Below, in pieces: positions 1-64,000 of a stretch of DNA of 64,000 nt (its first letter is position 1; each line of letters starts with the position of its first letter). This stretch comes from Adhaeribacter radiodurans (GTDB taxonomy: Bacteria; Bacteroidota; Bacteroidia; Cytophagales; Hymenobacteraceae). Location: positions 1,488,001-1,552,000 of the forward strand of contig NZ_CP055153.1 in assembly GCF_014075995.1 (NCBI RefSeq), read 5' to 3'. The notes under the pieces are model-generated. The model was given only the letters and a program-made list of their open reading frames with translations. It was not told where the DNA came from and made no database searches. The translations under genes were made by a program, and so were the position numbers.

Positions 1-217
1 CGCTTTTTGTTATTATTTTAAAAAACGAACTCGCCGCAGCTTTTCGCAATTTGTGAATGAAATCCGGATTGGGAATGCCTGTAAGTTGCTCATGGAAACC
101 GACCGTACTATTTCGGAAATTTGTTATGCCAGTGGCTTTCGTAATTTATCCAATTTCAACCGGCGGTTTAAAGAACTTCAACATATTTCGCCTTTAGAAT
201 ACCGCCGGCAATTTTAA
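1..217 (+). CDS. AraC-family transcriptional regulator, C-terminal end (partial)
   Basis: The reading frame is open from the window edge (codons in phase with base 2) to a TAA at 215-217. It gives about 71 residues that match the second helix-turn-helix of AraC/XylS regulators: 'RIGNACKLLMETDRTISEICYASGF' is the region in which the recognition helix motif ASGFRNLSNFNRRFK is followed by the typical closing SPLEYRRQF. These DNA-binding domains normally sit at the protein C-terminus, after a sensor domain that here lies outside the window. The target and ligand cannot be told from this fragment. The assignment to the AraC fold is firm; the function of the full protein is unknown. Confidence 0.85.
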   Translation, partial: AFCYYFKKRTRRSFSQFVNEIRIGNACKLLMETDRTISEICYASGFRNLSNFNRRFKELQHISPLEYRRQF

Positions 218-392
218 TGTTTTAAGTGCAGGAAACATTATTTAAAATAAAATGATGATAGTGGTTAAAGGTTAAAATGAAACCAGGTATTCGTAAGCCG
301 GTTAATTAAACTGCTGGTTCTTCTATGGTCAGGCAAATATAAAATCCGCATTCCAACTTAAATTAAAGTTTCTTTCCGGAATCGTGAAAATA

Positions 393-421
393 AAAAAGCC
401 GGATAAAAATCCGGCTTTTTT
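393..421 (-). terminator. Rho-independent terminator of the 429-1346 gene
   Basis: A 12-bp stem (AAAAAGCCGGAT / ATCCGGCTTTTT) with a short A-rich loop lies just past the stop codon of the minus-strand gene. Read on the minus strand it ends in a T run. Confidence 0.8.
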
Positions 422-428
422 ATTTTTA

Positions 429-1346
429 TTATCTGCGGTTATCTTCGTTGAAATTACGGTCGCGCCAACGGTCGTCGTTCCTGCGTTGGGCATCATCTTC
501 ATCGGCCCAACGTGGTCCGGATTCGTAGCCCCGGTTAAAGTTACGAGATTCGCCGCGCCAGTTATTTTGATAATTTCGATTATTCTGGTCACGATCATCA
601 TCAGGATGCGTAAAAGTACGCCAGTCTTCGCGAACCTGATCAGCTATCCGGCCAAAAAAGCCCCGATTCTCCCGCTGGTCATCGTTGTGGCGTTGACGAT
701 TATGGTTCCGGTCGTTATCGGCATCGTAATCGTTATCATGGCCCGGTGATCCCCATTGACGGTTTCCGCTGCCATACCGATAATCTTCGGCGGCAAATTG
801 TTTGCGGTCGTCGAACATGCGCGGCTCTTCTCCGGCGTAAAAGCGATTATCACTTTCGTTGTATCGGTTTACATCGTAGCGTTCATTATTATTGTACCGA
901 TTGGCCTGGTACCGATCGTTTGAATATTGGTTACCTGAACTGAAATTATTCTGATTTCTATTATTCTGGTTGAATTGATTATCCCGAACACGTTCTTCGT
1001 GTCGGTAATTATTCTGACCTTTATCTACCGGCCATTGCTGCTGGTTACGAGAATTGTTTTGCCCGAATACCTGATTCTGGTCATAATTATGGTTAGAATC
1101 TCTACGATGGTCGTGGCTGTCTCCGAAGTTAATGTCGGCATTCCGGTAAGCACTATTGGGGTCGGCGCCGTAGTGTTGGCCGCCTCTGTTATTTACATTG
1201 TTGTTATTCCGGTAATTGTTACTGCTCCCGTATTGATCGTTCCTATTACGGTTGCGATTTTCTTCAGCAATGCGTTTACCTATACGTTGGTTTTCTTCGA
1301 GATGATCATCCCGATCATTCCGGTTTCTATTTTGATATTCTTGCAT
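429..1346 (-). CDS. Asn/Arg/Asp-rich low-complexity hydrophilic protein
   Basis: A protein of about 305 residues made mostly of Asn, Arg, Asp, Gln and Tyr in irregular short blocks (NRNRND, NNYRNNNN, RYNNNERYD). There is no signal peptide, membrane segment or recognisable enzyme motif. The only less biased part is near residues 225-245, GFFGRIADQVREDWRTF, and the C-terminus is RWADEDDAQRRNDDRWRDR-like, which resembles the tails of small basic stress or BON-associated proteins in Cytophagales (weak resemblance only). I chose the ATG at 1346 because the 18 residues added by the upstream ATG at 1400 differ in composition and an AGAAG lies just before 1346; the longer form is possible. Likely intrinsically disordered, perhaps binding nucleic acid or surface polymers; function unknown. 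Long ORFs on the opposite strand here are mirror images of the biased composition. Confidence 0.6.
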   Translation of the reverse strand: MQEYQNRNRNDRDDHLEENQRIGKRIAEENRNRNRNDQYGSSNNYRNNNNVNNRGGQHYGADPNSAYRNADINFGDSHDHRRDSNHNYDQNQVFGQNNSRNQQQWPVDKGQNNYRHEERVRDNQFNQNNRNQNNFSSGNQYSNDRYQANRYNNNERYDVNRYNESDNRFYAGEEPRMFDDRKQFAAEDYRYGSGNRQWGSPGHDNDYDADNDRNHNRQRHNDDQRENRGFFGRIADQVREDWRTFTHPDDDRDQNNRNYQNNWRGESRNFNRGYESGPRWADEDDAQRRNDDRWRDRNFNEDNRR

Positions 1347-1730
1347 ATAGCTTCTATTTAAATGAGAGTAAAACTGCCTCTTACAAAGGCTAAGTTTCAT
1401 TTATTACGAAGACTATTTTTTAGGGTTAAGCTTTCTGTTGTAATAAGATAAGTGGAGGAGTTAATTTATTACCTGAGTTTTGCCTTATTACTATTATACA
1501 AATAGAAACGATGCAGCAAAAAAGTAAATCTTATTCTAATTATATTTAGATAAGGTTATATAGCTTAATTAAATATAGTAAGCGGCTTTTAAACAATTAC
1601 TAATACCTATATTTAAATAGCAAGTTTATTTTGTGAAATTAAAAGAAATTAAAAAAATTATAAATCAGTTTTTTTGATTTTTATAAGTTACCTGTAAATT
1701 ACCAATATAATCCGTATTAAATTAAAGTAC
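1347..1730. other. AT-rich divergent intergenic region
   Basis: This stretch separates the divergent genes at 429-1346 (minus) and 1731-2156 (plus), so promoters for both should lie here. It is strongly AT-rich with short A and T runs. I searched for TTG-N19-TAnnTTTG on both strands and saw no good match. No RNA gene or repeat is visible. Confidence 0.5.
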
Positions 1731-2156
1731 ATGACCATTCAAGAGAGCAAGCAATTCTTTGAAGACAAAGGATACTTAGTAGGCGACGTAGTACAAATGT
1801 ACCGCACGGAAGACGATATGTTATTATTTGCCCGTATGCGCTTTCTGCATTTAATTTTTGAAAGCGGCGTAAAAAATAATTACAACGATCAATACTTAGA
1901 AAATCTTTGTTTGCACTTGGATAATATGTGCCAGCTTGTATTTAATAATAATTTGTTACAAGCAACTGATCAGCAAACTTATTCAGTAATTAACCAATTG
2001 GTGTTTTTTGCTTTACAGAAAGATTTGCAGGAAATTTTACTTAATCTCCGTTTTCAGGAGTTAGTTTTTGCAGAATTAGAAGAATTTGAAATTTGCGCAA
2101 ATATTTCGTTTGTCCAAAGTTGCGTACTAGACGAAATTGCGCGTAAATCGGAATAA
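1731..2156 (+). CDS. Conserved-looking hypothetical protein (141 aa)
   Basis: A soluble, acidic, mostly helical protein. I do not recognise the family. Features that can be seen: the N-terminus MTIQESKQFFEDKGY resembles a short amphipathic helix, there is an aromatic/leucine-rich middle (residues 30-110) and three or four cysteines (near residues 57, 66, 120, 129) without a CxxC pattern. No signal peptide or transmembrane helix. The ATG at 1731 is preceded by an A-rich stretch without a Shine-Dalgarno sequence, which is normal for Bacteroidota. It stands alone, followed by a long bidirectional hairpin. Codon use looks like that of neighbouring genes, so I consider it real, but I infer no function. 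Confidence 0.7.
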   Translation: MTIQESKQFFEDKGYLVGDVVQMYRTEDDMLLFARMRFLHLIFESGVKNNYNDQYLENLCLHLDNMCQLVFNNNLLQATDQQTYSVINQLVFFALQKDLQEILLNLRFQELVFAELEEFEICANISFVQSCVLDEIARKSE

Positions 2157-2170
2157 AAGCTTTATTTAGT

Positions 2171-2223
2171 AATTTTAACTACAAAGGCTGCGTATTTAAA
2201 AAGCAGCCTTTGTAGTTAAAATT
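2171..2223. terminator. Bidirectional terminator hairpin, 21-bp perfect stem
   Basis: AATTTTAACTACAAAGGCTGC at 2171-2191 and its exact reverse complement at 2203-2223 enclose an 11-base loop, placed between the convergent genes ending at 2156 and 2243. A/T runs on both outer sides allow it to act in both directions. Confidence 0.85.
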
Positions 2224-2242
2224 ATTTTTTAAATATAGAAGC

Positions 2243-2722
2243 TTACCTGTTTCTGGGTTGTTGACCGCCTTCCCCTTCTTCTTTTAAACCTGCCTGGTTT
2301 TCGAGGCTACCGGTATTTAGTTCTTCTTTACGGTTTTTACCTGGCGTATTCTGTCCTGGACTTTGTGTATCTTCGCCTTGGTGGTTACCTTTTTGGCCAC
2401 TGTGGCCAGGACCCATACCGCCCCGGTGCGTGCCGTGGCCGGTGTCTTTATCGCTAATGGTATGAGGTTGTTTACCATGAGGAGTTGGTTCCTTGCCTAA
2501 ACCACTCTTTTCACCGGGGCCGCCGCCTTGTCTTCCTAGTATGTCGCCGCCGCCGTTGAAATCATCATGTGCCTGACCTTTATCAATTTCGCCGCCCACA
2601 TCGTTTACATCGTCCAGGTTACGGTTGTTTTCATCTACGTTGGTTACCTCATCAATATTATCTATCTGAGGCGCATTAGGTGTATTCTGTCCCTGACTAT
2701 TTCCACTATCTTTTGTTGCCAT
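2243..2722 (-). CDS. Gly/Asn/Gln/His-rich disordered hypothetical protein (159 aa)
   Basis: An entirely hydrophilic protein starting MATKDSGNSQGQ, with an acidic N-terminal third (IDEVTNVDENNRNLDDVNDV) and a Gly/His/Pro-rich remainder (GGGPGEK, GHGTHRGGMGPGHSGQ). No hydrophobic core, signal peptide or motif is present, so it is probably intrinsically disordered. Proteins of this composition are common in Cytophagales as stress- or desiccation-related hydrophilins, but that is only an analogy. The ATG at 2720-2722 is the only sensible start. Unknown function; moderate confidence that it is expressed because the frame is intact over its length and it ends next to a strong terminator. Confidence 0.6.
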   Translation of the reverse strand: MATKDSGNSQGQNTPNAPQIDNIDEVTNVDENNRNLDDVNDVGGEIDKGQAHDDFNGGGDILGRQGGGPGEKSGLGKEPTPHGKQPHTISDKDTGHGTHRGGMGPGHSGQKGNHQGEDTQSPGQNTPGKNRKEELNTGSLENQAGLKEEGEGGQQPRNR

Positions 2723-2932
2723 CGTTTTATTGGTTTACAGTTAAAACTCTCGCCATGCATTTACATGTGCTTAAAGTTTACGCGCTAACGGCACTACAAG
2801 TTGAGTTAGGATAAAAGTAAAAAAGGATTACGAGTCGGTAAATGCCCAAAATCCTTATTCCTTTTTTTAAATACCAGGCAGGCAGAAGTTTAATTTCTTA
2901 CCTGTTGAATAATTTATCTATTAATTAACTTT

Positions 2933-3712
2933 TTAACGCCGGTTAATATATTCTTCTAACTCGCGAATACTAGCATCGTAGGTTAATACTTCGTTTACAA
3001 CATAAAAATTGCGACGATCGCAGGTGGCATTGTAGGCAAACTTAGCAAATTCTAAACGGGTATTTTCGTATTGAAATTGCGCCAGAATTTCTTTTAAATC
3101 TTCGGCTAATACACTGTTCTGGCTCAAAGCCTGCCGGGCAATAGATTCTTTACTGGTTTCGCTGTTGCGAGTGGCCATACTTTGCAGTAAAAGGTCTACT
3201 TGCTGTTTTCCCAGTATATCACGGCATTGTTCTGGCCTGTTCGTATTATCAGATTCGTTGTAACGGTCGTCTTGTCCATACCGGTCAACATTAGACTCAT
3301 AATCGTTATTACCATAAGGTTCGGTTTCCTGATAATGTGATGAGGATGGTCGCTGGTTAGGATGATAGGGGCGTAAGGGTTTTTCAGCTACTTTTCGCAC
3401 TAAAGCCTGCCGGCCATAGCCAACTATTTGCAGTATAAATTCACTTTGCCGGGCTGGTTCTATATATACTTGCGTTCGGTGAACTAAAACTCCCCGCCGA
3501 CCGGGTATCCGGAACTCAGCAGTATGATAACCCGCCGGAATATCGTACAGGCGCACTACATTGGTTCCACCCCGATTGACAAACCGGCCATCAAAAATAA
3601 ACTGAAAGGCTTCGCCTTTTTTACTAAAAAAGGTGGCGGTAGCGCTTGGTAAAGCAAGCGCATACTGAGTCCAGAAGAAGAGCCCGAATAACAAGATACC
3701 CAAACGTTTCAT
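2933..3712 (-). CDS. Secreted DUF4476-domain protein
   Basis: A 259-residue protein with a clear signal peptide (MKRLGILLFGLFFWTQYALA, cleavage near residue 20). Residues 21-110 form a PEGA-like beta domain (FFSKKGEAFQFIFDGRFVN, YDIPAGYHTAEFRI), followed by a charged, low-complexity linker (about 118-158) and a C-terminal helical DUF4476 domain (about 162-257) with the paired cysteines seen in that family (QCRDILG near 163; NATCDRRNF near 231). DUF4476 is widespread in Bacteroidota and has no known biochemical role; the layout suggests a periplasmic or surface protein. It appears to be a single-gene unit, separated from purM by a terminator. Confidence 0.8.
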   Translation of the reverse strand: MKRLGILLFGLFFWTQYALALPSATATFFSKKGEAFQFIFDGRFVNRGGTNVVRLYDIPAGYHTAEFRIPGRRGVLVHRTQVYIEPARQSEFILQIVGYGRQALVRKVAEKPLRPYHPNQRPSSSHYQETEPYGNNDYESNVDRYGQDDRYNESDNTNRPEQCRDILGKQQVDLLLQSMATRNSETSKESIARQALSQNSVLAEDLKEILAQFQYENTRLEFAKFAYNATCDRRNFYVVNEVLTYDASIRELEEYINRR

Positions 3713-3890
3713 TTTCTTAAAGCTTATCTAAAAGGTGAATGTTTAATTCATTTAATTAAATCAGATTTTTAATATTTAAATACTTGAACTTAAAATCATT
3801 GCATTTAAAAAAAAACAGTAATAGTCTTATGTAGAAGCTTGCTGAAAAGAACAATTTTGTACGAGTAAAAAGCCAATTATTATGCCAATA

Positions 3891-3924
3891 AAAAAGCTGT
3901 TACAGTTTCCTGCAACAGCTTTTA
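3891..3924 (-). terminator. Terminator of purM
   Basis: AAAAGCTGTT and AACAGCTTTT form a stem around a 12-base loop, 23 bases past the purM stop codon, followed by T residues on the minus strand. Confidence 0.7.
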
Positions 3925-3946
3925 TTAACTGTTTTTTCGATCTTAT

Positions 3947-5110
3947 TTAATAGGTAAATTCACCTTGTTTGTTTCGAATGGTCAGGTTATTATTATCGCT
4001 TGGTTCTACGTGGCCGATTATTTGAGCTTGGATGTTAAACGATTTGGCAATCGCAATTAAATCTGCAGCATGTTCTTCATTTAAGTAAATTTCCAGACGA
4101 TGGCCCATGTTGAACACCTTATACATTTCGGCCCAACTGGTCTGGCTTTCTTCCTGAATAATTTGAAATAAAGGTGGTATCTCAAATAGATTGTCTTTTA
4201 CAATGTGCACCTTATCGGTAAAGTGCAGCACTTTGGTCTGGCCGCCACCGCTGCAATGAACCATGCCGTGAATATTTGCCCGGTGCTGGTTTAATATTTT
4301 TTTTACTACCGGGGCATACGTACGGGTAGAGGAGAGTACTAATTTGCCTACATCTAAACCCGTGTCGGCTACTGGGTCGGTTAGTTTATATTTACCGGAG
4401 TAAATTAAATCTTTGGGTACACTTGGGTCAAAGCTTTCGGGGTATTTGGCTGCTAAATATTTATGAAAAACATCGTGCCGGGCCGAAGTTAAACCATTGC
4501 TGCCCATACCGCCATTGTATTCTGTTTCATAAGTTGCTTGTCCGAAGGAAGCAAACCCAACAATCACATCGCCGGGTTGAATGGTATTATTGGAAATAAC
4601 TTCGTCGCGGCGTAGGCGGGCAGTAACAGTACTATCTACAATTATCGTCCGGACCAAATCTCCTACATCGGCGGTTTCGCCGCCCGTGCTGTAAATGCCA
4701 ATGCCGTTATCGCGGAGCATTTGCAGAATTTCTTCGGTACCATTAATAATAGCGGCAATTACTTCGCCGGGTACCAGGTTTTTGTTCCGGCCAATGGTAG
4801 ACGATAACAGAATAGTATCTGTTGCTCCTACACACAGTAAATCATCGGTATTCATGATGATGGCATCCTGCGCAATGCCTTTCCAAACCGATAAATCACC
4901 AGTTTCGCGCCAATAAAGATACGCTAACGACGATTTAGTACCGGCCCCATCGGCGTGCATAATATTGCAGTAATCCGGATCATTACCCAAAATATCGGGA
5001 ATAATTTTACAGAATGCTTTCGGAAAAAGCCCTTTATCTATGTTTTTAATAGCTGCGTGTACGTCTTCTTTCGAGGCCGAAACGCCCCGCCGGAGATACC
5101 TGTTTTCCAT
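3947..5110 (-). CDS. purM: Phosphoribosylformylglycinamidine cyclo-ligase (AIR synthase)
   Basis: PurM makes 5-aminoimidazole ribonucleotide from FGAM with ATP, the fifth step of purine synthesis, in the cytoplasm. The start at 5110 gives 387 residues beginning MENRYLRRGVSASKEDVHAA, the N-terminus typical of the long Bacteroidota form; the ATG at 5158 would add 16 poorly conserved residues. Visible motifs: the Gly-rich ATP/metal loop HADGAGTKSSLAY (near 54), the Asp-rich segment MNTDDLLCVGA (near 87), the TGGETADVGDL loop (near 142), and the YNGGMGSNGLTSARH segment. It stands apart from other pur genes, with terminators on both sides. The minus-strand sequence TATTTTTG at 5186-5193 could be a -7 element but lacks a good partner at -33. 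Assignment is firm. Confidence 0.95.
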   Translation of the reverse strand: MENRYLRRGVSASKEDVHAAIKNIDKGLFPKAFCKIIPDILGNDPDYCNIMHADGAGTKSSLAYLYWRETGDLSVWKGIAQDAIIMNTDDLLCVGATDTILLSSTIGRNKNLVPGEVIAAIINGTEEILQMLRDNGIGIYSTGGETADVGDLVRTIIVDSTVTARLRRDEVISNNTIQPGDVIVGFASFGQATYETEYNGGMGSNGLTSARHDVFHKYLAAKYPESFDPSVPKDLIYSGKYKLTDPVADTGLDVGKLVLSSTRTYAPVVKKILNQHRANIHGMVHCSGGGQTKVLHFTDKVHIVKDNLFEIPPLFQIIQEESQTSWAEMYKVFNMGHRLEIYLNEEHAADLIAIAKSFNIQAQIIGHVEPSDNNNLTIRNKQGEFTY

Positions 5111-5194
5111 GATATAGCTGTTTGTTATTCGTTGTTTGTTGTTAGAATTATCATTCAAGAAAAATCGCCAACTTTAACAATGCTGCAAAAATAA

Positions 5195-5220
5195 GAAAGC
5201 CGCTCTAATAAGCGGCTTTC
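5195..5220 (-). terminator. Terminator of the PorE-like gene
   Basis: GAAAGCCGCT and AGCGGCTTTC pair perfectly around a six-base loop, about 75 bases past the stop of the 5295-7208 gene; T-rich downstream on the minus strand. Confidence 0.75.
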
Positions 5221-5294
5221 TATTTTGTATCCTTTAAGATTTAATTATTAATTTAAATTAATCAGTAACGAACAACCAGCAACCAATAACTATA

Positions 5295-7208
5295 TTATTG
5301 AGCAATTTTGGTTACTTTAAACTCGGTGCGCCGGTTACGCTGGTGTTCTTCTTCGGTTTTAGCATTTTTTACAACCAGGCGGGTTTCGCCGTATCCTTTT
5401 GCCGTAATTCGATTAGGTGCAATGCCTTTAGAAATAATATAATCTACCGCTGATTGGGCGCGTCGTTGCGAAAGGTCTAAATTGTAAGCGTCTTTTCCGC
5501 GTACATCGGTATGGGAGCTCAGCTCTATGGTAATTTTAGGATTGTCGTTCAAGGTTTGAACTATCTTATCTAGTTCTATGGCAGCGTCCGGACGAATATC
5601 AGCTTTATCTAAATCGTAGTAAATATTTTCTACTACAATTGCTTTATCCTTCACGATTTTACTTAAAACTAAATCAGCCGTTAAGCGAATGTCGGTTTCG
5701 GGTTTGGTTAAGCTTGCCTGCGGAGGGGTTTTGCCAATGGTAGTTACGGCCTGGCGGGCCGCAAAGTATCCCGGATTTTCAGCTAACACGGAATAAGCAG
5801 TAGCAGTATCGAGTTTAAAGCTTAGTTTACCATCTACGGATGTAAAAGCCTGGTCTACGGCAATACCTTTGGCGTCTTGCAGTTCTACCCGGATTCTACT
5901 CATTGGTTTATAATTGGCCGTATTAGGTAGTAACTCCCGCACGGTTACATCCACGTAGAAATTGACCATTTTGGGCTTAGCTTTCTTAAAATAGTAAATA
6001 TCATCGCTGCCTTTACCACCTGCCCGGTTAGAAGAAAAATAGCCCGATTCGTTATTGAGCATATAAGGCGCAAAATCATCGGCATTGGAATTAACAGGAA
6101 CTCCCAAGTTTACCGGTCTACCATTTTCTACCCGAAAAATATCCAAACTGCCTAAACCCGGATGCCCGTCTGAAGAAATATATAATGTGCCATCTTCGGC
6201 AACAAACGGGAAGTTTTCGTTGCCCGGCGTATTAATTTCAGGTCCCAGGTTTTCCGGAGTAGAGAAACGGCCCTGACCATCCAGGGTAGAGCGGTAAATA
6301 TCATTACCTCCCTGGCCGCCTTTCCGGTCAGAAGAGAAGTATAAAGTTTTTCCATCCGGCGAAAGTACCGGCGACGAATCCCAGGCATCTTTGCTGTTAA
6401 CGCTAAGCAAACGTGGCTCCGACCAACTGCCTTTAAACCGGGAAACGTATAAATCCACGTTTAAAGTGCCTTTTCGTTTGCCAGTGTTGCTGCGGGCAAA
6501 TATCATGGTGGTGCCATCTTTACTAAAAGTTACGGCCGCTTCATGGGCTTCCGGAGTATTAATGGGTTCATTTATTTTGCGTACGGCTCCGCCTGTCATT
6601 TGCGTTGAGTCAGCGAAACGAACAGCAAATAAATCGTTGAAACCTTCGCCGTTACCAGTATATTTTTTACCATCTCGGGTAGAAGCAAAATATAGTTCGC
6701 CGTTCAGCATAGTAGGAGCAAACTCCGCTGCTGCGGTATTTAACTGATCGAGCGGTGTAATCTCGTTGTACGTTTTGGTATTGATAATGCCTGGAATAGC
6801 GCTCATGTTGGCCGCTTCTAGTTTAGCGCGTGGCACTAAGGTTTTACTGCCTCCGGATTGGGCGTAACGGGTAAACTGAGCGCCGGCTTCGTTGTATTTA
6901 GCATTGGCTTTCAGAGCTAAACCATAATAAAATATGGCATCTTCTTTTTTGAAACCAGAGTTTACAGCTGCCTGGTAAAAAGGCTCGGCTTGCGAAATAC
7001 GATTAGATAAACGGTACGATTCGGCAAGTTTATAATTAACCGGACCCGGTTCTTTGGTGTTTTTTAAAGCCTGTTGGTATAAACGAATGGCATCATCGTA
7101 CTCTCCCTGAGCAAATTTTTTATCGGCTTTTCCTACGCTGCTTAAAGTTTTGCAGGAAGTAAAACCCACCAGAGTGGCAAGTAGAAGAGTCAGGTAAAAT
7201 CTATTCAT
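5295..7208 (-). CDS. PorE-like lipoprotein: TPR, PD40 propeller, CRD and OmpA domains
   Basis: The start at 7208 gives 637 residues with a lipoprotein signal (MNRFYLTLLLATLVGFTSC; lipobox Cys at 19). The upstream ATG at 7301 would bury this signal. Domain order: TPR repeats (about 25-125), WD40/PD40 propeller blades (about 160-400; repeated motifs such as LYFSSDRKGGQGGNDIYR and GYFSSNRAGGKGSDDIYYF), a carboxypeptidase-regulatory-like beta domain (about 415-505), and an OmpA peptidoglycan-binding domain (about 520-635; YDLDKADIRPDA, SSHTDVRG, NLDLSQRRAQSAVDYI). This is the same order and nearly the same length as PorE of the type IX secretion system, which links the machine to peptidoglycan. 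Many Bacteroidota carry paralogues with this plan, so T9SS membership is inferred. The T9SS substrate at 25975-29484 is consistent with an active system. Confidence 0.85.
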   Translation of the reverse strand: MNRFYLTLLLATLVGFTSCKTLSSVGKADKKFAQGEYDDAIRLYQQALKNTKEPGPVNYKLAESYRLSNRISQAEPFYQAAVNSGFKKEDAIFYYGLALKANAKYNEAGAQFTRYAQSGGSKTLVPRAKLEAANMSAIPGIINTKTYNEITPLDQLNTAAAEFAPTMLNGELYFASTRDGKKYTGNGEGFNDLFAVRFADSTQMTGGAVRKINEPINTPEAHEAAVTFSKDGTTMIFARSNTGKRKGTLNVDLYVSRFKGSWSEPRLLSVNSKDAWDSSPVLSPDGKTLYFSSDRKGGQGGNDIYRSTLDGQGRFSTPENLGPEINTPGNENFPFVAEDGTLYISSDGHPGLGSLDIFRVENGRPVNLGVPVNSNADDFAPYMLNNESGYFSSNRAGGKGSDDIYYFKKAKPKMVNFYVDVTVRELLPNTANYKPMSRIRVELQDAKGIAVDQAFTSVDGKLSFKLDTATAYSVLAENPGYFAARQAVTTIGKTPPQASLTKPETDIRLTADLVLSKIVKDKAIVVENIYYDLDKADIRPDAAIELDKIVQTLNDNPKITIELSSHTDVRGKDAYNLDLSQRRAQSAVDYIISKGIAPNRITAKGYGETRLVVKNAKTEEEHQRNRRTEFKVTKIAQ

Positions 7209-7390
7209 ATAGCGGTAGTGTGGCAAGAAGGTCGTGAATTTTAAGTAATACGTTGTACGTTTTATGTTTTGTTTGGCAATCATAAAATTAAAAGTAAACA
7301 AGCCCTCTGCGTTAAATAAAAACTTGGTGCCCGTATTTACTTAAAAAAATTAATATTACTCCCATAAATTATAATAAGTAAACGTAAAAC

Positions 7391-7876
7391 TTAGGCAAAA
7401 TATTTGGCGAGCCAACTTTCTTTTGCCGGTTTAGGCCAGGCTGCCTGCAATTGCCCACTGGTGCTGAGCAAGGTATCAAAGTAGAGCGAATCGGCTTGAA
7501 TAAGACCCTCTTTTATTTTGTTTTTTATTTCGGGTAATGATACTGTTTCTACGGTTTCGTTTTGCAAGAAAGCCAATTGGGTACGATCAAAGAACGAAAC
7601 ATTTAATTCGGCTTCTAATTGTTTTACAAACCGGACAGAAGCATCGATTGAACACCCACTGGGAGAATTAATATCTTCGTCGTTCGCAATTACTAAAAAA
7701 CGATTATATAGAAGTTCGGCAGAGGCTTGCAATTCTTCACCGTGACTCGTCCACTGAGTTATAAAATGGATTAACTGCGGTTTTACTTGTTCAACTTCAG
7801 CATCTGTTAAAGGCCGGTTTGCCTGGTAAATCCAAATGCGGGAACGGGGAGGTAATTGTTGAAAAGGTACGTACAT
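7391..7876 (-). CDS. Conserved Bacteroidota protein, often mislabelled 'ABC transporter ATPase'
   Basis: A 161-residue soluble protein beginning MYVPFQQLPPRSRIWIYQA; this start at 7876 fits the family, whereas the ATG at 7903 adds nine residues (MDHGLLTKT) that come from an intergenic repeat. Members of this family are small, have a conserved 'SGCSIDASVRF' segment (near 82) and end with a WLAKYF-like tail. Databases commonly call them ABC transporter ATPase, yet there is no Walker A, signature or Walker B motif here. The conserved Gly-Cys-Ser-Ile-Asp suggests a structural or catalytic role that is not established. The name should be avoided; function unknown. Confidence 0.75.
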   Translation of the reverse strand: MYVPFQQLPPRSRIWIYQANRPLTDAEVEQVKPQLIHFITQWTSHGEELQASAELLYNRFLVIANDEDINSPSGCSIDASVRFVKQLEAELNVSFFDRTQLAFLQNETVETVSLPEIKNKIKEGLIQADSLYFDTLLSTSGQLQAAWPKPAKESWLAKYFA

Positions 7877-7889
7877 GGTTTTAGTCAAG

Positions 7890-8094
7890 AGTCCATGGTC
7901 CACAGTCCACGGAATGTAGTTGTAAATTATTGAATTTTAATCTATCAATAGCAATATCGGACTTTCCTTTTGGTCATAGTATCACTAAAGTACCGAATGA
8001 TTATCATTTTGTAAATGTATCAATCTTAATAATAAAGTAATCTACTAATAAATTCTTTATAACCATGGTGTCTATGGACTGTCGACCATGGACT
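7890..8094. repeat. Pair of 20-bp inverted repeats flanking an AT-rich spacer
   Basis: AGTCCATGGTCCACAGTCCA at 7890-7909 reappears in reverse complement at 8075-8094 with one mismatch. The 165-base spacer is AT-rich and codes for nothing visible. A further ATGGACTA unit follows the right arm at 8094-8102, so the right arm contains extra partial copies. This looks like a short intergenic repeat (REP or MITE-like remnant) and lies directly between two minus-strand genes. Confidence 0.65.
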
Positions 8095-8104
8095 ATGGAC
8101 TAGC

Positions 8105-8911
8105 TCAAGCATTTAAGTTTTCGGCTGAAGCAATTAGTTCGGCAATATCAAATACTTTTACCTGATCTTCCTGGTTTTTGTTTTTTACCCCATCACTGAG
8201 CATGGTCAGGCAAAAAGGGCAGGCAGAGGCAATAACGGTAGCACCGGTAGCCAAAGCTTCTTCGGTACGTTCAATGTTGATATCTTTATTACCAGGTTCG
8301 GGTTCTTTCCACATTTGAGCGCCACCTGCACCGCAGCACAGACCATTGGCCCGGCTCCGCTTCATTTCTACTAAATCGGCATCTAAGGTAGCTAAAACTT
8401 CGCGCGGAGCTTCATATATTCCATTGGCTCGGCCTAAGTAACACGAATCATGAAAAGTAATGCGCTTGCCTTTAAAAGCTTCGCCACCAGCCACGCGCAC
8501 TTTACCCTCATTAATTAATTGCTGTAAAAAAGTGGAATGATGGATAACTTCGTAGTTGCCACCTAAGCTGGGATATTCGTTTTTAATCGTGTTAAAACAA
8601 TGCGGACAAGCAGTAATAATTTTTTTTATGTTATAACCATTCAGTACTTCTATGTTGGTCAGGGCCTGCATTTGAAACAAAAATTCGTTGCCGGCTCGTT
8701 TGGCTGGATCACCGGTGCAGCTTTCTTCTAAACCCAATACCGCATATTTTATTCCTACATGTTCTAAAATCCGGACAAAGGCACGGGTTACATTTTTATA
8801 ACGGTCGTCAAATGCACCGGCACAACCTACCCAAAATAATATTTCCGGTTCTTCTCCTTTAGCCATTAAGTCGGCCATAACCGGTACCAAAATTTGTTTT
8901 TTTTCACTCAT
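8105..8911 (-). CDS. (Fe-S)-binding oxidoreductase subunit with two CCG domains (HdrB/GlpC-like)
   Basis: A 268-residue soluble protein with two cysteine-rich CCG domains, as in heterodisulfide reductase HdrB, GlpC and LldE. Domain 1 shows WVGCAGAFDDRY (near 29), GLEESCTGDP (near 64) and ITACPHCFNTI (near 100). Domain 2 shows FHDSCYLGRANG (near 154), NGLCCGAGGAQMW (near 191) and ASACPFCLTML (near 230). CCG domains bind a [4Fe-4S] cluster and catalyse thiol or electron transfer. The gene lies 248 bases downstream of a membrane ferredoxin-like protein on the same strand, a pairing typical of Bacteroidota, where the two form a menaquinone-linked oxidoreductase of undefined substrate. The substrate is not evident. 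Confidence 0.85.
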   Translation of the reverse strand: MSEKKQILVPVMADLMAKGEEPEILFWVGCAGAFDDRYKNVTRAFVRILEHVGIKYAVLGLEESCTGDPAKRAGNEFLFQMQALTNIEVLNGYNIKKIITACPHCFNTIKNEYPSLGGNYEVIHHSTFLQQLINEGKVRVAGGEAFKGKRITFHDSCYLGRANGIYEAPREVLATLDADLVEMKRSRANGLCCGAGGAQMWKEPEPGNKDINIERTEEALATGATVIASACPFCLTMLSDGVKNKNQEDQVKVFDIAELIASAENLNA

Positions 8912-9159
8912 GTTATTTAGATATTAGACCTTAGATAGTAGATGTTAGACTAAGATTAGTCAAAGCCCTTTCTGGATCTAGTTCGTTCGTATGTTCGGCT
9001 GTTAAATTTTAATATTTTGAATTTCACCGGTTGATTGTTCTAATAACAGTAGTGCTATCTGGATTCGGATTAAAATTAAAAAATAAACAACTTTTAACCT
9101 TTTACCTTTAAAACCTTCCAATGTGCAACTTGCAACCTTTAACTTGTAACCACCTTCAA

Positions 9160-10515
9160 CTATTTTACATTCACGAACAAGTTATCGGCCCAATTAAGGC
9201 GGTCGGAGGGGGAGAAAGCCCAAGGAGCCCCGTTATTTTCGATATTGGTGAACATAGCATTTAATGCTGTAGGTGCCGCTGATTCTTCGAGTACTAAAAA
9301 ACGACGCATTTCCATAATAGAAGATAATTGGTCGATATTTACGGGACAAGCTTCTACGCAAGCATTGCAGGTAGTACAGGCCCAAAGTTCTTCGGGAGTT
9401 ACATAGCCGCGTAGTAACGTTTTTTCTTCGGTTACTTTCACCCGGGGCTCACCTTGTTCTTTGTAATGATTAGGTCGGAAGATGGCCGGATGTTCCCCTT
9501 TTTCCTCCATACGGTCTCGGGTATCCATAATAATTTTCCGAGGCGATAGTAATTTACCCGTGAAATTAGCCGGGCAAACATCCGTGCAACGCCCGCATTC
9601 GGTACAAGTATAAGCATCTAAAAGTTGCTTCCACGTAAGGTCTTCTACGTCTTTCGCCCCAAACTTTTGCGGTTCTACACCTTCCGGCAATGTCGGAACT
9701 AGGTAACTAGGATCGAGCATGGCTTTTATTTCGTGAGTAATGCTCTCGTTAGTAGTAAATTTACCTTTAGGTTCTAGTTTGGAGTAATACACGTTCGGAA
9801 AAGCCATGATAATGTGGAAGTGCTTGGAGCTGGGCAGATAATTTAAAAAAGCAAATATGCCCAGTATGTGAAACCACCATCCAACGCTGCGTACAGCTTC
9901 TAAAGCCGATACGTTAAAAGTATTTAACCCATTTACCAGCCAATTACTGATCGGGAAACTGCCCGCTAGTTCTTCGTTCGAGATAGCTGCTAATTTTAAA
10001 TCGGCAATATTAAAGGCAAACAAGGCCAGCATTAAAACAATCTCAGTAATTAAAATAACGTTTGCATCAAGCTTAGACCATGCCCGCATTTCCGGACCAC
10101 GGGTAAGCCGGGGCACTTTGGTGATATTTCTCCGGATTAAGAATATAACGCAGGCAATTATTACCAGAAATGCCAGGATTTCGTTAATTGCCATTAAGGC
10201 ACTGTAAACCGGACCCAGAAAGCCTAAAACCCGGTGAGTACCAAAAATGCCGTCGGTGATAATTTCTAGTAATTCAATGTTAATTACCACAAACCCCACG
10301 TAAACTACGCCGTGCAGAATTGCCGGCCAAGGGCGTTTAAACATTTTCTGCTGACCAAAAGCCACCAGTAATAGTTTGTTCAGGCGTTCCGAAGCATTAT
10401 TATTAATTTTTTTTTCGCGTCCCAGTTTAATGTTGCGGCGTATTTTTTTTATCTGCCAAATAAAAAGACCAACAGCCAACACCGTAATTATCAGAAATAT
10501 AAAGTTGCTTAGCAT
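9160..10515 (-). CDS. Membrane-bound 4Fe-4S oxidoreductase subunit
   Basis: A 451-residue protein with an N-terminal membrane half (hydrophobic stretches near residues 4-22, 63-82, 103-126, 152-172 and 205-225) that resembles NarI/DUF3483-type quinone-interacting subunits, and a C-terminal soluble half with two [4Fe-4S] motifs, CTECGRCTDVCP (near 306) and CTTCNACVEACP (near 382). Together with the CCG protein encoded at 8105-8911 it gives the layout of a GlpC/HdrD-type complex split over two chains: membrane electron exchange with menaquinone, two clusters, then CCG clusters. The electron donor is unknown. The spacing (248 bases) contains only degenerate low-complexity sequence. Confidence 0.85.
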   Translation of the reverse strand: MLSNFIFLIITVLAVGLFIWQIKKIRRNIKLGREKKINNNASERLNKLLLVAFGQQKMFKRPWPAILHGVVYVGFVVINIELLEIITDGIFGTHRVLGFLGPVYSALMAINEILAFLVIIACVIFLIRRNITKVPRLTRGPEMRAWSKLDANVILITEIVLMLALFAFNIADLKLAAISNEELAGSFPISNWLVNGLNTFNVSALEAVRSVGWWFHILGIFAFLNYLPSSKHFHIIMAFPNVYYSKLEPKGKFTTNESITHEIKAMLDPSYLVPTLPEGVEPQKFGAKDVEDLTWKQLLDAYTCTECGRCTDVCPANFTGKLLSPRKIIMDTRDRMEEKGEHPAIFRPNHYKEQGEPRVKVTEEKTLLRGYVTPEELWACTTCNACVEACPVNIDQLSSIMEMRRFLVLEESAAPTALNAMFTNIENNGAPWAFSPSDRLNWADNLFVNVK

Positions 10516-10601
10516 GAGTACGCAAATTTGTTATGCATAACGAGTACGTAATTTACTAAACTATTATTACAAAATCCAGCTAAAATAATTTCTAAAATCT
10601 A

Positions 10602-10631
10602 TTGCATCATCCGCTCAAATTATTACTTTTG
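10602..10631 (+). promoter_or_regulatory. Promoter of tRNA-Phe
   Basis: TTG at 10602-10604, a spacer of exactly 19 bases, and TACTTTTG at 10624-10631 match the Bacteroidota sigma-A consensus TTG-N19-TAnnTTTG in every defined position. The tRNA begins 24 bases after the -7 element. Confidence 0.8.
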
Positions 10632-10654
10632 CATCACTTTTAACAAAAGTCGTT

Positions 10655-10727
10655 GGTGATGTAGCTCAGTCGGTAGAGCAAAGGACTGAAAATCCTTGTG
10701 TCGTTGGTTCGATTCCAATCATCACCA
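10655..10727 (+). tRNA. tRNA-Phe (GAA)
   Basis: A 73-base cloverleaf can be drawn by eye: acceptor stem GGTGATG/CATCACC, D arm GCTC-AGTCGGTA-GAGC, anticodon stem AAGGA/TCCTT with loop CTGAAAA giving anticodon GAA, T arm GTTGG-TTCGATT-CCAAT, discriminator A. No CCA is encoded. The gene is the integration target of the element that follows: its 3' 56 bases recur at 23435. The intact copy at this end is a hybrid, with the 5' part original and the 3' part brought in by the element's att site. Confidence 0.97.
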
Positions 10728-10732
10728 CGAAA
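10672..10732 (+). repeat. attL, left copy of the 61-bp direct repeat
   Basis: It runs from GGTAGAGC in the D arm of tRNA-Phe to CGAAA just past the gene and is identical to 23435-23495. The copies diverge directly outside (base 10733 T versus 23496 A). Confidence 0.92.
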
Positions 10733-10733
10733 T

Positions 10734-10773
10734 AAAAAGCAGTTATGGACTCAGTTCTGTAGCTGCTTTTTTT
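10734..10773 (+). terminator. Element-borne terminator behind tRNA-Phe
   Basis: AAAAAGCAG and CTGCTTTTT pair around a 20-base loop and a T run follows. It replaces the original tRNA terminator, which now sits past attR at 23498-23529. Confidence 0.75.
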
Positions 10774-11297
10774 ATTTCTTTGATTTCCAGTGCCTTACCT
10801 TTGATAAGTCAATAAGGAGGGCTATATAAATATACGTAATTTGAGGGGAAAAGCTTAGTTCTTAACAAATTTTATCTAAGAATTGACTCATCTACTGACT
10901 CACTCATCTTAACTAATCCTCTTGATTAAGGAAGTTTTAAGATTAAGGCTATATATCTACCTTATTAGGCTAAACTGAAGCTGTTCTTGGGAAAGGTAAA
11001 TAATGCACCAGCTCTCATTTATGTATAGTAAAAAAGATAGTATTCTATTCCTTGTTAAAACATCCTAAACTACGCCAAAGTAACTGATACCCTTTTAGCT
11101 GCCTCTACCCAGAACTTAAGAAAAAAGCTTGCGAAACAGCTCCTAACTCTAGTTAATGCTAAAGAGCCATTCATAAAACAATACTTTAGCAGTAACCTCT
11201 ATTTTCTGATAAAAATTTTATTTGTTTAGCTAATCAGAGGAATACTTGTATTCGAATTGCATTTATATTGCAGTTGTAAAATATACATATTTCTATA
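10774..11297. other. Left-end noncoding region of the element
   Basis: No credible gene is present. It holds TGACTCA twice (10884-10890 and 10896-10902) inside an 18-bp sequence shared with the right end, which are candidate integrase arm sites. The rest is AT-rich and presumably contains the promoter of the gene at 11298. Confidence 0.6.
10887..10904 (+). repeat. Left arm-type direct repeat
   Basis: CTCATCTACTGACTCACT matches CTCACCTACTGACTCACT at 23363-23380 in 17 of 18 bases and in the same orientation. One copy lies inside each end of the element, as expected for integrase arm-binding sites. Confidence 0.6.
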
Positions 11298-12143
11298 ATG
11301 AACCCACTTTTACAACTAGACCAATTCTTATCAGATGAAGGAATGAAAGCTCTGAAAAGCAAATTTCTCTCATCAGATTCAACATATTTACCTCAATCAG
11401 CATTTGATATTGACTATAATAAGGATAAAGAAACTTACAATTTTATCTATGTAAATGATGCTACAGAAGAAGAATTAGAAGGATCTTTATCTTTCTCCTT
11501 TATTTTACAAAAAGAGCTAACCTCCCTTTTAGATAGAATATACATAGAGTTGGAAGACAAAATTTTTTCTATAAACAATGAAAAGGAAAGGCATAGCTTT
11601 ATATTATTAATTCTAAATCGCTTAGACCAAGTAATCAGAAATTGGGAAAACCTATTAATTACTTCAAAATATTCAGCTACATTAACTGTATTGATTGGAT
11701 TTAGGGATAAGATCGAAATGAATCTTCTGCTTTATTCTAATCTTAATACTTTTCCCCAGCCAATACATGAAGAAAAGCAGCTTGAGTTAGAGTTGCCAAG
11801 TGAGATCAAACTACCCCTCCCTAAAAAGAGCAAAAAGATTGAGAGGCTAGATACCAGGCAAAGTGCTTTACTTTACTTTTATCTAAGAAAATTCGATGCT
11901 ATTCTAAATTATTCTGATACTAGCCTTGCAAAGCTCATGCATGCTTTAACAGGCCATTCTGAACAAAAATTAAGAACTGAAAAAGGATTAGGTGTTATTT
12001 GGGATATAATGGAAGACACAGTAAAGGATAATACTTTCAACCATGTTCCTGATTATAACTTAGATACAGTAAAAAAACTTCTATCAGAGGTAATTACTGA
12101 AATCGATAACCAAAAAAAGAAAAATAGCAGTTCAAGAAAATAG
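11298..12143 (+). CDS. Mobile-element hypothetical protein (281 aa)
   Basis: A soluble, helical, Leu/Lys/Glu-rich protein. An N-terminal helical region (1-150) leads to a proline/charged linker (about 155-185) and a C-terminal segment with TRQSALLYFYLRKF followed by ..SLAKLMHALTGHSEQKLR. A similar C-terminal pattern (a helical domain with 'LA..I..LTG.S...LR') occurs in proteins at the left end of other Bacteroidota integrative elements; this is from memory and no search was done. It could be a regulator or replication accessory. It is the first gene after attL and is closed by a terminator. Function not assigned. Confidence 0.7.
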   Translation: MNPLLQLDQFLSDEGMKALKSKFLSSDSTYLPQSAFDIDYNKDKETYNFIYVNDATEEELEGSLSFSFILQKELTSLLDRIYIELEDKIFSINNEKERHSFILLILNRLDQVIRNWENLLITSKYSATLTVLIGFRDKIEMNLLLYSNLNTFPQPIHEEKQLELELPSEIKLPLPKKSKKIERLDTRQSALLYFYLRKFDAILNYSDTSLAKLMHALTGHSEQKLRTEKGLGVIWDIMEDTVKDNTFNHVPDYNLDTVKKLLSEVITEIDNQKKKNSSSRK

Positions 12144-12208
12144 TACCCCTCCTGTACCCCAGTTACTACTATCTACTTTTCTGACATTTGTTCCCCTTCC
12201 AACAGTAA

Positions 12209-12242
12209 GTGCCTCTGTTAGGTTGGGTTAGGCACATTTTTT
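12209..12242 (+). terminator. Terminator after the 11298-12143 gene
   Basis: GTGCCT and AGGCAC pair around a 15-base loop and are followed by ATTTTTT. Confidence 0.65.
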
Positions 12243-12262
12243 AAATTTTTAAATATAATACA

Positions 12263-12448
12263 ATGACAAAAGTAGAATATTGGATTAAGGTTAGCTCTAT
12301 AATGAGCAACTTAAATAAACAAATAGAACAACTTGAAAATGAGTCTGGGAGGAAATTCAAAACTATGGAAGCACAGGTTCCAGAACTACCAGATAGATTA
12401 GGCTACAAGTTAGTAGTCAAAAAAACGAGAATGCATGACATAATTTAA
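12263..12448 (+). CDS. Small hypothetical protein (61 aa)
   Basis: Begins MTKVEYWIKVSSIMSNLNK and continues as a charged amphipathic helix (QIEQLENESG) and a Val/Leu-rich tail. It has no membrane segment or known motif. The ATG follows an A/T-rich leader (AATATAATACA). It lies between two hairpins upstream of the VapE-like gene, the place where satellites and related elements often carry a small regulator. No function can be assigned; I accept it as a gene because of its position and length, with modest confidence. Confidence 0.5.
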   Translation: MTKVEYWIKVSSIMSNLNKQIEQLENESGRKFKTMEAQVPELPDRLGYKLVVKKTRMHDII

Positions 12449-12464
12449 TTCTTTATCACATACA

Positions 12465-12525
12465 GAAAGAGACCTTCCTGCAAATATCGAGCTTACTACT
12501 GCTGCCAGAGCAGGAAGCCTCTTTC
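12465..12525. other. Long imperfect hairpin between small ORF and VapE gene
   Basis: GAAAGAG-CTTCCTGC on the left and GCAGGAAG-CTCTTTC on the right pair with one or two unpaired bases, closing a 28-base loop. There is no following T run, so it fits a structured RNA or replication/attenuation element better than a simple terminator. Confidence 0.5.
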
Positions 12526-12626
12526 GCCTATTTTGTTGCCTTTATAAAAGGCTATTGGTAGTATTGAAAAGGTCATAAAGTACTTACCTAATAATCATTC
12601 GAAATGGCCATATAAACTGTTATAAA

Positions 12627-13934
12627 ATGAATACAAATAATAATATGCTGGCTGCTCAGGAAGAGCAGTCATTAGATCCTGTTACATATATTGAATATGT
12701 AATTTGGGAAAAGAATAAGAAAGAAAAGGGGGGAGCAACTGAAGTTGAACGACTTGAGAATTTCCTTAAAACAAAATTTGAATTTAGGTATAATACGGTA
12801 ACTGGTGTTTTGGAATATCGTACAAAGCCTGTTGAAGGAAAAAGTTTTAAGGTTATAAAAGATCGTGATGAAACTACCATTTGGAGGTTAATTCAAAAGC
12901 GTATTTCCTCTAGTGAAGATAAGGGAACCTTTAGCTTGTCATATCTTAGAAATCTATTAAATTCTGATTTCACTACTTCTTACGATCCTTTCAATGAATA
13001 TATTTTAGCTCTGCCAAGTTGGAATAACAATACTGATTATATTGATCAATTAGCAAATACTGTTAAAACTGATAATGATAAGCTGTTTCGTAAATGCTTA
13101 AAGGTTTGGTTGGTAGCAACAGTTGGTTCATTTATTAAACCTGAGATTATAAACCATACTGCACTTATCTTTTCAGGAAAGCAAGGGATTGGTAAATCAA
13201 CTTGGATGTTGAATCTTGCCCCAAAGGCTCTTAAAGGATATGTGTACACTGGAACTATTAATCCTGATAACAAGGACACATTAATTCATATGGCAACTAA
13301 TATGTTGATTAACCTGGATGAATTGGAGAACTTGAATAGTACAGAAGTTGGAGCGATAAAGGAGATAATTACTAAGCCTAATATAAAGCTTAGAAGGCCT
13401 TATGGCAGGAATACTGAAGAAATGCCTAGAAGAGCTTCATTTGTTGGTTCTGTTAATTCTGCACAATTCCTTAATGATTCTACTGGTTCTCGTAGGTTTC
13501 TCTGCTTTGAATCTTTAGAGATAGAATATAATCATGGTGTAGATATGGACAAAGTCTATGCACAGGCTTATGCTCTATTTAACCAAGGTTTTAAATTTTG
13601 GCTTGATCTAGAAGATATTGCTGAACTGGAAGCTAATAACAGTAAGTTTCAGCGTTCAACAGTAGAAGAGGACTTGGTTCTTGAAGTATTCCAGCCAGCA
13701 AAAGAAGGTGATGCAGCATGTTTGTTTTATACAACTACCCAAATTGCTAGATATGTAGCAGATTCAACAACTGGATTTCAGGTGAATAACGCAACAATTA
13801 AGCGTTTAGGAAGTGCTTTAAAAAAGCATGGGTTTAAAACATATAAAAGGAGTGGATCTCAAAAGTATGCTGTAATGCTTAAACAAACTCAATCTTCAAC
13901 CTTAGAAGAGAGCGAGGTAGGTAAGGTAGGATAA
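12627..13934 (+). CDS. VapE/virulence-associated E family P-loop ATPase (element replication)
   Basis: A 435-residue protein of the VapE/DUF5906-like family, related to the helicase part of phage and plasmid primase-helicases. Visible motifs: Walker A SGKQGIGKST (183-192), Walker B MLINLDELEN (226-235), a sensor-like segment FVGSVNSAQFL (near 272) and an arginine finger-like SRRFLCFE (near 287). The N-terminal 150 residues show no primase motif, so DNA unwinding or initiation is likely but priming is not shown. In staphylococcal islands and other satellites the VapE-type protein drives replication of the element. The C-terminal about 80 residues resemble a winged-helix domain (NATIKRLGSALKKHGFK). 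It starts at ATG 12627, after an AT-rich leader. Confidence 0.85.
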   Translation: MNTNNNMLAAQEEQSLDPVTYIEYVIWEKNKKEKGGATEVERLENFLKTKFEFRYNTVTGVLEYRTKPVEGKSFKVIKDRDETTIWRLIQKRISSSEDKGTFSLSYLRNLLNSDFTTSYDPFNEYILALPSWNNNTDYIDQLANTVKTDNDKLFRKCLKVWLVATVGSFIKPEIINHTALIFSGKQGIGKSTWMLNLAPKALKGYVYTGTINPDNKDTLIHMATNMLINLDELENLNSTEVGAIKEIITKPNIKLRRPYGRNTEEMPRRASFVGSVNSAQFLNDSTGSRRFLCFESLEIEYNHGVDMDKVYAQAYALFNQGFKFWLDLEDIAELEANNSKFQRSTVEEDLVLEVFQPAKEGDAACLFYTTTQIARYVADSTTGFQVNNATIKRLGSALKKHGFKTYKRSGSQKYAVMLKQTQSSTLEESEVGKVG

Positions 13935-13955
13935 TTGTCCTAAAACTCTTATTAA

Positions 13956-13986
13956 AATAGAGCTCACCCAATTGGTGGGCCCTATT
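13956..13986 (+). terminator. Probable terminator-like hairpin after the VapE gene
   Basis: AATAGAGCTCACC and GGTGGGCCCTATT pair with one mismatch and one G-T pair around CAATT, 22 bases past the stop codon. The T run is weak, so its strength as a terminator is uncertain. Confidence 0.5.
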
Positions 13987-14758
13987 AGTTTGTACACTAA
14001 GTGTCTTTATAAATAGATTTAGATAAAAGTAGTTACCCTACCTACCCTACTATATAAATAATATCTTAAAATAACTTTCCAGAAAACCTCAGGCATAGTA
14101 TATATATAGCTTTTTTTAAAGGAGATAAGTAAATTAGTCTATTCTACTTTCGTTTAACAGGCTCAGCATAGTTTTTTAAAAGATAGTAAAACAACTCCCA
14201 CAAGCAATAAGGAGCCATAACCCCAAGATCCTGCTTTAACAATTTTGCTATGTCTGTGCATTCGAGAGGCTATGCGAAAGAGCGGGTTTAGCCTAGTTTT
14301 ACCTATCTAAAAAAGCCCACATATTACATTAATATAGCTTTAATGTGGAGGGCAAATATCAATATACTTTTATAGTAGCTCATCATAGTATCTTGGAAAG
14401 AAAGGAATAAGCCTTATGTCATTCTATCTTTGCAAGGAACTGTAAAGGATTATAGTACTATTTTTTAAGCTTAACGTATGCTTAAGTGCTTTGGAAAGAG
14501 TAAAAATGTAATAACAATCTACCTTAATCAACCTTGTTTTAAGTTGCCATAGTATGTTGGTTCCACAAACGTTAGACCTTCTCTAACCAAGAACTCTGGT
14601 ACCTTAATATGTATATGTAAACTGCCCTACTAAAATTTTTTATAATTTTTTGGTGTGTCTCTTTTCGAGAGATAACATAATAAGTCTCCCCCCCAGCTTA
14701 GGTCTGCGACTGGCATGGGGCCTCTCGCTAGGTATAACAATTTTAATTATATAGCATT
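13987..14758. other. Noncoding block of the element, candidate origin or ncRNA region
   Basis: About 770 bases without an ORF longer than 60 codons on either strand, within an otherwise compact element. Visible structure: an imperfect inverted repeat around 14330-14350 (CATTAATATAGCTTTAATG) and a larger GC-rich foldback at 14666-14727. It directly follows the replication ATPase gene, where an origin of the element would be expected. Confidence 0.5.
14666..14727. other. GC-rich foldback upstream of the 14759 gene
   Basis: Outer arms CGAGAG (14666-14671) and CTCTCG (14722-14727) enclose inner pairs CCCC/GGGG and CCAG/CTGG with an apical loop CTTAGGTCTGCGA. It stands out in AT-rich DNA and ends 31 bases before an ORF. 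Candidate origin structure, RNA leader or small RNA. Confidence 0.45.
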
Positions 14759-15109
14759 ATGGTAACTATTATTGATTACAAGAAAAGAACTACTCAAGAA
14801 GGTAAAGAATTTAATGTTTTAGTTTTGCAGAGTGATATCGAAATGGTTCAATCTAAAGAAACTGGTAGAATTTATGCCACTGCGAAGACTTGTACCATTT
14901 CCTGTACATTTAATGATGTTATTTGTGAAGGCCTAAAAGGCAGAAACATACCAGGCAGTATTGAGAGGATGGAATGCGAACCATACCAATACGCAGTACC
15001 TTCCACAGGAGAATTGATTACTCTGCATCACACCTATTACTATAATCCCAATCCCAGAACGATGGAGCAGGAGGTATTTGGTAAGCCAGTACTAAGAGCT
15101 GCTGCTTAA
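14759..15109 (+). CDS. Mobile-element hypothetical protein (116 aa), beta-rich
   Basis: The sequence alternates short beta-prone segments (TIIDYKKRT, EFNVLVLQSDIEMV, IYATAKTCTISCTF, GSIERMECEPYQY, ITLHHTYYYNP), as expected for a small OB-fold or similar barrel. Proteins with the same 'QSKETGRIYATAKT' type of core are familiar near the replication genes of other Bacteroidota elements (from memory). A single-strand DNA-binding role would fit both the fold impression and the location after a VapE gene, but this is inference. It is followed by a good terminator. Confidence 0.7.
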   Translation: MVTIIDYKKRTTQEGKEFNVLVLQSDIEMVQSKETGRIYATAKTCTISCTFNDVICEGLKGRNIPGSIERMECEPYQYAVPSTGELITLHHTYYYNPNPRTMEQEVFGKPVLRAAA

Positions 15110-15116
15110 TAGCTCT

Positions 15117-15142
15117 AAAGGGTAGCTTATGCTACTCTTTTT
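15117..15142 (+). terminator. Terminator after the 14759-15109 gene
   Basis: AAAGGGTAGC-TTAT-GCTACTCTTTTT: a ten-base-pair stem with one mismatch and a T run. Confidence 0.75.
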
Positions 15143-15174
15143 ATCATATAACTCATCAACAACGAACAAGCACT

Positions 15175-15453
15175 ATGCTGAAGGAATCACAGGATGAGGA
15201 GTTTTATAGTTCTACAGATGAGGATAGCTGTTTATTTTTATCTTCTTATAAATTGTACAGAGCTTCCTGTCCCTTCCAGGTTACATGTCTTGTATCGACC
15301 AAAGATTTCCTGACTGGAGATAAAGTTGAGGTCAGCCAGGTTGTTGGCTTGGATGCAAGTATACTGCTCTTTAAAGTGGAAGGTAGCTATTATCCTCATT
15401 ACTGTTTTCACCATTACCCTCCTAACCATTTCGTTATTACTCGCCTCAGATAG
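15175..15453 (+). CDS. Small hypothetical protein (92 aa)
   Basis: Begins MLKESQDEEFYSSTDEDSCLF; acidic N-terminus, then a beta-rich part with four cysteines (near residues 19, 31, 38 and 78) and a His/Pro-rich end (HYCFHHYPPNHFV). No signal peptide or recognisable family. It is the last plus-strand gene before the convergent defence-like operon. The ORF is intact and composition matches its neighbours, but the evidence that it is expressed is limited. Confidence 0.5.
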   Translation: MLKESQDEEFYSSTDEDSCLFLSSYKLYRASCPFQVTCLVSTKDFLTGDKVEVSQVVGLDASILLFKVEGSYYPHYCFHHYPPNHFVITRLR

Positions 15454-15800
15454 ATTACTTGACCATTCTTTTTCTTTCCCAAGGCCTTTTGGCGAGTAGT
15501 AGGAGTTATGCTGTATTTCTTAGGCCATAGTTCTTTGAGATGGTCTCTCCTCAATAAAAAAACCACTGAAAGCAACGTAGCCATTGCCATTCGCTGCAGC
15601 AAGATGGAAAAAGGATAGTAGGCTATGTGAGTCTACTATCTATCCAATTTGCTATACCATGATAAAAATAGTTAATTATATCAAAAAATATTTTTCTAAA
15701 TATAAAATCATGATTATTTAATTGATTCAAAATTTTTGCTTAATTCAAACTTAATTAAAGAAAATTTCAGAAGATCAATAAGGTCATCTTCAACTTTACA
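15454..15800. other. Convergent intergenic region with a hairpin
   Basis: Between the plus-strand gene ending at 15453 and the methyltransferase gene ending at 15801. GATAGTAG (15614-15621) and CTACTATC (15633-15640) form a perfect 8-bp stem that may end transcription from either side. The remainder is AT-rich and holds no convincing gene. Confidence 0.5.
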
Positions 15801-17420
15801 TTAAAAGTCTTTTCTTAACCTCTTATTTAATAATTTATTTTTTATTAACCTAATTTTAATTAAATCATCATTATTACATAATAAAAGTTTAGATAGAGTA
15901 AGATTATCATTGAGATTAGTAATTTCATCTATATTAATTTTAGATCTAAATGCTTCAGTAAAAGTATCAAAATACGATTTAGTAACAGTTGTATATGGTA
16001 TAGGTAGCCCTTTAAATTCGCTGGGAGTAAGTTCTAAAACACCTCCACCATAATATCTTCCTTCTAGCTCTGCAAATGTTAAGGTTAAAGAGTTGTAAAA
16101 ACTTACAACAACGCTTTCAATTGTAAATTCTGGTTTTACATCAACCATATAAGCTGAATCAGTAACATATGCTTTTGCAGAGTTAATTAAAAATTTGGGG
16201 TAATTATGACTTCTTTTGAAAAAGAATGCATCACTAGCTTTTGAAGGAACATTAGGTATCAAATACCATATTTTACGGTTTCTACACTTATATCTAAAAG
16301 GTAATCCTTTCTCTTCTCCAATTGATAAGTATTCTAATAAAGATTTGGAACCATTGTCAGGGACTTCGTCAGAAAGCATTAAAAACTTTGATGGCTTTTT
16401 AGACTCAATTAAGTTCATCATATCATTGTAAGTAAACAATAACTTGCCATTAACAAACTGTCCTTTTTGAACAATTGGAATAGTGAATTCTGATAAATTA
16501 TAATTTTTTTCAGTTTCAGATGTGATTATGAAAAAGCTATTTGCTGCAGTTACAACTCCTGGCTTTGATATGCAGTAATTACTTATAGGACTTAAATTAT
16601 TTTTTAAATTATGTAAAAATTGAATTTCATCCTGATCCAAGATGTGGTGGCTCCATTTGGTATTAGTAGAAATTAATATGTTATTAGAAGCAAGAGTAAA
16701 GTTGCTTGTTGTCAACTGATCTTTATCTTTGATTCTTGAGTAAAAAAGCCCTGGATCGTTAGACTTTTTATAACAGAATAATAAAATAGTGTCTTGACCA
16801 ATTGATTCAAATAATAGTTGGTCAAATGTAAATATTTCAATTCTTTGGAAATGTATAGCTAAAAAACTTCTTATAAATTCTGAGGACTTATGCTGTAATA
16901 AATCAGCAGGTAATACAAAGGAAAGAATTCCTTGGCTGTCTAAAATCAATGAACAACTAAAGAGGAAACTACTCCATATATTGTTAATAGAATTATTCAG
17001 TCCTACAGAAGAATGGATTTCTTTACAAATACTAATTTGCTCCTCATTTAGTAATTCCTTTTTAATGTAGGGTGGATTTCCTATGATTAAAGAAAATTTA
17101 ATGTTGTTAGTCTTTTGCCATTTTAAATAATCTTGATTTACGATATCAAATGTTATGTTTGCTATGGTGCTATTTGAAGCTGCATCCTTAGCCTTAAGAT
17201 ACTCGCATTCAACTTTTTCAACAGCAAAAAATTCAATTGTATTTAGCCCTTTAGGGATTTTTACTGAACTTAAAGCTCTAATAAATTCACCATCTCCTAC
17301 ACTAGGCTCGAGAACTTTTATAGAACTTTTATCTTGAATTTTTCTAAATGAATGCTTAACTATAAACGTTGAAAGAATTGATGGAGTATAGTATGAACCA
17401 ATCTTTTTCTTAGTAGTCAC
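15801..17420 (-). CDS. N6-adenine DNA methyltransferase (gamma class, Eco57I/TaqI-like)
   Basis: A 539-residue methyltransferase. Motif X is GSYYTPSILSTFIV (near 8), motif I is VLEPSVGDGEFI (36-47; SAM binding) and motif IV is IIGNPPYIKK (112-121; NPPY, adenine N6 target). The order X-I-IV places it in the gamma class. The second half (about 250-500) is a probable target-recognition domain, including GLPIPYTTV near the end as in Type IIG and Type I-like enzymes. No nuclease motif is seen in the chain. It overlaps the HNH gene by 4 bases (ATGA type), so the two are translationally coupled. Expected role: mark host DNA, or make the mark read by the partner proteins. Confidence 0.9.
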   Translation of the reverse strand: MTTKKKIGSYYTPSILSTFIVKHSFRKIQDKSSIKVLEPSVGDGEFIRALSSVKIPKGLNTIEFFAVEKVECEYLKAKDAASNSTIANITFDIVNQDYLKWQKTNNIKFSLIIGNPPYIKKELLNEEQISICKEIHSSVGLNNSINNIWSSFLFSCSLILDSQGILSFVLPADLLQHKSSEFIRSFLAIHFQRIEIFTFDQLLFESIGQDTILLFCYKKSNDPGLFYSRIKDKDQLTTSNFTLASNNILISTNTKWSHHILDQDEIQFLHNLKNNLSPISNYCISKPGVVTAANSFFIITSETEKNYNLSEFTIPIVQKGQFVNGKLLFTYNDMMNLIESKKPSKFLMLSDEVPDNGSKSLLEYLSIGEEKGLPFRYKCRNRKIWYLIPNVPSKASDAFFFKRSHNYPKFLINSAKAYVTDSAYMVDVKPEFTIESVVVSFYNSLTLTFAELEGRYYGGGVLELTPSEFKGLPIPYTTVTKSYFDTFTEAFRSKINIDEITNLNDNLTLSKLLLCNNDDLIKIRLIKNKLLNKRLRKDF

Positions 17421-18079
17421 TTTGTTTTTCTGATATCTAATAAGGAATAAGGCCTGATAGTTCTACGTTGATTATCAAGCTTTAAAATATTTGTTTTAAC
17501 TAAATCTATTTTACGTAAAACATCTAGAATAAAAGATAAATTATCTGAGTCATCACTTAGTATTTGAATGAGACTCGATATATTTTCAATCAATTTGGAA
17601 CATTTATATCTTAAAACACTTTCCCTTCTCTCGAAGATTAGTTGAGGACGATTTAAAAATAGTCTAGTAATCAAGTACCTAGACGCTGTAAATTTCCCCA
17701 CTAGCCTAAAATCAGAATTGGCTTCAAATATACTATTATAATTTGTTTTAGATGGATCAGGATAACAAACTTTATTTAAATCATCAGAATCACAGGGCCA
17801 ATCATCGCTTTTGAACTTATTACAAATGGGACATGCTAAAAATAAATTACATATATCATTTTCTAAATGTCTAAATTTAGATTGAGGTTTATAATGTTCA
17901 ATATGGTAATTATTTATTCCTCCAAATTGAGCTTCGTGTATAGAACAGTAAACACATTGGTGAAAGCATTCAGAAGCTATTTGTTCTTTCCATTCAGAAT
18001 AGGTTCCTGTAAGTGGTTGTTTTGAAGGGGCTTTATGAACCTTCTTCCACTTCAGGCATTGTTCTAAATCATTGTTCAT
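17417..18079 (-). CDS. HNH endonuclease (TIGR02646/PtuB-like)
   Basis: A 220-residue HNH nuclease. A zinc-binding pair CVYC (42-45) is followed by the core YHIEHYKP (His59, Glu61, His62), then CPIC (83-86) and Asn87 in NLFLACPICNKFKSDDWP, giving the complete beta-beta-alpha-metal fold. The arrangement is like that of PtuB/TIGR02646 nucleases found with Septu and some retron systems. The C-terminal helical part (about 120-220) has no motif. Its start overlaps the response regulator gene by 11 bases and its end overlaps the methyltransferase gene by 4 bases. Likely effector that cuts DNA; whether it cuts invading or host DNA is unknown. Confidence 0.88.
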   Translation of the reverse strand: MNNDLEQCLKWKKVHKAPSKQPLTGTYSEWKEQIASECFHQCVYCSIHEAQFGGINNYHIEHYKPQSKFRHLENDICNLFLACPICNKFKSDDWPCDSDDLNKVCYPDPSKTNYNSIFEANSDFRLVGKFTASRYLITRLFLNRPQLIFERRESVLRYKCSKLIENISSLIQILSDDSDNLSFILDVLRKIDLVKTNILKLDNQRRTIRPYSLLDIRKTK

Positions 18080-18740
18080 TAATCTTTTTAATCTTTTCTT
18101 CTAAGATTCTTTTAATGTCATTTAAAGAATTTACTTGGCTTTCATACTCATCAAGCCAAGTATTACGATCTTTTAAGCTATCCATCATTGGTAAATGAAG
18201 CTTCGTTTGTAAGGCTTGTAATCTTTGAATATCATCTTCATCGCTTTGACCAGAAGCTACTTTCCTAGTAAGTTCGTCATAAGTGGAAAGTTCCTTTTCG
18301 TTTTCTTTTAAATATCTCTGGCTTGCTCTTATGATAATTTCAACGTATTTAGAAGCTTTATTTTTATCAGCAAAGTCTCTCTTTCTAATAATACTATCAA
18401 ATTCGTTAAATTCATGTTGTAAGTCATCATCAGCTGTATATGCTGATAGAGTATAGATTGGCATATCTTTAAACCTTTCTCTAAGGGCTCTCACCAATTC
18501 ACTACCCCTATATTTTACAGGACCTTTTCCATTTTCTCGACCATTAAATAACCTTTCATCAAGGATTATCACGCAAATGTCATTCTCTTCAATCCAAGGA
18601 AAGTAATAGGCAAAATCTTGAAATGGAAAAATATCTATAACTTCTAAAGTGCTGCCACTTTTCCTTAGCATTTTGGAAAGCTTTATACTAAGGCTTTCTC
18701 TGATCTCTTTATCATCATCAACAAAAGCAATTTTTGCCAT
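18069..18740 (-). CDS. Response regulator receiver with coiled-coil output, no DNA-binding domain
   Basis: Residues 1-125 form a receiver domain: acidic cluster VDDD (7-10), phosphoacceptor Asp61 in IILDERL, Ser/Thr switch TLSAYT (97-102) and Lys120 in IIRKRD. An insertion GRENGKGPVKYRG (67-79) follows the phosphorylation site. Residues about 130-223 are charged and helical (ELTRKVASGQSDEDDIQ, IKRILEEKIKKINEQ) and contain no helix-turn-helix, so output is likely by protein contact rather than transcription. It lies 11 bases downstream of the double-GHKL protein and overlaps the HNH gene, which argues that phosphorylation controls the nuclease or methyltransferase. Confidence 0.88.
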   Translation of the reverse strand: MAKIAFVDDDKEIRESLSIKLSKMLRKSGSTLEVIDIFPFQDFAYYFPWIEENDICVIILDERLFNGRENGKGPVKYRGSELVRALRERFKDMPIYTLSAYTADDDLQHEFNEFDSIIRKRDFADKNKASKYVEIIIRASQRYLKENEKELSTYDELTRKVASGQSDEDDIQRLQALQTKLHLPMMDSLKDRNTWLDEYESQVNSLNDIKRILEEKIKKINEQ

Positions 18741-18751
18741 TTTAATTTATT

Positions 18752-21094
18752 TTATTTTTCTATAGGTAACCAAACTTCGAAAAGAGCGCCTTTTAAAACA
18801 GTATCTCTATTAACTTTAATATTACCTTTTAAATCATCTACTATAGATTTAACTACTGTTAATCCTAATCCAGTACCAATACTTTTGCTTTGATTAGTCG
18901 CAATCGCTTTTGTAGAGAATAGTGGTTCAAAAATCCTGTGTATATGTTCATCAGCTATTCCAGGACCTGAATCTGAAACTGATATCTTATATCCTCTTGT
19001 ACTATCTAAATCTTCTCGAGATATGTTAATTAATACTTTTCTATCATCTCCATTTTGAGTACAGGCGGTATATGAATTTGTTAGCAGATTTATAAGTAAT
19101 GATTCTATATCCATTTGATAAGTCTTTGTTACCAATGAATCACCTTCAACTTTTAATAAAATTGATGCAGCTTCAAAGACAGGTCTAAGCTCCTTTACAA
19201 CATTCTCAACAGTTTTTTTTATATTAACTGGTTTTTTGCTCCTCTTTTCTTTTTGAACTCTTGTTAATGCAAAAGCTCCCCATGCAGAAATTTTATTCGA
19301 ATTCTTGACTGCTTTATTTAGTTCAGAATTAACAATGTCCAAGTCTGGCTCGAATTCTTCTATTTCTGATATTGCGTTGTCTAAAGCAATCCTAAAGGCA
19401 GACATAGCATTTTCAGTTTCATGGCCAAACACCGCAGATGATATACCAATTGTTGCTAAGCCTCCCAAAACTCTTTGCCAATTTAATAATCCTGTTATTG
19501 TATTATTTACTTCATTAGAAATAGTGTCAACTTGCTCAATGCTGTTTGATAAGGGTTTAAGTAACTGGACTGGCTTTATTTCAGCACCCCCTTTCTCTAT
19601 TGTTTCTTTTAATGTGTTTAACCCTCCTTTTACATCAATAAGTTTTTGGTTTATTTGTTCAGCTTCTTCATTAAAAGATTTTTTTGTCTTTTTATTTTGT
19701 TCTTTTTTCTCTATGCTAGGATATAATTTGGATCTATATGATTCTAGCATATTGATTGAAGCTAAAGTTAAATTTCTAAGTTCATAAAAGGATTCTGATT
19801 CAATTAGACCTTCTCTTGCAGCGCTATCAGATAATGCTATGTTTGTATCCCTTGAAATAAAGACTGCTCCAATTAGTTGGTTAGGGGTAACTTTATAATC
19901 TTCTGCTCTACTTATTCCAGCAGGGTTTTTAGCCTTTCTTTCTGCTAGATCTAACCAATCATAACCAAATTGAGAATTAGAAAATCCATATGGTTTGACT
20001 GCAATGTTATCACGATAAATTTTTACTCCTACATTAGTGTCTAAAAATTCACGTAAATCAGACAGTTTAAAATCACTACTCGCAACTGAAGCTCCAGTTC
20101 TTAAAAAGAAAAGTAATTTGATTGTTACTGGGCCACATTTTAAATCCTCAACATAGCCCTTGAAATCTTTTGGAATAATTCCAATTTTCTGTAGTAATGT
20201 TTTCCATTCAACAATACTAGTTGTTTCATTATTAGTATATTTATCCTTGATACTATAAATTATATTAGGGCCCTTGCCATCATAGATTGCAGTTAATTGT
20301 ATTTCAGCTAAGTTATAAAAGTCAGAGTTTACTCTTGTAGAAAAGGAAGGTAATACATCGTTTTTAAGGTTAATTACAAAATCTTCAACTTCATTAAATG
20401 GAGGAGTTAATGATGACAATTCATTAAATAAATTTATAATATTATTTGGTGTCCACGTTTGACGTAGTTTAGTTATTTTAATCTCAGTGCCAGTATCACT
20501 AACAACACCATTTGTGTCTGGTATATTTATAGATTCAGGATGTATTACTTCTACATTAATGTCAAAGATATCTTTTCCTTCTTTGTCAAATTCATCCCAA
20601 TTTACTTTTAAACCTATAATGCCATCCTCTTTTGTTTTAGTAATTAACTCCAATTCGGCTCCTAATCGATCTGTGGATATCCTTCCTATGCCCTTTTCTC
20701 CAGTTCGTCTCCTCCCATATCCGCTTGTTTTTTCTTTTCTTTTTTTCGAAAATCCAATTCTAAGCCAGTTGTTAAATAACTCGTCTTTAGACATTCCAAA
20801 TCCATTGTCAGCCACTCTGATTATATCGCTTCCATTGTTGCATAATATTTCAATTTCAACATTGTGCGAATCAGCGTCATAGCTATTTTTTACTAATTCT
20901 ATTAAGGCTGTAGCATGATCTTTTATACTATCCCTTCCCAAGTGTATAAGAGTTTTTGCATCAACAAAGAATCGTTGGAATCTATCATCAAACTTGGACA
21001 ATTCATTAGATAACTTAAAAATGGCTCTTATATCAGTTTCGTCAGCATCTAACAAATGTTTAAGCTTATCCTTTACTTCTTCCTTTGATTCCAT
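18752..21094 (-). CDS. Double GHKL ATPase: HSP90/MORC-like N-terminal ATPase plus histidine-kinase C-terminus
   Basis: A 780-residue cytoplasmic protein with two ATP-binding Bergerat modules. The N-terminal one (about 40-210) has ALIELVKNSYDAD (Glu66, Asn70, Asp73), VADNGFGM (95-101) and TGEKGIGRIS (131-140), the pattern of HSP90/MutL/MORC GHKL ATPases; it is followed by a transducer-like region to about 420. A coiled coil (about 450-530) leads to a kinase-like part with a candidate phosphoacceptor, FGHETENAM (His558), N-box NLLTNSYTA (Asn673), DSGPGI (708-713) and GTGLGLT (740-746). No membrane or sensor domain is present. The adjacent receiver gene makes a phosphorelay likely. Iyer and Aravind described MORC/MutL-like ATPases in restriction-modification operons, which supports a role in DNA defence. 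Confidence 0.9.
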   Translation of the reverse strand: MESKEEVKDKLKHLLDADETDIRAIFKLSNELSKFDDRFQRFFVDAKTLIHLGRDSIKDHATALIELVKNSYDADSHNVEIEILCNNGSDIIRVADNGFGMSKDELFNNWLRIGFSKKRKEKTSGYGRRRTGEKGIGRISTDRLGAELELITKTKEDGIIGLKVNWDEFDKEGKDIFDINVEVIHPESINIPDTNGVVSDTGTEIKITKLRQTWTPNNIINLFNELSSLTPPFNEVEDFVINLKNDVLPSFSTRVNSDFYNLAEIQLTAIYDGKGPNIIYSIKDKYTNNETTSIVEWKTLLQKIGIIPKDFKGYVEDLKCGPVTIKLLFFLRTGASVASSDFKLSDLREFLDTNVGVKIYRDNIAVKPYGFSNSQFGYDWLDLAERKAKNPAGISRAEDYKVTPNQLIGAVFISRDTNIALSDSAAREGLIESESFYELRNLTLASINMLESYRSKLYPSIEKKEQNKKTKKSFNEEAEQINQKLIDVKGGLNTLKETIEKGGAEIKPVQLLKPLSNSIEQVDTISNEVNNTITGLLNWQRVLGGLATIGISSAVFGHETENAMSAFRIALDNAISEIEEFEPDLDIVNSELNKAVKNSNKISAWGAFALTRVQKEKRSKKPVNIKKTVENVVKELRPVFEAASILLKVEGDSLVTKTYQMDIESLLINLLTNSYTACTQNGDDRKVLINISREDLDSTRGYKISVSDSGPGIADEHIHRIFEPLFSTKAIATNQSKSIGTGLGLTVVKSIVDDLKGNIKVNRDTVLKGALFEVWLPIEK

Positions 21095-21382
21095 ACAAAA
21101 TTTTAAGTGACATCTTTAGTTTATACTTTCTTTTAAGTTTCTTTATTATAAAATACTTATATATTCTAATTATATGAAGGAAATGATTACCAAGCAAATA
21201 TTATTGCTTAGCCTTACATTATTTCTTATACTTTATGTTTGTTTATTATTGAGTACTGAGCTTTTTAATGTGTAGTAATTATATGTATTCTAATATACTT
21301 GTATGTTTTTTAATTATTATGTATTCTAAATTGCTTTTTACTTGAGATTATCAAGGAAATATATAATATTTTTTCTATATAA
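21095..21382 (-). promoter_or_regulatory. Promoter region of the four-gene operon (not resolved)
   Basis: A very AT-rich stretch upstream of the double-GHKL gene, which should hold the operon promoter because the next minus-strand gene ends at 21383. No full TTG-N19-TAnnTTTG match was found by eye. Confidence 0.35.
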
Positions 21383-22096
21383 CTAAGTATATATATTTTT
21401 GGTTCTATATAAAGCGATGTTTGATTCTTTATTTATTTGTATGTCAATCAATGAAGCTTTATCTTTTTGTTTTGGCTTATAGTTAGGTAACTGAATCAAT
21501 ACCCAAGTAAAACTTAGTATACCAATCCCCCAATACCAGTGCTGAAGCGTTACAACATAGGAAAGAGGGATGCCTTTAAATGCATGGTAGAATGGTAATT
21601 CATAAATTTCATACTTTTTGGAGGTTCCAGTTCTAGGTGACTTAAGTCTCATTTGACTACCATATGTTGCATATATTCTTAAAGAGATGGAAGGTAATGA
21701 GGATAATACCCAAGCACTACAAATTAATGCTACTCCAAAGAGAAGAGCAGTTACTAATACAAATGGTTCTTTCTCTATTCCTGGTCTATTATTTATTAAT
21801 AGAGCAAGGCCTCCTAAGGCAGCTGTCTGGATACCTGATAACCATTTCGCCCAATCTGATAAACGTTCTAATGCATCCTTTGCACCTTCAAAGGTTGGAT
21901 TCTTTATCAATGCAGCACCTTTCATGTTGTGATTAGCTTTAAAAATAATTATAGCAATTAAACATATAGCAGCCAGAGTTGAAATTGCTACCCAAATCTG
22001 CTCATGGGTAAGTAGATAGAAAGCTATGGCAATAAAAACCATAGAAATTAAGTCTAATACTAAAACATAATTGATATGCCAGAAATGCTGTTTCAT
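21383..22096 (-). CDS. Polytopic membrane protein of unknown function (237 aa)
   Basis: About five hydrophobic helices are visible (near residues 9-29, 33-52, 86-104, 111-134 and 186-206), with a soluble loop of about 50 residues between the fourth and fifth (SLRIYATYGSQMRLKSPRTGTSKKYEIYE) and a charged C-terminus. I do not recognise the family. It stands between the integrase and the defence-like operon on the same strand, with a 288-base gap to the operon, so it may be a separate unit or an additional component such as a membrane effector. The ATG at 22096 is followed by a short aromatic lead (MKQHFWHINYVLV). Confidence 0.75.
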   Translation of the reverse strand: MKQHFWHINYVLVLDLISMVFIAIAFYLLTHEQIWVAISTLAAICLIAIIIFKANHNMKGAALIKNPTFEGAKDALERLSDWAKWLSGIQTAALGGLALLINNRPGIEKEPFVLVTALLFGVALICSAWVLSSLPSISLRIYATYGSQMRLKSPRTGTSKKYEIYELPFYHAFKGIPLSYVVTLQHWYWGIGILSFTWVLIQLPNYKPKQKDKASLIDIQINKESNIALYRTKNIYT

Positions 22097-22199
22097 AGAA
22101 CTCCCATTTTTTAGTTAATACCTAACCTTTATCAATATACAAAAGACTAGTAATCAGACAAGGTACTGATTTAAATGATACATCTTTTAACTCATTACC

Positions 22200-23339
22200 T
22201 CATATTAATCCAAGTTCAGGCATTACTGAGTTCTCTAATTGTATTACCCCAATACTTCGCAAATAGGTTAAGGTAGTAGTCATACTAGAATGGTCAAGCA
22301 ACTGCTGAAGCAACTTGAGATTCTGAGAACGTTCGAACACATTTACTGAAGCAGCATGACGAAAGCTATACAAGGTTTGGTTAGGCCCAATTAGCTCTAA
22401 TTGTAGCATTCTTACTTTTGCCCTGGACCACACTGTGTTAAAGTAAGAATCATTAAAGGGCAAGGAATTACCAGTAAAGATGTACTGTTCTGGTAATAGC
22501 TCATGTATCTTCCTGTTTAGAAGCTCTTGTTTAACAAACTCTGGAACTGGTAAACTTCTTATTCTGCCTCCTTTATTCTCATCACCTGCTAGTATAAAGC
22601 GAGAGAAATATTCATCGAAATGCTTACGTTTAAGCAACCTAATCTCTTGATGAGGGCGAAGAAGCGTGCCATACATTAGTAATGCGCAAAGAAATAGGTT
22701 ATGATAATGCTTTTTAAGATAAGGTAGCACCAGGGACAGTTGTTCAGTGGTATACGCCTGATGAAGCACTGCCTTTGCTTTACGCTTTGTTGTAGCAAAT
22801 ACAGGATTAGATTGGCAGTATCCCTGATTAACCAACTTGGAGAACAATGCAGCAAATGTTCTTCTCTTATTTTGGTAGTATGTTCCTGAAGAAGAGAACT
22901 GTTGTAGAAATCGCTCCACATCAGCAGATGTAACTTGGTTTGGTAATACATTTTCTCTTTTACTCTTTTCAAGGAACTGTGTGAACTGTTCAGCAACGCT
23001 CCTTATATCACGTTTATAAGTCTTGCTATAAGAACTATTATCTATCTCTTTAGTAACCCTGTGTAATAGTTCAATAAAAGAGGGTTGTTTAGGCTTAGGT
23101 AGTGACTCTGCCTCTTTAGTCTCAGGCGACCAGCCTTTCAACAGGGCTCGTGAATACTCCCTTTGTAGTTGTTTTAACAGGCGTTCACGTTCACTATAGG
23201 TTTTAGCATTATTGGGAAAGCAGGAAATGTTTAGAGCTTTCCCATTGTAATAACGACAGCGTTTGCCATTGTAATAGAAGAGGATATAACTTCTTTGAGC
23301 TACATCCTTAGGATTGTGGATCTGTGGGTCAGTGTACAT
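22200..23339 (-). CDS. Tyrosine recombinase / integrase of the tRNA-Phe element
   Basis: A 379-residue Bacteroidota-type phage integrase. N-terminal arm-binding region (1-75), SAM-like core-binding domain (about 88-175), catalytic domain (about 195-375). Catalytic residues: Arg228 (GTLLRPHQEI), Lys256 region (DENKGGRIR), YSFRHAAS with Tyr324 in place of the first His and Arg327, His350 in LDHSSMTTTLTYLR, and nucleophile Tyr359. The Y-for-H change at the HxxR box is common in this group. The gene lies 95 bases from attR and reads away from it. Candidate arm sites lie at 10887 and 23363. No excisionase gene is evident. Confidence 0.95.
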   Translation of the reverse strand: MYTDPQIHNPKDVAQRSYILFYYNGKRCRYYNGKALNISCFPNNAKTYSERERLLKQLQREYSRALLKGWSPETKEAESLPKPKQPSFIELLHRVTKEIDNSSYSKTYKRDIRSVAEQFTQFLEKSKRENVLPNQVTSADVERFLQQFSSSGTYYQNKRRTFAALFSKLVNQGYCQSNPVFATTKRKAKAVLHQAYTTEQLSLVLPYLKKHYHNLFLCALLMYGTLLRPHQEIRLLKRKHFDEYFSRFILAGDENKGGRIRSLPVPEFVKQELLNRKIHELLPEQYIFTGNSLPFNDSYFNTVWSRAKVRMLQLELIGPNQTLYSFRHAASVNVFERSQNLKLLQQLLDHSSMTTTLTYLRSIGVIQLENSVMPELGLI

Positions 23340-23362
23340 AAGCAGTCTTATAAGGTTACTGC

Positions 23363-23380
23363 CTCACCTACTGACTCACT
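23363..23380 (+). repeat. Right arm-type direct repeat
   Basis: CTCACCTACTGACTCACT, 17 of 18 bases identical to 10887-10904, located between the integrase start and attR. Confidence 0.6.
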
Positions 23381-23434
23381 TAGGTTAATCTCTACTAAAA
23401 CATGCTCCTTTTAGCTTAAAAACAGCTTTTAGGA

Positions 23435-23490
23435 GGTAGAGCAAAGGACTGAAAATCCTTGTGTCGTTGGTTCGATTCCAATCATCACCA
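23435..23490 (+). pseudogene. 3' fragment of tRNA-Phe left by integration
   Basis: The last 56 bases of tRNA-Phe (end of the D arm to discriminator A) without the acceptor 5' strand. It is the original chromosomal 3' end, displaced by the element, and cannot fold into a tRNA. Confidence 0.92.
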
Positions 23491-23495
23491 CGAAA
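23435..23495 (+). repeat. attR, right copy of the 61-bp direct repeat
   Basis: Identical to 10672-10732. It marks the right border of the element, 12,763 bases from the left copy. Confidence 0.92.
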
Positions 23496-23497
23496 AT

Positions 23498-23529
23498 AAA
23501 AAGCCCCGGATTTTTCTGGGGCTTTTTTT
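23498..23529 (+). terminator. Original tRNA-Phe terminator, displaced
   Basis: AAAAAGCCCC and GGGGCTTTTTTT pair around a ten-base loop. It directly follows attR, so before integration it ended the tRNA-Phe transcript. Confidence 0.8.
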
Positions 23530-23751
23530 ATGCTTCATTTTAAAAATAGGCTAAGTTCCTACATACACATAGCACTTCCGTAATAACATATTCTTTACTT
23601 ACTTTTAAAAATTTTAAAGTTTTATACTTAATAAATTTCGCGCTGATTTTTAAAAACTTAGCTATCCTTTAAAAATTTAATTTATTATATATATAATAAT
23701 ATATATTCTGGTTCTTTATTTGTATATGGTATTTCATATATTTATTTACGA

Positions 23752-24048
23752 ATGCAGAACTCTTATCCTCTAATTTTCGGTATAACAACTCTGGTTGTTA
23801 TTATTCTTTTAATTACTTTTATTAATATCAGACTTTATCTACAAGCTAAGCGCCTGCTTAAATCTTTGCAAACAGAAAGGGCTCTATTATTAAAGAATAT
23901 GGAAGAGATGGATACTGTAGAAAGAAGATTAGCTATAATAAAACAAGAAATTTGCAGAAATGAAGAAAGATTGAAATATCTTGAAAGAGGATTAGTAGGC
24001 ATTCCGTTGAAAGCAGTGTTACTTCTTTTTAAACCCAGTGATAATTAA
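23752..24048 (+). CDS. Single-pass membrane coiled-coil hypothetical protein (98 aa)
   Basis: One transmembrane helix (about 8-27, LIFGITTLVVIILLITFINI) is followed by a charged coiled coil (about 30-80; RLLKSLQTERALLLKNMEEMDTVERRLAIIKQE is the region, heptad-like) and a short hydrophobic end. It lies just outside the element's right border and is AT-rich like the adjacent intergenic DNA. Its topology suggests a small membrane-anchored scaffold, but no family is recognised. The ATG at 23752 is preceded by a weak AT-rich leader. Confidence 0.6.
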   Translation: MQNSYPLIFGITTLVVIILLITFINIRLYLQAKRLLKSLQTERALLLKNMEEMDTVERRLAIIKQEICRNEERLKYLERGLVGIPLKAVLLLFKPSDN

Positions 24049-24305
24049 ATCGAAAGTAGTTTTAATAAATAACTTCTGATTATTAACAAATAACTGCTTA
24101 CTTAATAATGGAAGAATGATTTAAATAGAATGGTTTTATTAAAAATTCTTTATTCTATTTAAAATAGCTTAGTACTTGGTTTAGTTACTCAATAATCCTT
24201 GGAACTAACTTGAGTTACTAAACAGAGTACTTCTATAAAGTAAATTGATGTTGTACTACTTATAACGAAAGAAATATAGATTTTATAATTATTAAGATTC
24301 TAAGC

Positions 24306-25490
24306 TTACCCTCTCTTCGCTTTTTCCCAAAGCACCGATTGCGACCCTTTTAAAAACCGGGCAAATCCCAAATACACGGCATAGTTCATTATTAAAAAGT
24401 AATAAGGGACAAAAAATGCTTTTATCTTTAATTTACGGGTTTCACAAATTTTGCCTAACAAAGCTGCCAAATAAAAGAACAGTTGAAGCACCAACACCAA
24501 CTGAAAAAACGGATTATAGCTTATTTTAACTAAAACTATATTGCTGATTAATAGCATTAAAAGAGCAAGCGGAGCCAGGGTCCACCTTAAAACCCGGTGC
24601 GAGATATATTGAAAACTTAGTAAGCCATACTTCGCCAAATTCAACAAAGAGCTTAAGCGTACAACAGCTTGAATGCCACCCGCGGCAATTCTAATTTTAC
24701 GTTTCAATTCTTCGCCTACGGAGGCCGATGGACCTTCTAAGGCATAAGCTTCGGGTTCGTAGCGCACTTTATGGCCTTTCTGGGCGATGCGTAAGGTCAT
24801 ATAAAAATCCTCAATAAGCGTGTCGTGGGGTACTGGCTCAAAAAGTTTGGTACGGATAGAAAACAGTTCTCCGGCAGCTCCTACAACGGTATAAAGTTCG
24901 GAATCCCACTTTTTTAACGCAGATTCATACTTCCAGTAAATGCCTTCGCCGGCGCCATGGGCAGCATCTTTTTCTTTTACTAAAATGCGTTTCTCCCCGG
25001 CAACAGCTCCTACTTTTTCGTCTTGGTAATGCCGCACCAATTTTACAATAGCCTCTTGGTTAAGCATGGTGTTGGCATCGGTAAATACAACAATTCCGGT
25101 ACTAACGTAAGGCATCGCTCTTTCTACGGCCGCAATTTTCCCTTTTCGTTCGGGTTGGTGTAATAAAGTAACTTGAGGGTATTTTTTTACTAAATTCGGT
25201 GTTTGGTCTGAGGAACCATCGGTTACTACGAGCAGCTTTAGCTTTTCTGATGGATACTGTAAAGCCAGCGTATTTTCAATTTTTTCTGTAATATAATCTT
25301 CTTCGTTATAAGCGGCTACTACAACGGTTACGTCTGGTAACAATTCTTCTGAGTCAGTAAAATAAGGAACCGTGGGTTTAAAAATTCTTTTGGCTTTAAC
25401 TAAACCAAATAAAACTAAACCATACCCGAAGTAGGAGTAAAATAATATGCCCAGACTTAACCAAAAACAAATAGTAAAAAATATTAGCAT
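24306..25490 (-). CDS. Family 2 glycosyltransferase, membrane-bound
   Basis: A 394-residue GT2 enzyme with one N-terminal membrane helix (about 5-28) and three or four at the C-terminus (about 295-385). Motifs: VVVAAYNEEDYI (near 56), VTDGSSDQT (near 89), the DxD-like FTDANTML (near 136), LIEDFYMTLR (near 224; the TED-like acceptor motif) and KRKIRIAAGG (near 263), a variant of the QxxRW box. Such enzymes build or extend polysaccharide chains at the inner membrane from nucleotide sugars. It is the first gene of the polysaccharide region and is transcribed away from the divergent T9SS glycosidase. Sugar specificity is unknown. Confidence 0.88.
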   Translation of the reverse strand: MLIFFTICFWLSLGILFYSYFGYGLVLFGLVKAKRIFKPTVPYFTDSEELLPDVTVVVAAYNEEDYITEKIENTLALQYPSEKLKLLVVTDGSSDQTPNLVKKYPQVTLLHQPERKGKIAAVERAMPYVSTGIVVFTDANTMLNQEAIVKLVRHYQDEKVGAVAGEKRILVKEKDAAHGAGEGIYWKYESALKKWDSELYTVVGAAGELFSIRTKLFEPVPHDTLIEDFYMTLRIAQKGHKVRYEPEAYALEGPSASVGEELKRKIRIAAGGIQAVVRLSSLLNLAKYGLLSFQYISHRVLRWTLAPLALLMLLISNIVLVKISYNPFFQLVLVLQLFFYLAALLGKICETRKLKIKAFFVPYYFLIMNYAVYLGFARFLKGSQSVLWEKAKRG

Positions 25491-25974
25491 GAACTTAGAA
25501 AAATTAAATCGGTTTGCTTTAACTAACTAAAGATAGAAGCAGTAAATTTCTTGTTATGCGAAATACAGCAATATGATTTATTTTATTTGGAAGAGTTATA
25601 TACAAATCCCGCCAGACTCCAATAAAATAGCTTGCCTTAAGACGAAAAATAAAGATTGTAGAGAAATTTACTTCGTATTTGTAGCTTTTGAGAAACCCTA
25701 AGTTGTTTATGAGAATTATTTCGTAAACTGATGGAATAATATTTTATTATTAATATATTTTATTTAATTTATATTAATTTAAAGTAGAAAGCTGAAGTGA
25801 TTAGTTGATCTGTTTTGTATTATTTTTATTTAATTCTTAACAATGCAGCAGCGCTATATTTAAACGCTATAATTAATTTAAAAAAAATAGTACAAATATT
25901 TAGCCATACCCTACACCCTTAGTAAATACCTTATGTGTTTAAAGGTTTTAACGAACCTTATTGATGCCTGCCTT
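25491..25974. other. Divergent intergenic region at the left edge of the polysaccharide locus
   Basis: AT-rich DNA between the divergent glycosyltransferase and T9SS glycosidase genes. It must hold promoters for both; I find a TATATTTA near 25854 but no good -33 partner. No RNA gene or repeat is seen. Confidence 0.4.
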
Positions 25975-28900
25975 ATGAGAGTTCCTTTTTTCACCATTGT
26001 ACTAATATTAATTAGCTTATTGAGCTTTGCGCAACAAGAGGAAAGAATCCGATTTACTTCTATTACAACTACCGAAGATACTGGCCTGGATTATTCGCCC
26101 TGGTTAGATGATAACCTGCAGCATCTGGTGAAAAGCAGTTGGTTGCCCGCCAATTTAAAATACGTGGATGTAACGCTTAAACTAGAGAAAAGAAGTAAAA
26201 TTAAAAAATTGTCTTTCTACGACCACGAAGGCGTATTTACTGCTAAGCCGGCCGAAGTGTACGCGCTTAATGGGAAACAAAAAGTGTTTTTGGGCTTATT
26301 TAAAGGAGAGGCTTACTTAAGCTTTGTGGACTTATTGTTAAAAGAACCAACCTGGGCCGATGCCATTATTATTCGCAAATACAACAATAATATTCCGCAA
26401 AAAATAAAAGTATTCGGGTTACCGGCTTCCAAAATTCAATCTATTATTAATTTCCCGGCACTTGCTTCTAAAAGGGTTGGAGGGGCTCCTTTCGACTTAT
26501 TAGCTACAAGCAATAACCCGCGAACCCCAATAATATTTACTTCTACTAATCCAAGTGTTGTAACTGTTTCTAATGTAGGTGGCACCTGGAAAGCTACGGT
26601 TCTGGCACCAGGAGTAGCAAAAATTACTGCTTCGCAAGCCGGGAGTACAAATTACATTGCCGCCCAAAATGTAACCCGCGAACAAGTGGTGCAACCAGCA
26701 ATTACTTCATTAACGGGCAAAATCCCGATTGATTCCCGCCGTTGGTACCAGTTAAATAATACGAGTAATAGCTTAGTAGCATTGTTTGATGGTAAAACTG
26801 ATAAAAGAATAGAAACGGGTTGGAGTAAAATTCTGAATACTTATGATTCTTATTACCCAATTTTAAAAGGAGAAGAACTTGTTATTCAAAGTATTAAATT
26901 CTACGACGGTGAAGGGCATAACAAAGATAACCCCATGACTTTATCCGTTATTACAAACGATTGGAAACGCATTCCCATCGCCACTTTCCTGGGCGAAAAA
27001 TACAACACGTGGGTAGGCCCCAACCCAAGTAATCCGGAAAATTTTAAATTACAGACTCCTTTAAAAAATATTAAGTATTTGGTTATAACAACTTCCTGGG
27101 CTTATCCAACGGAAATAGAAATATATGGTACCTATAAAACAACATCGGGTACTATTGCTCCTGTAACCTTAGCTCCTAAAAAAGAAATAAAGTTAAAAGA
27201 TGCATTTGGGGTAAATGCTTTTGAGTGGGATTTTTTAGAACCAAATAATCCGGTAATAATAGATGAAACCCGAATGAAATTGGTAAAAGGCTTTTCGGGC
27301 ATCCGGCATTATCTGGATTGGGAAAGGCTGGAATCAAAAGAAGGCAGTTATACTTACAATCCTGCGCACAGCGGTGGCTGGAACTACGATGCCATATACG
27401 AAAGATGTAAAGCCGAAAAGATAGAAGTTTTAGCTTGTTTAAAGACATTGCCCCACTGGATGATGGCCACTTACCCGGAGAAAGAGCGCGACGATGAAAA
27501 TGTGCCTGTGAAGTATGGTAAAAATTTTTCTGACCCTAAATCTTATATTGAACAAGCAAAAGTGGCTTTTCAGTTTGCGGCTCGTTATGGTAGTAACAAA
27601 AAGGTTAACCCGGCTTTGTTGAGTGTTAATAAAAATCAAAGATGGACAAACGATGGCATTAATACGGTAAAAATTGGCCTGGATTTGATTAAGTACATAG
27701 AGTGCGATAACGAGCGCGATAAATGGTGGAAAGGCCGGAAAGCTTACCAAACAGCCCGGGAGTATGCGGCTAATTTATCAGCTTTTTACGATGGGCACAA
27801 AAATACCATGGGGCCGGGGGTAGGCGTAAAAAATGCCGACCCCAACATGAAAGTGGTAATGGGTGGTTTGGCGCTCCCGAGTATTGATTATGTAAAAGGC
27901 ATGATTGACTGGTGTAAGGAGTTCAGAGGATATAATCCGGATGGTTCGGTTAATTTATGCTGGGATGTATTAAATTACCATTTGTATGCTACCGATGCCC
28001 AAACATTACAAGGAGAAAGTCCATCCCGGGGGGCTGCCCCAGAGGTTTCGGAAGCAGGTAAAGTGGCCGCAGATTTTGTGCAAATGGCGCACGAGTACAC
28101 CAAAGATATGCCTGTTTGGATAACCGAATTAGGGTACGATTTTAATCAGGCTAGTCCGTTAAAAGCGGTGGCAGTTGGTAAAAAAAGCGTTTTAGCAACC
28201 CAAGCCGATTGGATTTTAAGATCATCTTTACTTTATGCCCGGATGGGGATTGATAAAACTTTCTTCTTTATTATGTATGATCCTACGGACCCAGCTAACC
28301 CAATGCAATTTAGCTCCATGGGCTTAGTGAATAATAATAAAACCCGCCGACCAGCCGCCGATTATATATATCAGGTTAAAAAGCAGTTTGGTGAATACAC
28401 GTATAAAGAAACATTATTGAACGATCCAATTGTAGACCGATATGAATTAAACGGGCAATCGGCTTACGCTTTAGTAGTACCGAATGAGGTTGACAGAACT
28501 ACGGATTATTTTTTAGACATAGGTAAATCTCCTTTTGCTTACGTGTACCGACCAAAAATTGGGCAGGATGCCATGGAGAAGCAAAAAATATATCCGAAGA
28601 ATGGTAAAGTAGAAATTGTAGTTACCGAAACGCCAGTATTTGTAGTGCCTGAGCCTATTAATAATTGCACCGCTTCCGGAACCATTCTGAAAGAACAATG
28701 GAGTGGGATAGCAGGTAAGTTAATTACTGCTGTTCCGGTACAAAAAACGCCTACCAGTTCTGTTCAGTTAAAGCAGTTTGAAAGCCAAGGTAATAGCCAG
28801 GATAATTACGGCGCCCGCATTCGGGGTTATATTTGCCCGCCTCAGAGCGGGGCATATACTTTTAGGATTGCCGGCGACGATAGCGGAGAACTTTGGCTTA

Positions 28901-29484
28901 GTACCGATGATAACCCAGCTAATAAAAAGAAAATTGCTGAATTTAAAAGTTATACCACTTTCCGGCAATGGGATAAGTTTGCTTCACAAAAATCAGCAAA
29001 GATAAATTTAATAGCTGGTAAACGTTATTACGTAGAGGCTTTGCACAAAGAAGCTACGGGCAAAGATTATATTTCCGTTTCCTGGCAATTACCCAACGGA
29101 GTGGTTGAGGCACCTATTTCAGGTAGTCGCCTTTCTCCTTTCAAACCAAGTGGGGCAGAAAGTAGTAATTCTCAAACTAGTAGATTAGTTGTTGATTCAA
29201 GTAATAACCATTCAGCGGAACAGGCCGCTTCCTTCATTACTTATCCTAACCCATTTAAGAAACAACTAAATATTCAATACAATCCGGAAGAAACTGGTGA
29301 AACTACTGTAGGGTTGTATAATGCCCAAGGTAAGCTGGTACGGCAATTATTTACAGGAAAGACCGAAGCAGGAGTTACGAAACATGTAACTTTTAATGCG
29401 GAAGGGATAGCCCCTGGAATGTACATTGTTCTATTAAATACCGGTGCTAAAGTTTTAACTCAAAAAGTTATATTAACTAAGTAA
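25975..29484 (+). CDS. Secreted clan-A glycoside hydrolase-like protein with PA14 and T9SS sorting domain
   Basis: The start at 25975 gives 1,169 residues with a signal peptide (MRVPFFTIVLILISLLSFAQ). An N-terminal beta region contains a BIG-like insert (about 155-235). A GH39/GH5-like TIM barrel spans about 415-835, with the paired glutamates of clan A: acid/base Glu580 in ECDNERD and nucleophile Glu718 in WITELGYDF. A PA14 lectin-like domain follows (about 900-1050; SGAYTFRIAGDDSGELWL). The C-terminus is a type A T9SS sorting domain (TYPNPFKKQLNI ... GMYIVLLNTGAKVLTQKVILTK-like end). It is exported by the T9SS and probably acts on the exopolysaccharide made by the surrounding genes or a similar glycan. 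The ATG at 25933 would place 14 residues ahead of the signal peptide. Confidence 0.88.
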   Translation: MRVPFFTIVLILISLLSFAQQEERIRFTSITTTEDTGLDYSPWLDDNLQHLVKSSWLPANLKYVDVTLKLEKRSKIKKLSFYDHEGVFTAKPAEVYALNGKQKVFLGLFKGEAYLSFVDLLLKEPTWADAIIIRKYNNNIPQKIKVFGLPASKIQSIINFPALASKRVGGAPFDLLATSNNPRTPIIFTSTNPSVVTVSNVGGTWKATVLAPGVAKITASQAGSTNYIAAQNVTREQVVQPAITSLTGKIPIDSRRWYQLNNTSNSLVALFDGKTDKRIETGWSKILNTYDSYYPILKGEELVIQSIKFYDGEGHNKDNPMTLSVITNDWKRIPIATFLGEKYNTWVGPNPSNPENFKLQTPLKNIKYLVITTSWAYPTEIEIYGTYKTTSGTIAPVTLAPKKEIKLKDAFGVNAFEWDFLEPNNPVIIDETRMKLVKGFSGIRHYLDWERLESKEGSYTYNPAHSGGWNYDAIYERCKAEKIEVLACLKTLPHWMMATYPEKERDDENVPVKYGKNFSDPKSYIEQAKVAFQFAARYGSNKKVNPALLSVNKNQRWTNDGINTVKIGLDLIKYIECDNERDKWWKGRKAYQTAREYAANLSAFYDGHKNTMGPGVGVKNADPNMKVVMGGLALPSIDYVKGMIDWCKEFRGYNPDGSVNLCWDVLNYHLYATDAQTLQGESPSRGAAPEVSEAGKVAADFVQMAHEYTKDMPVWITELGYDFNQASPLKAVAVGKKSVLATQADWILRSSLLYARMGIDKTFFFIMYDPTDPANPMQFSSMGLVNNNKTRRPAADYIYQVKKQFGEYTYKETLLNDPIVDRYELNGQSAYALVVPNEVDRTTDYFLDIGKSPFAYVYRPKIGQDAMEKQKIYPKNGKVEIVVTETPVFVVPEPINNCTASGTILKEQWSGIAGKLITAVPVQKTPTSSVQLKQFESQGNSQDNYGARIRGYICPPQSGAYTFRIAGDDSGELWLSTDDNPANKKKIAEFKSYTTFRQWDKFASQKSAKINLIAGKRYYVEALHKEATGKDYISVSWQLPNGVVEAPISGSRLSPFKPSGAESSNSQTSRLVVDSSNNHSAEQAASFITYPNPFKKQLNIQYNPEETGETTVGLYNAQGKLVRQLFTGKTEAGVTKHVTFNAEGIAPGMYIVLLNTGAKVLTQKVILTK

Positions 29485-29536
29485 TCAATCTAACCAGGGC
29501 TGTACCTAATTCTTGCTAAAAATTTATTTTTTAAAA

Positions 29537-29576
29537 AAGGTGTACCGTACATGTTCTGATTTGTACGGTACACCTT
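29537..29576. terminator. Bidirectional terminator, 15-bp perfect stem
   Basis: AAGGTGTACCGTACA (29537-29551) and TGTACGGTACACCTT (29562-29576), between the convergent genes ending at 29484 and 29582. Confidence 0.82.
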
Positions 29577-29581
29577 CTGGA

Positions 29582-30934
29582 TTAATGATTTTGGAAAGTT
29601 TCTTGTTTTTTAAACAGAGTAAACCGGATTAATGACTTTAACTCATTAAATCCAACCTGATAAGCATCCCAGAAGTTAAAACTGATATAATGCTTCTGCA
29701 TTGCTTTATACCCAATTATAACGGCAAAAAGGGTAGGGAATAAAGTAGCAATAGTAATACCGTAAACATTACCGAAAATATAAATTCCTACAAAATCGGT
29801 TACCAGGTTAATCACCAACATTACTAAAACTTTCTGGAAATTAATGTTTGGTTTATTTATTACATCTAAACCAATAGCAAAGAATCTATCGGCTGGGAAA
29901 AGTAAAGCAAAGGTCATGAACAAACGAAATACATTAGCGGCTTCGGTGCCAACGTATTTTCCTCCGCCAATCAGGCCAATAGCTAAATCTGAGAAAGCGA
30001 ATGCACCTAATAATACCGGAATCAAAAGCAAAGTAATCATGCCAATATATTTTTGCATAATGTAGATAACTTCTGTTTTCTCTCCCCGGTTGTAGGCTGC
30101 AGACATAGATGGCATGGCAGTAGCAACAAAGCTGCGCAATGGTATTTCTACAATTTCCATTAATCGTTGCCCCAGACTATAAATTGCCAGAGCGGCTGGT
30201 CCCAGTAAAAAATTTATAATAAAAGTATCTGTAATTTTAAATAAGCTCGAACTGATGAAAGTACCTACAGTAAATTTGCCAAAATGAACAATTTCTTTCA
30301 CGCAGGCTGTGCTGCTTTTAGAGAAGAATTGGATTTTGGTCCAACCGGCAAACAAAGCAATTAAACTGGCCGATAAAATAGCTAATAAATTAGCGTAAAC
30401 TATGTTTTGCAGGGTTGCCTGATTTACTAAAAATAAAACCAACAAGAAAAGTAAAAATAAACCATTATTCGACACCCGAAGGTAAAGGAGTCGGTCGAAG
30501 CGTAATTCGCCCTGCGCAATACAAATGGCTACTAAGCTTGGCAAACTAAAAATCAGGTTTATCGCTAAGTATTTTATAAAAAGAACAATGGCCTTATCCT
30601 GAACATAGCTAATTAAGAAAAACATGGGAATGTTTAGCAGAATAAAGAAACCCGAAATAGTTACGGCAATAGACCAGGTAGAACCTATAACTTCTTCGGC
30701 GCGGGCTTTAGCAGCACCCGCATAAAATTTAATGAAGGCAGTATTTAGAATGCCGTGCCGGAAAGTATCTATAAACAATGTTACTGTCTGGTATAAAATC
30801 CAAATCCCATTATCTGCAATTGGCAAAGAACGATAAAGTAAGGCTACTGTAACCATGTTTATTATCGACATACTGCCATTACCCAGCAACGATAAAAAGT
30901 GCATGTTGCTGAATTTTTTGAGAATACCTTGCAT
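29582..30934 (-). CDS. Polysaccharide flippase (Wzx/MATE-like)
   Basis: A 450-residue polytopic membrane protein with about 12 hydrophobic helices and the usual Wzx layout: MLRNST-like charged N-terminus (NMHFLSLLGNGSMS), an RLMEIVEIPLRSFVATAMPSM segment near the middle that is typical of the MVF/MATE superfamily, and a long cytoplasmic tail. Wzx proteins move lipid-linked oligosaccharide repeat units across the inner membrane. It is the last gene of the minus-strand assembly run, with 127 bases to the preceding glycosyltransferase gene. With the polymerase and chain-length genes it indicates a Wzx/Wzy-dependent pathway. Confidence 0.85.
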   Translation of the reverse strand: MQGILKKFSNMHFLSLLGNGSMSIINMVTVALLYRSLPIADNGIWILYQTVTLFIDTFRHGILNTAFIKFYAGAAKARAEEVIGSTWSIAVTISGFFILLNIPMFFLISYVQDKAIVLFIKYLAINLIFSLPSLVAICIAQGELRFDRLLYLRVSNNGLFLLFLLVLFLVNQATLQNIVYANLLAILSASLIALFAGWTKIQFFSKSSTACVKEIVHFGKFTVGTFISSSLFKITDTFIINFLLGPAALAIYSLGQRLMEIVEIPLRSFVATAMPSMSAAYNRGEKTEVIYIMQKYIGMITLLLIPVLLGAFAFSDLAIGLIGGGKYVGTEAANVFRLFMTFALLFPADRFFAIGLDVINKPNINFQKVLVMLVINLVTDFVGIYIFGNVYGITIATLFPTLFAVIIGYKAMQKHYISFNFWDAYQVGFNELKSLIRFTLFKKQETFQNH

Positions 30935-31061
30935 AAAAGTGAATGAATAAGGAAATGCGAGTAGATGGGTAATGGTATTGTAAACTTTTTGAATTGGCGT
31001 TGCTCGTTTGGGTGAATTATTTAAAAATACCTTTTTGAGTTAACCCAAAATGCGTTCTGAT

Positions 31062-31850
31062 TTAAGCAAACCGGGAAAAATGAAAATCTAAGTTAAACCG
31101 TAAATGCCGGTACAAATGCCGGGCTGCGGTAACTAATGGTTGTTCACTTTCGCGCCAATAATTTCTTTTCATGGTGCTGGGTTCTGCGAATGAGTTTTCC
31201 TGATCAAATAAGCCTTGAAAATCTTCGTAAAATAAGGCTTTCCCTTTTTTCTGTATAAAAGACATCATCATCCGGTATTCGGTTACGTCTCCTTTTAATC
31301 CTTCGGGGTAACGGCCAAATTTTTCCAGGAAATTATTACGGCGCAGGTGTGGATGATCGCTGTAATAATAAAACTTCTGGTAACCCCAGTACCAAGGCCA
31401 AGGGCTAAAAAGCATTTCCGAAAAGCCATTTTTTAATGGTTTCAGGTAAGGATATTTAAAGTAAGCGTAAAAACGAACCATATCCAGTTCGTTCTTTTCT
31501 TCCATAAAGCCCAAGGCATTCCGAAGCGTATTTATAAAAATGGGCTTTGGAACAAAATCTTCTTGGATGTATAAAGTATATGGAGTTTTTACCGCATCCT
31601 GACCTTTGTTGATGTTGTTACCAAGGCCTTGGTTTTTATCGGTAGTAATAAGCCGGAAAGGATAAACAACTTGTAATTCTTTTAACTTATCCAGATGTGC
31701 GGTTTTACTGCCATCATCAGAAACAACAATATCCTGAAAAGAACAATTCTGCTGTTTAAAAGTCCGCAGTAATCTTTCAAGAGAGTTGCTCCGGTTATAA
31801 TGCGTTATCAGTAAAGTAACTTCTTCAAAAGTTTGGGTAATAGGCATCAT
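31062..31850 (-). CDS. Family 2 glycosyltransferase (tandem copy 2)
   Basis: A 262-residue soluble GT2 enzyme. The N-terminal nucleotide-sugar fold shows EVTLLITHYNRSNSLERLL (near 8) and DIVVSDDGSKTAHL (near 41), then NQGLGNNINKGQ (near 75) and YIQEDFVPKP (near 94) in place of a classic DxD. The C-terminal part (WYWGYQKFYYYSDHPHLRR; KGDVTEYRMMMSF) is shared with the gene at 31894-32709, which is a paralogue next door. The pair probably arose by tandem duplication and may add related sugars to the repeat unit. Specificity unknown. Confidence 0.85.
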   Translation of the reverse strand: MMPITQTFEEVTLLITHYNRSNSLERLLRTFKQQNCSFQDIVVSDDGSKTAHLDKLKELQVVYPFRLITTDKNQGLGNNINKGQDAVKTPYTLYIQEDFVPKPIFINTLRNALGFMEEKNELDMVRFYAYFKYPYLKPLKNGFSEMLFSPWPWYWGYQKFYYYSDHPHLRRNNFLEKFGRYPEGLKGDVTEYRMMMSFIQKKGKALFYEDFQGLFDQENSFAEPSTMKRNYWRESEQPLVTAARHLYRHLRFNLDFHFSRFA

Positions 31851-31893
31851 ACTGGAATAATAGATTGCGTTAATTGTTGTTAAAGAATTTGAT

Positions 31894-32709
31894 TTATCTG
31901 TAAGAAGGCAGCTTCAGGAAAGCTACATCCCACCGGAATTTTAAAAATTTATACCGCAGGTAAACTAACCGCATTAAACGAACGATGCTGTTGCTTTCTT
32001 GCTTCCAGGCACTCCGGAAGGTGGCCGTACTTGGTTCCTGGCTGGTGTTTACCTGGTCGAACAACTCCGTAAAATTGTTAAAAAAGAGCCCTTTGCCTTT
32101 GTTCTGAATAAAAGAAATACACATCCGGTATTCGGTAAGGTCGCCGTTTACCCCTTCAGCATAAGGGCCGAATTTCTCCGAAAAAGAAGTTCTTCTTAAA
32201 TGCGGATGGTCGCTGTAGTAATAAAATTTTAAATGATTTAAAGACCAAGGGCTCAAAACCATTTCGGAAAAGCCTTTCTTAAACGGTTTAAGAGTTGGAT
32301 AGCTGAAATAGGCATAAAACCGGACAATATCTAAATCAGCATCAGCCTGCATAAAATCCAATGCATCCCGGAAGTGCTGGGCAAAGGCCGGTTTTGGTAA
32401 AAAATCTTCTTGCACGTATAAGGTATATGGGCTCATTACCTGCGCTTGTCCTTTGTTTATATTATTACCTAACCCTTTGTTCTGGGGAGTAGTAACTAAC
32501 CGAAAATCAAAGTTTGATTGTAAATCTTTAATTTTATGTAAATGCTCAGGCTTACTGCCATCATCAGAAACTATTATCTCATGAAAAGATATATTAAGAT
32601 CCTGGAATTGATGAAGTAGATTTTCAAGAGAATTACTCCGGTTATAATGCGTAACCAGTAAGGTAACTTCCGGGAAATAATAGTTAGTACTTGTCATTCG
32701 ATTTACCAT
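31894..32709 (-). CDS. Family 2 glycosyltransferase (tandem copy 1)
   Basis: A 271-residue GT2 enzyme, clearly homologous along its length to the downstream protein at 31062-31850 (THYNRSNSLE, VVSDDGSK/IVSDDGSK, NKGLGNNINKGQ, YVQEDFLPKP, FYYYSDHPHLRR). Its start codon overlaps the stop of the upstream glycosyltransferase gene by one base, so translation is probably coupled. There are no membrane helices; it likely works on the cytoplasmic face on a lipid-linked acceptor. An alternative start is MTSTNYYFPEV, four codons in. Confidence 0.85.
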   Translation of the reverse strand: MVNRMTSTNYYFPEVTLLVTHYNRSNSLENLLHQFQDLNISFHEIIVSDDGSKPEHLHKIKDLQSNFDFRLVTTPQNKGLGNNINKGQAQVMSPYTLYVQEDFLPKPAFAQHFRDALDFMQADADLDIVRFYAYFSYPTLKPFKKGFSEMVLSPWSLNHLKFYYYSDHPHLRRTSFSEKFGPYAEGVNGDLTEYRMCISFIQNKGKGLFFNNFTELFDQVNTSQEPSTATFRSAWKQESNSIVRLMRLVYLRYKFLKFRWDVAFLKLPSYR

Positions 32710-33569
32710 TAAGCATTTTTAGAAGCTTCTTTCTCTTCCGGTAAGCGAGAGTGAAAATTGTTAAAGAACCGACTTAATTCGTGCCCGATACGTGTGCTTA
32801 AAGCTTGAAAAAAGTTGCCACTACGTTGTAAAGTGCGTATTCCGGTCCAGGCCCGGGCAGCGTTTGAGCGTACTTGTTTTACTTTACCGTATTTCATTAA
32901 ATCTAGGCAAAGCTGGCCATCTTCACCGCGCCGGTTTATTTTAATAAACCCTATTTTTAATCCATATTCTCTTACGTAGCCCATGCTGATTCCAAAAGCA
33001 TTAAAATACGGTCGGTTGATATGACGTACTTCTGCAATGATATCTTTCATGGACTCCAGAATGGCTAGTTTCCAACGAGGAAAGCTGGGTTCGCTGATGA
33101 AAGAATACCGTCCGTACACACATACCACATCTGGTTGTTGTAAAACCTGCATCATTTCATCTATCCAGCAGGCAGGATAAAAGCAATCGGCGTCGGCTGT
33201 TAAAATGTATTTGCCGGTAGCTTTTTCATGACCCAACTGCCGGGCCGGACCAGCGCCCTGAACTCTTTCGATATAGGATTTTATACTTAATTTATCGATT
33301 GTATCTTGCGTTCTATCCGTAGAATTATTGTTTACCACAATAATTTCAAAAGGATGTTTGGTTTTCATCCGGGAGAGACTCGCTACACAACGCAGAATGT
33401 TTACTTCTTCATTCCAGGCAGTAATAACTACACTTACTACAGGTTGCTGGCTTTGTACCCGATTTAAATCAGTATTAATTTTATCAAATAAACTTTGCGG
33501 AATATCTTCAAATTTCTCGTAAGGATATTCAAATTGATTTATCCAGCCTGGATTATTAAAAATTCTCAT
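32709..33569 (-). CDS. Family 2 glycosyltransferase
   Basis: A 286-residue GT2 enzyme. The GT-A core starts after a 45-residue lead: VVSVVITAWNEEVNILRCV (near 45), IIVVNNNSTDRTQD (near 75), the DxD site LTADADCFYP (near 120) and RRGEDGQLCL (near 215; the acceptor-side acidic motif). No transmembrane helix is present, only short amphipathic segments. It is a member of the continuous minus-strand assembly operon, 22 bases from the acyltransferase gene upstream. Sugar donor not predictable. Confidence 0.87.
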   Translation of the reverse strand: MRIFNNPGWINQFEYPYEKFEDIPQSLFDKINTDLNRVQSQQPVVSVVITAWNEEVNILRCVASLSRMKTKHPFEIIVVNNNSTDRTQDTIDKLSIKSYIERVQGAGPARQLGHEKATGKYILTADADCFYPACWIDEMMQVLQQPDVVCVYGRYSFISEPSFPRWKLAILESMKDIIAEVRHINRPYFNAFGISMGYVREYGLKIGFIKINRRGEDGQLCLDLMKYGKVKQVRSNAARAWTGIRTLQRSGNFFQALSTRIGHELSRFFNNFHSRLPEEKEASKNA

Positions 33570-33591
33570 AAAGAATAATTGTAAAGATGTT

Positions 33592-34224
33592 CTATATGGT
33601 AGCTAATATGTTTGTTCTTTCCCACTGTTTTGTTTCGTGGCTGTATTGTTTAATAACTCTGGCCGGATTACCAGCCACAATAGAATAAGGTGGAACGTTT
33701 TTGGTAACGACGCTACCGGCTGCCACCACCGAGTGTTTTCCTAGCCTAACCCCCGCCGTTATTACTACATTAGCCCCCACCCAGCACTCATCTTCAATCG
33801 TGATGGCTTTGGTCGTACACTGCTGCAGGTCAATCGGAATAGTTATATCTTCATAGCCATGGTTTAAACCCGATATAACTACATTTTGAGCCAGTATAAC
33901 ATAGTTGCCTATTGCAACTGGGCCAATTATTACGTTAGATATACCTACCCGGCTATTTCGGCCAATTAGTACATCGCCCATGCCATTATTAACTGTAGAA
34001 AAATCTTCAACAGTTGAGTTCTGGCCAATTGAAAAGTTGTTAAAAGGCAATACATCCATCCGGGTATTTCTTCTAATCGTTGCCCCTTTGCCTTTATTAT
34101 GTTTAAAAGGATTGAGAAACAGTTTAACCCATAAGCGCGGTCTGGCTTGATTTTGAGGAATAAGCAACCAAAGCGCTAAATTTTTAAGCTTTGGATTATT
34201 TTTTATAGATTGAATAAAACTCAT
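33592..34224 (-). CDS. Hexapeptide-repeat acyltransferase (WcaF/CapG-like)
   Basis: A 210-residue left-handed beta-helix enzyme. Hexapeptide turns are seen from about 65 onward (STVEDFSTVNNGMGDVLIG, ISNVIIGPVAIGNYVILA, ITIEDECWVGANVVITAGV, LGKHSVVAAGSVVTKNVPP), and the closing segment YSIVAGNPARVIK is characteristic of O-acetyltransferases of the WcaF/NodL/CapG type. The catalytic His is probably in GLNHGYED (near 118). It would acetylate a sugar of the repeat unit in the cytoplasm. It lies in the same run as the glycosyltransferase genes. Confidence 0.88.
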   Translation of the reverse strand: MSFIQSIKNNPKLKNLALWLLIPQNQARPRLWVKLFLNPFKHNKGKGATIRRNTRMDVLPFNNFSIGQNSTVEDFSTVNNGMGDVLIGRNSRVGISNVIIGPVAIGNYVILAQNVVISGLNHGYEDITIPIDLQQCTTKAITIEDECWVGANVVITAGVRLGKHSVVAAGSVVTKNVPPYSIVAGNPARVIKQYSHETKQWERTNILATI

Positions 34225-34293
34225 ATGGGTAATTGAAAGGTCTGCTATGAAGCTTTTAGTTTTGAGCTCAGATTAAGTAGTTTTTTCTACTAA

Positions 34294-35535
34294 TTAATAA
34301 GAAAGTGCCGGTTGCGCATTTTCCTTAACGGACAGTTCTTTATCCTTTTGTTCCAGTTGGATTAAAAGATTATATATTGCTTGCACCGAAGCTTCCCAAG
34401 TATGACTTTTTGCAAAGGCTATTCTTGCCTCGGCTTTGTTAAATGAATTTTCAGATAAAGCTTTTTGTATTAAACTAATGTATTCTATTGCCGAAGAACC
34501 TAAGTAAGTATGGTCTTCAAACATGTGCATGGCTTTAGTTTTAGTAGCAACTACTGGTTTTCCCATTGCCAAGTACTCATCTATTTTGCGCGGATAATTG
34601 CCAATAGTAATCTCATTTACTGCTTGCGGATTAATACACACATCAAAATGTTGAATGTAGGATGGTAGTTCTGCTGGTGCTTTTGCGCCTAAAAAGTGTA
34701 CATTCGCAAGTTTGTGCAAGCGACTAGCTTTAAAATGCTCGTCTTCAAATCCTACTAATGCAATTGTCCAATTTGGTTGGGCAGTACTCAGTTGCTCTAA
34801 GAGATTTATATCTAAGCGGCTGGCCGTAAGATTCCCCACGTAACCAATTATGGGTTGTGGCAAGTCTACTAAGTCGGCTGGTATTTTTGTTTCTACCTCT
34901 GGATTAAAAAAATTTAATTCGCAACCTTGACCTACATCATAACTTTTAGGATTAAATTGAGAGGCGTATTCTGCCAGGAATAAAGAATTAGTGACAACTA
35001 AATCTGCTTTTGCCATAAGTTCGGCTTCGGCCCAGGTACCGTGTTTCTTAAAATAAGGAACCGCTACCATGTAATCGCGCACGTAATAGATATAATTAAC
35101 AGGCTGGAGTAGTCTTTTTTGTTCCAGACCCAGAAACATTAAGCTATCGTTAAAAAGAGTGTAATTTTTAAAATTTAGCTTATGGATAGTCTTTGCTATA
35201 CTATTAGCAAATAGTTTATTGTTGAAATAATTTAATAATCTGAAGATTTTAGAAGAAGTTATCCAGTTATTTGAAAGGCAAAGAATGCCGGGAGTATAAA
35301 TCCACAAATTTTTGGAATGCTTCACCATAGCTTCTTTTTTCCCAAATAAAAGTTGGGAAATGGTTTTTAGCCTGGATTTTAGCTTGCCTTTTAGTAACGA
35401 GTTAATATCTAACGGAGGATTAACATAAAGTACTCTATTGGCTTGAGCAAAAGTTGCAGCGATATTGTGGGCATTGCTGCCAATGCCTACATCCCAGCTT
35501 TGTTGCCCAATCATTATAATATCTTTATCTTTCAC
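34294..35535 (-). CDS. Glycosyltransferase, GT-B fold (GT1/GT4, TuaH-like)
   Basis: A 413-residue GT-B enzyme. The N-terminal domain starts with IIMIGQQSWDVGIGSNAHNIA (a pattern seen in TuaH-like enzymes) and the C-terminal domain has IGYVGNLTASRLDINLLEQL (near 228), VHFLGAKAPAELPSYI (near 274) and the nucleotide-sugar site EYLAMGKPVVATKT (near 322). No membrane helix. TuaH acts in teichuronic acid synthesis in Bacillus; here the locus context points to exopolysaccharide. The sequence before the ATG at 35535 contains a 28-codon ORF (35551-35637). Confidence 0.85.
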   Translation of the reverse strand: MKDKDIIMIGQQSWDVGIGSNAHNIAATFAQANRVLYVNPPLDINSLLKGKLKSRLKTISQLLFGKKEAMVKHSKNLWIYTPGILCLSNNWITSSKIFRLLNYFNNKLFANSIAKTIHKLNFKNYTLFNDSLMFLGLEQKRLLQPVNYIYYVRDYMVAVPYFKKHGTWAEAELMAKADLVVTNSLFLAEYASQFNPKSYDVGQGCELNFFNPEVETKIPADLVDLPQPIIGYVGNLTASRLDINLLEQLSTAQPNWTIALVGFEDEHFKASRLHKLANVHFLGAKAPAELPSYIQHFDVCINPQAVNEITIGNYPRKIDEYLAMGKPVVATKTKAMHMFEDHTYLGSSAIEYISLIQKALSENSFNKAEARIAFAKSHTWEASVQAIYNLLIQLEQKDKELSVKENAQPALSY

Positions 35536-35550
35536 GCTAGCTTTATCTTT

Positions 35551-35637
35551 TTATTGTTTTTTATGTTCGTCTAAGCCACTTTTAAACCCAAACAGCAGGC
35601 ACAATAAGGCTGGTATAATGATAATCTCCCAAGGCAT
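35551..35637 (-). CDS. Possible 28-residue membrane peptide
   Basis: A short ORF, MPWEIIIIPALLCLLFGFK followed by a charged tail SGLDEHKKQ, ends 15 bases before the glycosyltransferase gene. It has one hydrophobic helix and a positive-outside or charged end, as in known bacterial small membrane proteins. TAGCTTTG (minus strand, 35662-35669) 24 bases upstream fits the TAnnTTTG -7 element, though no -33 box was found. Real translation is uncertain. Confidence 0.4.
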   Translation of the reverse strand: MPWEIIIIPALLCLLFGFKSGLDEHKKQ

Positions 35638-35769
35638 TTTTTTACCATATATATACTACATCAAAGCTACAATAATGCCGATAGCTTAGTTCTGTAATGA
35701 CACTATATTAATATTGTTCTTTCGTTTGTTAAACTGTTTTATTAGAAAAATGCAAAATTATTAACCAGA

Positions 35770-36978
35770 TTACTTGGTTTTTCTGCCTAAAACATATTTA
35801 AAGGGAACCAAAGAGTTTGCGTACTTGGGGAAATTGGAGAACAAAGACTTTGACCAGTCTTTGTTCATGAATGGTTTTTCGAAGAATAAAAAGAATAAAG
35901 CACTAAGGGCAAGAACAATAGGTAAAAATATAAGAAGTTGTACCAGCAAATTAACGCTGTAGTAGTTTGTGATATGAATGTTTTTTGTGAAAACAACTAT
36001 TAATTCGGCTAAAGGTAAATGAATCAGGTATATAGTGTAACACATGCCTCCAATGGACATAATCCATTTGTTGGAAACAAATCTATTTACGTAATTGCCT
36101 TTAAATACCGAATAAAAGAAGGTGAACAACAAAGCAACTACTAAAATCCGGTTGGTAAAATTGAATTCCCAGCTAAAAATATAAATTAAGGTACCTAAAG
36201 CAAGTACAGCGGTAAAATCATATATAGTTTGCTTCTTAATTTTAGTACTCCAATCGCATAAGTAAATATCGGCTAGCATAAAGCCAATTAAGAAGTAATG
36301 TAAATGGCCCAGGATACTTAAGTTAGCCGGGTTTGCATAAAATTTAAGGTATTGCTGGGCAACCATTAATCCCAGAATGATAAATAAATTACAAACTCTT
36401 CTTAACGTTTTGTTCTTAATCGAAAAAAATAAATGAGTTAAAAACGGCGCCAGAATGTAAAACTGAATCTCAATTTCTAAAGTCCAGGTAGGAGGATTTA
36501 TTGGTGACCATTCTTTATAAATGAGACCGTGCGTATAGGTAAGGTTAGCGAGGTAATGCGGTAAATATTCTAAAAAGTTTCTCTGACCGTAAAATATGAT
36601 CACTAAGAAAAAGATAGTTATCCAGAAAATATACGGTGGCTCCAGGCGGGTTACCCGGCGCCAGTAATAATCGGATAATTTTACTTTTTTAGTATTATTT
36701 AATCTACTGGAAGCAAAAGGAAGTGCCAGAATAAAGCCGCTTATAACGAAAAAAAGGTACACTCCTAAAAAGCCTCTCGAAGCCAAAAAGGCAAAACCGT
36801 TTTCACTGAGCGGAGTTGTAAAATTTATAGTTGTATTCCGTTCAAACCGTTCGGCCATGTGCTGGATAAGTACCGGCAGAATAGCCATAAAACGAAGCCC
36901 ATCTATTTCTTTTATCAGCTTTCTTCCGGATGTTACCCGGCTTAATTTTTCTGGAATTAACTTAATGAACGATAACAT
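35770..36978 (-). CDS. Acyltransferase 3 family membrane protein (OafA/WecH-like)
   Basis: A 402-residue protein with about ten hydrophobic helices. The N-terminus has EIDGLRFMAILPVLIQHM (near 24), with the family's catalytic His in helix 1, and RRVTRLEPPYIFW (near 127), the conserved Arg-rich segment. AT3 proteins transfer acetyl or other acyl groups to sugars, often in the periplasm, using cytoplasmic acyl donors. Together with the WcaF-like enzyme it suggests that the polymer is decorated in two steps. It belongs to the minus-strand run between two glycosyltransferase genes. Confidence 0.88.
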   Translation of the reverse strand: MLSFIKLIPEKLSRVTSGRKLIKEIDGLRFMAILPVLIQHMAERFERNTTINFTTPLSENGFAFLASRGFLGVYLFFVISGFILALPFASSRLNNTKKVKLSDYYWRRVTRLEPPYIFWITIFFLVIIFYGQRNFLEYLPHYLANLTYTHGLIYKEWSPINPPTWTLEIEIQFYILAPFLTHLFFSIKNKTLRRVCNLFIILGLMVAQQYLKFYANPANLSILGHLHYFLIGFMLADIYLCDWSTKIKKQTIYDFTAVLALGTLIYIFSWEFNFTNRILVVALLFTFFYSVFKGNYVNRFVSNKWIMSIGGMCYTIYLIHLPLAELIVVFTKNIHITNYYSVNLLVQLLIFLPIVLALSALFFLFFEKPFMNKDWSKSLFSNFPKYANSLVPFKYVLGRKTK

Positions 36979-37042
36979 AATTGGAATATGAAGCTCTGAA
37001 ACTTTGAGTGGGTACTTTCTAAATTATATTTAACTAGATTGA

Positions 37043-38245
37043 TTACTTGTCTAAATTAGCTGAAACTACTTTGGTTTTGTGGGGGGTAGCCAGGAAAGAA
37101 GTTTTGGTTTTTTTTGTATTTAACAAGGCCAAGCACATGCAGAAAAAAGCGTAAGGAATCCGTAATAAGGCTTCGAAAAGTTGTTTATTATATAAACGAC
37201 CAGGAACACCAATAAATAAAGCAGTGCTAACCATACCCAATAAAACTGCCCAGAAACTAACGGATGGGCCATAAGGCACTACAAGAGACAACATAAATAA
37301 GAAACCTAATAAGCCTAAAAGTAAAATCCGGGGTACTAACATGGCCTGCACCATTTTATTAAAAAACTCCACGTTGCCATTCTTAAATAGTTGTACAAAA
37401 CCTTGCCAAAAATATTTTTTTAAAAATTCTAATTGCGCGGCAATCCAACGGGTTCTTTGTTGGGTAAATACAGCGGCATTATCAATTTTTTCGTCGTAAA
37501 CGTAAACTTTATCCAGGTAGCAAATTTTAACCTGGTCCCGGGCAATCCTAAAGTCAATTTCTTTATCTTCTCCTACGGTTTCGCCAATATTCGACAGTAA
37601 ATTTTTTAAATAGGAAAATTCAAAGGCCATGCCCGAGCCAATCAGAGCAGAAGATAAGCCAAGCGCAAAATGACCTTTCCGGAAAATATGGTTGTTAATT
37701 TCCTCGTTGCAGGCATCTAAAAAAGCAAAGGCAGTATCTAAATTTTTGGCCGTACGGTGGGCTTGCACTACTTTATAGCCGGATTCAAAAGCTAAATTAA
37801 CTTCTTTTAAAAATTCTTTACCCATGTGGTTGTCGGCATCCAATACTACCGCCACATCGTAGTTGCTTTCTGGTAGCTGGTTAAGAGCAGTTAATAAAGC
37901 TTTGCCTTTGGTACTTTTTTCAAAATTTACTTCTATTACCTTAATGCCATTTCGCGTTAAAGTTACAATGGTTTCGGGTTTTAGTTTATCCGCTATCACG
38001 CAAATATCAAATGAGCCATTGTACGAATGGGCTTTCGCTTTTAAAGCAGATTCAATAATAACAACATCTTCTTTATAAGCCGGAAAAAGCACGCACATTC
38101 TTCTGGCAGTTAAAGCAGTTCGGGTATTTTGCCGAATACTTTTGTGCCCCGCCAGTGAAAAGAATAAAAGATAACTAACGTTGAAAAACGCGTATCCACC
38201 TATAACATAAAGCAAAATGTTTAAAACAGGCTCCAGGATGTGCAT
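37043..38245 (-). CDS. Family 2 glycosyltransferase, membrane-bound, processive-type motifs
   Basis: A 400-residue GT2 protein with one N-terminal and about three C-terminal membrane helices. Motifs: VLFPAYKEDVVIIESAL (near 51), VVLDADNHMGKEFL (near 132; DxD), GEDKEIDFRI (near 223; D-containing acceptor motif) and QQRTRWIAAQ (near 261; QxxRW). The full D, DxD, D, QxxRW set is that of processive synthases, so it may add several identical residues or act as a membrane GT in the assembly of the repeat unit. The gene lies 64 bases upstream of the acyltransferase gene. Confidence 0.88.
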   Translation of the reverse strand: MHILEPVLNILLYVIGGYAFFNVSYLLFFSLAGHKSIRQNTRTALTARRMCVLFPAYKEDVVIIESALKAKAHSYNGSFDICVIADKLKPETIVTLTRNGIKVIEVNFEKSTKGKALLTALNQLPESNYDVAVVLDADNHMGKEFLKEVNLAFESGYKVVQAHRTAKNLDTAFAFLDACNEEINNHIFRKGHFALGLSSALIGSGMAFEFSYLKNLLSNIGETVGEDKEIDFRIARDQVKICYLDKVYVYDEKIDNAAVFTQQRTRWIAAQLEFLKKYFWQGFVQLFKNGNVEFFNKMVQAMLVPRILLLGLLGFLFMLSLVVPYGPSVSFWAVLLGMVSTALFIGVPGRLYNKQLFEALLRIPYAFFCMCLALLNTKKTKTSFLATPHKTKVVSANLDK

Positions 38246-38306
38246 TTGAATAATTTGTTAAATGAGTGGGTGGATAATTAGGTGGGAAAGAATGGTGTTT
38301 TTGGGT

Positions 38307-39224
38307 TTATATTACTGATTTAAAAGCAATATTTTGGTGAACCTTTACAGGTTGCAGGTGCCAGAATAATCCGGACCAAAGGGCTTTTAAATGTTGCCAT
38401 TGGCGCTTTACACCAAACATTAAAGAATTTTTAGGCAGAGCAAGCAAAAAGAAAAATACAGCACTCATATAAAATTGCTTGCCTTTTAAGTTGCGCCGGA
38501 TAAAAAGTAAACGATTGCGATTCAGGTAATACGTTTTAAGAACCGACATTTTACCAACCGACATCGATTCTTTATGGTAAATCGCTGATTCGGCGATATA
38601 GTGGCAAGAGTAGCCAGCTCTTTTAATCATTTCGCACCAGTCGTGTTCTTCATAATACAAAAAGTAAATTTCCGGCATTAATCCAACTTTTTTTACCACT
38701 TCCATCGGAATCATCATAGCAGCGCCATCTGCCAGGTTAGTAGAAATAGAAATGTTATGTTGCCCTAAATCTGCCTCGTGGTTGCCAATGGTTTTGCTAC
38801 GGCCTGTCCAAGGATTAATGCCCGTGCTGCCAGCATATTGAATAATGTTTGTGCTATCGTAGAACTTAATTTTAGGCGAAGCAATTCCTGCTTGCGGATT
38901 TTTCTCAAAAAAATTAACTAAAGGTTCTAAAAATCCAACTTCTACTTCGGTATCGTTATTTAAAAAGAAAAGATATTTTCCTTTAGCCTGAATTATGCCT
39001 AAGTTGTTACCGCCGGCGTACCCTAAATTCTTTGCCGAGCGAATAAGGTTTACCTCGGGATATTGTTCTTTAATTACATCAGGTTTGTCGGTAGGGGAGG
39101 CATTATCCACTACAATTACTTCAATGTTCGGATAAGTAATTTGCCGCAATGAAGCCAGCATTTCGCAGGTAATCCGGGCTTGGTTGTAGTTAACCGAAAT
39201 GATAGAAACTAAAGGGGTAGACAT
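38307..39224 (-). CDS. Family 2 glycosyltransferase, rhamnosyltransferase-like (WbbL type)
   Basis: A 305-residue GT2 enzyme. VSIISVNYNQARITCEML (near 6), VIVVDNASPTDKPD (near 36), NLGYAGGNNLGI (near 66), DxD-like FLNNDTEVEVGF (near 92), and YFLYYEEHDWCEMIKRAGY (near 187), the motif typical of WbbL-like rhamnosyltransferases. Only a short hydrophobic patch near 255 suggests membrane association. Specificity for rhamnose is a family tendency and not proven. Confidence 0.87.
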   Translation of the reverse strand: MSTPLVSIISVNYNQARITCEMLASLRQITYPNIEVIVVDNASPTDKPDVIKEQYPEVNLIRSAKNLGYAGGNNLGIIQAKGKYLFFLNNDTEVEVGFLEPLVNFFEKNPQAGIASPKIKFYDSTNIIQYAGSTGINPWTGRSKTIGNHEADLGQHNISISTNLADGAAMMIPMEVVKKVGLMPEIYFLYYEEHDWCEMIKRAGYSCHYIAESAIYHKESMSVGKMSVLKTYYLNRNRLLFIRRNLKGKQFYMSAVFFFLLALPKNSLMFGVKRQWQHLKALWSGLFWHLQPVKVHQNIAFKSVI

Positions 39225-39242
39225 ATAAAATAGTAAATATTA

Positions 39243-40667
39243 TTAATTTTTTGAATCTAATTTGGGAGCCAGGAAAACGAAGGACCAGGAGATATAAACA
39301 ATCAGGGCCGAAGGAATGCCGTTTATTACCTCATTGCCATAGCTACAGGCGAAAACTCCGGCGGTACCAGCCGTTAGGGCTATTAATTTTATGCGTAATT
39401 TGGGGTCTTTTAGGTTCCAGATAATGCCGCTGCATTTACCCAGAATGTACATGATGATGCCAAACCAGATAACTAAACCAACCACGCCGTACATTACCCA
39501 AACTTTTACCCAGTAACTATCGGGCGGGATGATTGAAAGAAACTTATCTGAATTGTAGGTAGTGCCATTCATGCCACTTACGCCAACACCACCGCCAAAA
39601 GGAAGATCAGCGAGGTATTTTTTTAATTTTTGTTGGTTATTGAACCGTACGTTTAAAGATATGTCCTCGGGATCAAGTGCTGTGCGGAGCCTTACTATGT
39701 GGTAAGAATAAGAATTACCGATAGTAGTGTATTTTAAAATATACAAACTGCCTAAAGCCAGTGCACAACCTACAATTAACGTTTTAGTTTGCTTGCTTAA
39801 GAATAAAGCCACAAAAACGCCTACTACCAGGGCAAATAAAGCACCGCGGGTGCCAGATATTAGCATACCATACAGCAAAATGGCCGAAGCTATGCCTAAT
39901 ACTATTTTTTTCCACCATTTAAACGGGCCTAGGGCCAAAACCAGGGCTACTAAACCCAAATGCGCCTGGGATGCCCCGAACTGACCGGCATCGGTAAACA
40001 AAGAAAAAACCCGTAGCTTACCAAAAACGATGTGGGTTAGGTCTGCGCCTGCATCCAGCCATCTTTGCTCCCCTTCGGTTAATCCAATATACAGCTGTTT
40101 CATGCCATATAAAGTAGCCAGGAGAGATAAGCCCAGTACAAGCTTTAAAAAAAAGTCTAAATCTTTCTTCTGCGTAAATAAAACAGCGCTGAGCAGGGCA
40201 ATCAATAACCAGTTTAATGAAGTAAACCGCATTTCCTGAAGCCAGCCTATCCTGCTGGCACCTGCTGGGTTTACTATTTCAATTAAGTTTATCAGGAACC
40301 AAACAAAAGCAAGCAAAAAATGCCCGTTTCGAAGGTTGCTCCAATGGTATTGGTACCTATTGAAAGCTACTGCAACACAGGAAAGTAACAATAACCCGTC
40401 CATTAAAGGGCCAATGGGAGGAGCAACAGGTGAATTTCTAAGAATAGCGGTTATTATAAAGCAATAAATAATATAAGCAATAAACCCTACTTTAGGCTGA
40501 ATAAATACGGCGGCCGTAAAAGCAAATGCTATAACTATACCCACCAGTGCCAAAGGCATGAACACGCCAACTTTAACCGTTAGCCAACCGGATGCAATAG
40601 CAGCGATTATGGCTACAGGCAAAATAATATTATTTGCCTTAGGCTCTTTAATGATGGTTGAATGCAT
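39243..40667 (-). CDS. O-antigen ligase/polymerase-like protein (Wzy)
   Basis: A 474-residue polytopic membrane protein with about 11 to 12 hydrophobic helices. It has the hallmarks of Wzy/WaaL family proteins: a large periplasmic loop (about 305-375; LRTALDPEDISLNVRFNNQ, GGGVGVSGMNG) before the last helices and the short GTRGALFALVVGV motif (near 262) at the start of a helix. In this locus, with flippase and Wzz, polymerisation of repeat units is more likely than ligation to lipid A. It lies 49 bases downstream of the Wzz-like gene. Confidence 0.85.
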   Translation of the reverse strand: MHSTIIKEPKANNIILPVAIIAAIASGWLTVKVGVFMPLALVGIVIAFAFTAAVFIQPKVGFIAYIIYCFIITAILRNSPVAPPIGPLMDGLLLLSCVAVAFNRYQYHWSNLRNGHFLLAFVWFLINLIEIVNPAGASRIGWLQEMRFTSLNWLLIALLSAVLFTQKKDLDFFLKLVLGLSLLATLYGMKQLYIGLTEGEQRWLDAGADLTHIVFGKLRVFSLFTDAGQFGASQAHLGLVALVLALGPFKWWKKIVLGIASAILLYGMLISGTRGALFALVVGVFVALFLSKQTKTLIVGCALALGSLYILKYTTIGNSYSYHIVRLRTALDPEDISLNVRFNNQQKLKKYLADLPFGGGVGVSGMNGTTYNSDKFLSIIPPDSYWVKVWVMYGVVGLVIWFGIIMYILGKCSGIIWNLKDPKLRIKLIALTAGTAGVFACSYGNEVINGIPSALIVYISWSFVFLAPKLDSKN

Positions 40668-40716
40668 GCCTTTTTATATGATTAGCTTTAAAAGTACACC
40701 AGTAAATCTTACTAAA

Positions 40717-42912
40717 TTAAACTGGCAGGTGTACTTCCTCTTGCTGGCCTATAATTGGTTGAATTACTTTTGGCTTTACCGCTTTGGGAGTTGCTGTGTG
40801 CTTAATGCTTGTGAGCGTATCGTCGTTTTTGGCCAGTACTCCATTTAGTAAAACTTCAATGGGAGCATGCGAAACTTTTTTAATCTCTTCAAATACTGCT
40901 TGATCTGTTTTTTGCCAGGTACGATTTGCTCTTACAGTAAGCACTATAAAATCCAGGTACTTTAATAGCGATGCGGGATAGGTATTTTCTAAAACAGCCG
41001 GAAATTCAATAAAAATCACAGAATAAGAAGGATAATTTTTACCGATTAATATATCAGCAATGGTTATCCGGTTATTTAAGCCGTAAAGAGGAGAGTAAAA
41101 AGAAGTATGCGTACCAGAAGCAATTTGGTTAGTATGATCTTCAGGAAATAAGGCAAGCGTTTTTATACCTTTGGTATTTAACTGATTCGTTAAAATGCTG
41201 ATTGCTGTGCTTTTTCCTTCTTCCGCTAAACTGCTTAAAACGCCTATAATAAATGGCTCATTGGCATTGTTCCGTTGTTGCATTTTTAGGAGTACTTGCC
41301 GAGAAAGTAATTCTTCTGCGGTTTTAGCCTGTAAAATCTGCTGTTTCTTTTTGCCAAATAATACGGGGAGAATACCTACTATCGGGAATCCGGTTTGCTG
41401 AGTTGCTACAAAGGTATTCTTTAACGAATTGTCTAACATTTCAGAACCAACCAAGTAAGCAGTAACCATAAAGAAGGTACCGGAGGCGCCAAATAAGAGG
41501 AGTAATAGCAAATTAGATTTAATAGCCTTAACTGGGGTATAAGGCGGATCCACTACGGTAAGTTCCGATGTGATTTCGATGTTCCGTTGATTAAGTTTGC
41601 TTTCGGTTAAGCCATTGAGCAAAGAAAAATACTCTTTCTCAGCTAAATCTTTTTCCCGTTCTATTTTACGAAGCTCTGCTCCTAAAGGAGCCACCTTGTC
41701 GTATTCTTCTCCAAAAACTTTTAATTGCCGGCGAATTACAAAAAGCTGACCTTTTAGTTCCTCCACTAAAACGGTATTTTTGATCCATTCATTCAGTAAG
41801 TCTTTGCTTAATACCGCTTGAACAGATTGAATTTTAGAATACGCATTATCCATGGTTATTCTAATTTTGTTTTCAATTACATCAGCTTGTTGTTTTAAAG
41901 TAGCTATTTGACTGGTAGCTGCTGCATTAGATTTTCCCCGATTTATTACTTCTACTTCTGCAAGTTGCGTATTGAGTTTAGAAAGCTGATCTCTTAATTG
42001 TAAAATTTCTTGATTATAAAGATTAACCGCACCCCGTTCCTTTAATGTTTTTTCAACTGCTTTAAGCGCACCAAAAGCACCGGCATACTGCATTTCTAAG
42101 GAGTTGTAATTTTCGAGCATGTGCTGCTTGTCGGCGGCAATAGCAGATGCTTGTTCATTATAATTAATGAGGCTATTAGTTTTATGGAATTTCAAGAAAT
42201 TTTCTTCGGCAGCTTCCAGTCTCTTATAGGCCTTAGTAGTAGCAGTTTCAAAGTAGTTCATTACCGATTCGTTTTGGCCTTCCATCAATTCTGTATGTTT
42301 CCGGATAAAAACATTGCTTAGAATTTCAAGAGTTTGCTGGCACATAACGGCATCATTAGAAGAAAAATCTATTTTTAGTAAATTACTATTAGGTAGTTGG
42401 GTAGCGTTAATTTTAGAAAGTGCTTTTAAAGAATACCCAGGTTCCTCGGAGTTTAGGATAGTATAGATTTCGTTCTGCTGGTTAGATTTTAAATAATTTT
42501 CCAGCTTTTTAACAGTTTCTTCTACTGTTGTGCCAACTAACTTTTTCTTTAAAGGCTCTGAAATTAGTTCATTTAAATGAGTATACGTTTTCCAGCTAAG
42601 TACTGCCGGGTCATACTTCTTTAGCTGTAGGTGCGAAGCCAATATACGCAGGGCAACTTCTTGTTTAGTTTCGCGGGAGTTAATAAGGTTAAGCAAATTG
42701 GCAAAAGCCCGATTGGTAGCAAAGTAATCTGAGCTGTTATCTGTTTTTATGCCTACTCCAGATGCGATACCAGTGTAAATAACAGTATCTGAAGTGTATT
42801 CTTTATCCATTTTACGGGCAAAGTAATATATGGAGGCTGCAGTAATTAATGGTATGCTTATAAGTATAAGCCAATTGCGCAGCATTAACCGGTAAAAACT
42901 CTTAAATGTCAT
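40717..42912 (-). CDS. Wzz-like chain-length protein with degenerate BY-kinase domain
   Basis: A 731-residue protein: N-terminal helix (about 14-31), Wzz/GNVR periplasmic region with long coiled coils (about 60-470), second membrane helix (about 478-500), then a cytoplasmic P-loop domain (about 545-700). The Walker A-like motif is SSLAEEGKST (near 563), but the A' motif, normally an Asp-rich LLIDxD, reads LALFPEDHT, and Walker B, normally DTPP, reads VIFIEFPAVLE. The C-terminal tail (ending in QQEEVHLPV) lacks the tyrosine cluster that BY-kinases autophosphorylate. It probably keeps chain-length control and ATP binding at best. It overlaps the TolC-like gene by 4 bases. Confidence 0.87.
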   Translation of the reverse strand: MTFKSFYRLMLRNWLILISIPLITAASIYYFARKMDKEYTSDTVIYTGIASGVGIKTDNSSDYFATNRAFANLLNLINSRETKQEVALRILASHLQLKKYDPAVLSWKTYTHLNELISEPLKKKLVGTTVEETVKKLENYLKSNQQNEIYTILNSEEPGYSLKALSKINATQLPNSNLLKIDFSSNDAVMCQQTLEILSNVFIRKHTELMEGQNESVMNYFETATTKAYKRLEAAEENFLKFHKTNSLINYNEQASAIAADKQHMLENYNSLEMQYAGAFGALKAVEKTLKERGAVNLYNQEILQLRDQLSKLNTQLAEVEVINRGKSNAAATSQIATLKQQADVIENKIRITMDNAYSKIQSVQAVLSKDLLNEWIKNTVLVEELKGQLFVIRRQLKVFGEEYDKVAPLGAELRKIEREKDLAEKEYFSLLNGLTESKLNQRNIEITSELTVVDPPYTPVKAIKSNLLLLLLFGASGTFFMVTAYLVGSEMLDNSLKNTFVATQQTGFPIVGILPVLFGKKKQQILQAKTAEELLSRQVLLKMQQRNNANEPFIIGVLSSLAEEGKSTAISILTNQLNTKGIKTLALFPEDHTNQIASGTHTSFYSPLYGLNNRITIADILIGKNYPSYSVIFIEFPAVLENTYPASLLKYLDFIVLTVRANRTWQKTDQAVFEEIKKVSHAPIEVLLNGVLAKNDDTLTSIKHTATPKAVKPKVIQPIIGQQEEVHLPV

Positions 42913-43655
42913 TTTCGGTTCATTAAATCGTTAATGGTGATTCCTGTTAGTTCTTCTAATATTAGGTATACTGTTTCGTACTTATTTTTAAATTGTTCTT
43001 GCGCCATGGCCGACTTGGTGTAGAAATCATTCACCACCATTAACTCATCCAGTTCAATCTGACCTAATTTGAATTTTTTATCAGCTAATTTTTTGTTTAT
43101 ATCCGCCGACTGCAAGGCATCTACCGATTGCTCCCAGGTAACTTTTGCTAAGCTTACTTCTTGGTAGGTTTTAATAACTAACTGCCTGATTTCTCTTTCT
43201 TCGGTTTTACGATCCGCTTCGGCTTGTTTTAAAGTTAATTCTTGCCGGTGCACTTCATACTTGCGGCCAAGTAGCTGGCCCAGAGAAAGGCTTAAATTTA
43301 TTCCGGAATTGTACTGTGCCCGGGCTGGTAAATTAAAAGCATTGATCTGACTCACTTGTTGGTCGCCGTTAACGGTATTTAACATGGTGCCATAACTGTA
43401 GCCTGACCCCACTGCTAGCCCGTTTAATATTTGTTTGCGGGATAGCCGAATATTGTCATAAGCAATTTGTTTGGCCGCGTCCAATTTTTCAATTTGGGCA
43501 GAGTACTTTACGGCCGCATCAATCAACAGCGGAAGCGCAATTTCCGGCGATTTGAAGAACTTTTCCTGCCAATCTGTTGGTTGGGGATTATTTTGCCCAA
43601 ATGCCAGCAGTATACTGGAAGAAAGAAGAAGAGATACTAATATTTTTTTCATCAA
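42909..43655 (-). CDS. Half-length TolC-like outer membrane protein
   Basis: A 248-residue protein with a signal peptide (MMKKILVSLLLSSSILLAFGQ) and one TolC-type repeat: a helical hairpin (ALPLLIDAAVKYSAQIEKLDAAKQIAYDNIRL; VIKTYQEVSLAKVTWEQSVDALQSADINKK) with a beta part (GYSYGTMLN, SGINLSLSLGQLLGR) between. Full TolC proteins carry two such repeats and are about 430-490 residues, so this one is half-size and would have to form a larger oligomer. Location between Wzz and the initiating transferase suggests it replaces the usual Wza exporter. It overlaps both neighbours by 4 bases. Confidence 0.8.
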   Translation of the reverse strand: MMKKILVSLLLSSSILLAFGQNNPQPTDWQEKFFKSPEIALPLLIDAAVKYSAQIEKLDAAKQIAYDNIRLSRKQILNGLAVGSGYSYGTMLNTVNGDQQVSQINAFNLPARAQYNSGINLSLSLGQLLGRKYEVHRQELTLKQAEADRKTEEREIRQLVIKTYQEVSLAKVTWEQSVDALQSADINKKLADKKFKLGQIELDELMVVNDFYTKSAMAQEQFKNKYETVYLILEELTGITINDLMNRK

Positions 43656-44821
43656 ACGTTTTCTTTTTGAAATAAAGCCGGAAAAGTTTTTAGAATTATT
43701 TGCAAGTCTTTTCTAAGGGAGAAATTTTTGGCGTATTCAATGTCCAACTCTTTGCGCTCTTCTTCCGACATATTTCCTCCTTTACCGCGTTTACTTACCT
43801 GCCAAAGGCCAGTAATTCCGGCAGGAGCAATAAATCTGGCGGCAAAATGATCTGTGGTAATTTTTTCAGCTTCGTACAAAGGCAATGGCCTGTTTCCGAC
43901 TATTGACATATCGCCACGCAATACATTATACAACTGCGGGAGCTCGTCCAGGCTGGTATTACGTAAAAACATGCCAATTTTAGTAATGCGGGGATCATTC
44001 GCTATTTTAATAAAAGCAGCTCCATTTTCGGCTTGTTTCGCAACCTTATATTGCTTTTCACAAATGGTTTTTCCCTGGCTATCAATAAGTGGGCTCTGGC
44101 AATTGGTACCGGCAGCCGTACAGGCCGCACATAAACTGGTAAATTGTTGAGCAGGCTCTTCTGCAATAGCAGTCTGATACTGATTTAAATTTTTCATGGA
44201 AGTCAGCATCTTGTCTGCATTTTGCCGCATAGACCTGAATTTCCAGAAGCGAAAAATACGATAACCAGTGCCAACCCGGTAAGAATAATAAAAAGCCGGT
44301 CCTTTAGACTCCAGCTTAACTAATAAAGCAACTAGCAGAAATAAAGGAGAAAGGCATAATAGGGCAGTAGCAGAAACCAGAATATCAAAAGTACGCTTAC
44401 CTATAGGATTTTGGTAGGCGTAAGGATTTTTCTGGGTTGCAGAAATAGCTGTTTTGCCGGTATCGGTTAATTGAAGTTGGGCGAGTAGTTTTTCTTTTTC
44501 TATTTTTTGCGAAAAGATATCCGTTACTCCTGCATCAACCAGCATCGATTGTAAACCCGATGAAACAGAATCGTTAGTTAACCAGAAAATGGGTTCTTTA
44601 ATTCCGATATCTTTTTTTAAGGTCCGGATTAAGTTTAAGCCTAGGGGCGAAGTAAGACTAGCCGAATCTAAGATGGCATCAAAGTATTCACCTTTGGCTA
44701 ACCACGACAAAAAATTGGTTGGATTATCAAAATGCTGAACATCTACATCTGCTGCAAATTCAGAAGTGAAGTCTTGAACTTCTTGTTCGTTAGAGCCGAG
44801 ACAAACTACTCTCTTTCTCAT
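43652..44821 (-). CDS. Initiating sugar transferase (phosphoglycosyl transferase) fused to a receiver-like domain
   Basis: A 389-residue protein. Residues 1-118 resemble a response-regulator receiver (Asp52 in DAILDSASL, Thr82 in WLTND, Lys106) but the acidic pair at the start is SNE rather than DD. Residues 139-389 form a WcaJ/WbaP-type phosphoglycosyl transferase: membrane hairpin KRTFDILVSATALLCLSPLF, KFRSM (194-198), and NTSLDELPQLYNVLRGDMSI with VGNRP. An insertion (about 205-268) has four cysteines, CAAC (231-234), Cys241 and Cys254, absent from most family members. It begins polysaccharide assembly by placing a sugar-phosphate on undecaprenyl phosphate. It lies 12 bases after a response regulator gene. 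Confidence 0.87.
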   Translation of the reverse strand: MRKRVVCLGSNEQEVQDFTSEFAADVDVQHFDNPTNFLSWLAKGEYFDAILDSASLTSPLGLNLIRTLKKDIGIKEPIFWLTNDSVSSGLQSMLVDAGVTDIFSQKIEKEKLLAQLQLTDTGKTAISATQKNPYAYQNPIGKRTFDILVSATALLCLSPLFLLVALLVKLESKGPAFYYSYRVGTGYRIFRFWKFRSMRQNADKMLTSMKNLNQYQTAIAEEPAQQFTSLCAACTAAGTNCQSPLIDSQGKTICEKQYKVAKQAENGAAFIKIANDPRITKIGMFLRNTSLDELPQLYNVLRGDMSIVGNRPLPLYEAEKITTDHFAARFIAPAGITGLWQVSKRGKGGNMSEEERKELDIEYAKNFSLRKDLQIILKTFPALFQKENV

Positions 44822-44833
44822 AGTAAAGATTAA

Positions 44834-45211
44834 TTAAGCTTTAATTCTTCTTAGTACATTTTTAATCCGGATATCCAATTCTTCCGGGTTAAAAGGTTTT
44901 ATCATGTAATCGTCGGCTCCTTGTTTTAAGCAGGTAATTTTGTTGCTGGTTTCATCTTTACCCGATAGCATGATTAAGGGAATATCACTAAACTTAGTAG
45001 TAGCACGTAATTGCTTAATAAAATCGAGGCCATTCATCAAGGGCATCTCAAAGTCGGCTACTATAGCATCTATGTGATGACCTTCCTGGAGCCAGGTCAT
45101 GGCTTCCTGTCCGTTTGACTTTACTTGTACTAAGTATTCTTTTGCGAAATAATGCTCTAAAATCAGACCTATAGATGGTTCATCGTCTACAATAAGTAAT
45201 CTTTTCTTCAT
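44834..45211 (-). CDS. Single-domain response regulator (CheY-like)
   Basis: A 125-residue receiver with acidic residues LIVDDEPS (8-10), phosphoacceptor Asp in VADFEMPLMNG (near 54), switch Thr/Ser LSGKDE (near 83) and Lys in YMIKPFNPEE (near 104). There is no output domain. It is the first gene of the polysaccharide assembly run and follows a 435-base AT-rich gap from the hybrid sensor gene on the same strand. With the receiver-like domain of the next gene it suggests that polymer synthesis is gated by phosphotransfer. Confidence 0.9.
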   Translation of the reverse strand: MKKRLLIVDDEPSIGLILEHYFAKEYLVQVKSNGQEAMTWLQEGHHIDAIVADFEMPLMNGLDFIKQLRATTKFSDIPLIMLSGKDETSNKITCLKQGADDYMIKPFNPEELDIRIKNVLRRIKA

Positions 45212-45646
45212 AGATAAGTAGTTTCGATTATTGTTTAAATTATTTATATAGTAGCAGCCGTTTTCTTTATTAAATACAATATTCTTCCATTAAGGCAATT
45301 TATTGCCTTTATTTAAATCTTAATCCAGAAAAGAAATTGTGCTATACTAAATTATTAAGAGTATGATGAAACAAATGTATATTTCTTTTTATTAAAAAAG
45401 TAATATTTGTAAAAATATTTTTTTGTCCAGTTTCCTTACTAATAACCAATAAAAAAGCCTTTATAATAACTATAAACTTGAACCATATTGCTTAAGTTCA
45501 AATGCATACAGTATTATAATATTAATAATTTTATAAAATTATAGGACTTTAGCCTTTTTTGAATAAAAATATAAGAGTTGTTATCTAAGATGGAGTTAAT
45601 TAAATTATATTTAATATATATATAAAATTTAATAATTAAGACTCGT
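45212..45646. other. AT-rich intergenic region upstream of the assembly operon
   Basis: It should hold the promoter of the minus-strand run beginning at 45211. An inverted pair AAGGCAATTTATTGCCTT lies at about 45292-45309 (perfect, 18 bases), a candidate operator or the stem of a weak terminator. No gene is visible. Confidence 0.45.
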
Positions 45647-47596
45647 TTAAGAATTGATCGTGGAGTGAAGTTGTTCTTGGAATACAGCGATTACCTTATC
45701 AGTGGTACTATTAACTATTTTAAGAAGATTATCCAGGTCAGAGAAATTGTTTCTCTTATTACATATTTCTTCCATTTTTGTGGCAGCTTGAGCAGCTCCT
45801 TTAATTCCTATGTTCCCGTATGTAGATTTAAGACTATGGGCAATATGCGCAACGGTACTCCAATCTTCCTGAGAAATAGAGAAAGAAAGCTTTTCTAATT
45901 GGCTGGGCACTAAATCAATAAACAGTTGCTGCATTTTTCTCACGAAATTGGCATCTTCAGCCAAATTGCCTAAACCCGAAAAGTCGTACAATGCAGGTTC
46001 CAGAGTTATTGGTTCTAGCGCACTTTCTAATGGAGTAATAGTAGGCGGTTCCTGATTATGGATAGTAGAAGAAAGTAAATTGCTTTCAGCAGAGCCTTTC
46101 ACAAGATTTTCTTCACCTTGAGTTATAACGTTACGAGCAACGGTCAGGTACAAGTTCGCTTCAGGATATGGTTTAAATAAATAATCAGAGAAGCCGGATT
46201 CTTTATATCTGTTTACATCAATTTTACTGGCATTAGCCGTAAATGCAATTATTGGGGTGTTTTGATTGGGATTAGACTCTTTTCGAATAGTAGCGGTTGC
46301 CTCAATCCCATTCATATGCGGCATATCAATATCCATCAGAATAAGATCATACGGCTTTGCTCTGGCTTTCTCACAAGCTTCTACTCCATCTTGGGCTACT
46401 TCTACTTGTGCTTCCCAATATTTAAGCTGTGAAATTACTAAAAGTTGATTTGCTGGATTATCTTCTGCTAATAAAATGTGCAGTCCTTTTAATTCATCTG
46501 AATTCTCTGGTATTTCTGGCTTGCCTGATTCATTTTTCTCTTCCTTTATTGGAAAGGGTATAATAAAAGAAAATTCCTTTTCTTGGTTGGATATTGTTTT
46601 TAACCACATCTTACCACCCTGAAGTTCTACTATTTTTTTGCAAATTTTTAGTCTAACATCCAGGTTGTCAAACGTAAAATGTTCGTTGCCATCGGGCTTT
46701 GTAGAACTAGCAAAAATGCTTTCTAGTTTATCTGAGTTACTATTCCAATTATTAACCCTAACCGAAAACTCCACATTTACTATTTTAACCAATTTAGCTT
46801 GAATTCGGGCACCAACTGATATCTGACCCTTAGAAGCATGTTTTACAGAGTAGGAGATCAAATTAGTAAAAATTTGGTTTAAACGATAAGGGTCGCCTTG
46901 TACCAAAGGAAGCTGGTTAGGTAATTCACCAATTTGTACTTCTATCTTATGGTCTTCAGTTTTTGTAACTAGTGCGCTGGTGGAGTAATGTAAAATAGAA
47001 GCAATGTCAAACGTTGTAGCTTTAAAAACAATGTCGCCTGTTTGTAATTTAGTAAATTCCAGAACATGGTCAGGAGCATCTAAAAGATTATCAGCAATAG
47101 ATTGAATCAGGCGTAGGTAATCTTCCTGCTCTACGCTAATAAAGCCTTTCTTTAAAAGTCTTGTTAAGCCGACAATAGTATTTATATCAGCTTTAAATTC
47201 TTCCTTTAAGTTATTTACAAATTGCAGCTTAATCTGATTAGCTTCTTGTTTTTCTAGTATAGATTTTTTAAACGTAGTAATGTCGTTGGAAGTAGATAAA
47301 AGAAAACGGGCACCATCCGGTGATGTAAATGGCTTTTTAGTAGTATTAAACCAAATTTGTTGGCCATTCTCTTGCTCAAATAAATCTTCTATAGTAACCT
47401 GATTGTTTGATTTTATAATCTCCAAATCAGATTCGTAAGAATAATCAGAATCTAGAAAGCCTTTATTCAAGATATACGATGCACTTTGCTGGTGTAACTG
47501 AGCGTAAGCATCGTTCATAAGCACAAACTTACCTAGCTCATCTCGTACATAAATAGGATTAGGGCTAATTTCAACTAGTTGCCGAATAAATTCCAT
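45647..47596 (-). CDS. PAS-HK-REC-HPt hybrid protein with a degenerate kinase core
   Basis: A 649-residue soluble hybrid protein: PAS domain (about 1-110), a HisKA-like helix pair (about 122-185), HATPase-like domain (about 200-350), receiver (about 370-490) and HPt (about 555-645). The receiver is intact (LLAEDNPANQ, LILMDIDMPHMNG, FTANAS, YLFKPY), as is HPt (AHIAHSLKST). The kinase is not: in the H-box the line-up FVNNLKEEFKADINTIVG has Glu132 where the phosphoacceptor His belongs; the N-box reads NLISYSVKH with Tyr replacing the essential Asn; the DxGxG and GxGxG boxes are not recognisable. It is therefore likely a sensor-gated phosphotransfer hub fed by another kinase. It is divergent from the GT2-hydrolase fusion gene. 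Confidence 0.85.
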   Translation of the reverse strand: MEFIRQLVEISPNPIYVRDELGKFVLMNDAYAQLHQQSASYILNKGFLDSDYSYESDLEIIKSNNQVTIEDLFEQENGQQIWFNTTKKPFTSPDGARFLLSTSNDITTFKKSILEKQEANQIKLQFVNNLKEEFKADINTIVGLTRLLKKGFISVEQEDYLRLIQSIADNLLDAPDHVLEFTKLQTGDIVFKATTFDIASILHYSTSALVTKTEDHKIEVQIGELPNQLPLVQGDPYRLNQIFTNLISYSVKHASKGQISVGARIQAKLVKIVNVEFSVRVNNWNSNSDKLESIFASSTKPDGNEHFTFDNLDVRLKICKKIVELQGGKMWLKTISNQEKEFSFIIPFPIKEEKNESGKPEIPENSDELKGLHILLAEDNPANQLLVISQLKYWEAQVEVAQDGVEACEKARAKPYDLILMDIDMPHMNGIEATATIRKESNPNQNTPIIAFTANASKIDVNRYKESGFSDYLFKPYPEANLYLTVARNVITQGEENLVKGSAESNLLSSTIHNQEPPTITPLESALEPITLEPALYDFSGLGNLAEDANFVRKMQQLFIDLVPSQLEKLSFSISQEDWSTVAHIAHSLKSTYGNIGIKGAAQAATKMEEICNKRNNFSDLDNLLKIVNSTTDKVIAVFQEQLHSTINS

Positions 47597-48483
47597 TCTG
47601 TTTCTTTTTTGAAAAAATAACCAACTGTCTGTAAAATTGATTGGCTTGGCATTTTACTTAACGTTTGTGTTTAGTCTTAGTTTTACAGAGTTGTTGATGA
47701 TAGTAAGTAGACTTGATTATAAAATATTTATAATGTTAAGGTAAAGTAAAATTTCATTTATAAGAAAGTGAATTAATCTTTACAATTGAATAGTTATATA
47801 AGCAATGATGATAGTAGTAATTCTTGAAATTTGAGCAAAAGTACAGGAATTAGGTAGTACTTTAAAATAAAAGCAAAAATTTTATATAACTTAAATATTA
47901 CTTTTTTTATAATATTATGGTGGGTTTAACTTGTAAAATTAAATTAACATAGAATTTAATTACTGACAGGAGCTTATATGTTATAATTTTGGTTCCTAAA
48001 AGCAAGGATTTTGTTTTAACTAACTTTGGATTATGTTTATTTAAGGTATAATGCTTATTTTATACTTTCACTAATTATTTAATTTGTATATTTTAAATAA
48101 TATTCAATTAAATATATTTTTTATTGATTATATCATACCCTTATATATTACTATTTAATTGAAAAATTATTTCATTGTTATTCAAAACTACGGTATAATT
48201 CAGCAAAATGTTTGGAATAATATTTGAATAATTTAATAAATATATATTTAGAAAGAATGTGTTTTCTATTTTTAAATAAATGTTAGTACTGCTTGAACTA
48301 ATTAGAAGAAGTTAAGAAGGAAAAGATCAACTTAGTTCAAGTACTATAATTGAGTAAATATTTAAAGATTATCACAATCTAAGCTGTTAATCCTTTTAAC
48401 CTCAGATTTATAAGCATTAAATAAGTTGCTCACTCTAAATTATCAGAAGAATTGAGTATGGTATACAGTTTACTTATTGTAAG
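47597..48483. other. Long AT-rich divergent intergenic region
   Basis: About 890 bases between the hybrid sensor (minus) and the GT2-hydrolase fusion gene (plus). It is extremely AT-rich with many A and T runs and no ORF of note. TAACTTTG at 48021-48028 and, on the minus strand, TACTTTTG at 47834-47841 fit the -7 consensus, but neither has a -33 box at the right distance. Length and composition suggest a regulatory region (H-NS-like or nucleoid protein sites), but no specific motif is proven. Confidence 0.45.
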
Positions 48484-51400
48484 ATGATTAATAAAATCGA
48501 CCAAGAAGCTGGAGGGCTGAAGGTTACAAACATTGTGGGCTTAAAAACCCCCACCAAGAGAGAGTTGCTTATTCTCAAAATTCTTATTGGCGGAGGCCTC
48601 ATCAGCTTGGTTATATTTGCCCGCTGGTTATTAAGTGAGGAGCAAGTTGGCTATTTCCCTCTTTATGTTTCACTCTTACTTTCCTTAGGATATAAAATGT
48701 TGCGGGTACTCCACGAGTGGTACCATTACTGGGGTATCAAAACTACGCCGCTCCCCAAGCCTACCCGCACCTGGACCGTAGATATGCTGACCACCGCCGT
48801 GCCTGGTGAGCCCTTCGCGATGATTGAGCAAACCCTTAAAGCGATGAAAACAGTGCGTTACCCCCATACTACTTATCTCTGTGACGAAGGTAATGACCCG
48901 GCTTTAATTAAACTATGTCAGGAGTTAGAGGTGGTGCATGTTACCCGCTCTATTAAGATTAATGCCAAGGCCGGTAATATCAATAATGCGTTGCAGCAGG
49001 CTACCGGAGAACTGTGCGTTATTATGGACCCCGACCACATTCCGGTTCCTTCTTACTTAGACGAAGTAGTAGCTTATTTCGAAGACTCAGAATTAGGATA
49101 CGTGCAAATGGTACAAGCCTACTACAATGCCGAAGATAGCTTTTTTGCCCGGGGAGCCGCCCAACAGACTTATTTATTTTATGGCCCCATGATGCTGGGC
49201 ATGAATGGGCATGGTACGGTGCAGGCTATTGGCGCGAATTGTACCTTTCGCCGGGCAGCCTTAGATTCTATTGGCGGTCATGCTCCCGGTCTTTCCGAAG
49301 ACATGCATTCGGCCATGCAGTTGCACGCTAAAGGTTGGAAATCCGTTTATACACCCAAAATATTAACCCGGGGGCTCGTGCCAAATACGCTGGCTTCGTA
49401 TTTTAAACAGCAAATAAAATGGTCCCGTGGTACTTTTGATTTATTGGCTCATGTATACCCTCGGCTATTTAAAAATTTTACCTGGCGCCAGAAATTACAT
49501 TACTTATTGTTGCCCCTGCATTATGCTTTTGGCCTGATTGTTTTATTAGACATTTTAATTCCAGTAATTTCCTTATTACTGGGGCAAACTCCTGTTAATA
49601 TTGAATGGCATCAATTTTTCTGGGTACTACTCCCTTATCTAGGGTTTACTACCCTTATTCGGCAGTACGCTCAACGGTGGTTGCTGGAAGACCACGAAAA
49701 GGGTTTTCATATCTCCGGTGGAATATTGCTCTTTGCCAGTTGGTGGGTATTTTCTTTAGGATTAATCTATACAATTTTTAATATTAAAGTACCGTATATC
49801 GCTACCCCCAAAAACGATGAAGATCGTAACAACTGGTCTTTAAGTATGCCCAATATAATTGTATGCGGGTTGAATTTAGCGGTTATGGTATACGGCTTAT
49901 CGCGCGATTGGAGCCCTTATAGCTGGATGATGGCATCTTATGTAGGGCTAAACAGTTTGCTTTTAAGTGTTACAATTGTGGCAGCTCAACCCGTTTTGCT
50001 TAAGAAAGTAAAAATTTGGCTGCAGCCTTTTTCTATTACGCACTTGCTTTACCAACCATTAAAGTTAATACACCAGGTTATTTTACCAGATACTTACCGG
50101 CTTTTGCGGAAGGGAGCACCTGCCTTTGCTATTCTTCTTTTCTTAACCTGCAACAGCTTTATCCTGATGGATTATAATCCCAGCAAAGACGTAGAAGTAC
50201 TCAACGGACCGCAAACCAAAGCTACAGGTGGTTTTTATACCGGTATGTACCTGCCAGCCGGACAAGAAGAAAAAACCTTACCTATTGCCGATACTTTCCA
50301 GAAGCAATTAGGTAGTAACCTAAATATTCTTACAGTGCAGCAACCTTGGGAACCGGAGAATGCTGCCATTTTTCCGCAAACCTTATTGGACCGCATTGCC
50401 CAGCGTGGGGCCATTCCTCTTATTACCTGGAACCCGATTTATAATAAACCGGGAGAAAAATCAAATGAAACTAATGAAAATATTTTAATAGCAATTGCGG
50501 CCGGTAAGTATGATTCCTATATACAATCCTACGCGCGTCGTATTCAGCGGTATAATCATCCGATTTATATTCAGTTTGCTCCCGAAGCCGATAATTATAA
50601 GGATAGTTACAATCAACCTTTAAAAATTAGTCCGAAAGTATTTGTTGCGGCTTACCAGCATGTGGTGGCTACATTTGCTACCACCGGCGTCAATAATGTA
50701 AGTTGGATTTGGCACCCAGCCAGTCCTCAAAACATAGAAGCTTATTACCCGGGCGAGAACTACGTGGATTGGGTAGGGGTAACATGTTTAAATTACGGTA
50801 AGGCTGCCGAAGATGGCAAATGGCGCACCTTTGAAGAACTTTACCGGCCTTTTCGAAACGAAATACTCAAGTTGAACAAACCCGTTATACTCACCGAATT
50901 TGGTTCTACGCACTACGGGGGTAATGGGCAGGAATGGCTAGAATATTACCTGCCTTTAATTCCGAATTACTATCGGGAAATTCGCTCTTTGGTATTTTTT
51001 ACGAATAACCAAGATCAAAATTGGCCTGGTACCTGGCGTCCTAGCAGCCATGCTTTAGAAATGGATTGGACTATTAAAAACCCGAACCAAATAGCTAAGT
51101 TTTACCGGAAAATAAAACAAGAATCATTTATTTGGCAAAAGCCTACGTTGGAACAGAAAGCTTTACGACCTGATTTAGCCAAAACTTTCCGGAAAAACCA
51201 AGAAGGTTATTTAACGGGTAAAATGGGTCAGTATACTTTGTTAGTAAATAACCAGCCTTTTTATGTGAAGGGAGTCGCTTATAACCCCGGGCACGATTGG
51301 CGGGATGGTCATTATCCGCTTACCCGTCATCAACTTGAACAGGATTTTACTGCTATAAAAGCGATGGGAGCTAATACTATTCGTCGGTATAGCCCTAGTT

Positions 51401-52455
51401 TATACGATGATAATATTCTGACGATTGCCCAGGAAAACGATTTGAAAGTGCTTTACGGTTTCTGGTTCGACCCCCAAGTAGATTATTATAAGGATACGGT
51501 AAAGGTTAAGAAATACTTGCAAAAGGTAGAAGAAACCGTAAGTAAGTTTAAAGGGGCACCGGCTGTACTGGGTTGGTCAATAGGAAACGAAACGAGCAGT
51601 TTGCTTAAAAAACATTTCAGCCAACCTTACTTGAGCCTGAACCGAAAAGCCTACATGCACATGATTGAACTCATGGCTGAGCGCATCCACCAAATCGATC
51701 CTTCCAAGCCCGTTTTTACCTCCTTGGAACATTCGCGGCAGTTGCCCGGTGAATTGCTGGCTTATGACCAATTGGTTCCTTCGGTAGATGTAGTAGGAAT
51801 TAACTCGTATTACACGCAGCAAATTAGTAAATTACAACAAATAACGGCACAGTTTAACCCACATCGGCCTTATTTAATATCCGAATTTGGCCCGAGTGGG
51901 TATTGGGATCCTGAGTATTCGCAAACAGATAAAAATAGCTTATTAATAGAAGAGTCGAACGCCCAAAAAGCAGCTTTATATACGCAGGAATGGCAGCAAT
52001 TTATTCAGAAAAATAAAGGCCATAATATAGGAGGGGTTGCTTTTTGCTGGCGCGACCGGTTCGAAGGTTCAGCTACCTGGTTTGGATTAACCGATTTTCG
52101 CGGTCGTAAAAAGCCGGTGTACTATGCCTTGCAGGATACATGGAAAAATCAAGCACCTACTCCTATGCCTCAAGTGCGGATAGTGGGCCCATCCGGCTTT
52201 CTAATTCCTGAGACACCTTTTGAATTTACCGTAATCGGTGATATGGATAGTACTACTAAAGTAGAATGGCAGTTGTACAAGGACGACTACCTGGAAAAAA
52301 TGGAAATTTCAGAAAAAATCAATCAACCCAGTAGAGTGGTAATTACTTTACCCGAGCCAGGTGGCGCGTACCATCGCACTAATTACCGACTGTATGTTTA
52401 TGTGACGGATGGTAAAGGAAATGTGCTTACTGCCAGTAAATCCATTATAATGTAA
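48484..52455 (+). CDS. Processive GT2 polysaccharide synthase fused to two glycoside hydrolase-like domains
   Basis: A 1,323-residue single chain. Residues 30-540 are a cellulose/curdlan-synthase-like GT2: two N-terminal membrane helices (about 30-75), Asp134 (LCDEGND), DPDH (182-185), SED (271-273), QQIKWSRG (309-316), then about six membrane helices to about 505 and one more at about 547-563. Residues 575-870 are a GH26-like barrel outside the membrane, with Glu701 (QFAPEAD) and Glu805 (ILTEFGS) as clan-A acid/base and nucleophile. Residues 905-1210 are a second barrel, GH2/GH5-like, with Glu1036 (SIGNETS) and Glu1134 (LISEFGPSGYW), and a beta domain ends the chain. The gene is the first of a plus-strand pair. 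It could make a glycan at the membrane and trim or transfer it on the periplasmic side. Confidence 0.88.
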   Translation: MINKIDQEAGGLKVTNIVGLKTPTKRELLILKILIGGGLISLVIFARWLLSEEQVGYFPLYVSLLLSLGYKMLRVLHEWYHYWGIKTTPLPKPTRTWTVDMLTTAVPGEPFAMIEQTLKAMKTVRYPHTTYLCDEGNDPALIKLCQELEVVHVTRSIKINAKAGNINNALQQATGELCVIMDPDHIPVPSYLDEVVAYFEDSELGYVQMVQAYYNAEDSFFARGAAQQTYLFYGPMMLGMNGHGTVQAIGANCTFRRAALDSIGGHAPGLSEDMHSAMQLHAKGWKSVYTPKILTRGLVPNTLASYFKQQIKWSRGTFDLLAHVYPRLFKNFTWRQKLHYLLLPLHYAFGLIVLLDILIPVISLLLGQTPVNIEWHQFFWVLLPYLGFTTLIRQYAQRWLLEDHEKGFHISGGILLFASWWVFSLGLIYTIFNIKVPYIATPKNDEDRNNWSLSMPNIIVCGLNLAVMVYGLSRDWSPYSWMMASYVGLNSLLLSVTIVAAQPVLLKKVKIWLQPFSITHLLYQPLKLIHQVILPDTYRLLRKGAPAFAILLFLTCNSFILMDYNPSKDVEVLNGPQTKATGGFYTGMYLPAGQEEKTLPIADTFQKQLGSNLNILTVQQPWEPENAAIFPQTLLDRIAQRGAIPLITWNPIYNKPGEKSNETNENILIAIAAGKYDSYIQSYARRIQRYNHPIYIQFAPEADNYKDSYNQPLKISPKVFVAAYQHVVATFATTGVNNVSWIWHPASPQNIEAYYPGENYVDWVGVTCLNYGKAAEDGKWRTFEELYRPFRNEILKLNKPVILTEFGSTHYGGNGQEWLEYYLPLIPNYYREIRSLVFFTNNQDQNWPGTWRPSSHALEMDWTIKNPNQIAKFYRKIKQESFIWQKPTLEQKALRPDLAKTFRKNQEGYLTGKMGQYTLLVNNQPFYVKGVAYNPGHDWRDGHYPLTRHQLEQDFTAIKAMGANTIRRYSPSLYDDNILTIAQENDLKVLYGFWFDPQVDYYKDTVKVKKYLQKVEETVSKFKGAPAVLGWSIGNETSSLLKKHFSQPYLSLNRKAYMHMIELMAERIHQIDPSKPVFTSLEHSRQLPGELLAYDQLVPSVDVVGINSYYTQQISKLQQITAQFNPHRPYLISEFGPSGYWDPEYSQTDKNSLLIEESNAQKAALYTQEWQQFIQKNKGHNIGGVAFCWRDRFEGSATWFGLTDFRGRKKPVYYALQDTWKNQAPTPMPQVRIVGPSGFLIPETPFEFTVIGDMDSTTKVEWQLYKDDYLEKMEISEKINQPSRVVITLPEPGGAYHRTNYRLYVYVTDGKGNVLTASKSIIM

Positions 52456-52490
52456 GGGGTAAGTATAGGATGCTTTTTATTAATTACTTT

Positions 52491-53855
52491 ATGCTGCGTA
52501 GGAATCTATATTATTTACTTATTTGCTTTTTGCCCCTGATCGCCTGCAGTCGAAAACCTCAACTTAAGAATCACATGGGACCTCCGTACGTAGAGATACG
52601 GGAACAGAATGGGCAATATCAATTGTATCGTAACGGGATACCTTATTTTATAAAAGGGGCCTGTGTGTATAAAGACTTTCATTTACTAAAAGAAAGCGGC
52701 GGAAATTCCATTCGTTTATATAACGTAGATGCCGATAGTGCTTTAGTAATTTTAGATAAGGCTCAAAAAGATGGACTTACGGTAACTGTAGGGTTAAATG
52801 TACTACCAGCCGGAACTTTAGACTACAGCGATGATGAGGCAGTAGCGGCTCAACAACAAAAAATAAGGCAAGATGTGTTGAAGTTGAAAAATCATCCGGC
52901 CTTGCTCATGTGGGGAATTGGGAATGAATTAAGCTTTAAACTGGAATTCAAACGTCTAACTGAGCATTACCGTTTGTGGCGGGCGGTTAATGACATTGGT
53001 AAAATGATTCATGATGTGGATCCCAATCATCCTACTACCACTATGATTTCATCAGATGTAAAACCTTTAGTACTTATTAGTCTCCTGTGCGATGAAATAG
53101 ATATTTTATCTGTAAACATATTCGATAAAATGTCAGGTGTATTAAAATCTACAATTGATTGGGCCTGGCGAGGCCCTTACATTGCATCAGAATACGGTAC
53201 TCCTGGTTATTGGATTGCAGACCAAACGGATTGGTACGCTAAAGTAGAACCAACAAGTTATACTAAATCGCATAATATTCGAAAACAATACCAAGAGCTA
53301 TTTAAAGGTAATAGTAAATGCCTAGGATCTTATGTTTTCTTGTGGAGCCAGAAACAAGAATATACCACCACTTGGTTTAGTTTGTTTACGGAAACAGGCC
53401 AACCTACCGAAATGATTGATGCGTTACAGCATAATTGGATGAATGAATGGCCAGCGAATCGGGCTCCAAGTATTGCTTCACTGATCATTAATAACCCTAA
53501 AAATACAAAAAATGTATATTTAGAATCGGCATCTAAAAAGTTTAAAGCAGTTTTAAAAGCTTATGATCCCGAAAACGAGAATTTACAGCTAAATTGGGAG
53601 ATACATAAAGATAACGTAGAAATTTATTTTGATCCTACTCTGGCACAAAATAAACCCGAGGTTGTTGCTAGAGGTAACCTGAATTTTAAGAAGTTGCAAG
53701 AAAGTAAAGTAAAAACGACCTCTGCCACCTGGCAAAATTATCAATTAGAATTTCCTTCTCCAACCTATGAAGGACCTTATAGGTTATTTTTATATTTAAC
53801 CGATGAACATAATAAAGTAGCTACAGGTAATGTGGCTTTTTACGTAATGAACTAA
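52491..53855 (+). CDS. Glycoside hydrolase-like lipoprotein, related to the third domain of the preceding fusion
   Basis: The start at 52491 gives 454 residues with a lipoprotein signal (MLRRNLYYLLICFLPLIAC); an ATG at 52470 would add seven residues. A GH2/GH5-like barrel follows (about 45-345) with Glu146 (GIGNEL) and Glu234 (IASEYGTPGYW) as probable acid/base and nucleophile, then a beta domain (about 350-454). The barrel and the C-terminal domain match the last third of the fusion protein in order and motifs, so the two genes share a common origin. The gap to the fusion gene is 35 bases, so the genes form an operon. A role in editing or attaching the polymer at the outer membrane is inferred. 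Confidence 0.82.
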   Translation: MLRRNLYYLLICFLPLIACSRKPQLKNHMGPPYVEIREQNGQYQLYRNGIPYFIKGACVYKDFHLLKESGGNSIRLYNVDADSALVILDKAQKDGLTVTVGLNVLPAGTLDYSDDEAVAAQQQKIRQDVLKLKNHPALLMWGIGNELSFKLEFKRLTEHYRLWRAVNDIGKMIHDVDPNHPTTTMISSDVKPLVLISLLCDEIDILSVNIFDKMSGVLKSTIDWAWRGPYIASEYGTPGYWIADQTDWYAKVEPTSYTKSHNIRKQYQELFKGNSKCLGSYVFLWSQKQEYTTTWFSLFTETGQPTEMIDALQHNWMNEWPANRAPSIASLIINNPKNTKNVYLESASKKFKAVLKAYDPENENLQLNWEIHKDNVEIYFDPTLAQNKPEVVARGNLNFKKLQESKVKTTSATWQNYQLEFPSPTYEGPYRLFLYLTDEHNKVATGNVAFYVMN

Positions 53856-54407
53856 AAAAAATATAAGTGATCTTTATTAACAAATTATAGACTATAAAAT
53901 TGATAACCGGGTTGGTGAAATCTTTAAACGCGTTAACCAAAGTATTTGCCTGATGCTTATTGTTTGACCATCAGCCTATTTAAGATTTACTTACAGACTC
54001 TGAACTCGTTAAATGGCAAAGAATCGCTTTTCTAACATTGTTTAAGAGTGCATTTACCAAAACTCTATACTCTATTTAAAAGTTATACTAATAAAATAAA
54101 GCAACTTGTATTTTGTTTAAACCAATGTTCATTACTTGTATTAAAATGCAAGCTCAGTAAACATTCTTACGACGGAAAATGCCTTTAAAAAGGTACAAAT
54201 AGTAAATAGTTACTTAAAAAATCCTTTATTTAAATTAAGAAAGATTAAGAAGTAGGTTTAATCCGGCACAAGCGCTATTTTGCGCTATTTTGAAAAGATT
54301 ATAAGAAACATTTGTCACTAAAAGCAAATTTCTTTAAAACTTCAAAATTACTTCAAAGTCTTGTACCACTTTTATAGGGCAAAGAGAGGATTAAACTTAC
54401 TACATAT
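53856..54407. other. Intergenic region upstream of a TonB-dependent receptor
   Basis: About 550 AT-rich bases with no convincing gene. It holds a 10-bp tandem repeat (54272-54291) and presumably the promoter of the receptor gene. No terminator hairpin with a good T run was found after the hydrolase gene. Confidence 0.45.
54272..54291 (+). repeat. Tandem 10-bp repeat (GCGCTATTTT twice)
   Basis: Two exact adjacent copies about 120 bases before the receptor start. Spacing of one helical turn is typical of a regulator binding pair. Confidence 0.5.
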
Positions 54408-56837
54408 ATGAGTCAACTATTTACTAAAATTAAACAAGTTTATTGGTTACTTTTTCTCTTACTACCTAATTGGACTTTCGCTCAAATCCAGGGTCAACCC
54501 TCATTCTTTATCCGGGGCACTATAACAGATGCCCAAAAAACACCTATTCCATATAGTAGCGTAGGATTGTACCGAGTTGTGGATTCCAGTTTAGTTACGG
54601 GAACTGCGGCAGATGATGCTGGTAAATTTGAGCTGTCTGCTAAAGAGGGCAGGTATTTCGTAAAAATAAGCATGGTTTCTTTTCGGGAGAGAGTAATTCC
54701 GAATGTAAATATTCAAAATCAAGATGTGCAATTGGGTTCGTTAGTACTAAATTTAAGTACCGAAATGTTGAAAGAAGTAGTGGTGCAAGGCGAACGCAGC
54801 ACAATGGAATTAGCCTTAGATAAGAAAGTTTTTAATGTTGGTAAAGATCTTGCAAATTCTGGTGGTACGGCTTCTGATATATTAAGTAATGTGCCCTCAG
54901 TAGCGGTAGATGTGGAAGGAAATGTAAGTTTGCGCGGGAGTGGTAACGTGCGAATTTTAGTTGATGGGAAACCATCTGGTTTGGTAAGTATAAAAGGCGG
55001 CAGTGGTTTGCAGCAGCTCCAGGGCAGCAGCATTGAGAGGGTAGAGGTTATTACTAATCCATCCGCCCGCTACGAAGCAGAAGGTATGGGAGGGATAATC
55101 AACATCGTACTGAAGAAAGAACGCAAAGAAGGAATTAATGGCTCTTTTGATTTTATTACCGGAAATCCGGATAATTTTGGATTAGGGGCAAACGTAAACT
55201 ACCGGAAGAAAAATTTAAATTTCTTCGTTAATTATACGGCTTCTTATCGCAAGGCACCCGGTCGAAGCACGCTCTATCAGGAATTATGGCGCAACGATTC
55301 TACTTTTATTTCCCGCCAGCGTTCCGAAAATGAGTTAAAAGGAATGTATAATAATGCCCGTGCGGGTATAGATTACTTTTTTAATCCTAAAAATGTACTC
55401 ACGGGTTCATACACCTACCGACTTAATAAGGGGAAGCGGTTTTCAGATATCCAATACTTAGATTATTTATCTAATACTACAAATCTGCAAAGTATTACAA
55501 ACCGGACTCAGGACGAAACAGAAACAGAACCAAATTCGGAGTACGCGCTGAGTTACAAAAGAACCTTTACCCGCGAAGGGCAAGAACTCACGGCCGATGT
55601 CCGGTACCTGGATAATTGGGAAAAATCGGATCAGTATTACACTCAGAAAACCTTATTGCCCGATGGAAACCCATCTACTATCGAAGATATTTTGCAGCGT
55701 TCCTTGAATGATGAAACCGAAAAGCAATTTTTAGTTCAAGTAGATTACGTACACCCGTTTGGTAAGGACGGTAAATTAGAAGCAGGTTTGCGCAGCAGTT
55801 CCCGTGACATGACTAATAATTTTTCGGTTACCCAGCAAGTGGCGGACGGTGCCTGGATGCCTTTTGATAGCTTAACAAATAACTTTTTATACGAAGAGAA
55901 CATCCATGCTCTTTATGGTATTTTAGGTAATAAAATGGGCAAGTTTAGTTACCAGGTAGGTTTACGGGCCGAGTGGACCGGAGTAACTACTACTCTAAAA
56001 AAGACAAACGAAGTGAATCCGCGCAAATATGCCAACTTGTTCCCGAGTGTGCATGTAACCTACGATTTGCCGAAACAACATGCCTTACAACTTTCGTACA
56101 GCCGCCGGGTACGTCGGCCGCAATACAATGATTTAAGTCCGTTTATGACTTTTAGCGATAGCCGTAATTTTTTCAGCGGTAACCCAGACTTAAATCCTGA
56201 GTTTACCGATGCATTTGAATTAGGGCATATTAAGTATTTTGATAAAGGTTCCCTTAGCTCTTCGTTGTATTACCGCTATACAATGGATAAAATTTTGCGT
56301 ATCCGGCGAGTAAACGAATTAGGTTATTCCACTACTTTACCCGAAAACTTAGCTACCGAAGATGCATTTGGAGCGGAGTTCGCAGTTTCGTATACTCCCT
56401 TTTCCTGGTGGAAAATAGACGGTAGCTTTAATTTTTTCCGGGCTATAACCGATGGTGGTAACCTGGACGAAGATTTTAATAGCGATGCTTACAGTTGGTT
56501 TGTACGGAAGACATCCCGGTTTACTCTCTGGAAAGACACTGATTTGCAATTACGCGGTAATTACGAAGCCCCACAACAAATGCCTCAAGGCAGGCGCAAA
56601 GCTATTGCTACTTTGGATTTGGCGCTTAGCCGCGATATCCTGAAAGACAATGGAACTCTTACTCTTAACGTAATCGATGTTTTTAACTCCCGCCGGTTCC
56701 GCTCCATTGTGGAAGGAGATAACTTCTATACCGAAACCAATTCGCAGGGGCGACTACGTCAAGTTAACTTAACGCTTAACTACCGTTTGCATCAAGCTAA
56801 AAAAGCAGTAAAAGAACCAGGAGAAGGCGATTACTAA
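54408..56837 (+). CDS. TonB-dependent outer membrane receptor with CarboxypepD-regulatory domain
   Basis: An 809-residue receptor: signal peptide (about 1-26, VYWLLFLLLPNWTFAQ), carboxypeptidase-regulatory-like beta domain (about 34-115), plug (about 130-235; SNVPSVAVDVEGNVSLRGSGN, VEVITNPSARYEAEGMGGI) and a beta barrel to the end (outer membrane protein beta-barrel family 3-like). The usual terminal aromatic is displaced by a charged tail (KKAVKEPGEGDY). Such proteins import or bind ligands with energy from TonB. The ligand is unknown; a location next to polysaccharide genes makes an oligosaccharide possible. No SusD partner is present. Confidence 0.88.
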   Translation: MSQLFTKIKQVYWLLFLLLPNWTFAQIQGQPSFFIRGTITDAQKTPIPYSSVGLYRVVDSSLVTGTAADDAGKFELSAKEGRYFVKISMVSFRERVIPNVNIQNQDVQLGSLVLNLSTEMLKEVVVQGERSTMELALDKKVFNVGKDLANSGGTASDILSNVPSVAVDVEGNVSLRGSGNVRILVDGKPSGLVSIKGGSGLQQLQGSSIERVEVITNPSARYEAEGMGGIINIVLKKERKEGINGSFDFITGNPDNFGLGANVNYRKKNLNFFVNYTASYRKAPGRSTLYQELWRNDSTFISRQRSENELKGMYNNARAGIDYFFNPKNVLTGSYTYRLNKGKRFSDIQYLDYLSNTTNLQSITNRTQDETETEPNSEYALSYKRTFTREGQELTADVRYLDNWEKSDQYYTQKTLLPDGNPSTIEDILQRSLNDETEKQFLVQVDYVHPFGKDGKLEAGLRSSSRDMTNNFSVTQQVADGAWMPFDSLTNNFLYEENIHALYGILGNKMGKFSYQVGLRAEWTGVTTTLKKTNEVNPRKYANLFPSVHVTYDLPKQHALQLSYSRRVRRPQYNDLSPFMTFSDSRNFFSGNPDLNPEFTDAFELGHIKYFDKGSLSSSLYYRYTMDKILRIRRVNELGYSTTLPENLATEDAFGAEFAVSYTPFSWWKIDGSFNFFRAITDGGNLDEDFNSDAYSWFVRKTSRFTLWKDTDLQLRGNYEAPQQMPQGRRKAIATLDLALSRDILKDNGTLTLNVIDVFNSRRFRSIVEGDNFYTETNSQGRLRQVNLTLNYRLHQAKKAVKEPGEGDY

Positions 56838-56852
56838 AACTTATAGGATAAT

Positions 56853-57497
56853 CTAATTTTTTGTATTTGCAGCGGCATTATTTAAAATTTTATTTGCTAA
56901 GGCAATCTCCTCTGGTAAAATAGTATGAGGACGTCCTTTGTAAATATTTTTAGTAACTGTCGCGCCTTTTTCTTCTAAAATCTGTACTGTTTCGTTTACC
57001 CGGCTTACGGGTACGTGTGGATCGGGGTCGCCGGTAGTTATTAAAACCGGTGTACCACCGAAATCACCGGTGTAATTCTGCGTATTTAGCTGTTGCCCTA
57101 TCAGGCCGCCTGTAAAAAGTATTAAGCCGCCATATTGTTGGGCCTTTCGGGCAGCAAATTCAGCTGTTAAGCAAGCGCCTTGTGAGAAACCCAGTAAATA
57201 AATGGATTTACTATTAATTCCCTGGTTTTGAATACTATCAACTACTTCATTCAGGAGCGATAAAGCTGAATCCAAGGCAGGCTGATTTTGTTCTACCGGA
57301 GCCATAAAACTATAGGGGTACCAGCTATGATTGGTAGCCTGAGGGGCAAAAAAAGAAAAATTAGTTACATTCAGGTAATCATTTAAAGATAAAATGCTTT
57401 TGGCAGTAGCTCCCCGGCCATGAATCATAATTAAAGCTTTACCTGTTTCTTGCAAAGGCTTACCAGCCGTTATAATATTTTTTTGATGTGTATACAT
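56853..57497 (-). CDS. Phospholipase/carboxylesterase-family alpha/beta hydrolase
   Basis: A 214-residue alpha/beta hydrolase of the carboxylesterase/dienelactone hydrolase group. LIMIHGRGATAKS (near 23) forms the oxyanion-hole region, GFSQG (near 109) holds the nucleophilic Ser, the acid is in TTGDPDPHVPVS (near 156) and the His in GRPHTIL (near 190). No signal peptide, so it is probably cytoplasmic. It hydrolyses ester bonds of small substrates; the natural substrate is unknown. Its stop lies 15 bases from the stop of the convergent receptor gene. Confidence 0.88.
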   Translation of the reverse strand: MYTHQKNIITAGKPLQETGKALIMIHGRGATAKSILSLNDYLNVTNFSFFAPQATNHSWYPYSFMAPVEQNQPALDSALSLLNEVVDSIQNQGINSKSIYLLGFSQGACLTAEFAARKAQQYGGLILFTGGLIGQQLNTQNYTGDFGGTPVLITTGDPDPHVPVSRVNETVQILEEKGATVTKNIYKGRPHTILPEEIALANKILNNAAANTKN

Positions 57498-57806
57498 GTA
57501 CTATTAGCTGTTATGTAATTGCTAATCTGGATTAAGCCAGAATTCAGTTCAATTATAAGAATTAATTATGGGTATACTGACAAGTTTTAACTTGTTACGA
57601 GGTTATCAGGCATTTTCTCAAATAAAGCTGAAAAATTCGACTACTTATAGACCAAGTTTCCTATCGAAAAACATTATTACATCCGTATTAAATTTATTTG
57701 GCCACTAAAGTGATACGCTACTTTCAGGCAACATTAGTCCTAAAAGACATTTAACTATTCCGGTTTTATCTCGTTTACCAGAAGGCACCAAACTAAATTT
57801 AAAACT
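57498..57806. other. Divergent intergenic region
   Basis: It lies between the divergent esterase and TerB-like genes. TTTATTTG at 57694-57701 is one base from the -7 consensus; the same AAATTTATTTGG 12-mer occurs upstream of the next receptor gene (58880-58891). No RNA gene is visible. Confidence 0.4.
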
Positions 57807-58589
57807 ATGGAAAATCACGAATCACAGTTGTTACAAAATTATTCTGAAAATGAAAGAGCCGCTTATTTAGGTGCCATTGCCAGTATTGCCTCCGCTGACC
57901 GGGTAGCTTCTGAGGAAGAAATTACTTTTCTGGAAGCATTAGCGCAAAATACGGGTTTATCGCCTGAACAGCAGCAATCAGTTGTTCAAGCGGCTCAAGA
58001 TCCATCTAATGCAAATGTAAGAAGGTACCTTGATCAGTTAAAAAATAGCGAATTGCGTTTTTCCCTTATAACAGATATTATGAGTTTTGCCCAAGCTGAT
58101 GGAAAGTTAAGCGGCGAAGAAGAAAAAAGAATTCAGGAAATGGCGCAATATCTCAATATTAATCAGCAACAATACGGTGCTTTGCATCAGTATGTAAATA
58201 AAGCTAGCCAAGCACAGCAGCAAGGCCAGAATCCTACGGATCATTCATTTTTGGAACAAACCGGCTTAGCAAATTCTTTGGGACAGGCCGGTATTCCTAC
58301 CAGTGGTTTAATGCAGGGCCTACTCGGCGTTTTGGCTCCCATGGTTATTTCTAAGGTGCTGGGTGGCCGTTCTGGTGGAGGAATGAATACCGGGATGGGC
58401 GGTTTAGGTGGTTTATTAGATGGCGTTTTAGGCGGTAGCGGCTCCATGGGTGGTTTAGGCGGCCTAATGGGCGGTGGTTCTACGAGCGGCGGATTAGGCG
58501 GTGGAGGTTTAGGTAGTTTAATGGGCGTACTTGGTGGCCTAGGTAAGCAAGGGGGGGCTTTAGTGGAGGCGGTTTGGGTTCCATTTTAG
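57807..58589 (+). CDS. TerB-like tellurite-resistance fold protein with Gly-rich tail, probably frameshifted at the end
   Basis: A 260-residue protein. Residues 15-135 form a TerB-like helical domain (AAYLGAIASIASADRVASEEEI; ITDIMSFAQADGKLSGEEEKRI; the D-x-x-x-S-x-E-E pairs are typical metal sites). Residues 160-250 are Gly/Leu-rich repeats (GGLGGLLDGVLGG). The ORF ends KQGGALVEAVWVPF, unlike the preceding repeats. At 58551-58557 there is a run of seven G; with one G more the frame continues GGGFSGGGLGSILGSVL to a TAA at 58610-58612, in keeping with the tail. The real end is therefore probably 58612, or the tract is a natural slippage or phase-variable site. Confidence 0.8.
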   Translation: MENHESQLLQNYSENERAAYLGAIASIASADRVASEEEITFLEALAQNTGLSPEQQQSVVQAAQDPSNANVRRYLDQLKNSELRFSLITDIMSFAQADGKLSGEEEKRIQEMAQYLNINQQQYGALHQYVNKASQAQQQGQNPTDHSFLEQTGLANSLGQAGIPTSGLMQGLLGVLAPMVISKVLGGRSGGGMNTGMGGLGGLLDGVLGGSGSMGGLGGLMGGGSTSGGLGGGGLGSLMGVLGGLGKQGGALVEAVWVPF

Positions 58590-58612
58590 GCTCTGTTTTA
58601 GGCGGCCGATAA

Positions 58613-58964
58613 AAATAATTTATATCATTATTAAGAAAGCCGGTTCAATGCCGGCTTTTTTGTTTTACATGTTTCCTGAATTTTTAGGTAAAATTGAAAT
58701 AGCTCTTAATGCTAAAAGGATTTCTTTATAATTCTAAAATATGCTCTTGTGATAATACTGTAAGAGCGCTCATTACAGCATTCCTTCTACACATAGAACC
58801 TTCTTTAGCTAAATAATTGATAGTGAGTATTGTATTTGTTTTATTAAAATTTAGTTCCAAAATGAGCAAAAAATTAAACAAATTTATTTGGATTGATTCT
58901 AAATAATAATTTGCTTTGCATCAATTTAGAATTAGTCTTAATAAATAAACATAAAAAATTGCTC
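58613..58964. other. Intergenic region before the siderophore-type receptor
   Basis: It contains the TerB-gene terminator (58636-58661) and AAATTTATTTGG at 58880-58891, a candidate -7 element shared with the 57807 gene. No Fur-box was recognised by eye. No gene is visible. Confidence 0.4.
58636..58661 (+). terminator. Terminator of the TerB-like gene
   Basis: AAAGCCGG and CCGGCTTT pair around TTCAATG, followed by a T run. Confidence 0.8.
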
Positions 58965-61454
58965 ATGATAGATTTCGACCTTCTACCTAAATTCCTTAAA
59001 ACGGGATTTTTATTTATTCTACTAAGCTTTTTTACTAATCTTTATGCCAATGCGCAAGAGTTTGCCTACTTAGACGAAAATGTGGGTAATGGTTCTATTA
59101 AAGGAAGTATCACTTCTACCGATGGCAATCCGGTAGGTTTTGTAAATGTTTATATAAAAGGTACTAATAAAGGTGCAATTACTACCGAAGACGGTAAGTT
59201 TTACATCAAGAATATTAAAGAAGGCTCTTATACTTTAATAGCTAGCTTTATGGGGTTACAAGCTCAGGAAATAACCGTTTCAGTAACCAACAATGAATCC
59301 AGCCTAGCCGACTTTACACTGCCTAAAAATAGCCAACAACTAAACGAAGTAATGGTAACCGCTACTCGGAGTAAAAACAAAACTCCGGTAACCATTGGTA
59401 AGATTGCCATTAGTCCACTAGATTTACCGCAAAGTGTTACCATTGTAAACAGCCAGGTAATTGCCGACCAGCAAGCTTCTAAATTAAGCGATGTAATCCG
59501 GAACGTAAATGGTGTTAGTTTAGGTACTACCCGCGGTACTACTTCCGAAACCTTTTTTGCCCGAGGGTATAACTTGGGTGCTAATAATATCATGAAAAAT
59601 GGTGCCCGGGTAAATTCGGGTGCTATTCCGGAAGCCAGTACTTTAGAAAAAGTAGAAGTGTTAAAAGGCAGCGCGGCTTTGCTTTACGGGAACGTAAGCG
59701 GTGGCGCGGTGATAAATATGGTTACCAAACAACCTAAATTTGAGTACGGCGGCGAAGTTTCGCTGCGGGCGGGCAGCTATAACCTCTGGAAGCCTATTGC
59801 TGACGTATACGGCCCGATTTCTAAAAACCTGGCTTTTCGGGTTATTGGTACATACGAAAGCGCAGAGAGCTACCGCAAGAGCGTAGAATCTAAAAGATTA
59901 TACGTTAACCCTTCTTTACTTTATAAACTAGGCGCCAAAACCGAAATTTTAGTTCAAGGAGATTATTTAAAAGCTGATTTAACTCCGGATTTCGGTATCG
60001 GAACACTAGATAGCAAGATTCCTACTTCTGTTTCGCGATCCAGCTTTTTTAACGCTCCTTGGGCTTATAATGAAATTGAGCAACGTACGGCTTCTATCAA
60101 CATTAACCACCAACTGAGCAACTCCTGGAAGTTGAGTGTAATGGGTTCTAATCAATCATTCGACCGCAATTATTTTTCTACCGAACGGATTCAAGCCGAT
60201 GCGGACGGAGACTGGGGCCGGAAGTTAACCCGCTCTAAAATTGCTGAAGATTATTATACCGGTCAGGTTAATTTAACTGGAAGCTTTAACACAGGTGCTT
60301 TTGAACACAAATTATTAGTGGGTACTGATGCCGAAAGATATTTAAACACCTCGAACGCTTTTAATATTGCTTCGCTGGGTCTAGGTGGCGTATATGACTC
60401 TATCAATATCCTGAATCCGATCAAGTTTATAGCCCGCACCGATGAGCCACTGGCAACGAATACTACCCGTACCGAAGCACCAACTTACCGTTTTGGAACT
60501 TATGTTCAGGATTTAATTAAAATTTCAGAAAAATTCAAAGTTTTAGCTGGTTTACGCTGGTCTTACCAAAAAACAGTTGCCGCTAAAACCTACGACGTAG
60601 CTACCGATGCACAAACGCCTAACCCTACTGCTGCAGACCGTTACGACCGGGCTTTCTCGCCGCGCGTAGGTATTGTTTACCAGCCGGTTTCTAATACTGC
60701 CTTTTTTGCCAGCTACTCTAACAACTTTACGCCTAATACCGGCAGAGATGTTTTCAACGAAAACCTGGCTCCTTCTATCATTGATCAGTATGAAGTGGGT
60801 ATTAAAAACGACTTTTTCAACGATAAACTTTCGGCCAATTTCACTTTGTACCACATCATTAATAACAACCTGGCCCAACAAGCGCAATTCTTAGCTGATG
60901 GCGTTACGGTTAACACCGATGCAAACATTAAAGAATTAACCGGTCAAACCACCAGCGATGGCGCTGAACTAGATTTAAGCGGTAACATTACTCAAGGATT
61001 AAATTTTCTGGCCGGTTATAGCTATAACTTCATGCGCTACACAAAAACCTCCTCGGAAAACGGCAGTTATTTAGAAGGAGAACGGTTAGTTAGCAATCCG
61101 GCACACACTGCTAACGCTACCTTATTTTACACCCTCCAGAATACAGCTTTAAAAGGTTTAAAAGTAGGTGTATCTGGTTTTTATACTGGCGAGCGCAATG
61201 CCGGCTGGAATACACAGCATGTTGTTACAAGAAATCCGGATAACACCGTTACCAGAACCCTGAACAAGCGTTTAGTTCCTGTAACTAGTTTTACTACTTT
61301 AGACTTAAGCTTAGGATACAACATCAAGCAATTCACTATCTTGGGTAAAATATCTAATATTACGAATGAACTGAATTACTACGTACACGAAAACTACAGC
61401 GTGAACCCGATACCGCCACGTCAGTTTGTAACTACTGTATCGTTCCGGTTTTAA
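58965..61454 (+). CDS. TonB-dependent siderophore-type receptor
   Basis: The start at 58965 gives 829 residues with a signal peptide (MIDFDLLPKFLKTGFLFIL region, cleavage near NAQ at 29-31); the ATG at 58893 would put 24 residues ahead of it. Carboxypeptidase-regulatory-like domain about 43-120, plug about 140-250 (PQSVTIVNSQVIADQQ; TSETFFARGYNLGANNIMKNG; EKVEVLKGSAALLYGNVSGGAVIN), then a 22-strand-type barrel ending in the terminal Phe of TTVSFRF. The plug signatures are those of FhuA/FpvA/FoxA siderophore receptors. It is followed by a PepSY membrane protein gene, a usual partner in iron uptake. The siderophore is unknown. Confidence 0.9.
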   Translation: MIDFDLLPKFLKTGFLFILLSFFTNLYANAQEFAYLDENVGNGSIKGSITSTDGNPVGFVNVYIKGTNKGAITTEDGKFYIKNIKEGSYTLIASFMGLQAQEITVSVTNNESSLADFTLPKNSQQLNEVMVTATRSKNKTPVTIGKIAISPLDLPQSVTIVNSQVIADQQASKLSDVIRNVNGVSLGTTRGTTSETFFARGYNLGANNIMKNGARVNSGAIPEASTLEKVEVLKGSAALLYGNVSGGAVINMVTKQPKFEYGGEVSLRAGSYNLWKPIADVYGPISKNLAFRVIGTYESAESYRKSVESKRLYVNPSLLYKLGAKTEILVQGDYLKADLTPDFGIGTLDSKIPTSVSRSSFFNAPWAYNEIEQRTASININHQLSNSWKLSVMGSNQSFDRNYFSTERIQADADGDWGRKLTRSKIAEDYYTGQVNLTGSFNTGAFEHKLLVGTDAERYLNTSNAFNIASLGLGGVYDSINILNPIKFIARTDEPLATNTTRTEAPTYRFGTYVQDLIKISEKFKVLAGLRWSYQKTVAAKTYDVATDAQTPNPTAADRYDRAFSPRVGIVYQPVSNTAFFASYSNNFTPNTGRDVFNENLAPSIIDQYEVGIKNDFFNDKLSANFTLYHIINNNLAQQAQFLADGVTVNTDANIKELTGQTTSDGAELDLSGNITQGLNFLAGYSYNFMRYTKTSSENGSYLEGERLVSNPAHTANATLFYTLQNTALKGLKVGVSGFYTGERNAGWNTQHVVTRNPDNTVTRTLNKRLVPVTSFTTLDLSLGYNIKQFTILGKISNITNELNYYVHENYSVNPIPPRQFVTTVSFRF

Positions 61455-61466
61455 TTAAAATTTAAA

Positions 61467-61504
61467 AACAGCCAAGCCTACTAACACTAGTAGGCTTGGC
61501 TGTT
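61467..61504 (+). terminator. Terminator between receptor and PepSY gene
   Basis: AACAGCCAAGCCTACTA and TAGTAGGCTTGGCTGTT pair perfectly (17 bp) around ACAC. It lies only 28 bases before the next start, so it may attenuate rather than end transcription. Confidence 0.7.
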
Positions 61505-61532
61505 TCGCTGATATTATTACAAACTTAAATAT

Positions 61533-62795
61533 ATGAAAAACTTCTTTCGGTCTATCCACTTATACCTGAGCCTGGCCGGCGGATTGGTAATTGGCTTAGT
61601 TTGCTTTACGGGAGCAGCTATGGTTTTTGAGAAGGAAATGATGCAGGCTATTTACCCGGATCGGTACAAAGTAATTCCGGGTACCCAACGCTTACCCCTG
61701 GAACAACTGTTGGCCAACTTTAACCAGGCTAAACCAGGCGTAAAAGTAGCTGGCGTAAAAGTTTACAGCGATCCTAATCGTACCGTTGAATTAAGCTACT
61801 CCGATGAAAAACCCGGCAACAAAGAGGTGGGCAAAGGAGAACATAAGGCCCGGGAAAACAAAGACCAACAAGCGAAAGCAGAAGGCAAAGAAAGCCATGA
61901 AAAAGCCGTTAAAGGCGAAAAGGGCGGCCATGGTAAAGGTGGTAAAGGCGGCGGCCGACCAGGCAATGTGGCTTTCATTAATCCTTACACCGGTCAGTTA
62001 GTAGCTACTTCTACGCAAAAAAACGCTTTTTTTCGGAATATGTTTGAGTTGCACCGCTGGCTGTTAGTGCAAGAACCCGGTAAAATGATTGTGGGGGTAA
62101 GCACTGTGGTGTTTCTATTTATTTTGATCACAGGTATTATTTTGTGGTGGCCTAAAAACAAAAAAATCCTTCAGCAACGCCTGACTATTAAATGGAATGC
62201 CGGTTGGAAGCGCATTAACCACGACTGGCACATTGTTATTGGTTTTTATACTGCTATTTTCTTATTTGTTTTTGCTTTTACCGGCTTAGCCTGGTCGTTC
62301 GAATGGTTTAACGATGGCATTTATACCATTACCAACACAAATAAAGAACAACCTGAACCGCCTCAATCGCAGGTTAAAGAAAGCGCCCAGCCAATTACTT
62401 TTGATCAAGCTTATGCAACGGCACAGCAGCAAATGCCTTCTGCTGAATTCTACCAGTTCAATCGTCCGCGGGAGGCCGAAGATGCCTTTACGGTAATGGT
62501 AATGCCAAAAGATGCTGCTCATGAGCGGGCTACCAGCCAATTATTTTTAGATCAGTATTCTGGCGCGAAAATTGGCCAGCTATTATTTCAGGATAAGAAT
62601 TTAGGGCAACGCGTTCGTAGTACTTTTTATCCGGTTCACGTAGGTTCTATTGGCGGTTTACCGGGTCGCATTATTGCTTTTATTTCGTGCTTGGCAGGCT
62701 TTACATTCCCCATTACGGGGGTTATACTTTGGATCAACCGCTTACGTAAGAATAAAAAGAAAAAAATAAAAAAAGCTTTAGCTCAAGCGATATAA
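61533..62795 (+). CDS. PepSY-associated membrane protein with Lys/His/Gly-rich loop
   Basis: A 420-residue PepSY_TM protein. Helix 1 (about 10-32, LYLSLAGGLVIGLVCFTGAAMVF region), a periplasmic PepSY part, helices at about 188-207, 228-250 and 375-397 (IGGLPGRIIAFISCLAGF). Histidines in membrane helices (FELHRWLLV; NHDWHIVIGFYT; PVHVGSIGG) are the heme- or redox-associated ones of this family. Between residues 95 and 145 a charged insert rich in Lys, Glu, His and Gly (GEHKARENKDQQAK; GGHGKGGKGGGR) interrupts the first PepSY region. The partner receptor gene directly upstream implies reductive iron release from ferric siderophore in the periplasm or cytoplasm. Confidence 0.85.
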   Translation: MKNFFRSIHLYLSLAGGLVIGLVCFTGAAMVFEKEMMQAIYPDRYKVIPGTQRLPLEQLLANFNQAKPGVKVAGVKVYSDPNRTVELSYSDEKPGNKEVGKGEHKARENKDQQAKAEGKESHEKAVKGEKGGHGKGGKGGGRPGNVAFINPYTGQLVATSTQKNAFFRNMFELHRWLLVQEPGKMIVGVSTVVFLFILITGIILWWPKNKKILQQRLTIKWNAGWKRINHDWHIVIGFYTAIFLFVFAFTGLAWSFEWFNDGIYTITNTNKEQPEPPQSQVKESAQPITFDQAYATAQQQMPSAEFYQFNRPREAEDAFTVMVMPKDAAHERATSQLFLDQYSGAKIGQLLFQDKNLGQRVRSTFYPVHVGSIGGLPGRIIAFISCLAGFTFPITGVILWINRLRKNKKKKIKKALAQAI

Positions 62796-62816
62796 GTTAG
62801 AAAGTAAAGGTTTATA

Positions 62817-62874
62817 GAACATAAAAAATAACCCTGGTGGAATTTAACTTCAACCAGGGTTATTTTTTATGTTC
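62817..62874. terminator. Bidirectional terminator, 22-bp perfect stem
   Basis: 62817-62838 (from GAACATAAAAAATAACCC) and its exact reverse complement at 62853-62874 enclose a 14-base loop, between the convergent genes ending at 62795 and 62958. Confidence 0.85.
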
Positions 62875-62957
62875 TATCTGAAGCCAGATACGCATTTGAT
62901 ATTAATAATTATTTACTAAATCTATCTGCTAAATCTTTTACAGAAATTTTAAAAAAG

Positions 62958-63989
62958 CTACTTGGCTGTTGTATTCAGTTTGTCTTGCTCCGTTTTTTGC
63001 AATACAATAGAAGTAGTAGGTAAGGCAAATTCGGCTTGGTGCTTTTCTACTATCTCTACAATTTTGTAGTTAATCTCTTCTTTTATATTAATATATTCGT
63101 TCCAGTCCATGGTATCTACAAAGTACTGCACCATAATGTCTTTAGAATGTGAGCCTAACCGATTGAAACGCACCCGGCCATCCTGATTCGTATGAGGATG
63201 ATTATCAATAAAGGTCTGGATTTCGGCAGCAATAGCCCGAACTTGTTCAGAAGTAGTTTTATAGGTAACCGACACATCAAATAAAACCCGCCGGAAGGTA
63301 CGTAGTGTAAGGTTATCTAAAGGTTTATCAATCATGTGTTTGTTGGGCAGCGTTACGTAACTTTTTTCGAGTGTACGGATGCGGGTACTCCGGAATCCAA
63401 TTTTTTCTACTACCCCGGTTATTTCTCCAACCTGCACCAAATCGCCTACTACAAATGGTTGGTCCAGAAAAATGGTAAACGATGCTAATAAATTTTCGAT
63501 GCTTTCTTTAGCGGCAAAAGCTAAGGCTAGTCCGCCTACTCCCAAACCAGTTATTAGTTTGGTTACATCCACGTAAAAAACCGTTCCCAGTATTACAAAA
63601 AAGCCAATTAGCACTAAAATAATTTTAGTAAAATCTTTAAAAAACGGTACTAATTGGTCATCGAGCTTCGAAATTGTTTTTTCGGCCCGTTTCATAAAGA
63701 TCATTCCAAAAAAATCTACTAACCTTAGTATCACCCAGGTTATGGATAATATTAAAAATATGCGGTAAATCCGTTGCGTAATCGTCTTAAAGCCCAAATT
63801 CCCTTTCTCCGGTAAACCAAAAAATTCAGTTGGATAATGAAGCCTGTCGAACGCCAGGTACAGAAAAATTAAAAAAGTTAAGAAAGCCAGAGGGGTTACC
63901 AATAAGCGCCGGAAATCAGCTTTTGTTACATCAACGGAGTAGCTCTTCACAAACCCGTATAAAATACCGGAAAGTAATTGCGATAACAT
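62958..63989 (-). CDS. MscS-family mechanosensitive channel
   Basis: A 343-residue MscS-type protein. Membrane helices are seen near residues 33-51, 75-98, 118-141 and 145-165; the pore-lining helix is VTKLITGLGVGGLALAFA with AAKESIENLLASF (Gly/Ala-rich, 145-172). The beta domain (about 177-240) includes FVVGDLVQVGEITGVVEKIGFRSTRIRTL, the family signature, and an alpha-beta cap follows. Channels of this type release solutes during hypoosmotic shock; some members are signal-modulated. The ATG at 63987-63989 is used as start; no stop codon occurs before the window edge, so a longer N-terminus is possible. Confidence 0.88.
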   Translation of the reverse strand: MLSQLLSGILYGFVKSYSVDVTKADFRRLLVTPLAFLTFLIFLYLAFDRLHYPTEFFGLPEKGNLGFKTITQRIYRIFLILSITWVILRLVDFFGMIFMKRAEKTISKLDDQLVPFFKDFTKIILVLIGFFVILGTVFYVDVTKLITGLGVGGLALAFAAKESIENLLASFTIFLDQPFVVGDLVQVGEITGVVEKIGFRSTRIRTLEKSYVTLPNKHMIDKPLDNLTLRTFRRVLFDVSVTYKTTSEQVRAIAAEIQTFIDNHPHTNQDGRVRFNRLGSHSKDIMVQYFVDTMDWNEYINIKEEINYKIVEIVEKHQAEFALPTTSIVLQKTEQDKLNTTAK

Positions 63990-64000
63990 GGTTTTAAATA

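Follow-up and report, generated by a model that had tools for sequence, protein, structure and literature searches.

A cellulose synthase-like glycosyltransferase fused to GH26-like and GH158-like barrels, and its neighbouring lipoprotein-like GH158 gene, in Bacteroidota

Why glycan synthases need hydrolases (BcsZ, AlgL, PelA) is a long-standing question. It is raised again by an open reading frame (ORF) in the window, the stretch of 64,000 nucleotides of DNA analysed here, in which a putative glycan synthase and two hydrolase folds are covalently joined. An earlier note on this DNA had proposed that such a chain could make, trim and maybe transfer a glycan. The ORF (Table 1) opens with ATG and runs without an internal stop across 1,323 residues, the antisense frame opposite it has stops throughout, and full-length orthologues are present in two further genomes of the genus, with identities of 84% and 80%. 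Pfam searches of the protein gave matches to GT2, then GH26, then GH2_C and GH72 over the last barrel, all of which exceeded their gathering scores, and phmmer searches of PDB sequences linked the GT2 part to BcsA (E 6e-37) and barrel 1 to CtLic26A (E 3e-22), far above chance. The motifs on which the proposal was founded were all located at the positions given for them, namely DxD (182/184), SED (271–273) and QQIKW (309–313) in the GT2 domain and the glutamate pairs 701/805 and 1036/1134 in the barrels, which lie in the contexts FAPEADN, TEFGSTH, IGNETSS and SEFGPSG. Structure prediction and family assignment of each barrel, both suggested in the earlier note, bore out its view of a GT2 domain and two different clan GH-A-type barrels in one chain, as by sequence and by fold barrel 1 is GH26-like and barrel 2 GH158-like.

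Table 1. Features of the synthase gene and its neighbour, in window coordinates
Feature	Coordinates	Strand	Basis
Three-part synthase, 1,323 aa	48484..52455	+	Single ORF; full-length orthologues L005, L006
TM helices 1 and 2 (residues 25–49, 58–83)	48556..48732	+	AF2 model helices; hydropathy peaks
Predicted cytoplasmic GT2 domain (~residues 87–332)	48742..49479	+	Pfam, phmmer, motifs, Foldseek
Predicted channel and interface helices 334–366, 375–399, 410–431, 451–474, 478–500	within 49483..50175	+	AF2 model
Predicted cytoplasmic stretch 503–543, then final TM helix 545–564	within 49483..50175	+	AF2 model; charge
Barrel 1, GH26-like (~residues 575–860), E701 acid/base, E805 nucleophile, Pro700	50206..51063	+	Profile, alignment, structure
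Barrel 2, GH158-like (~residues 906–1225), N1035-E1036, E1134	51199..52158	+	phmmer, alignment, structure
C-terminal beta-sandwich (residues 1226–1323), common to GH158 structures	52159..52452	+	AF2 strands; aligned to last residue
Lipoprotein-like GH158, 461 aa, E153 and E241 intact, lipobox LIAC-S	52470..53855	+	phmmer; lipobox read in sequence

The GT2 motif residues of the window protein are D134, DPDH at 182–185, D273 within SED, and QQIKW. The D, D, D, QxxRW signature of processive GT2 enzymes is present with K replacing R in 56 of 56 alignment rows, and D182, D184, D273, Q309, K312 and W313 are likewise intact in all 56. In an AF2 model of residues 1–870 built from this 56-row alignment (mean pLDDT 88.7, pTM 0.68), two N-terminal TM helices lead into a GT-A domain, which is followed by interface helices and more TM helices, the last of them preceding barrel 1. 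In a Foldseek search BcsA (4p00) was ranked top (E 1.6e-25). The number of membrane crossings that we infer depends on equating helix 410–431 with the BcsA interface helix and loop 437–450 with the BcsA gating loop; in this presumed gating loop VPYIATPK stands for FxVTxK, with T and K kept and F and V changed. The stretch 504–544 holds seven K/R against one D/E and, by the positive-inside rule, is thus predicted to be cytoplasmic, which would leave the barrels outside. Both barrels are predicted to be extracytoplasmic, beyond the inner membrane, in agreement with the placement supposed in the earlier note, and a location in the cytoplasm would be ruled out by the in-to-out last TM helix of the modelled topology together with the charge bias.

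A cellulose synthase proper was ruled out, as the TIGR03030 model gave 166.7 bits, far under its cut-off of 699.1. No PilZ domain was matched by Pfam in the window protein, in which a TM helix and the barrels follow the GT2 part instead. Reading the linkage type from a GT2 tree failed, with the references, a set without the curdlan synthase CrdS, placed on branches of 2–10 changes per column. Given the low TIGR03030 score and these very long branches, the linkage is not readable from the GT2 domain.

Barrel 1 is a GH26 domain to which the lichenase CtLic26A is by far the nearest. The match to PF02156 (GH26) reached 24.3 bits with a cut-off of 20.2, and a profile of 16 barrel-1 sequences retrieved CtLic26A with E 1e-42 and the next GH26 chains with E 6e-11. 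When the modelled barrel was compared with CtLic26A (2bv9) using VIA-align, Z was 29.5 and rmsd 2.4 over 271 residues, with 25% identity, and in the HMMER alignment E701 and E805 align to the Glu pair of CtLic26A. The acid/base Glu is preceded by Pro700 (FAPE), at a position that is His (RFAHE) in most members of the family whose GH26 Glu pair is complete, and one member of the same genus (L006) carries E701Q. Barrel 1 may have little activity in the lineage of the window.

Barrel 2 matched GH158(Pro) in phmmer with E-values of 7e-26 to 1e-25. A second AF2 model, of residues 560–1323 (mean pLDDT 85.4, pTM 0.87), comprises both barrels and the sandwich at the C-terminus, and its barrel 2 and sandwich aligned by VIA-align to GH158(Pro) 9oro with Z 38.7, rmsd 2.5 and 29% identity over 369 residues. 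The studied members of GH158 are endo-beta-1,3-glucanases, and BuGH158 loses its activity when N136, E137 or E220 is mutated (PMC7157763). These correspond to N1035, E1036 and E1134 of barrel 2. According to PDB entry titles, crystals of GH158(Pro) were soaked with laminaritetraose and with a mixed-linkage oligosaccharide.

The gene at 52470–53855 was absent from the earlier note. It starts 14 nt downstream of the synthase ORF, and its product matches GH158(Pro) 9oro in phmmer (E 2.9e-65) and shares 28% identity with barrel 2. A GH158 neighbour was present at 84 of 91 synthase loci, mostly no more than about 200 nt away and in some 20 cases sharing 4 nt with the synthase gene, and both catalytic Glu were kept in 86 of 86 neighbour copies. 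As similar GH158 genes were also found in genomes without any long synthase match found, the neighbour is not exclusive to the synthase system. Several lineages have an extra neighbour of about 560 residues, in which a degenerate GH26-like domain is followed by a second one that has both Glu. Strict complementarity between a fused GH26 and a separate double-GH26 gene was considered and rejected, since several loci carry both.

How widespread the three-part fusion is had been put as a check in the earlier note, and the same ORF layout was found across many Bacteroidota. The best 80 of 441 relatives from a genome scan were all Bacteroidota. A strong synthase match was obtained in 16 of 345 sampled genomes of the class and in 15 of 296 of the phylum, the window genome included in each, so that carriers make up about 4–5% of sampled Bacteroidota genomes; several of the weaker matches in sampled genomes were to GT2 only. 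With thresholds set for this analysis, the architectures were GT2+GH26+GH158 (42 ORFs), GT2 only (27, a number including fragments and contig edges), GT2+GH158 (12) and GT2+GH26 (11). Trees of the GT2 domain, in which the root inside the family is not fixed, have three-part members on most deep branches, and GT2-only Pontibacter nests among GT2+GH26 members. The simplest reading is an ancient fusion with later losses.

The fused active sites are far from constant. Among 41 two-barrel members both Glu pairs were kept in four, the GH26 pair only in 18, the GH158 pair only in 13 and neither in six, counts that vary with alignment and score thresholds. The suggestion in the earlier note of a chain relying on two working hydrolases is not supported in that form, since fused barrels in the family are often without one or both catalytic Glu, barrel 1 of the window protein has Pro700, and the catalytic pair that never varies is in the separate GH158 neighbour. 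On the tree at least 10 changes were counted in the GH26 pair and two in the GH158 pair. Although the 18 members with only the GH26 pair and the 13 with only the GH158 pair look strikingly like reciprocal loss, an independent-pairs test gave no support for it, and with just two changes of the GH158 pair on the tree the pattern is mostly clade history. In several Mucilaginibacter and Dyadobacter members the sole fused barrel is a dead GH158-like one, and Pontibacter, with GT2 only and no fused barrels, still has the GH158 partner. The dN/dS values among three congeners (Nei–Gojobori, computed with dS > 1, near saturation) were 0.07–0.08 for GT2, 0.15–0.19 for barrel 1 and 0.05–0.06 for barrel 2. 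They are thus well below 1 in every domain of the synthase, and purifying selection is weaker on barrel 1 than on barrel 2. Together with Pro700 and the E701Q of L006, this makes barrel 2 look like the working fused barrel here, with barrel 1 less constrained.

The best explanation of the locus, to which we assign a probability of about 0.5, is a beta-glucan synthase, probably forming 1,3 linkages, whose tethered barrels and partner process or steer the nascent chain. It builds on the fusion, topology, folds, and conservation of residues and of the neighbour that were established by computation. From these we infer the donor, the linkage, the cutting or transfer, and a polymer shared by all parts, as follows. 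An inner-membrane, cellulose-synthase-like processive GT2 would polymerise a beta-glucan with 1,3 linkages from UDP-glucose, the product being 1,3-glucan or mixed 1,3;1,4-glucan, and would extrude it via its own channel. The two TIM barrels would sit in the periplasm on the same chain, past the last TM helix; barrel 1 (GH26 lichenase-like) would bind or steer the glucan, and barrel 2 (GH158-like, intact here) would cut or re-join it as it emerges, and so set its length or release it. The main catalyst, acting in trans, would be the adjacent GH158 lipoprotein. That the barrels act on the polymer of the GT2 domain is suggested by their fusion to it, by gene adjacency and by the compatibility of the enzyme families. 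In favour of this explanation are the conserved three-part ORF, the intact GT2 with its BcsA-like fold, the position of the barrels after a predicted in-to-out TM helix, the presence of the partner at nearly all loci and the dN/dS values. The GH26 profile is far closer to CtLic26A than to other GH26, and GH158, with its studied endo-beta-1,3-glucanases, is matched by barrel 2 as well as by the partner, with the required Asn-Glu and Glu present. Counting against this explanation, a GH family alone does not fix the substrate, and barrel 2 is catalytically dead in many relatives.

That an assembly or annotation artefact has fused separate genes is extremely improbable. The same three domain types are separate genes in some relatives, but the identical full-length ORF recurs in many independent assemblies, of named isolates and of MAGs, and an assembly error, which the earlier note had named as a possible refutation, is ruled out by these orthologues. 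It is considerably easier, although still somewhat unlikely, to envisage the fused barrels as pseudo-hydrolases, for the most part without catalysis, which guide and hold the glycan as it emerges while the GH158 lipoprotein processes the chain in trans, helped in some lineages by the double-GH26 protein; the intact Glu pairs here would then be relics or minor activities. Such a division of labour would fit the frequent loss of fused Glu pairs, with both kept in only 4 of 41 members, neither in 6 of 41 and the GH26 pair changed at least 10 times, as well as the Mucilaginibacter and Dyadobacter members with only a dead GH158-like barrel, and the Pontibacter GT2-only proteins that keep the partner and have no fused barrel. 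It would also fit the partner itself, intact in every copy, and the separate double-GH26 neighbours, which likewise combine one dead and one intact domain. Against it, no domain has a lower dN/dS in the genus than barrel 2, in which Asn-Glu and Glu are all retained.

A doubtful alternative is that the polymer is not a beta-glucan and is instead pentose-containing or built from another hexose, as in the rhizobial operon for arabinose-containing polysaccharide (APS), with the barrels processing that polymer. A pentose is conceivable because the best plasmid-borne GT2 match (E 5e-32) is the synthase of uxs1-uxe/galE-GT2-DUF995-GH26 operons, which are APS-like and carry UDP-xylose/arabinose genes; barrel 1 also aligns with the GH26 of those operons (27%, E 4e-21, in a single comparison). 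Among the recurrent neighbours of the Bacteroidota loci, however, none was recognised as a UDP-xylose/arabinose gene family, the rhizobial operons shown have no annotated GH158, the profile search places barrel 1 very near CtLic26A, and the tree does not confidently join ApsS with the Bacteroidota synthase family.

For glycan export in Bacteroidota at large, we tentatively suggest that fused barrels may be guides free to keep or lose catalysis, that a near-obligate GH158 lipoprotein may do the work, and that a beta-1,3-containing glucan new to the phylum may be made. Natural variants keep, kill or drop each barrel, and against this variation the active site of the neighbouring GH158 is intact in all copies seen. 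This natural series makes it possible to separate, in culturable Bacteroidota, steps that depend on catalysis from those in which a barrel merely holds the chain. No description of a GT2–GH26–GH158 fusion was found in the literature searched (open-licence PMC papers). What appears to be new is this layout and how widely it occurs in Bacteroidota, together with a GH158 partner that is almost always there and fused active sites that have been lost repeatedly. Synthases linked to glycoside hydrolases are already known from Pseudomonas (GH17-GT2) and from the rhizobial APS operon (GH26).

In the BcsA-like 'Orphan' proteins of Pseudomonas a cytoplasmic GT2 and a periplasmic clan GH-A barrel are also joined in one chain, transglucosylation has been shown for their GH17 domains, and it has been proposed that these proteins synthesise beta-1,3-glucan and also cut and transfer it (PMC10237404). 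A periplasmic glycoside hydrolase tethered to a synthase is therefore not a new idea, and making, trimming and transfer by one chain, as put forward in the earlier note, has a proposed precedent. The Orphan proteins have a single N-terminal GH17, for which the window protein gave no Pfam match, whereas the window protein has C-terminal GH26-like and GH158-like barrels and a separate GH158 partner. The rhizobial loci L104, L105 and L107, which by gene order would be the APS operon, also link a GT2 synthase (about 29–31% identical to the window GT2 across about 320–360 residues) with GH26. There, in contrast, the GH26 enzyme has a gene of its own, GH158 is missing from the annotation and UDP-xylose/arabinose genes are present; none of the latter was recognised among recurrent neighbours of the Bacteroidota synthases, and the genes examined near that of the window belong to other types.

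With BcsA/BcsZ the window protein shares the GT2 core fold, a D,D,D,Q(Q/R)xxW-type motif, and channel and interface helices. It differs in its GT2 identity of 28%, in K rather than R in QxxRW, in having no PilZ found and in the fused hydrolase folds, and no bcs genes were among the neighbours examined. BgsA of rhizobia and RiGT2 of Romboutsia (PMC10374906) are likewise cellulose-synthase-like GT2 enzymes and can make 1,3;1,4-beta-glucan; here too the lack of a PilZ match in the window protein enters the comparison, and the BgsA-like protein of R. etli, 25.7% identical to the window GT2, is without a fused glycoside hydrolase. BuGH158 and GH158(Pro) (6pal, 9oro) resemble barrel 2 in fold, including the C-terminal sandwich, and in the catalytic Asn-Glu and Glu, but are free enzymes, BuGH158 being catabolic and encoded in a beta-glucan utilisation locus. 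The lichenase CtLic26A (2bv9, 2vi0) has the same fold as barrel 1 and the same Glu pair, and is also a free enzyme, with His before the acid/base Glu where the window protein has Pro.

The unit formed by the synthase and its partner, the separate lipoprotein-like GH158 protein, was found complete and twice in tandem in Chitinophaga japonensis. In L043, a locus of another genome, the partner ORF reaches 791 aa through a stop-free extension at its N-terminus that runs into the divergently oriented synthase gene, and this length is probably due to a wrong start from the mechanical ORF call. The synthase match in locus L016 is scattered over several frames with TAG/TAA stops, and this broken copy is therefore either a pseudogene or the result of sequencing errors.

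Two further types of protein are encoded next to synthase relatives. In the double GH26-like neighbor the first domain is degenerate, while the second keeps both catalytic glutamates in every case; in L058 this protein is divided over two ORFs. The Sulfatase-domain protein of L026 belongs to a neighbor cluster of seven members across six loci, and such a protein may alter the polymer made by the synthase.

Coordinates of the features described
Feature	Location	Strand	Size
Tandem partner and synthase units	L073:6621-16865		
Partner ORF as called	L043:6423-8798	-	791 aa
Broken synthase copy	L016 (G040:C1:8149573-8153473)		
Double GH26-like ORF adjoining synthase	L084, L089, L097 and others		about 560 aa
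Sulfatase (PF00884) protein, directly after synthase	L026:11864-14287		808 residues
Single-domain response regulator, then initiating sugar transferase (Bac_transf)	window 43652-45211	-	

Within the window, the response regulator gene immediately precedes that of the Bac_transf protein. A weak match in one single BLAST comparison (E 1e-5) suggests that roughly the first 140 residues of this protein are a degenerate receiver domain. Going by the title of one paper (PMC12802240), a single-domain response regulator reportedly acts on this type of enzyme.
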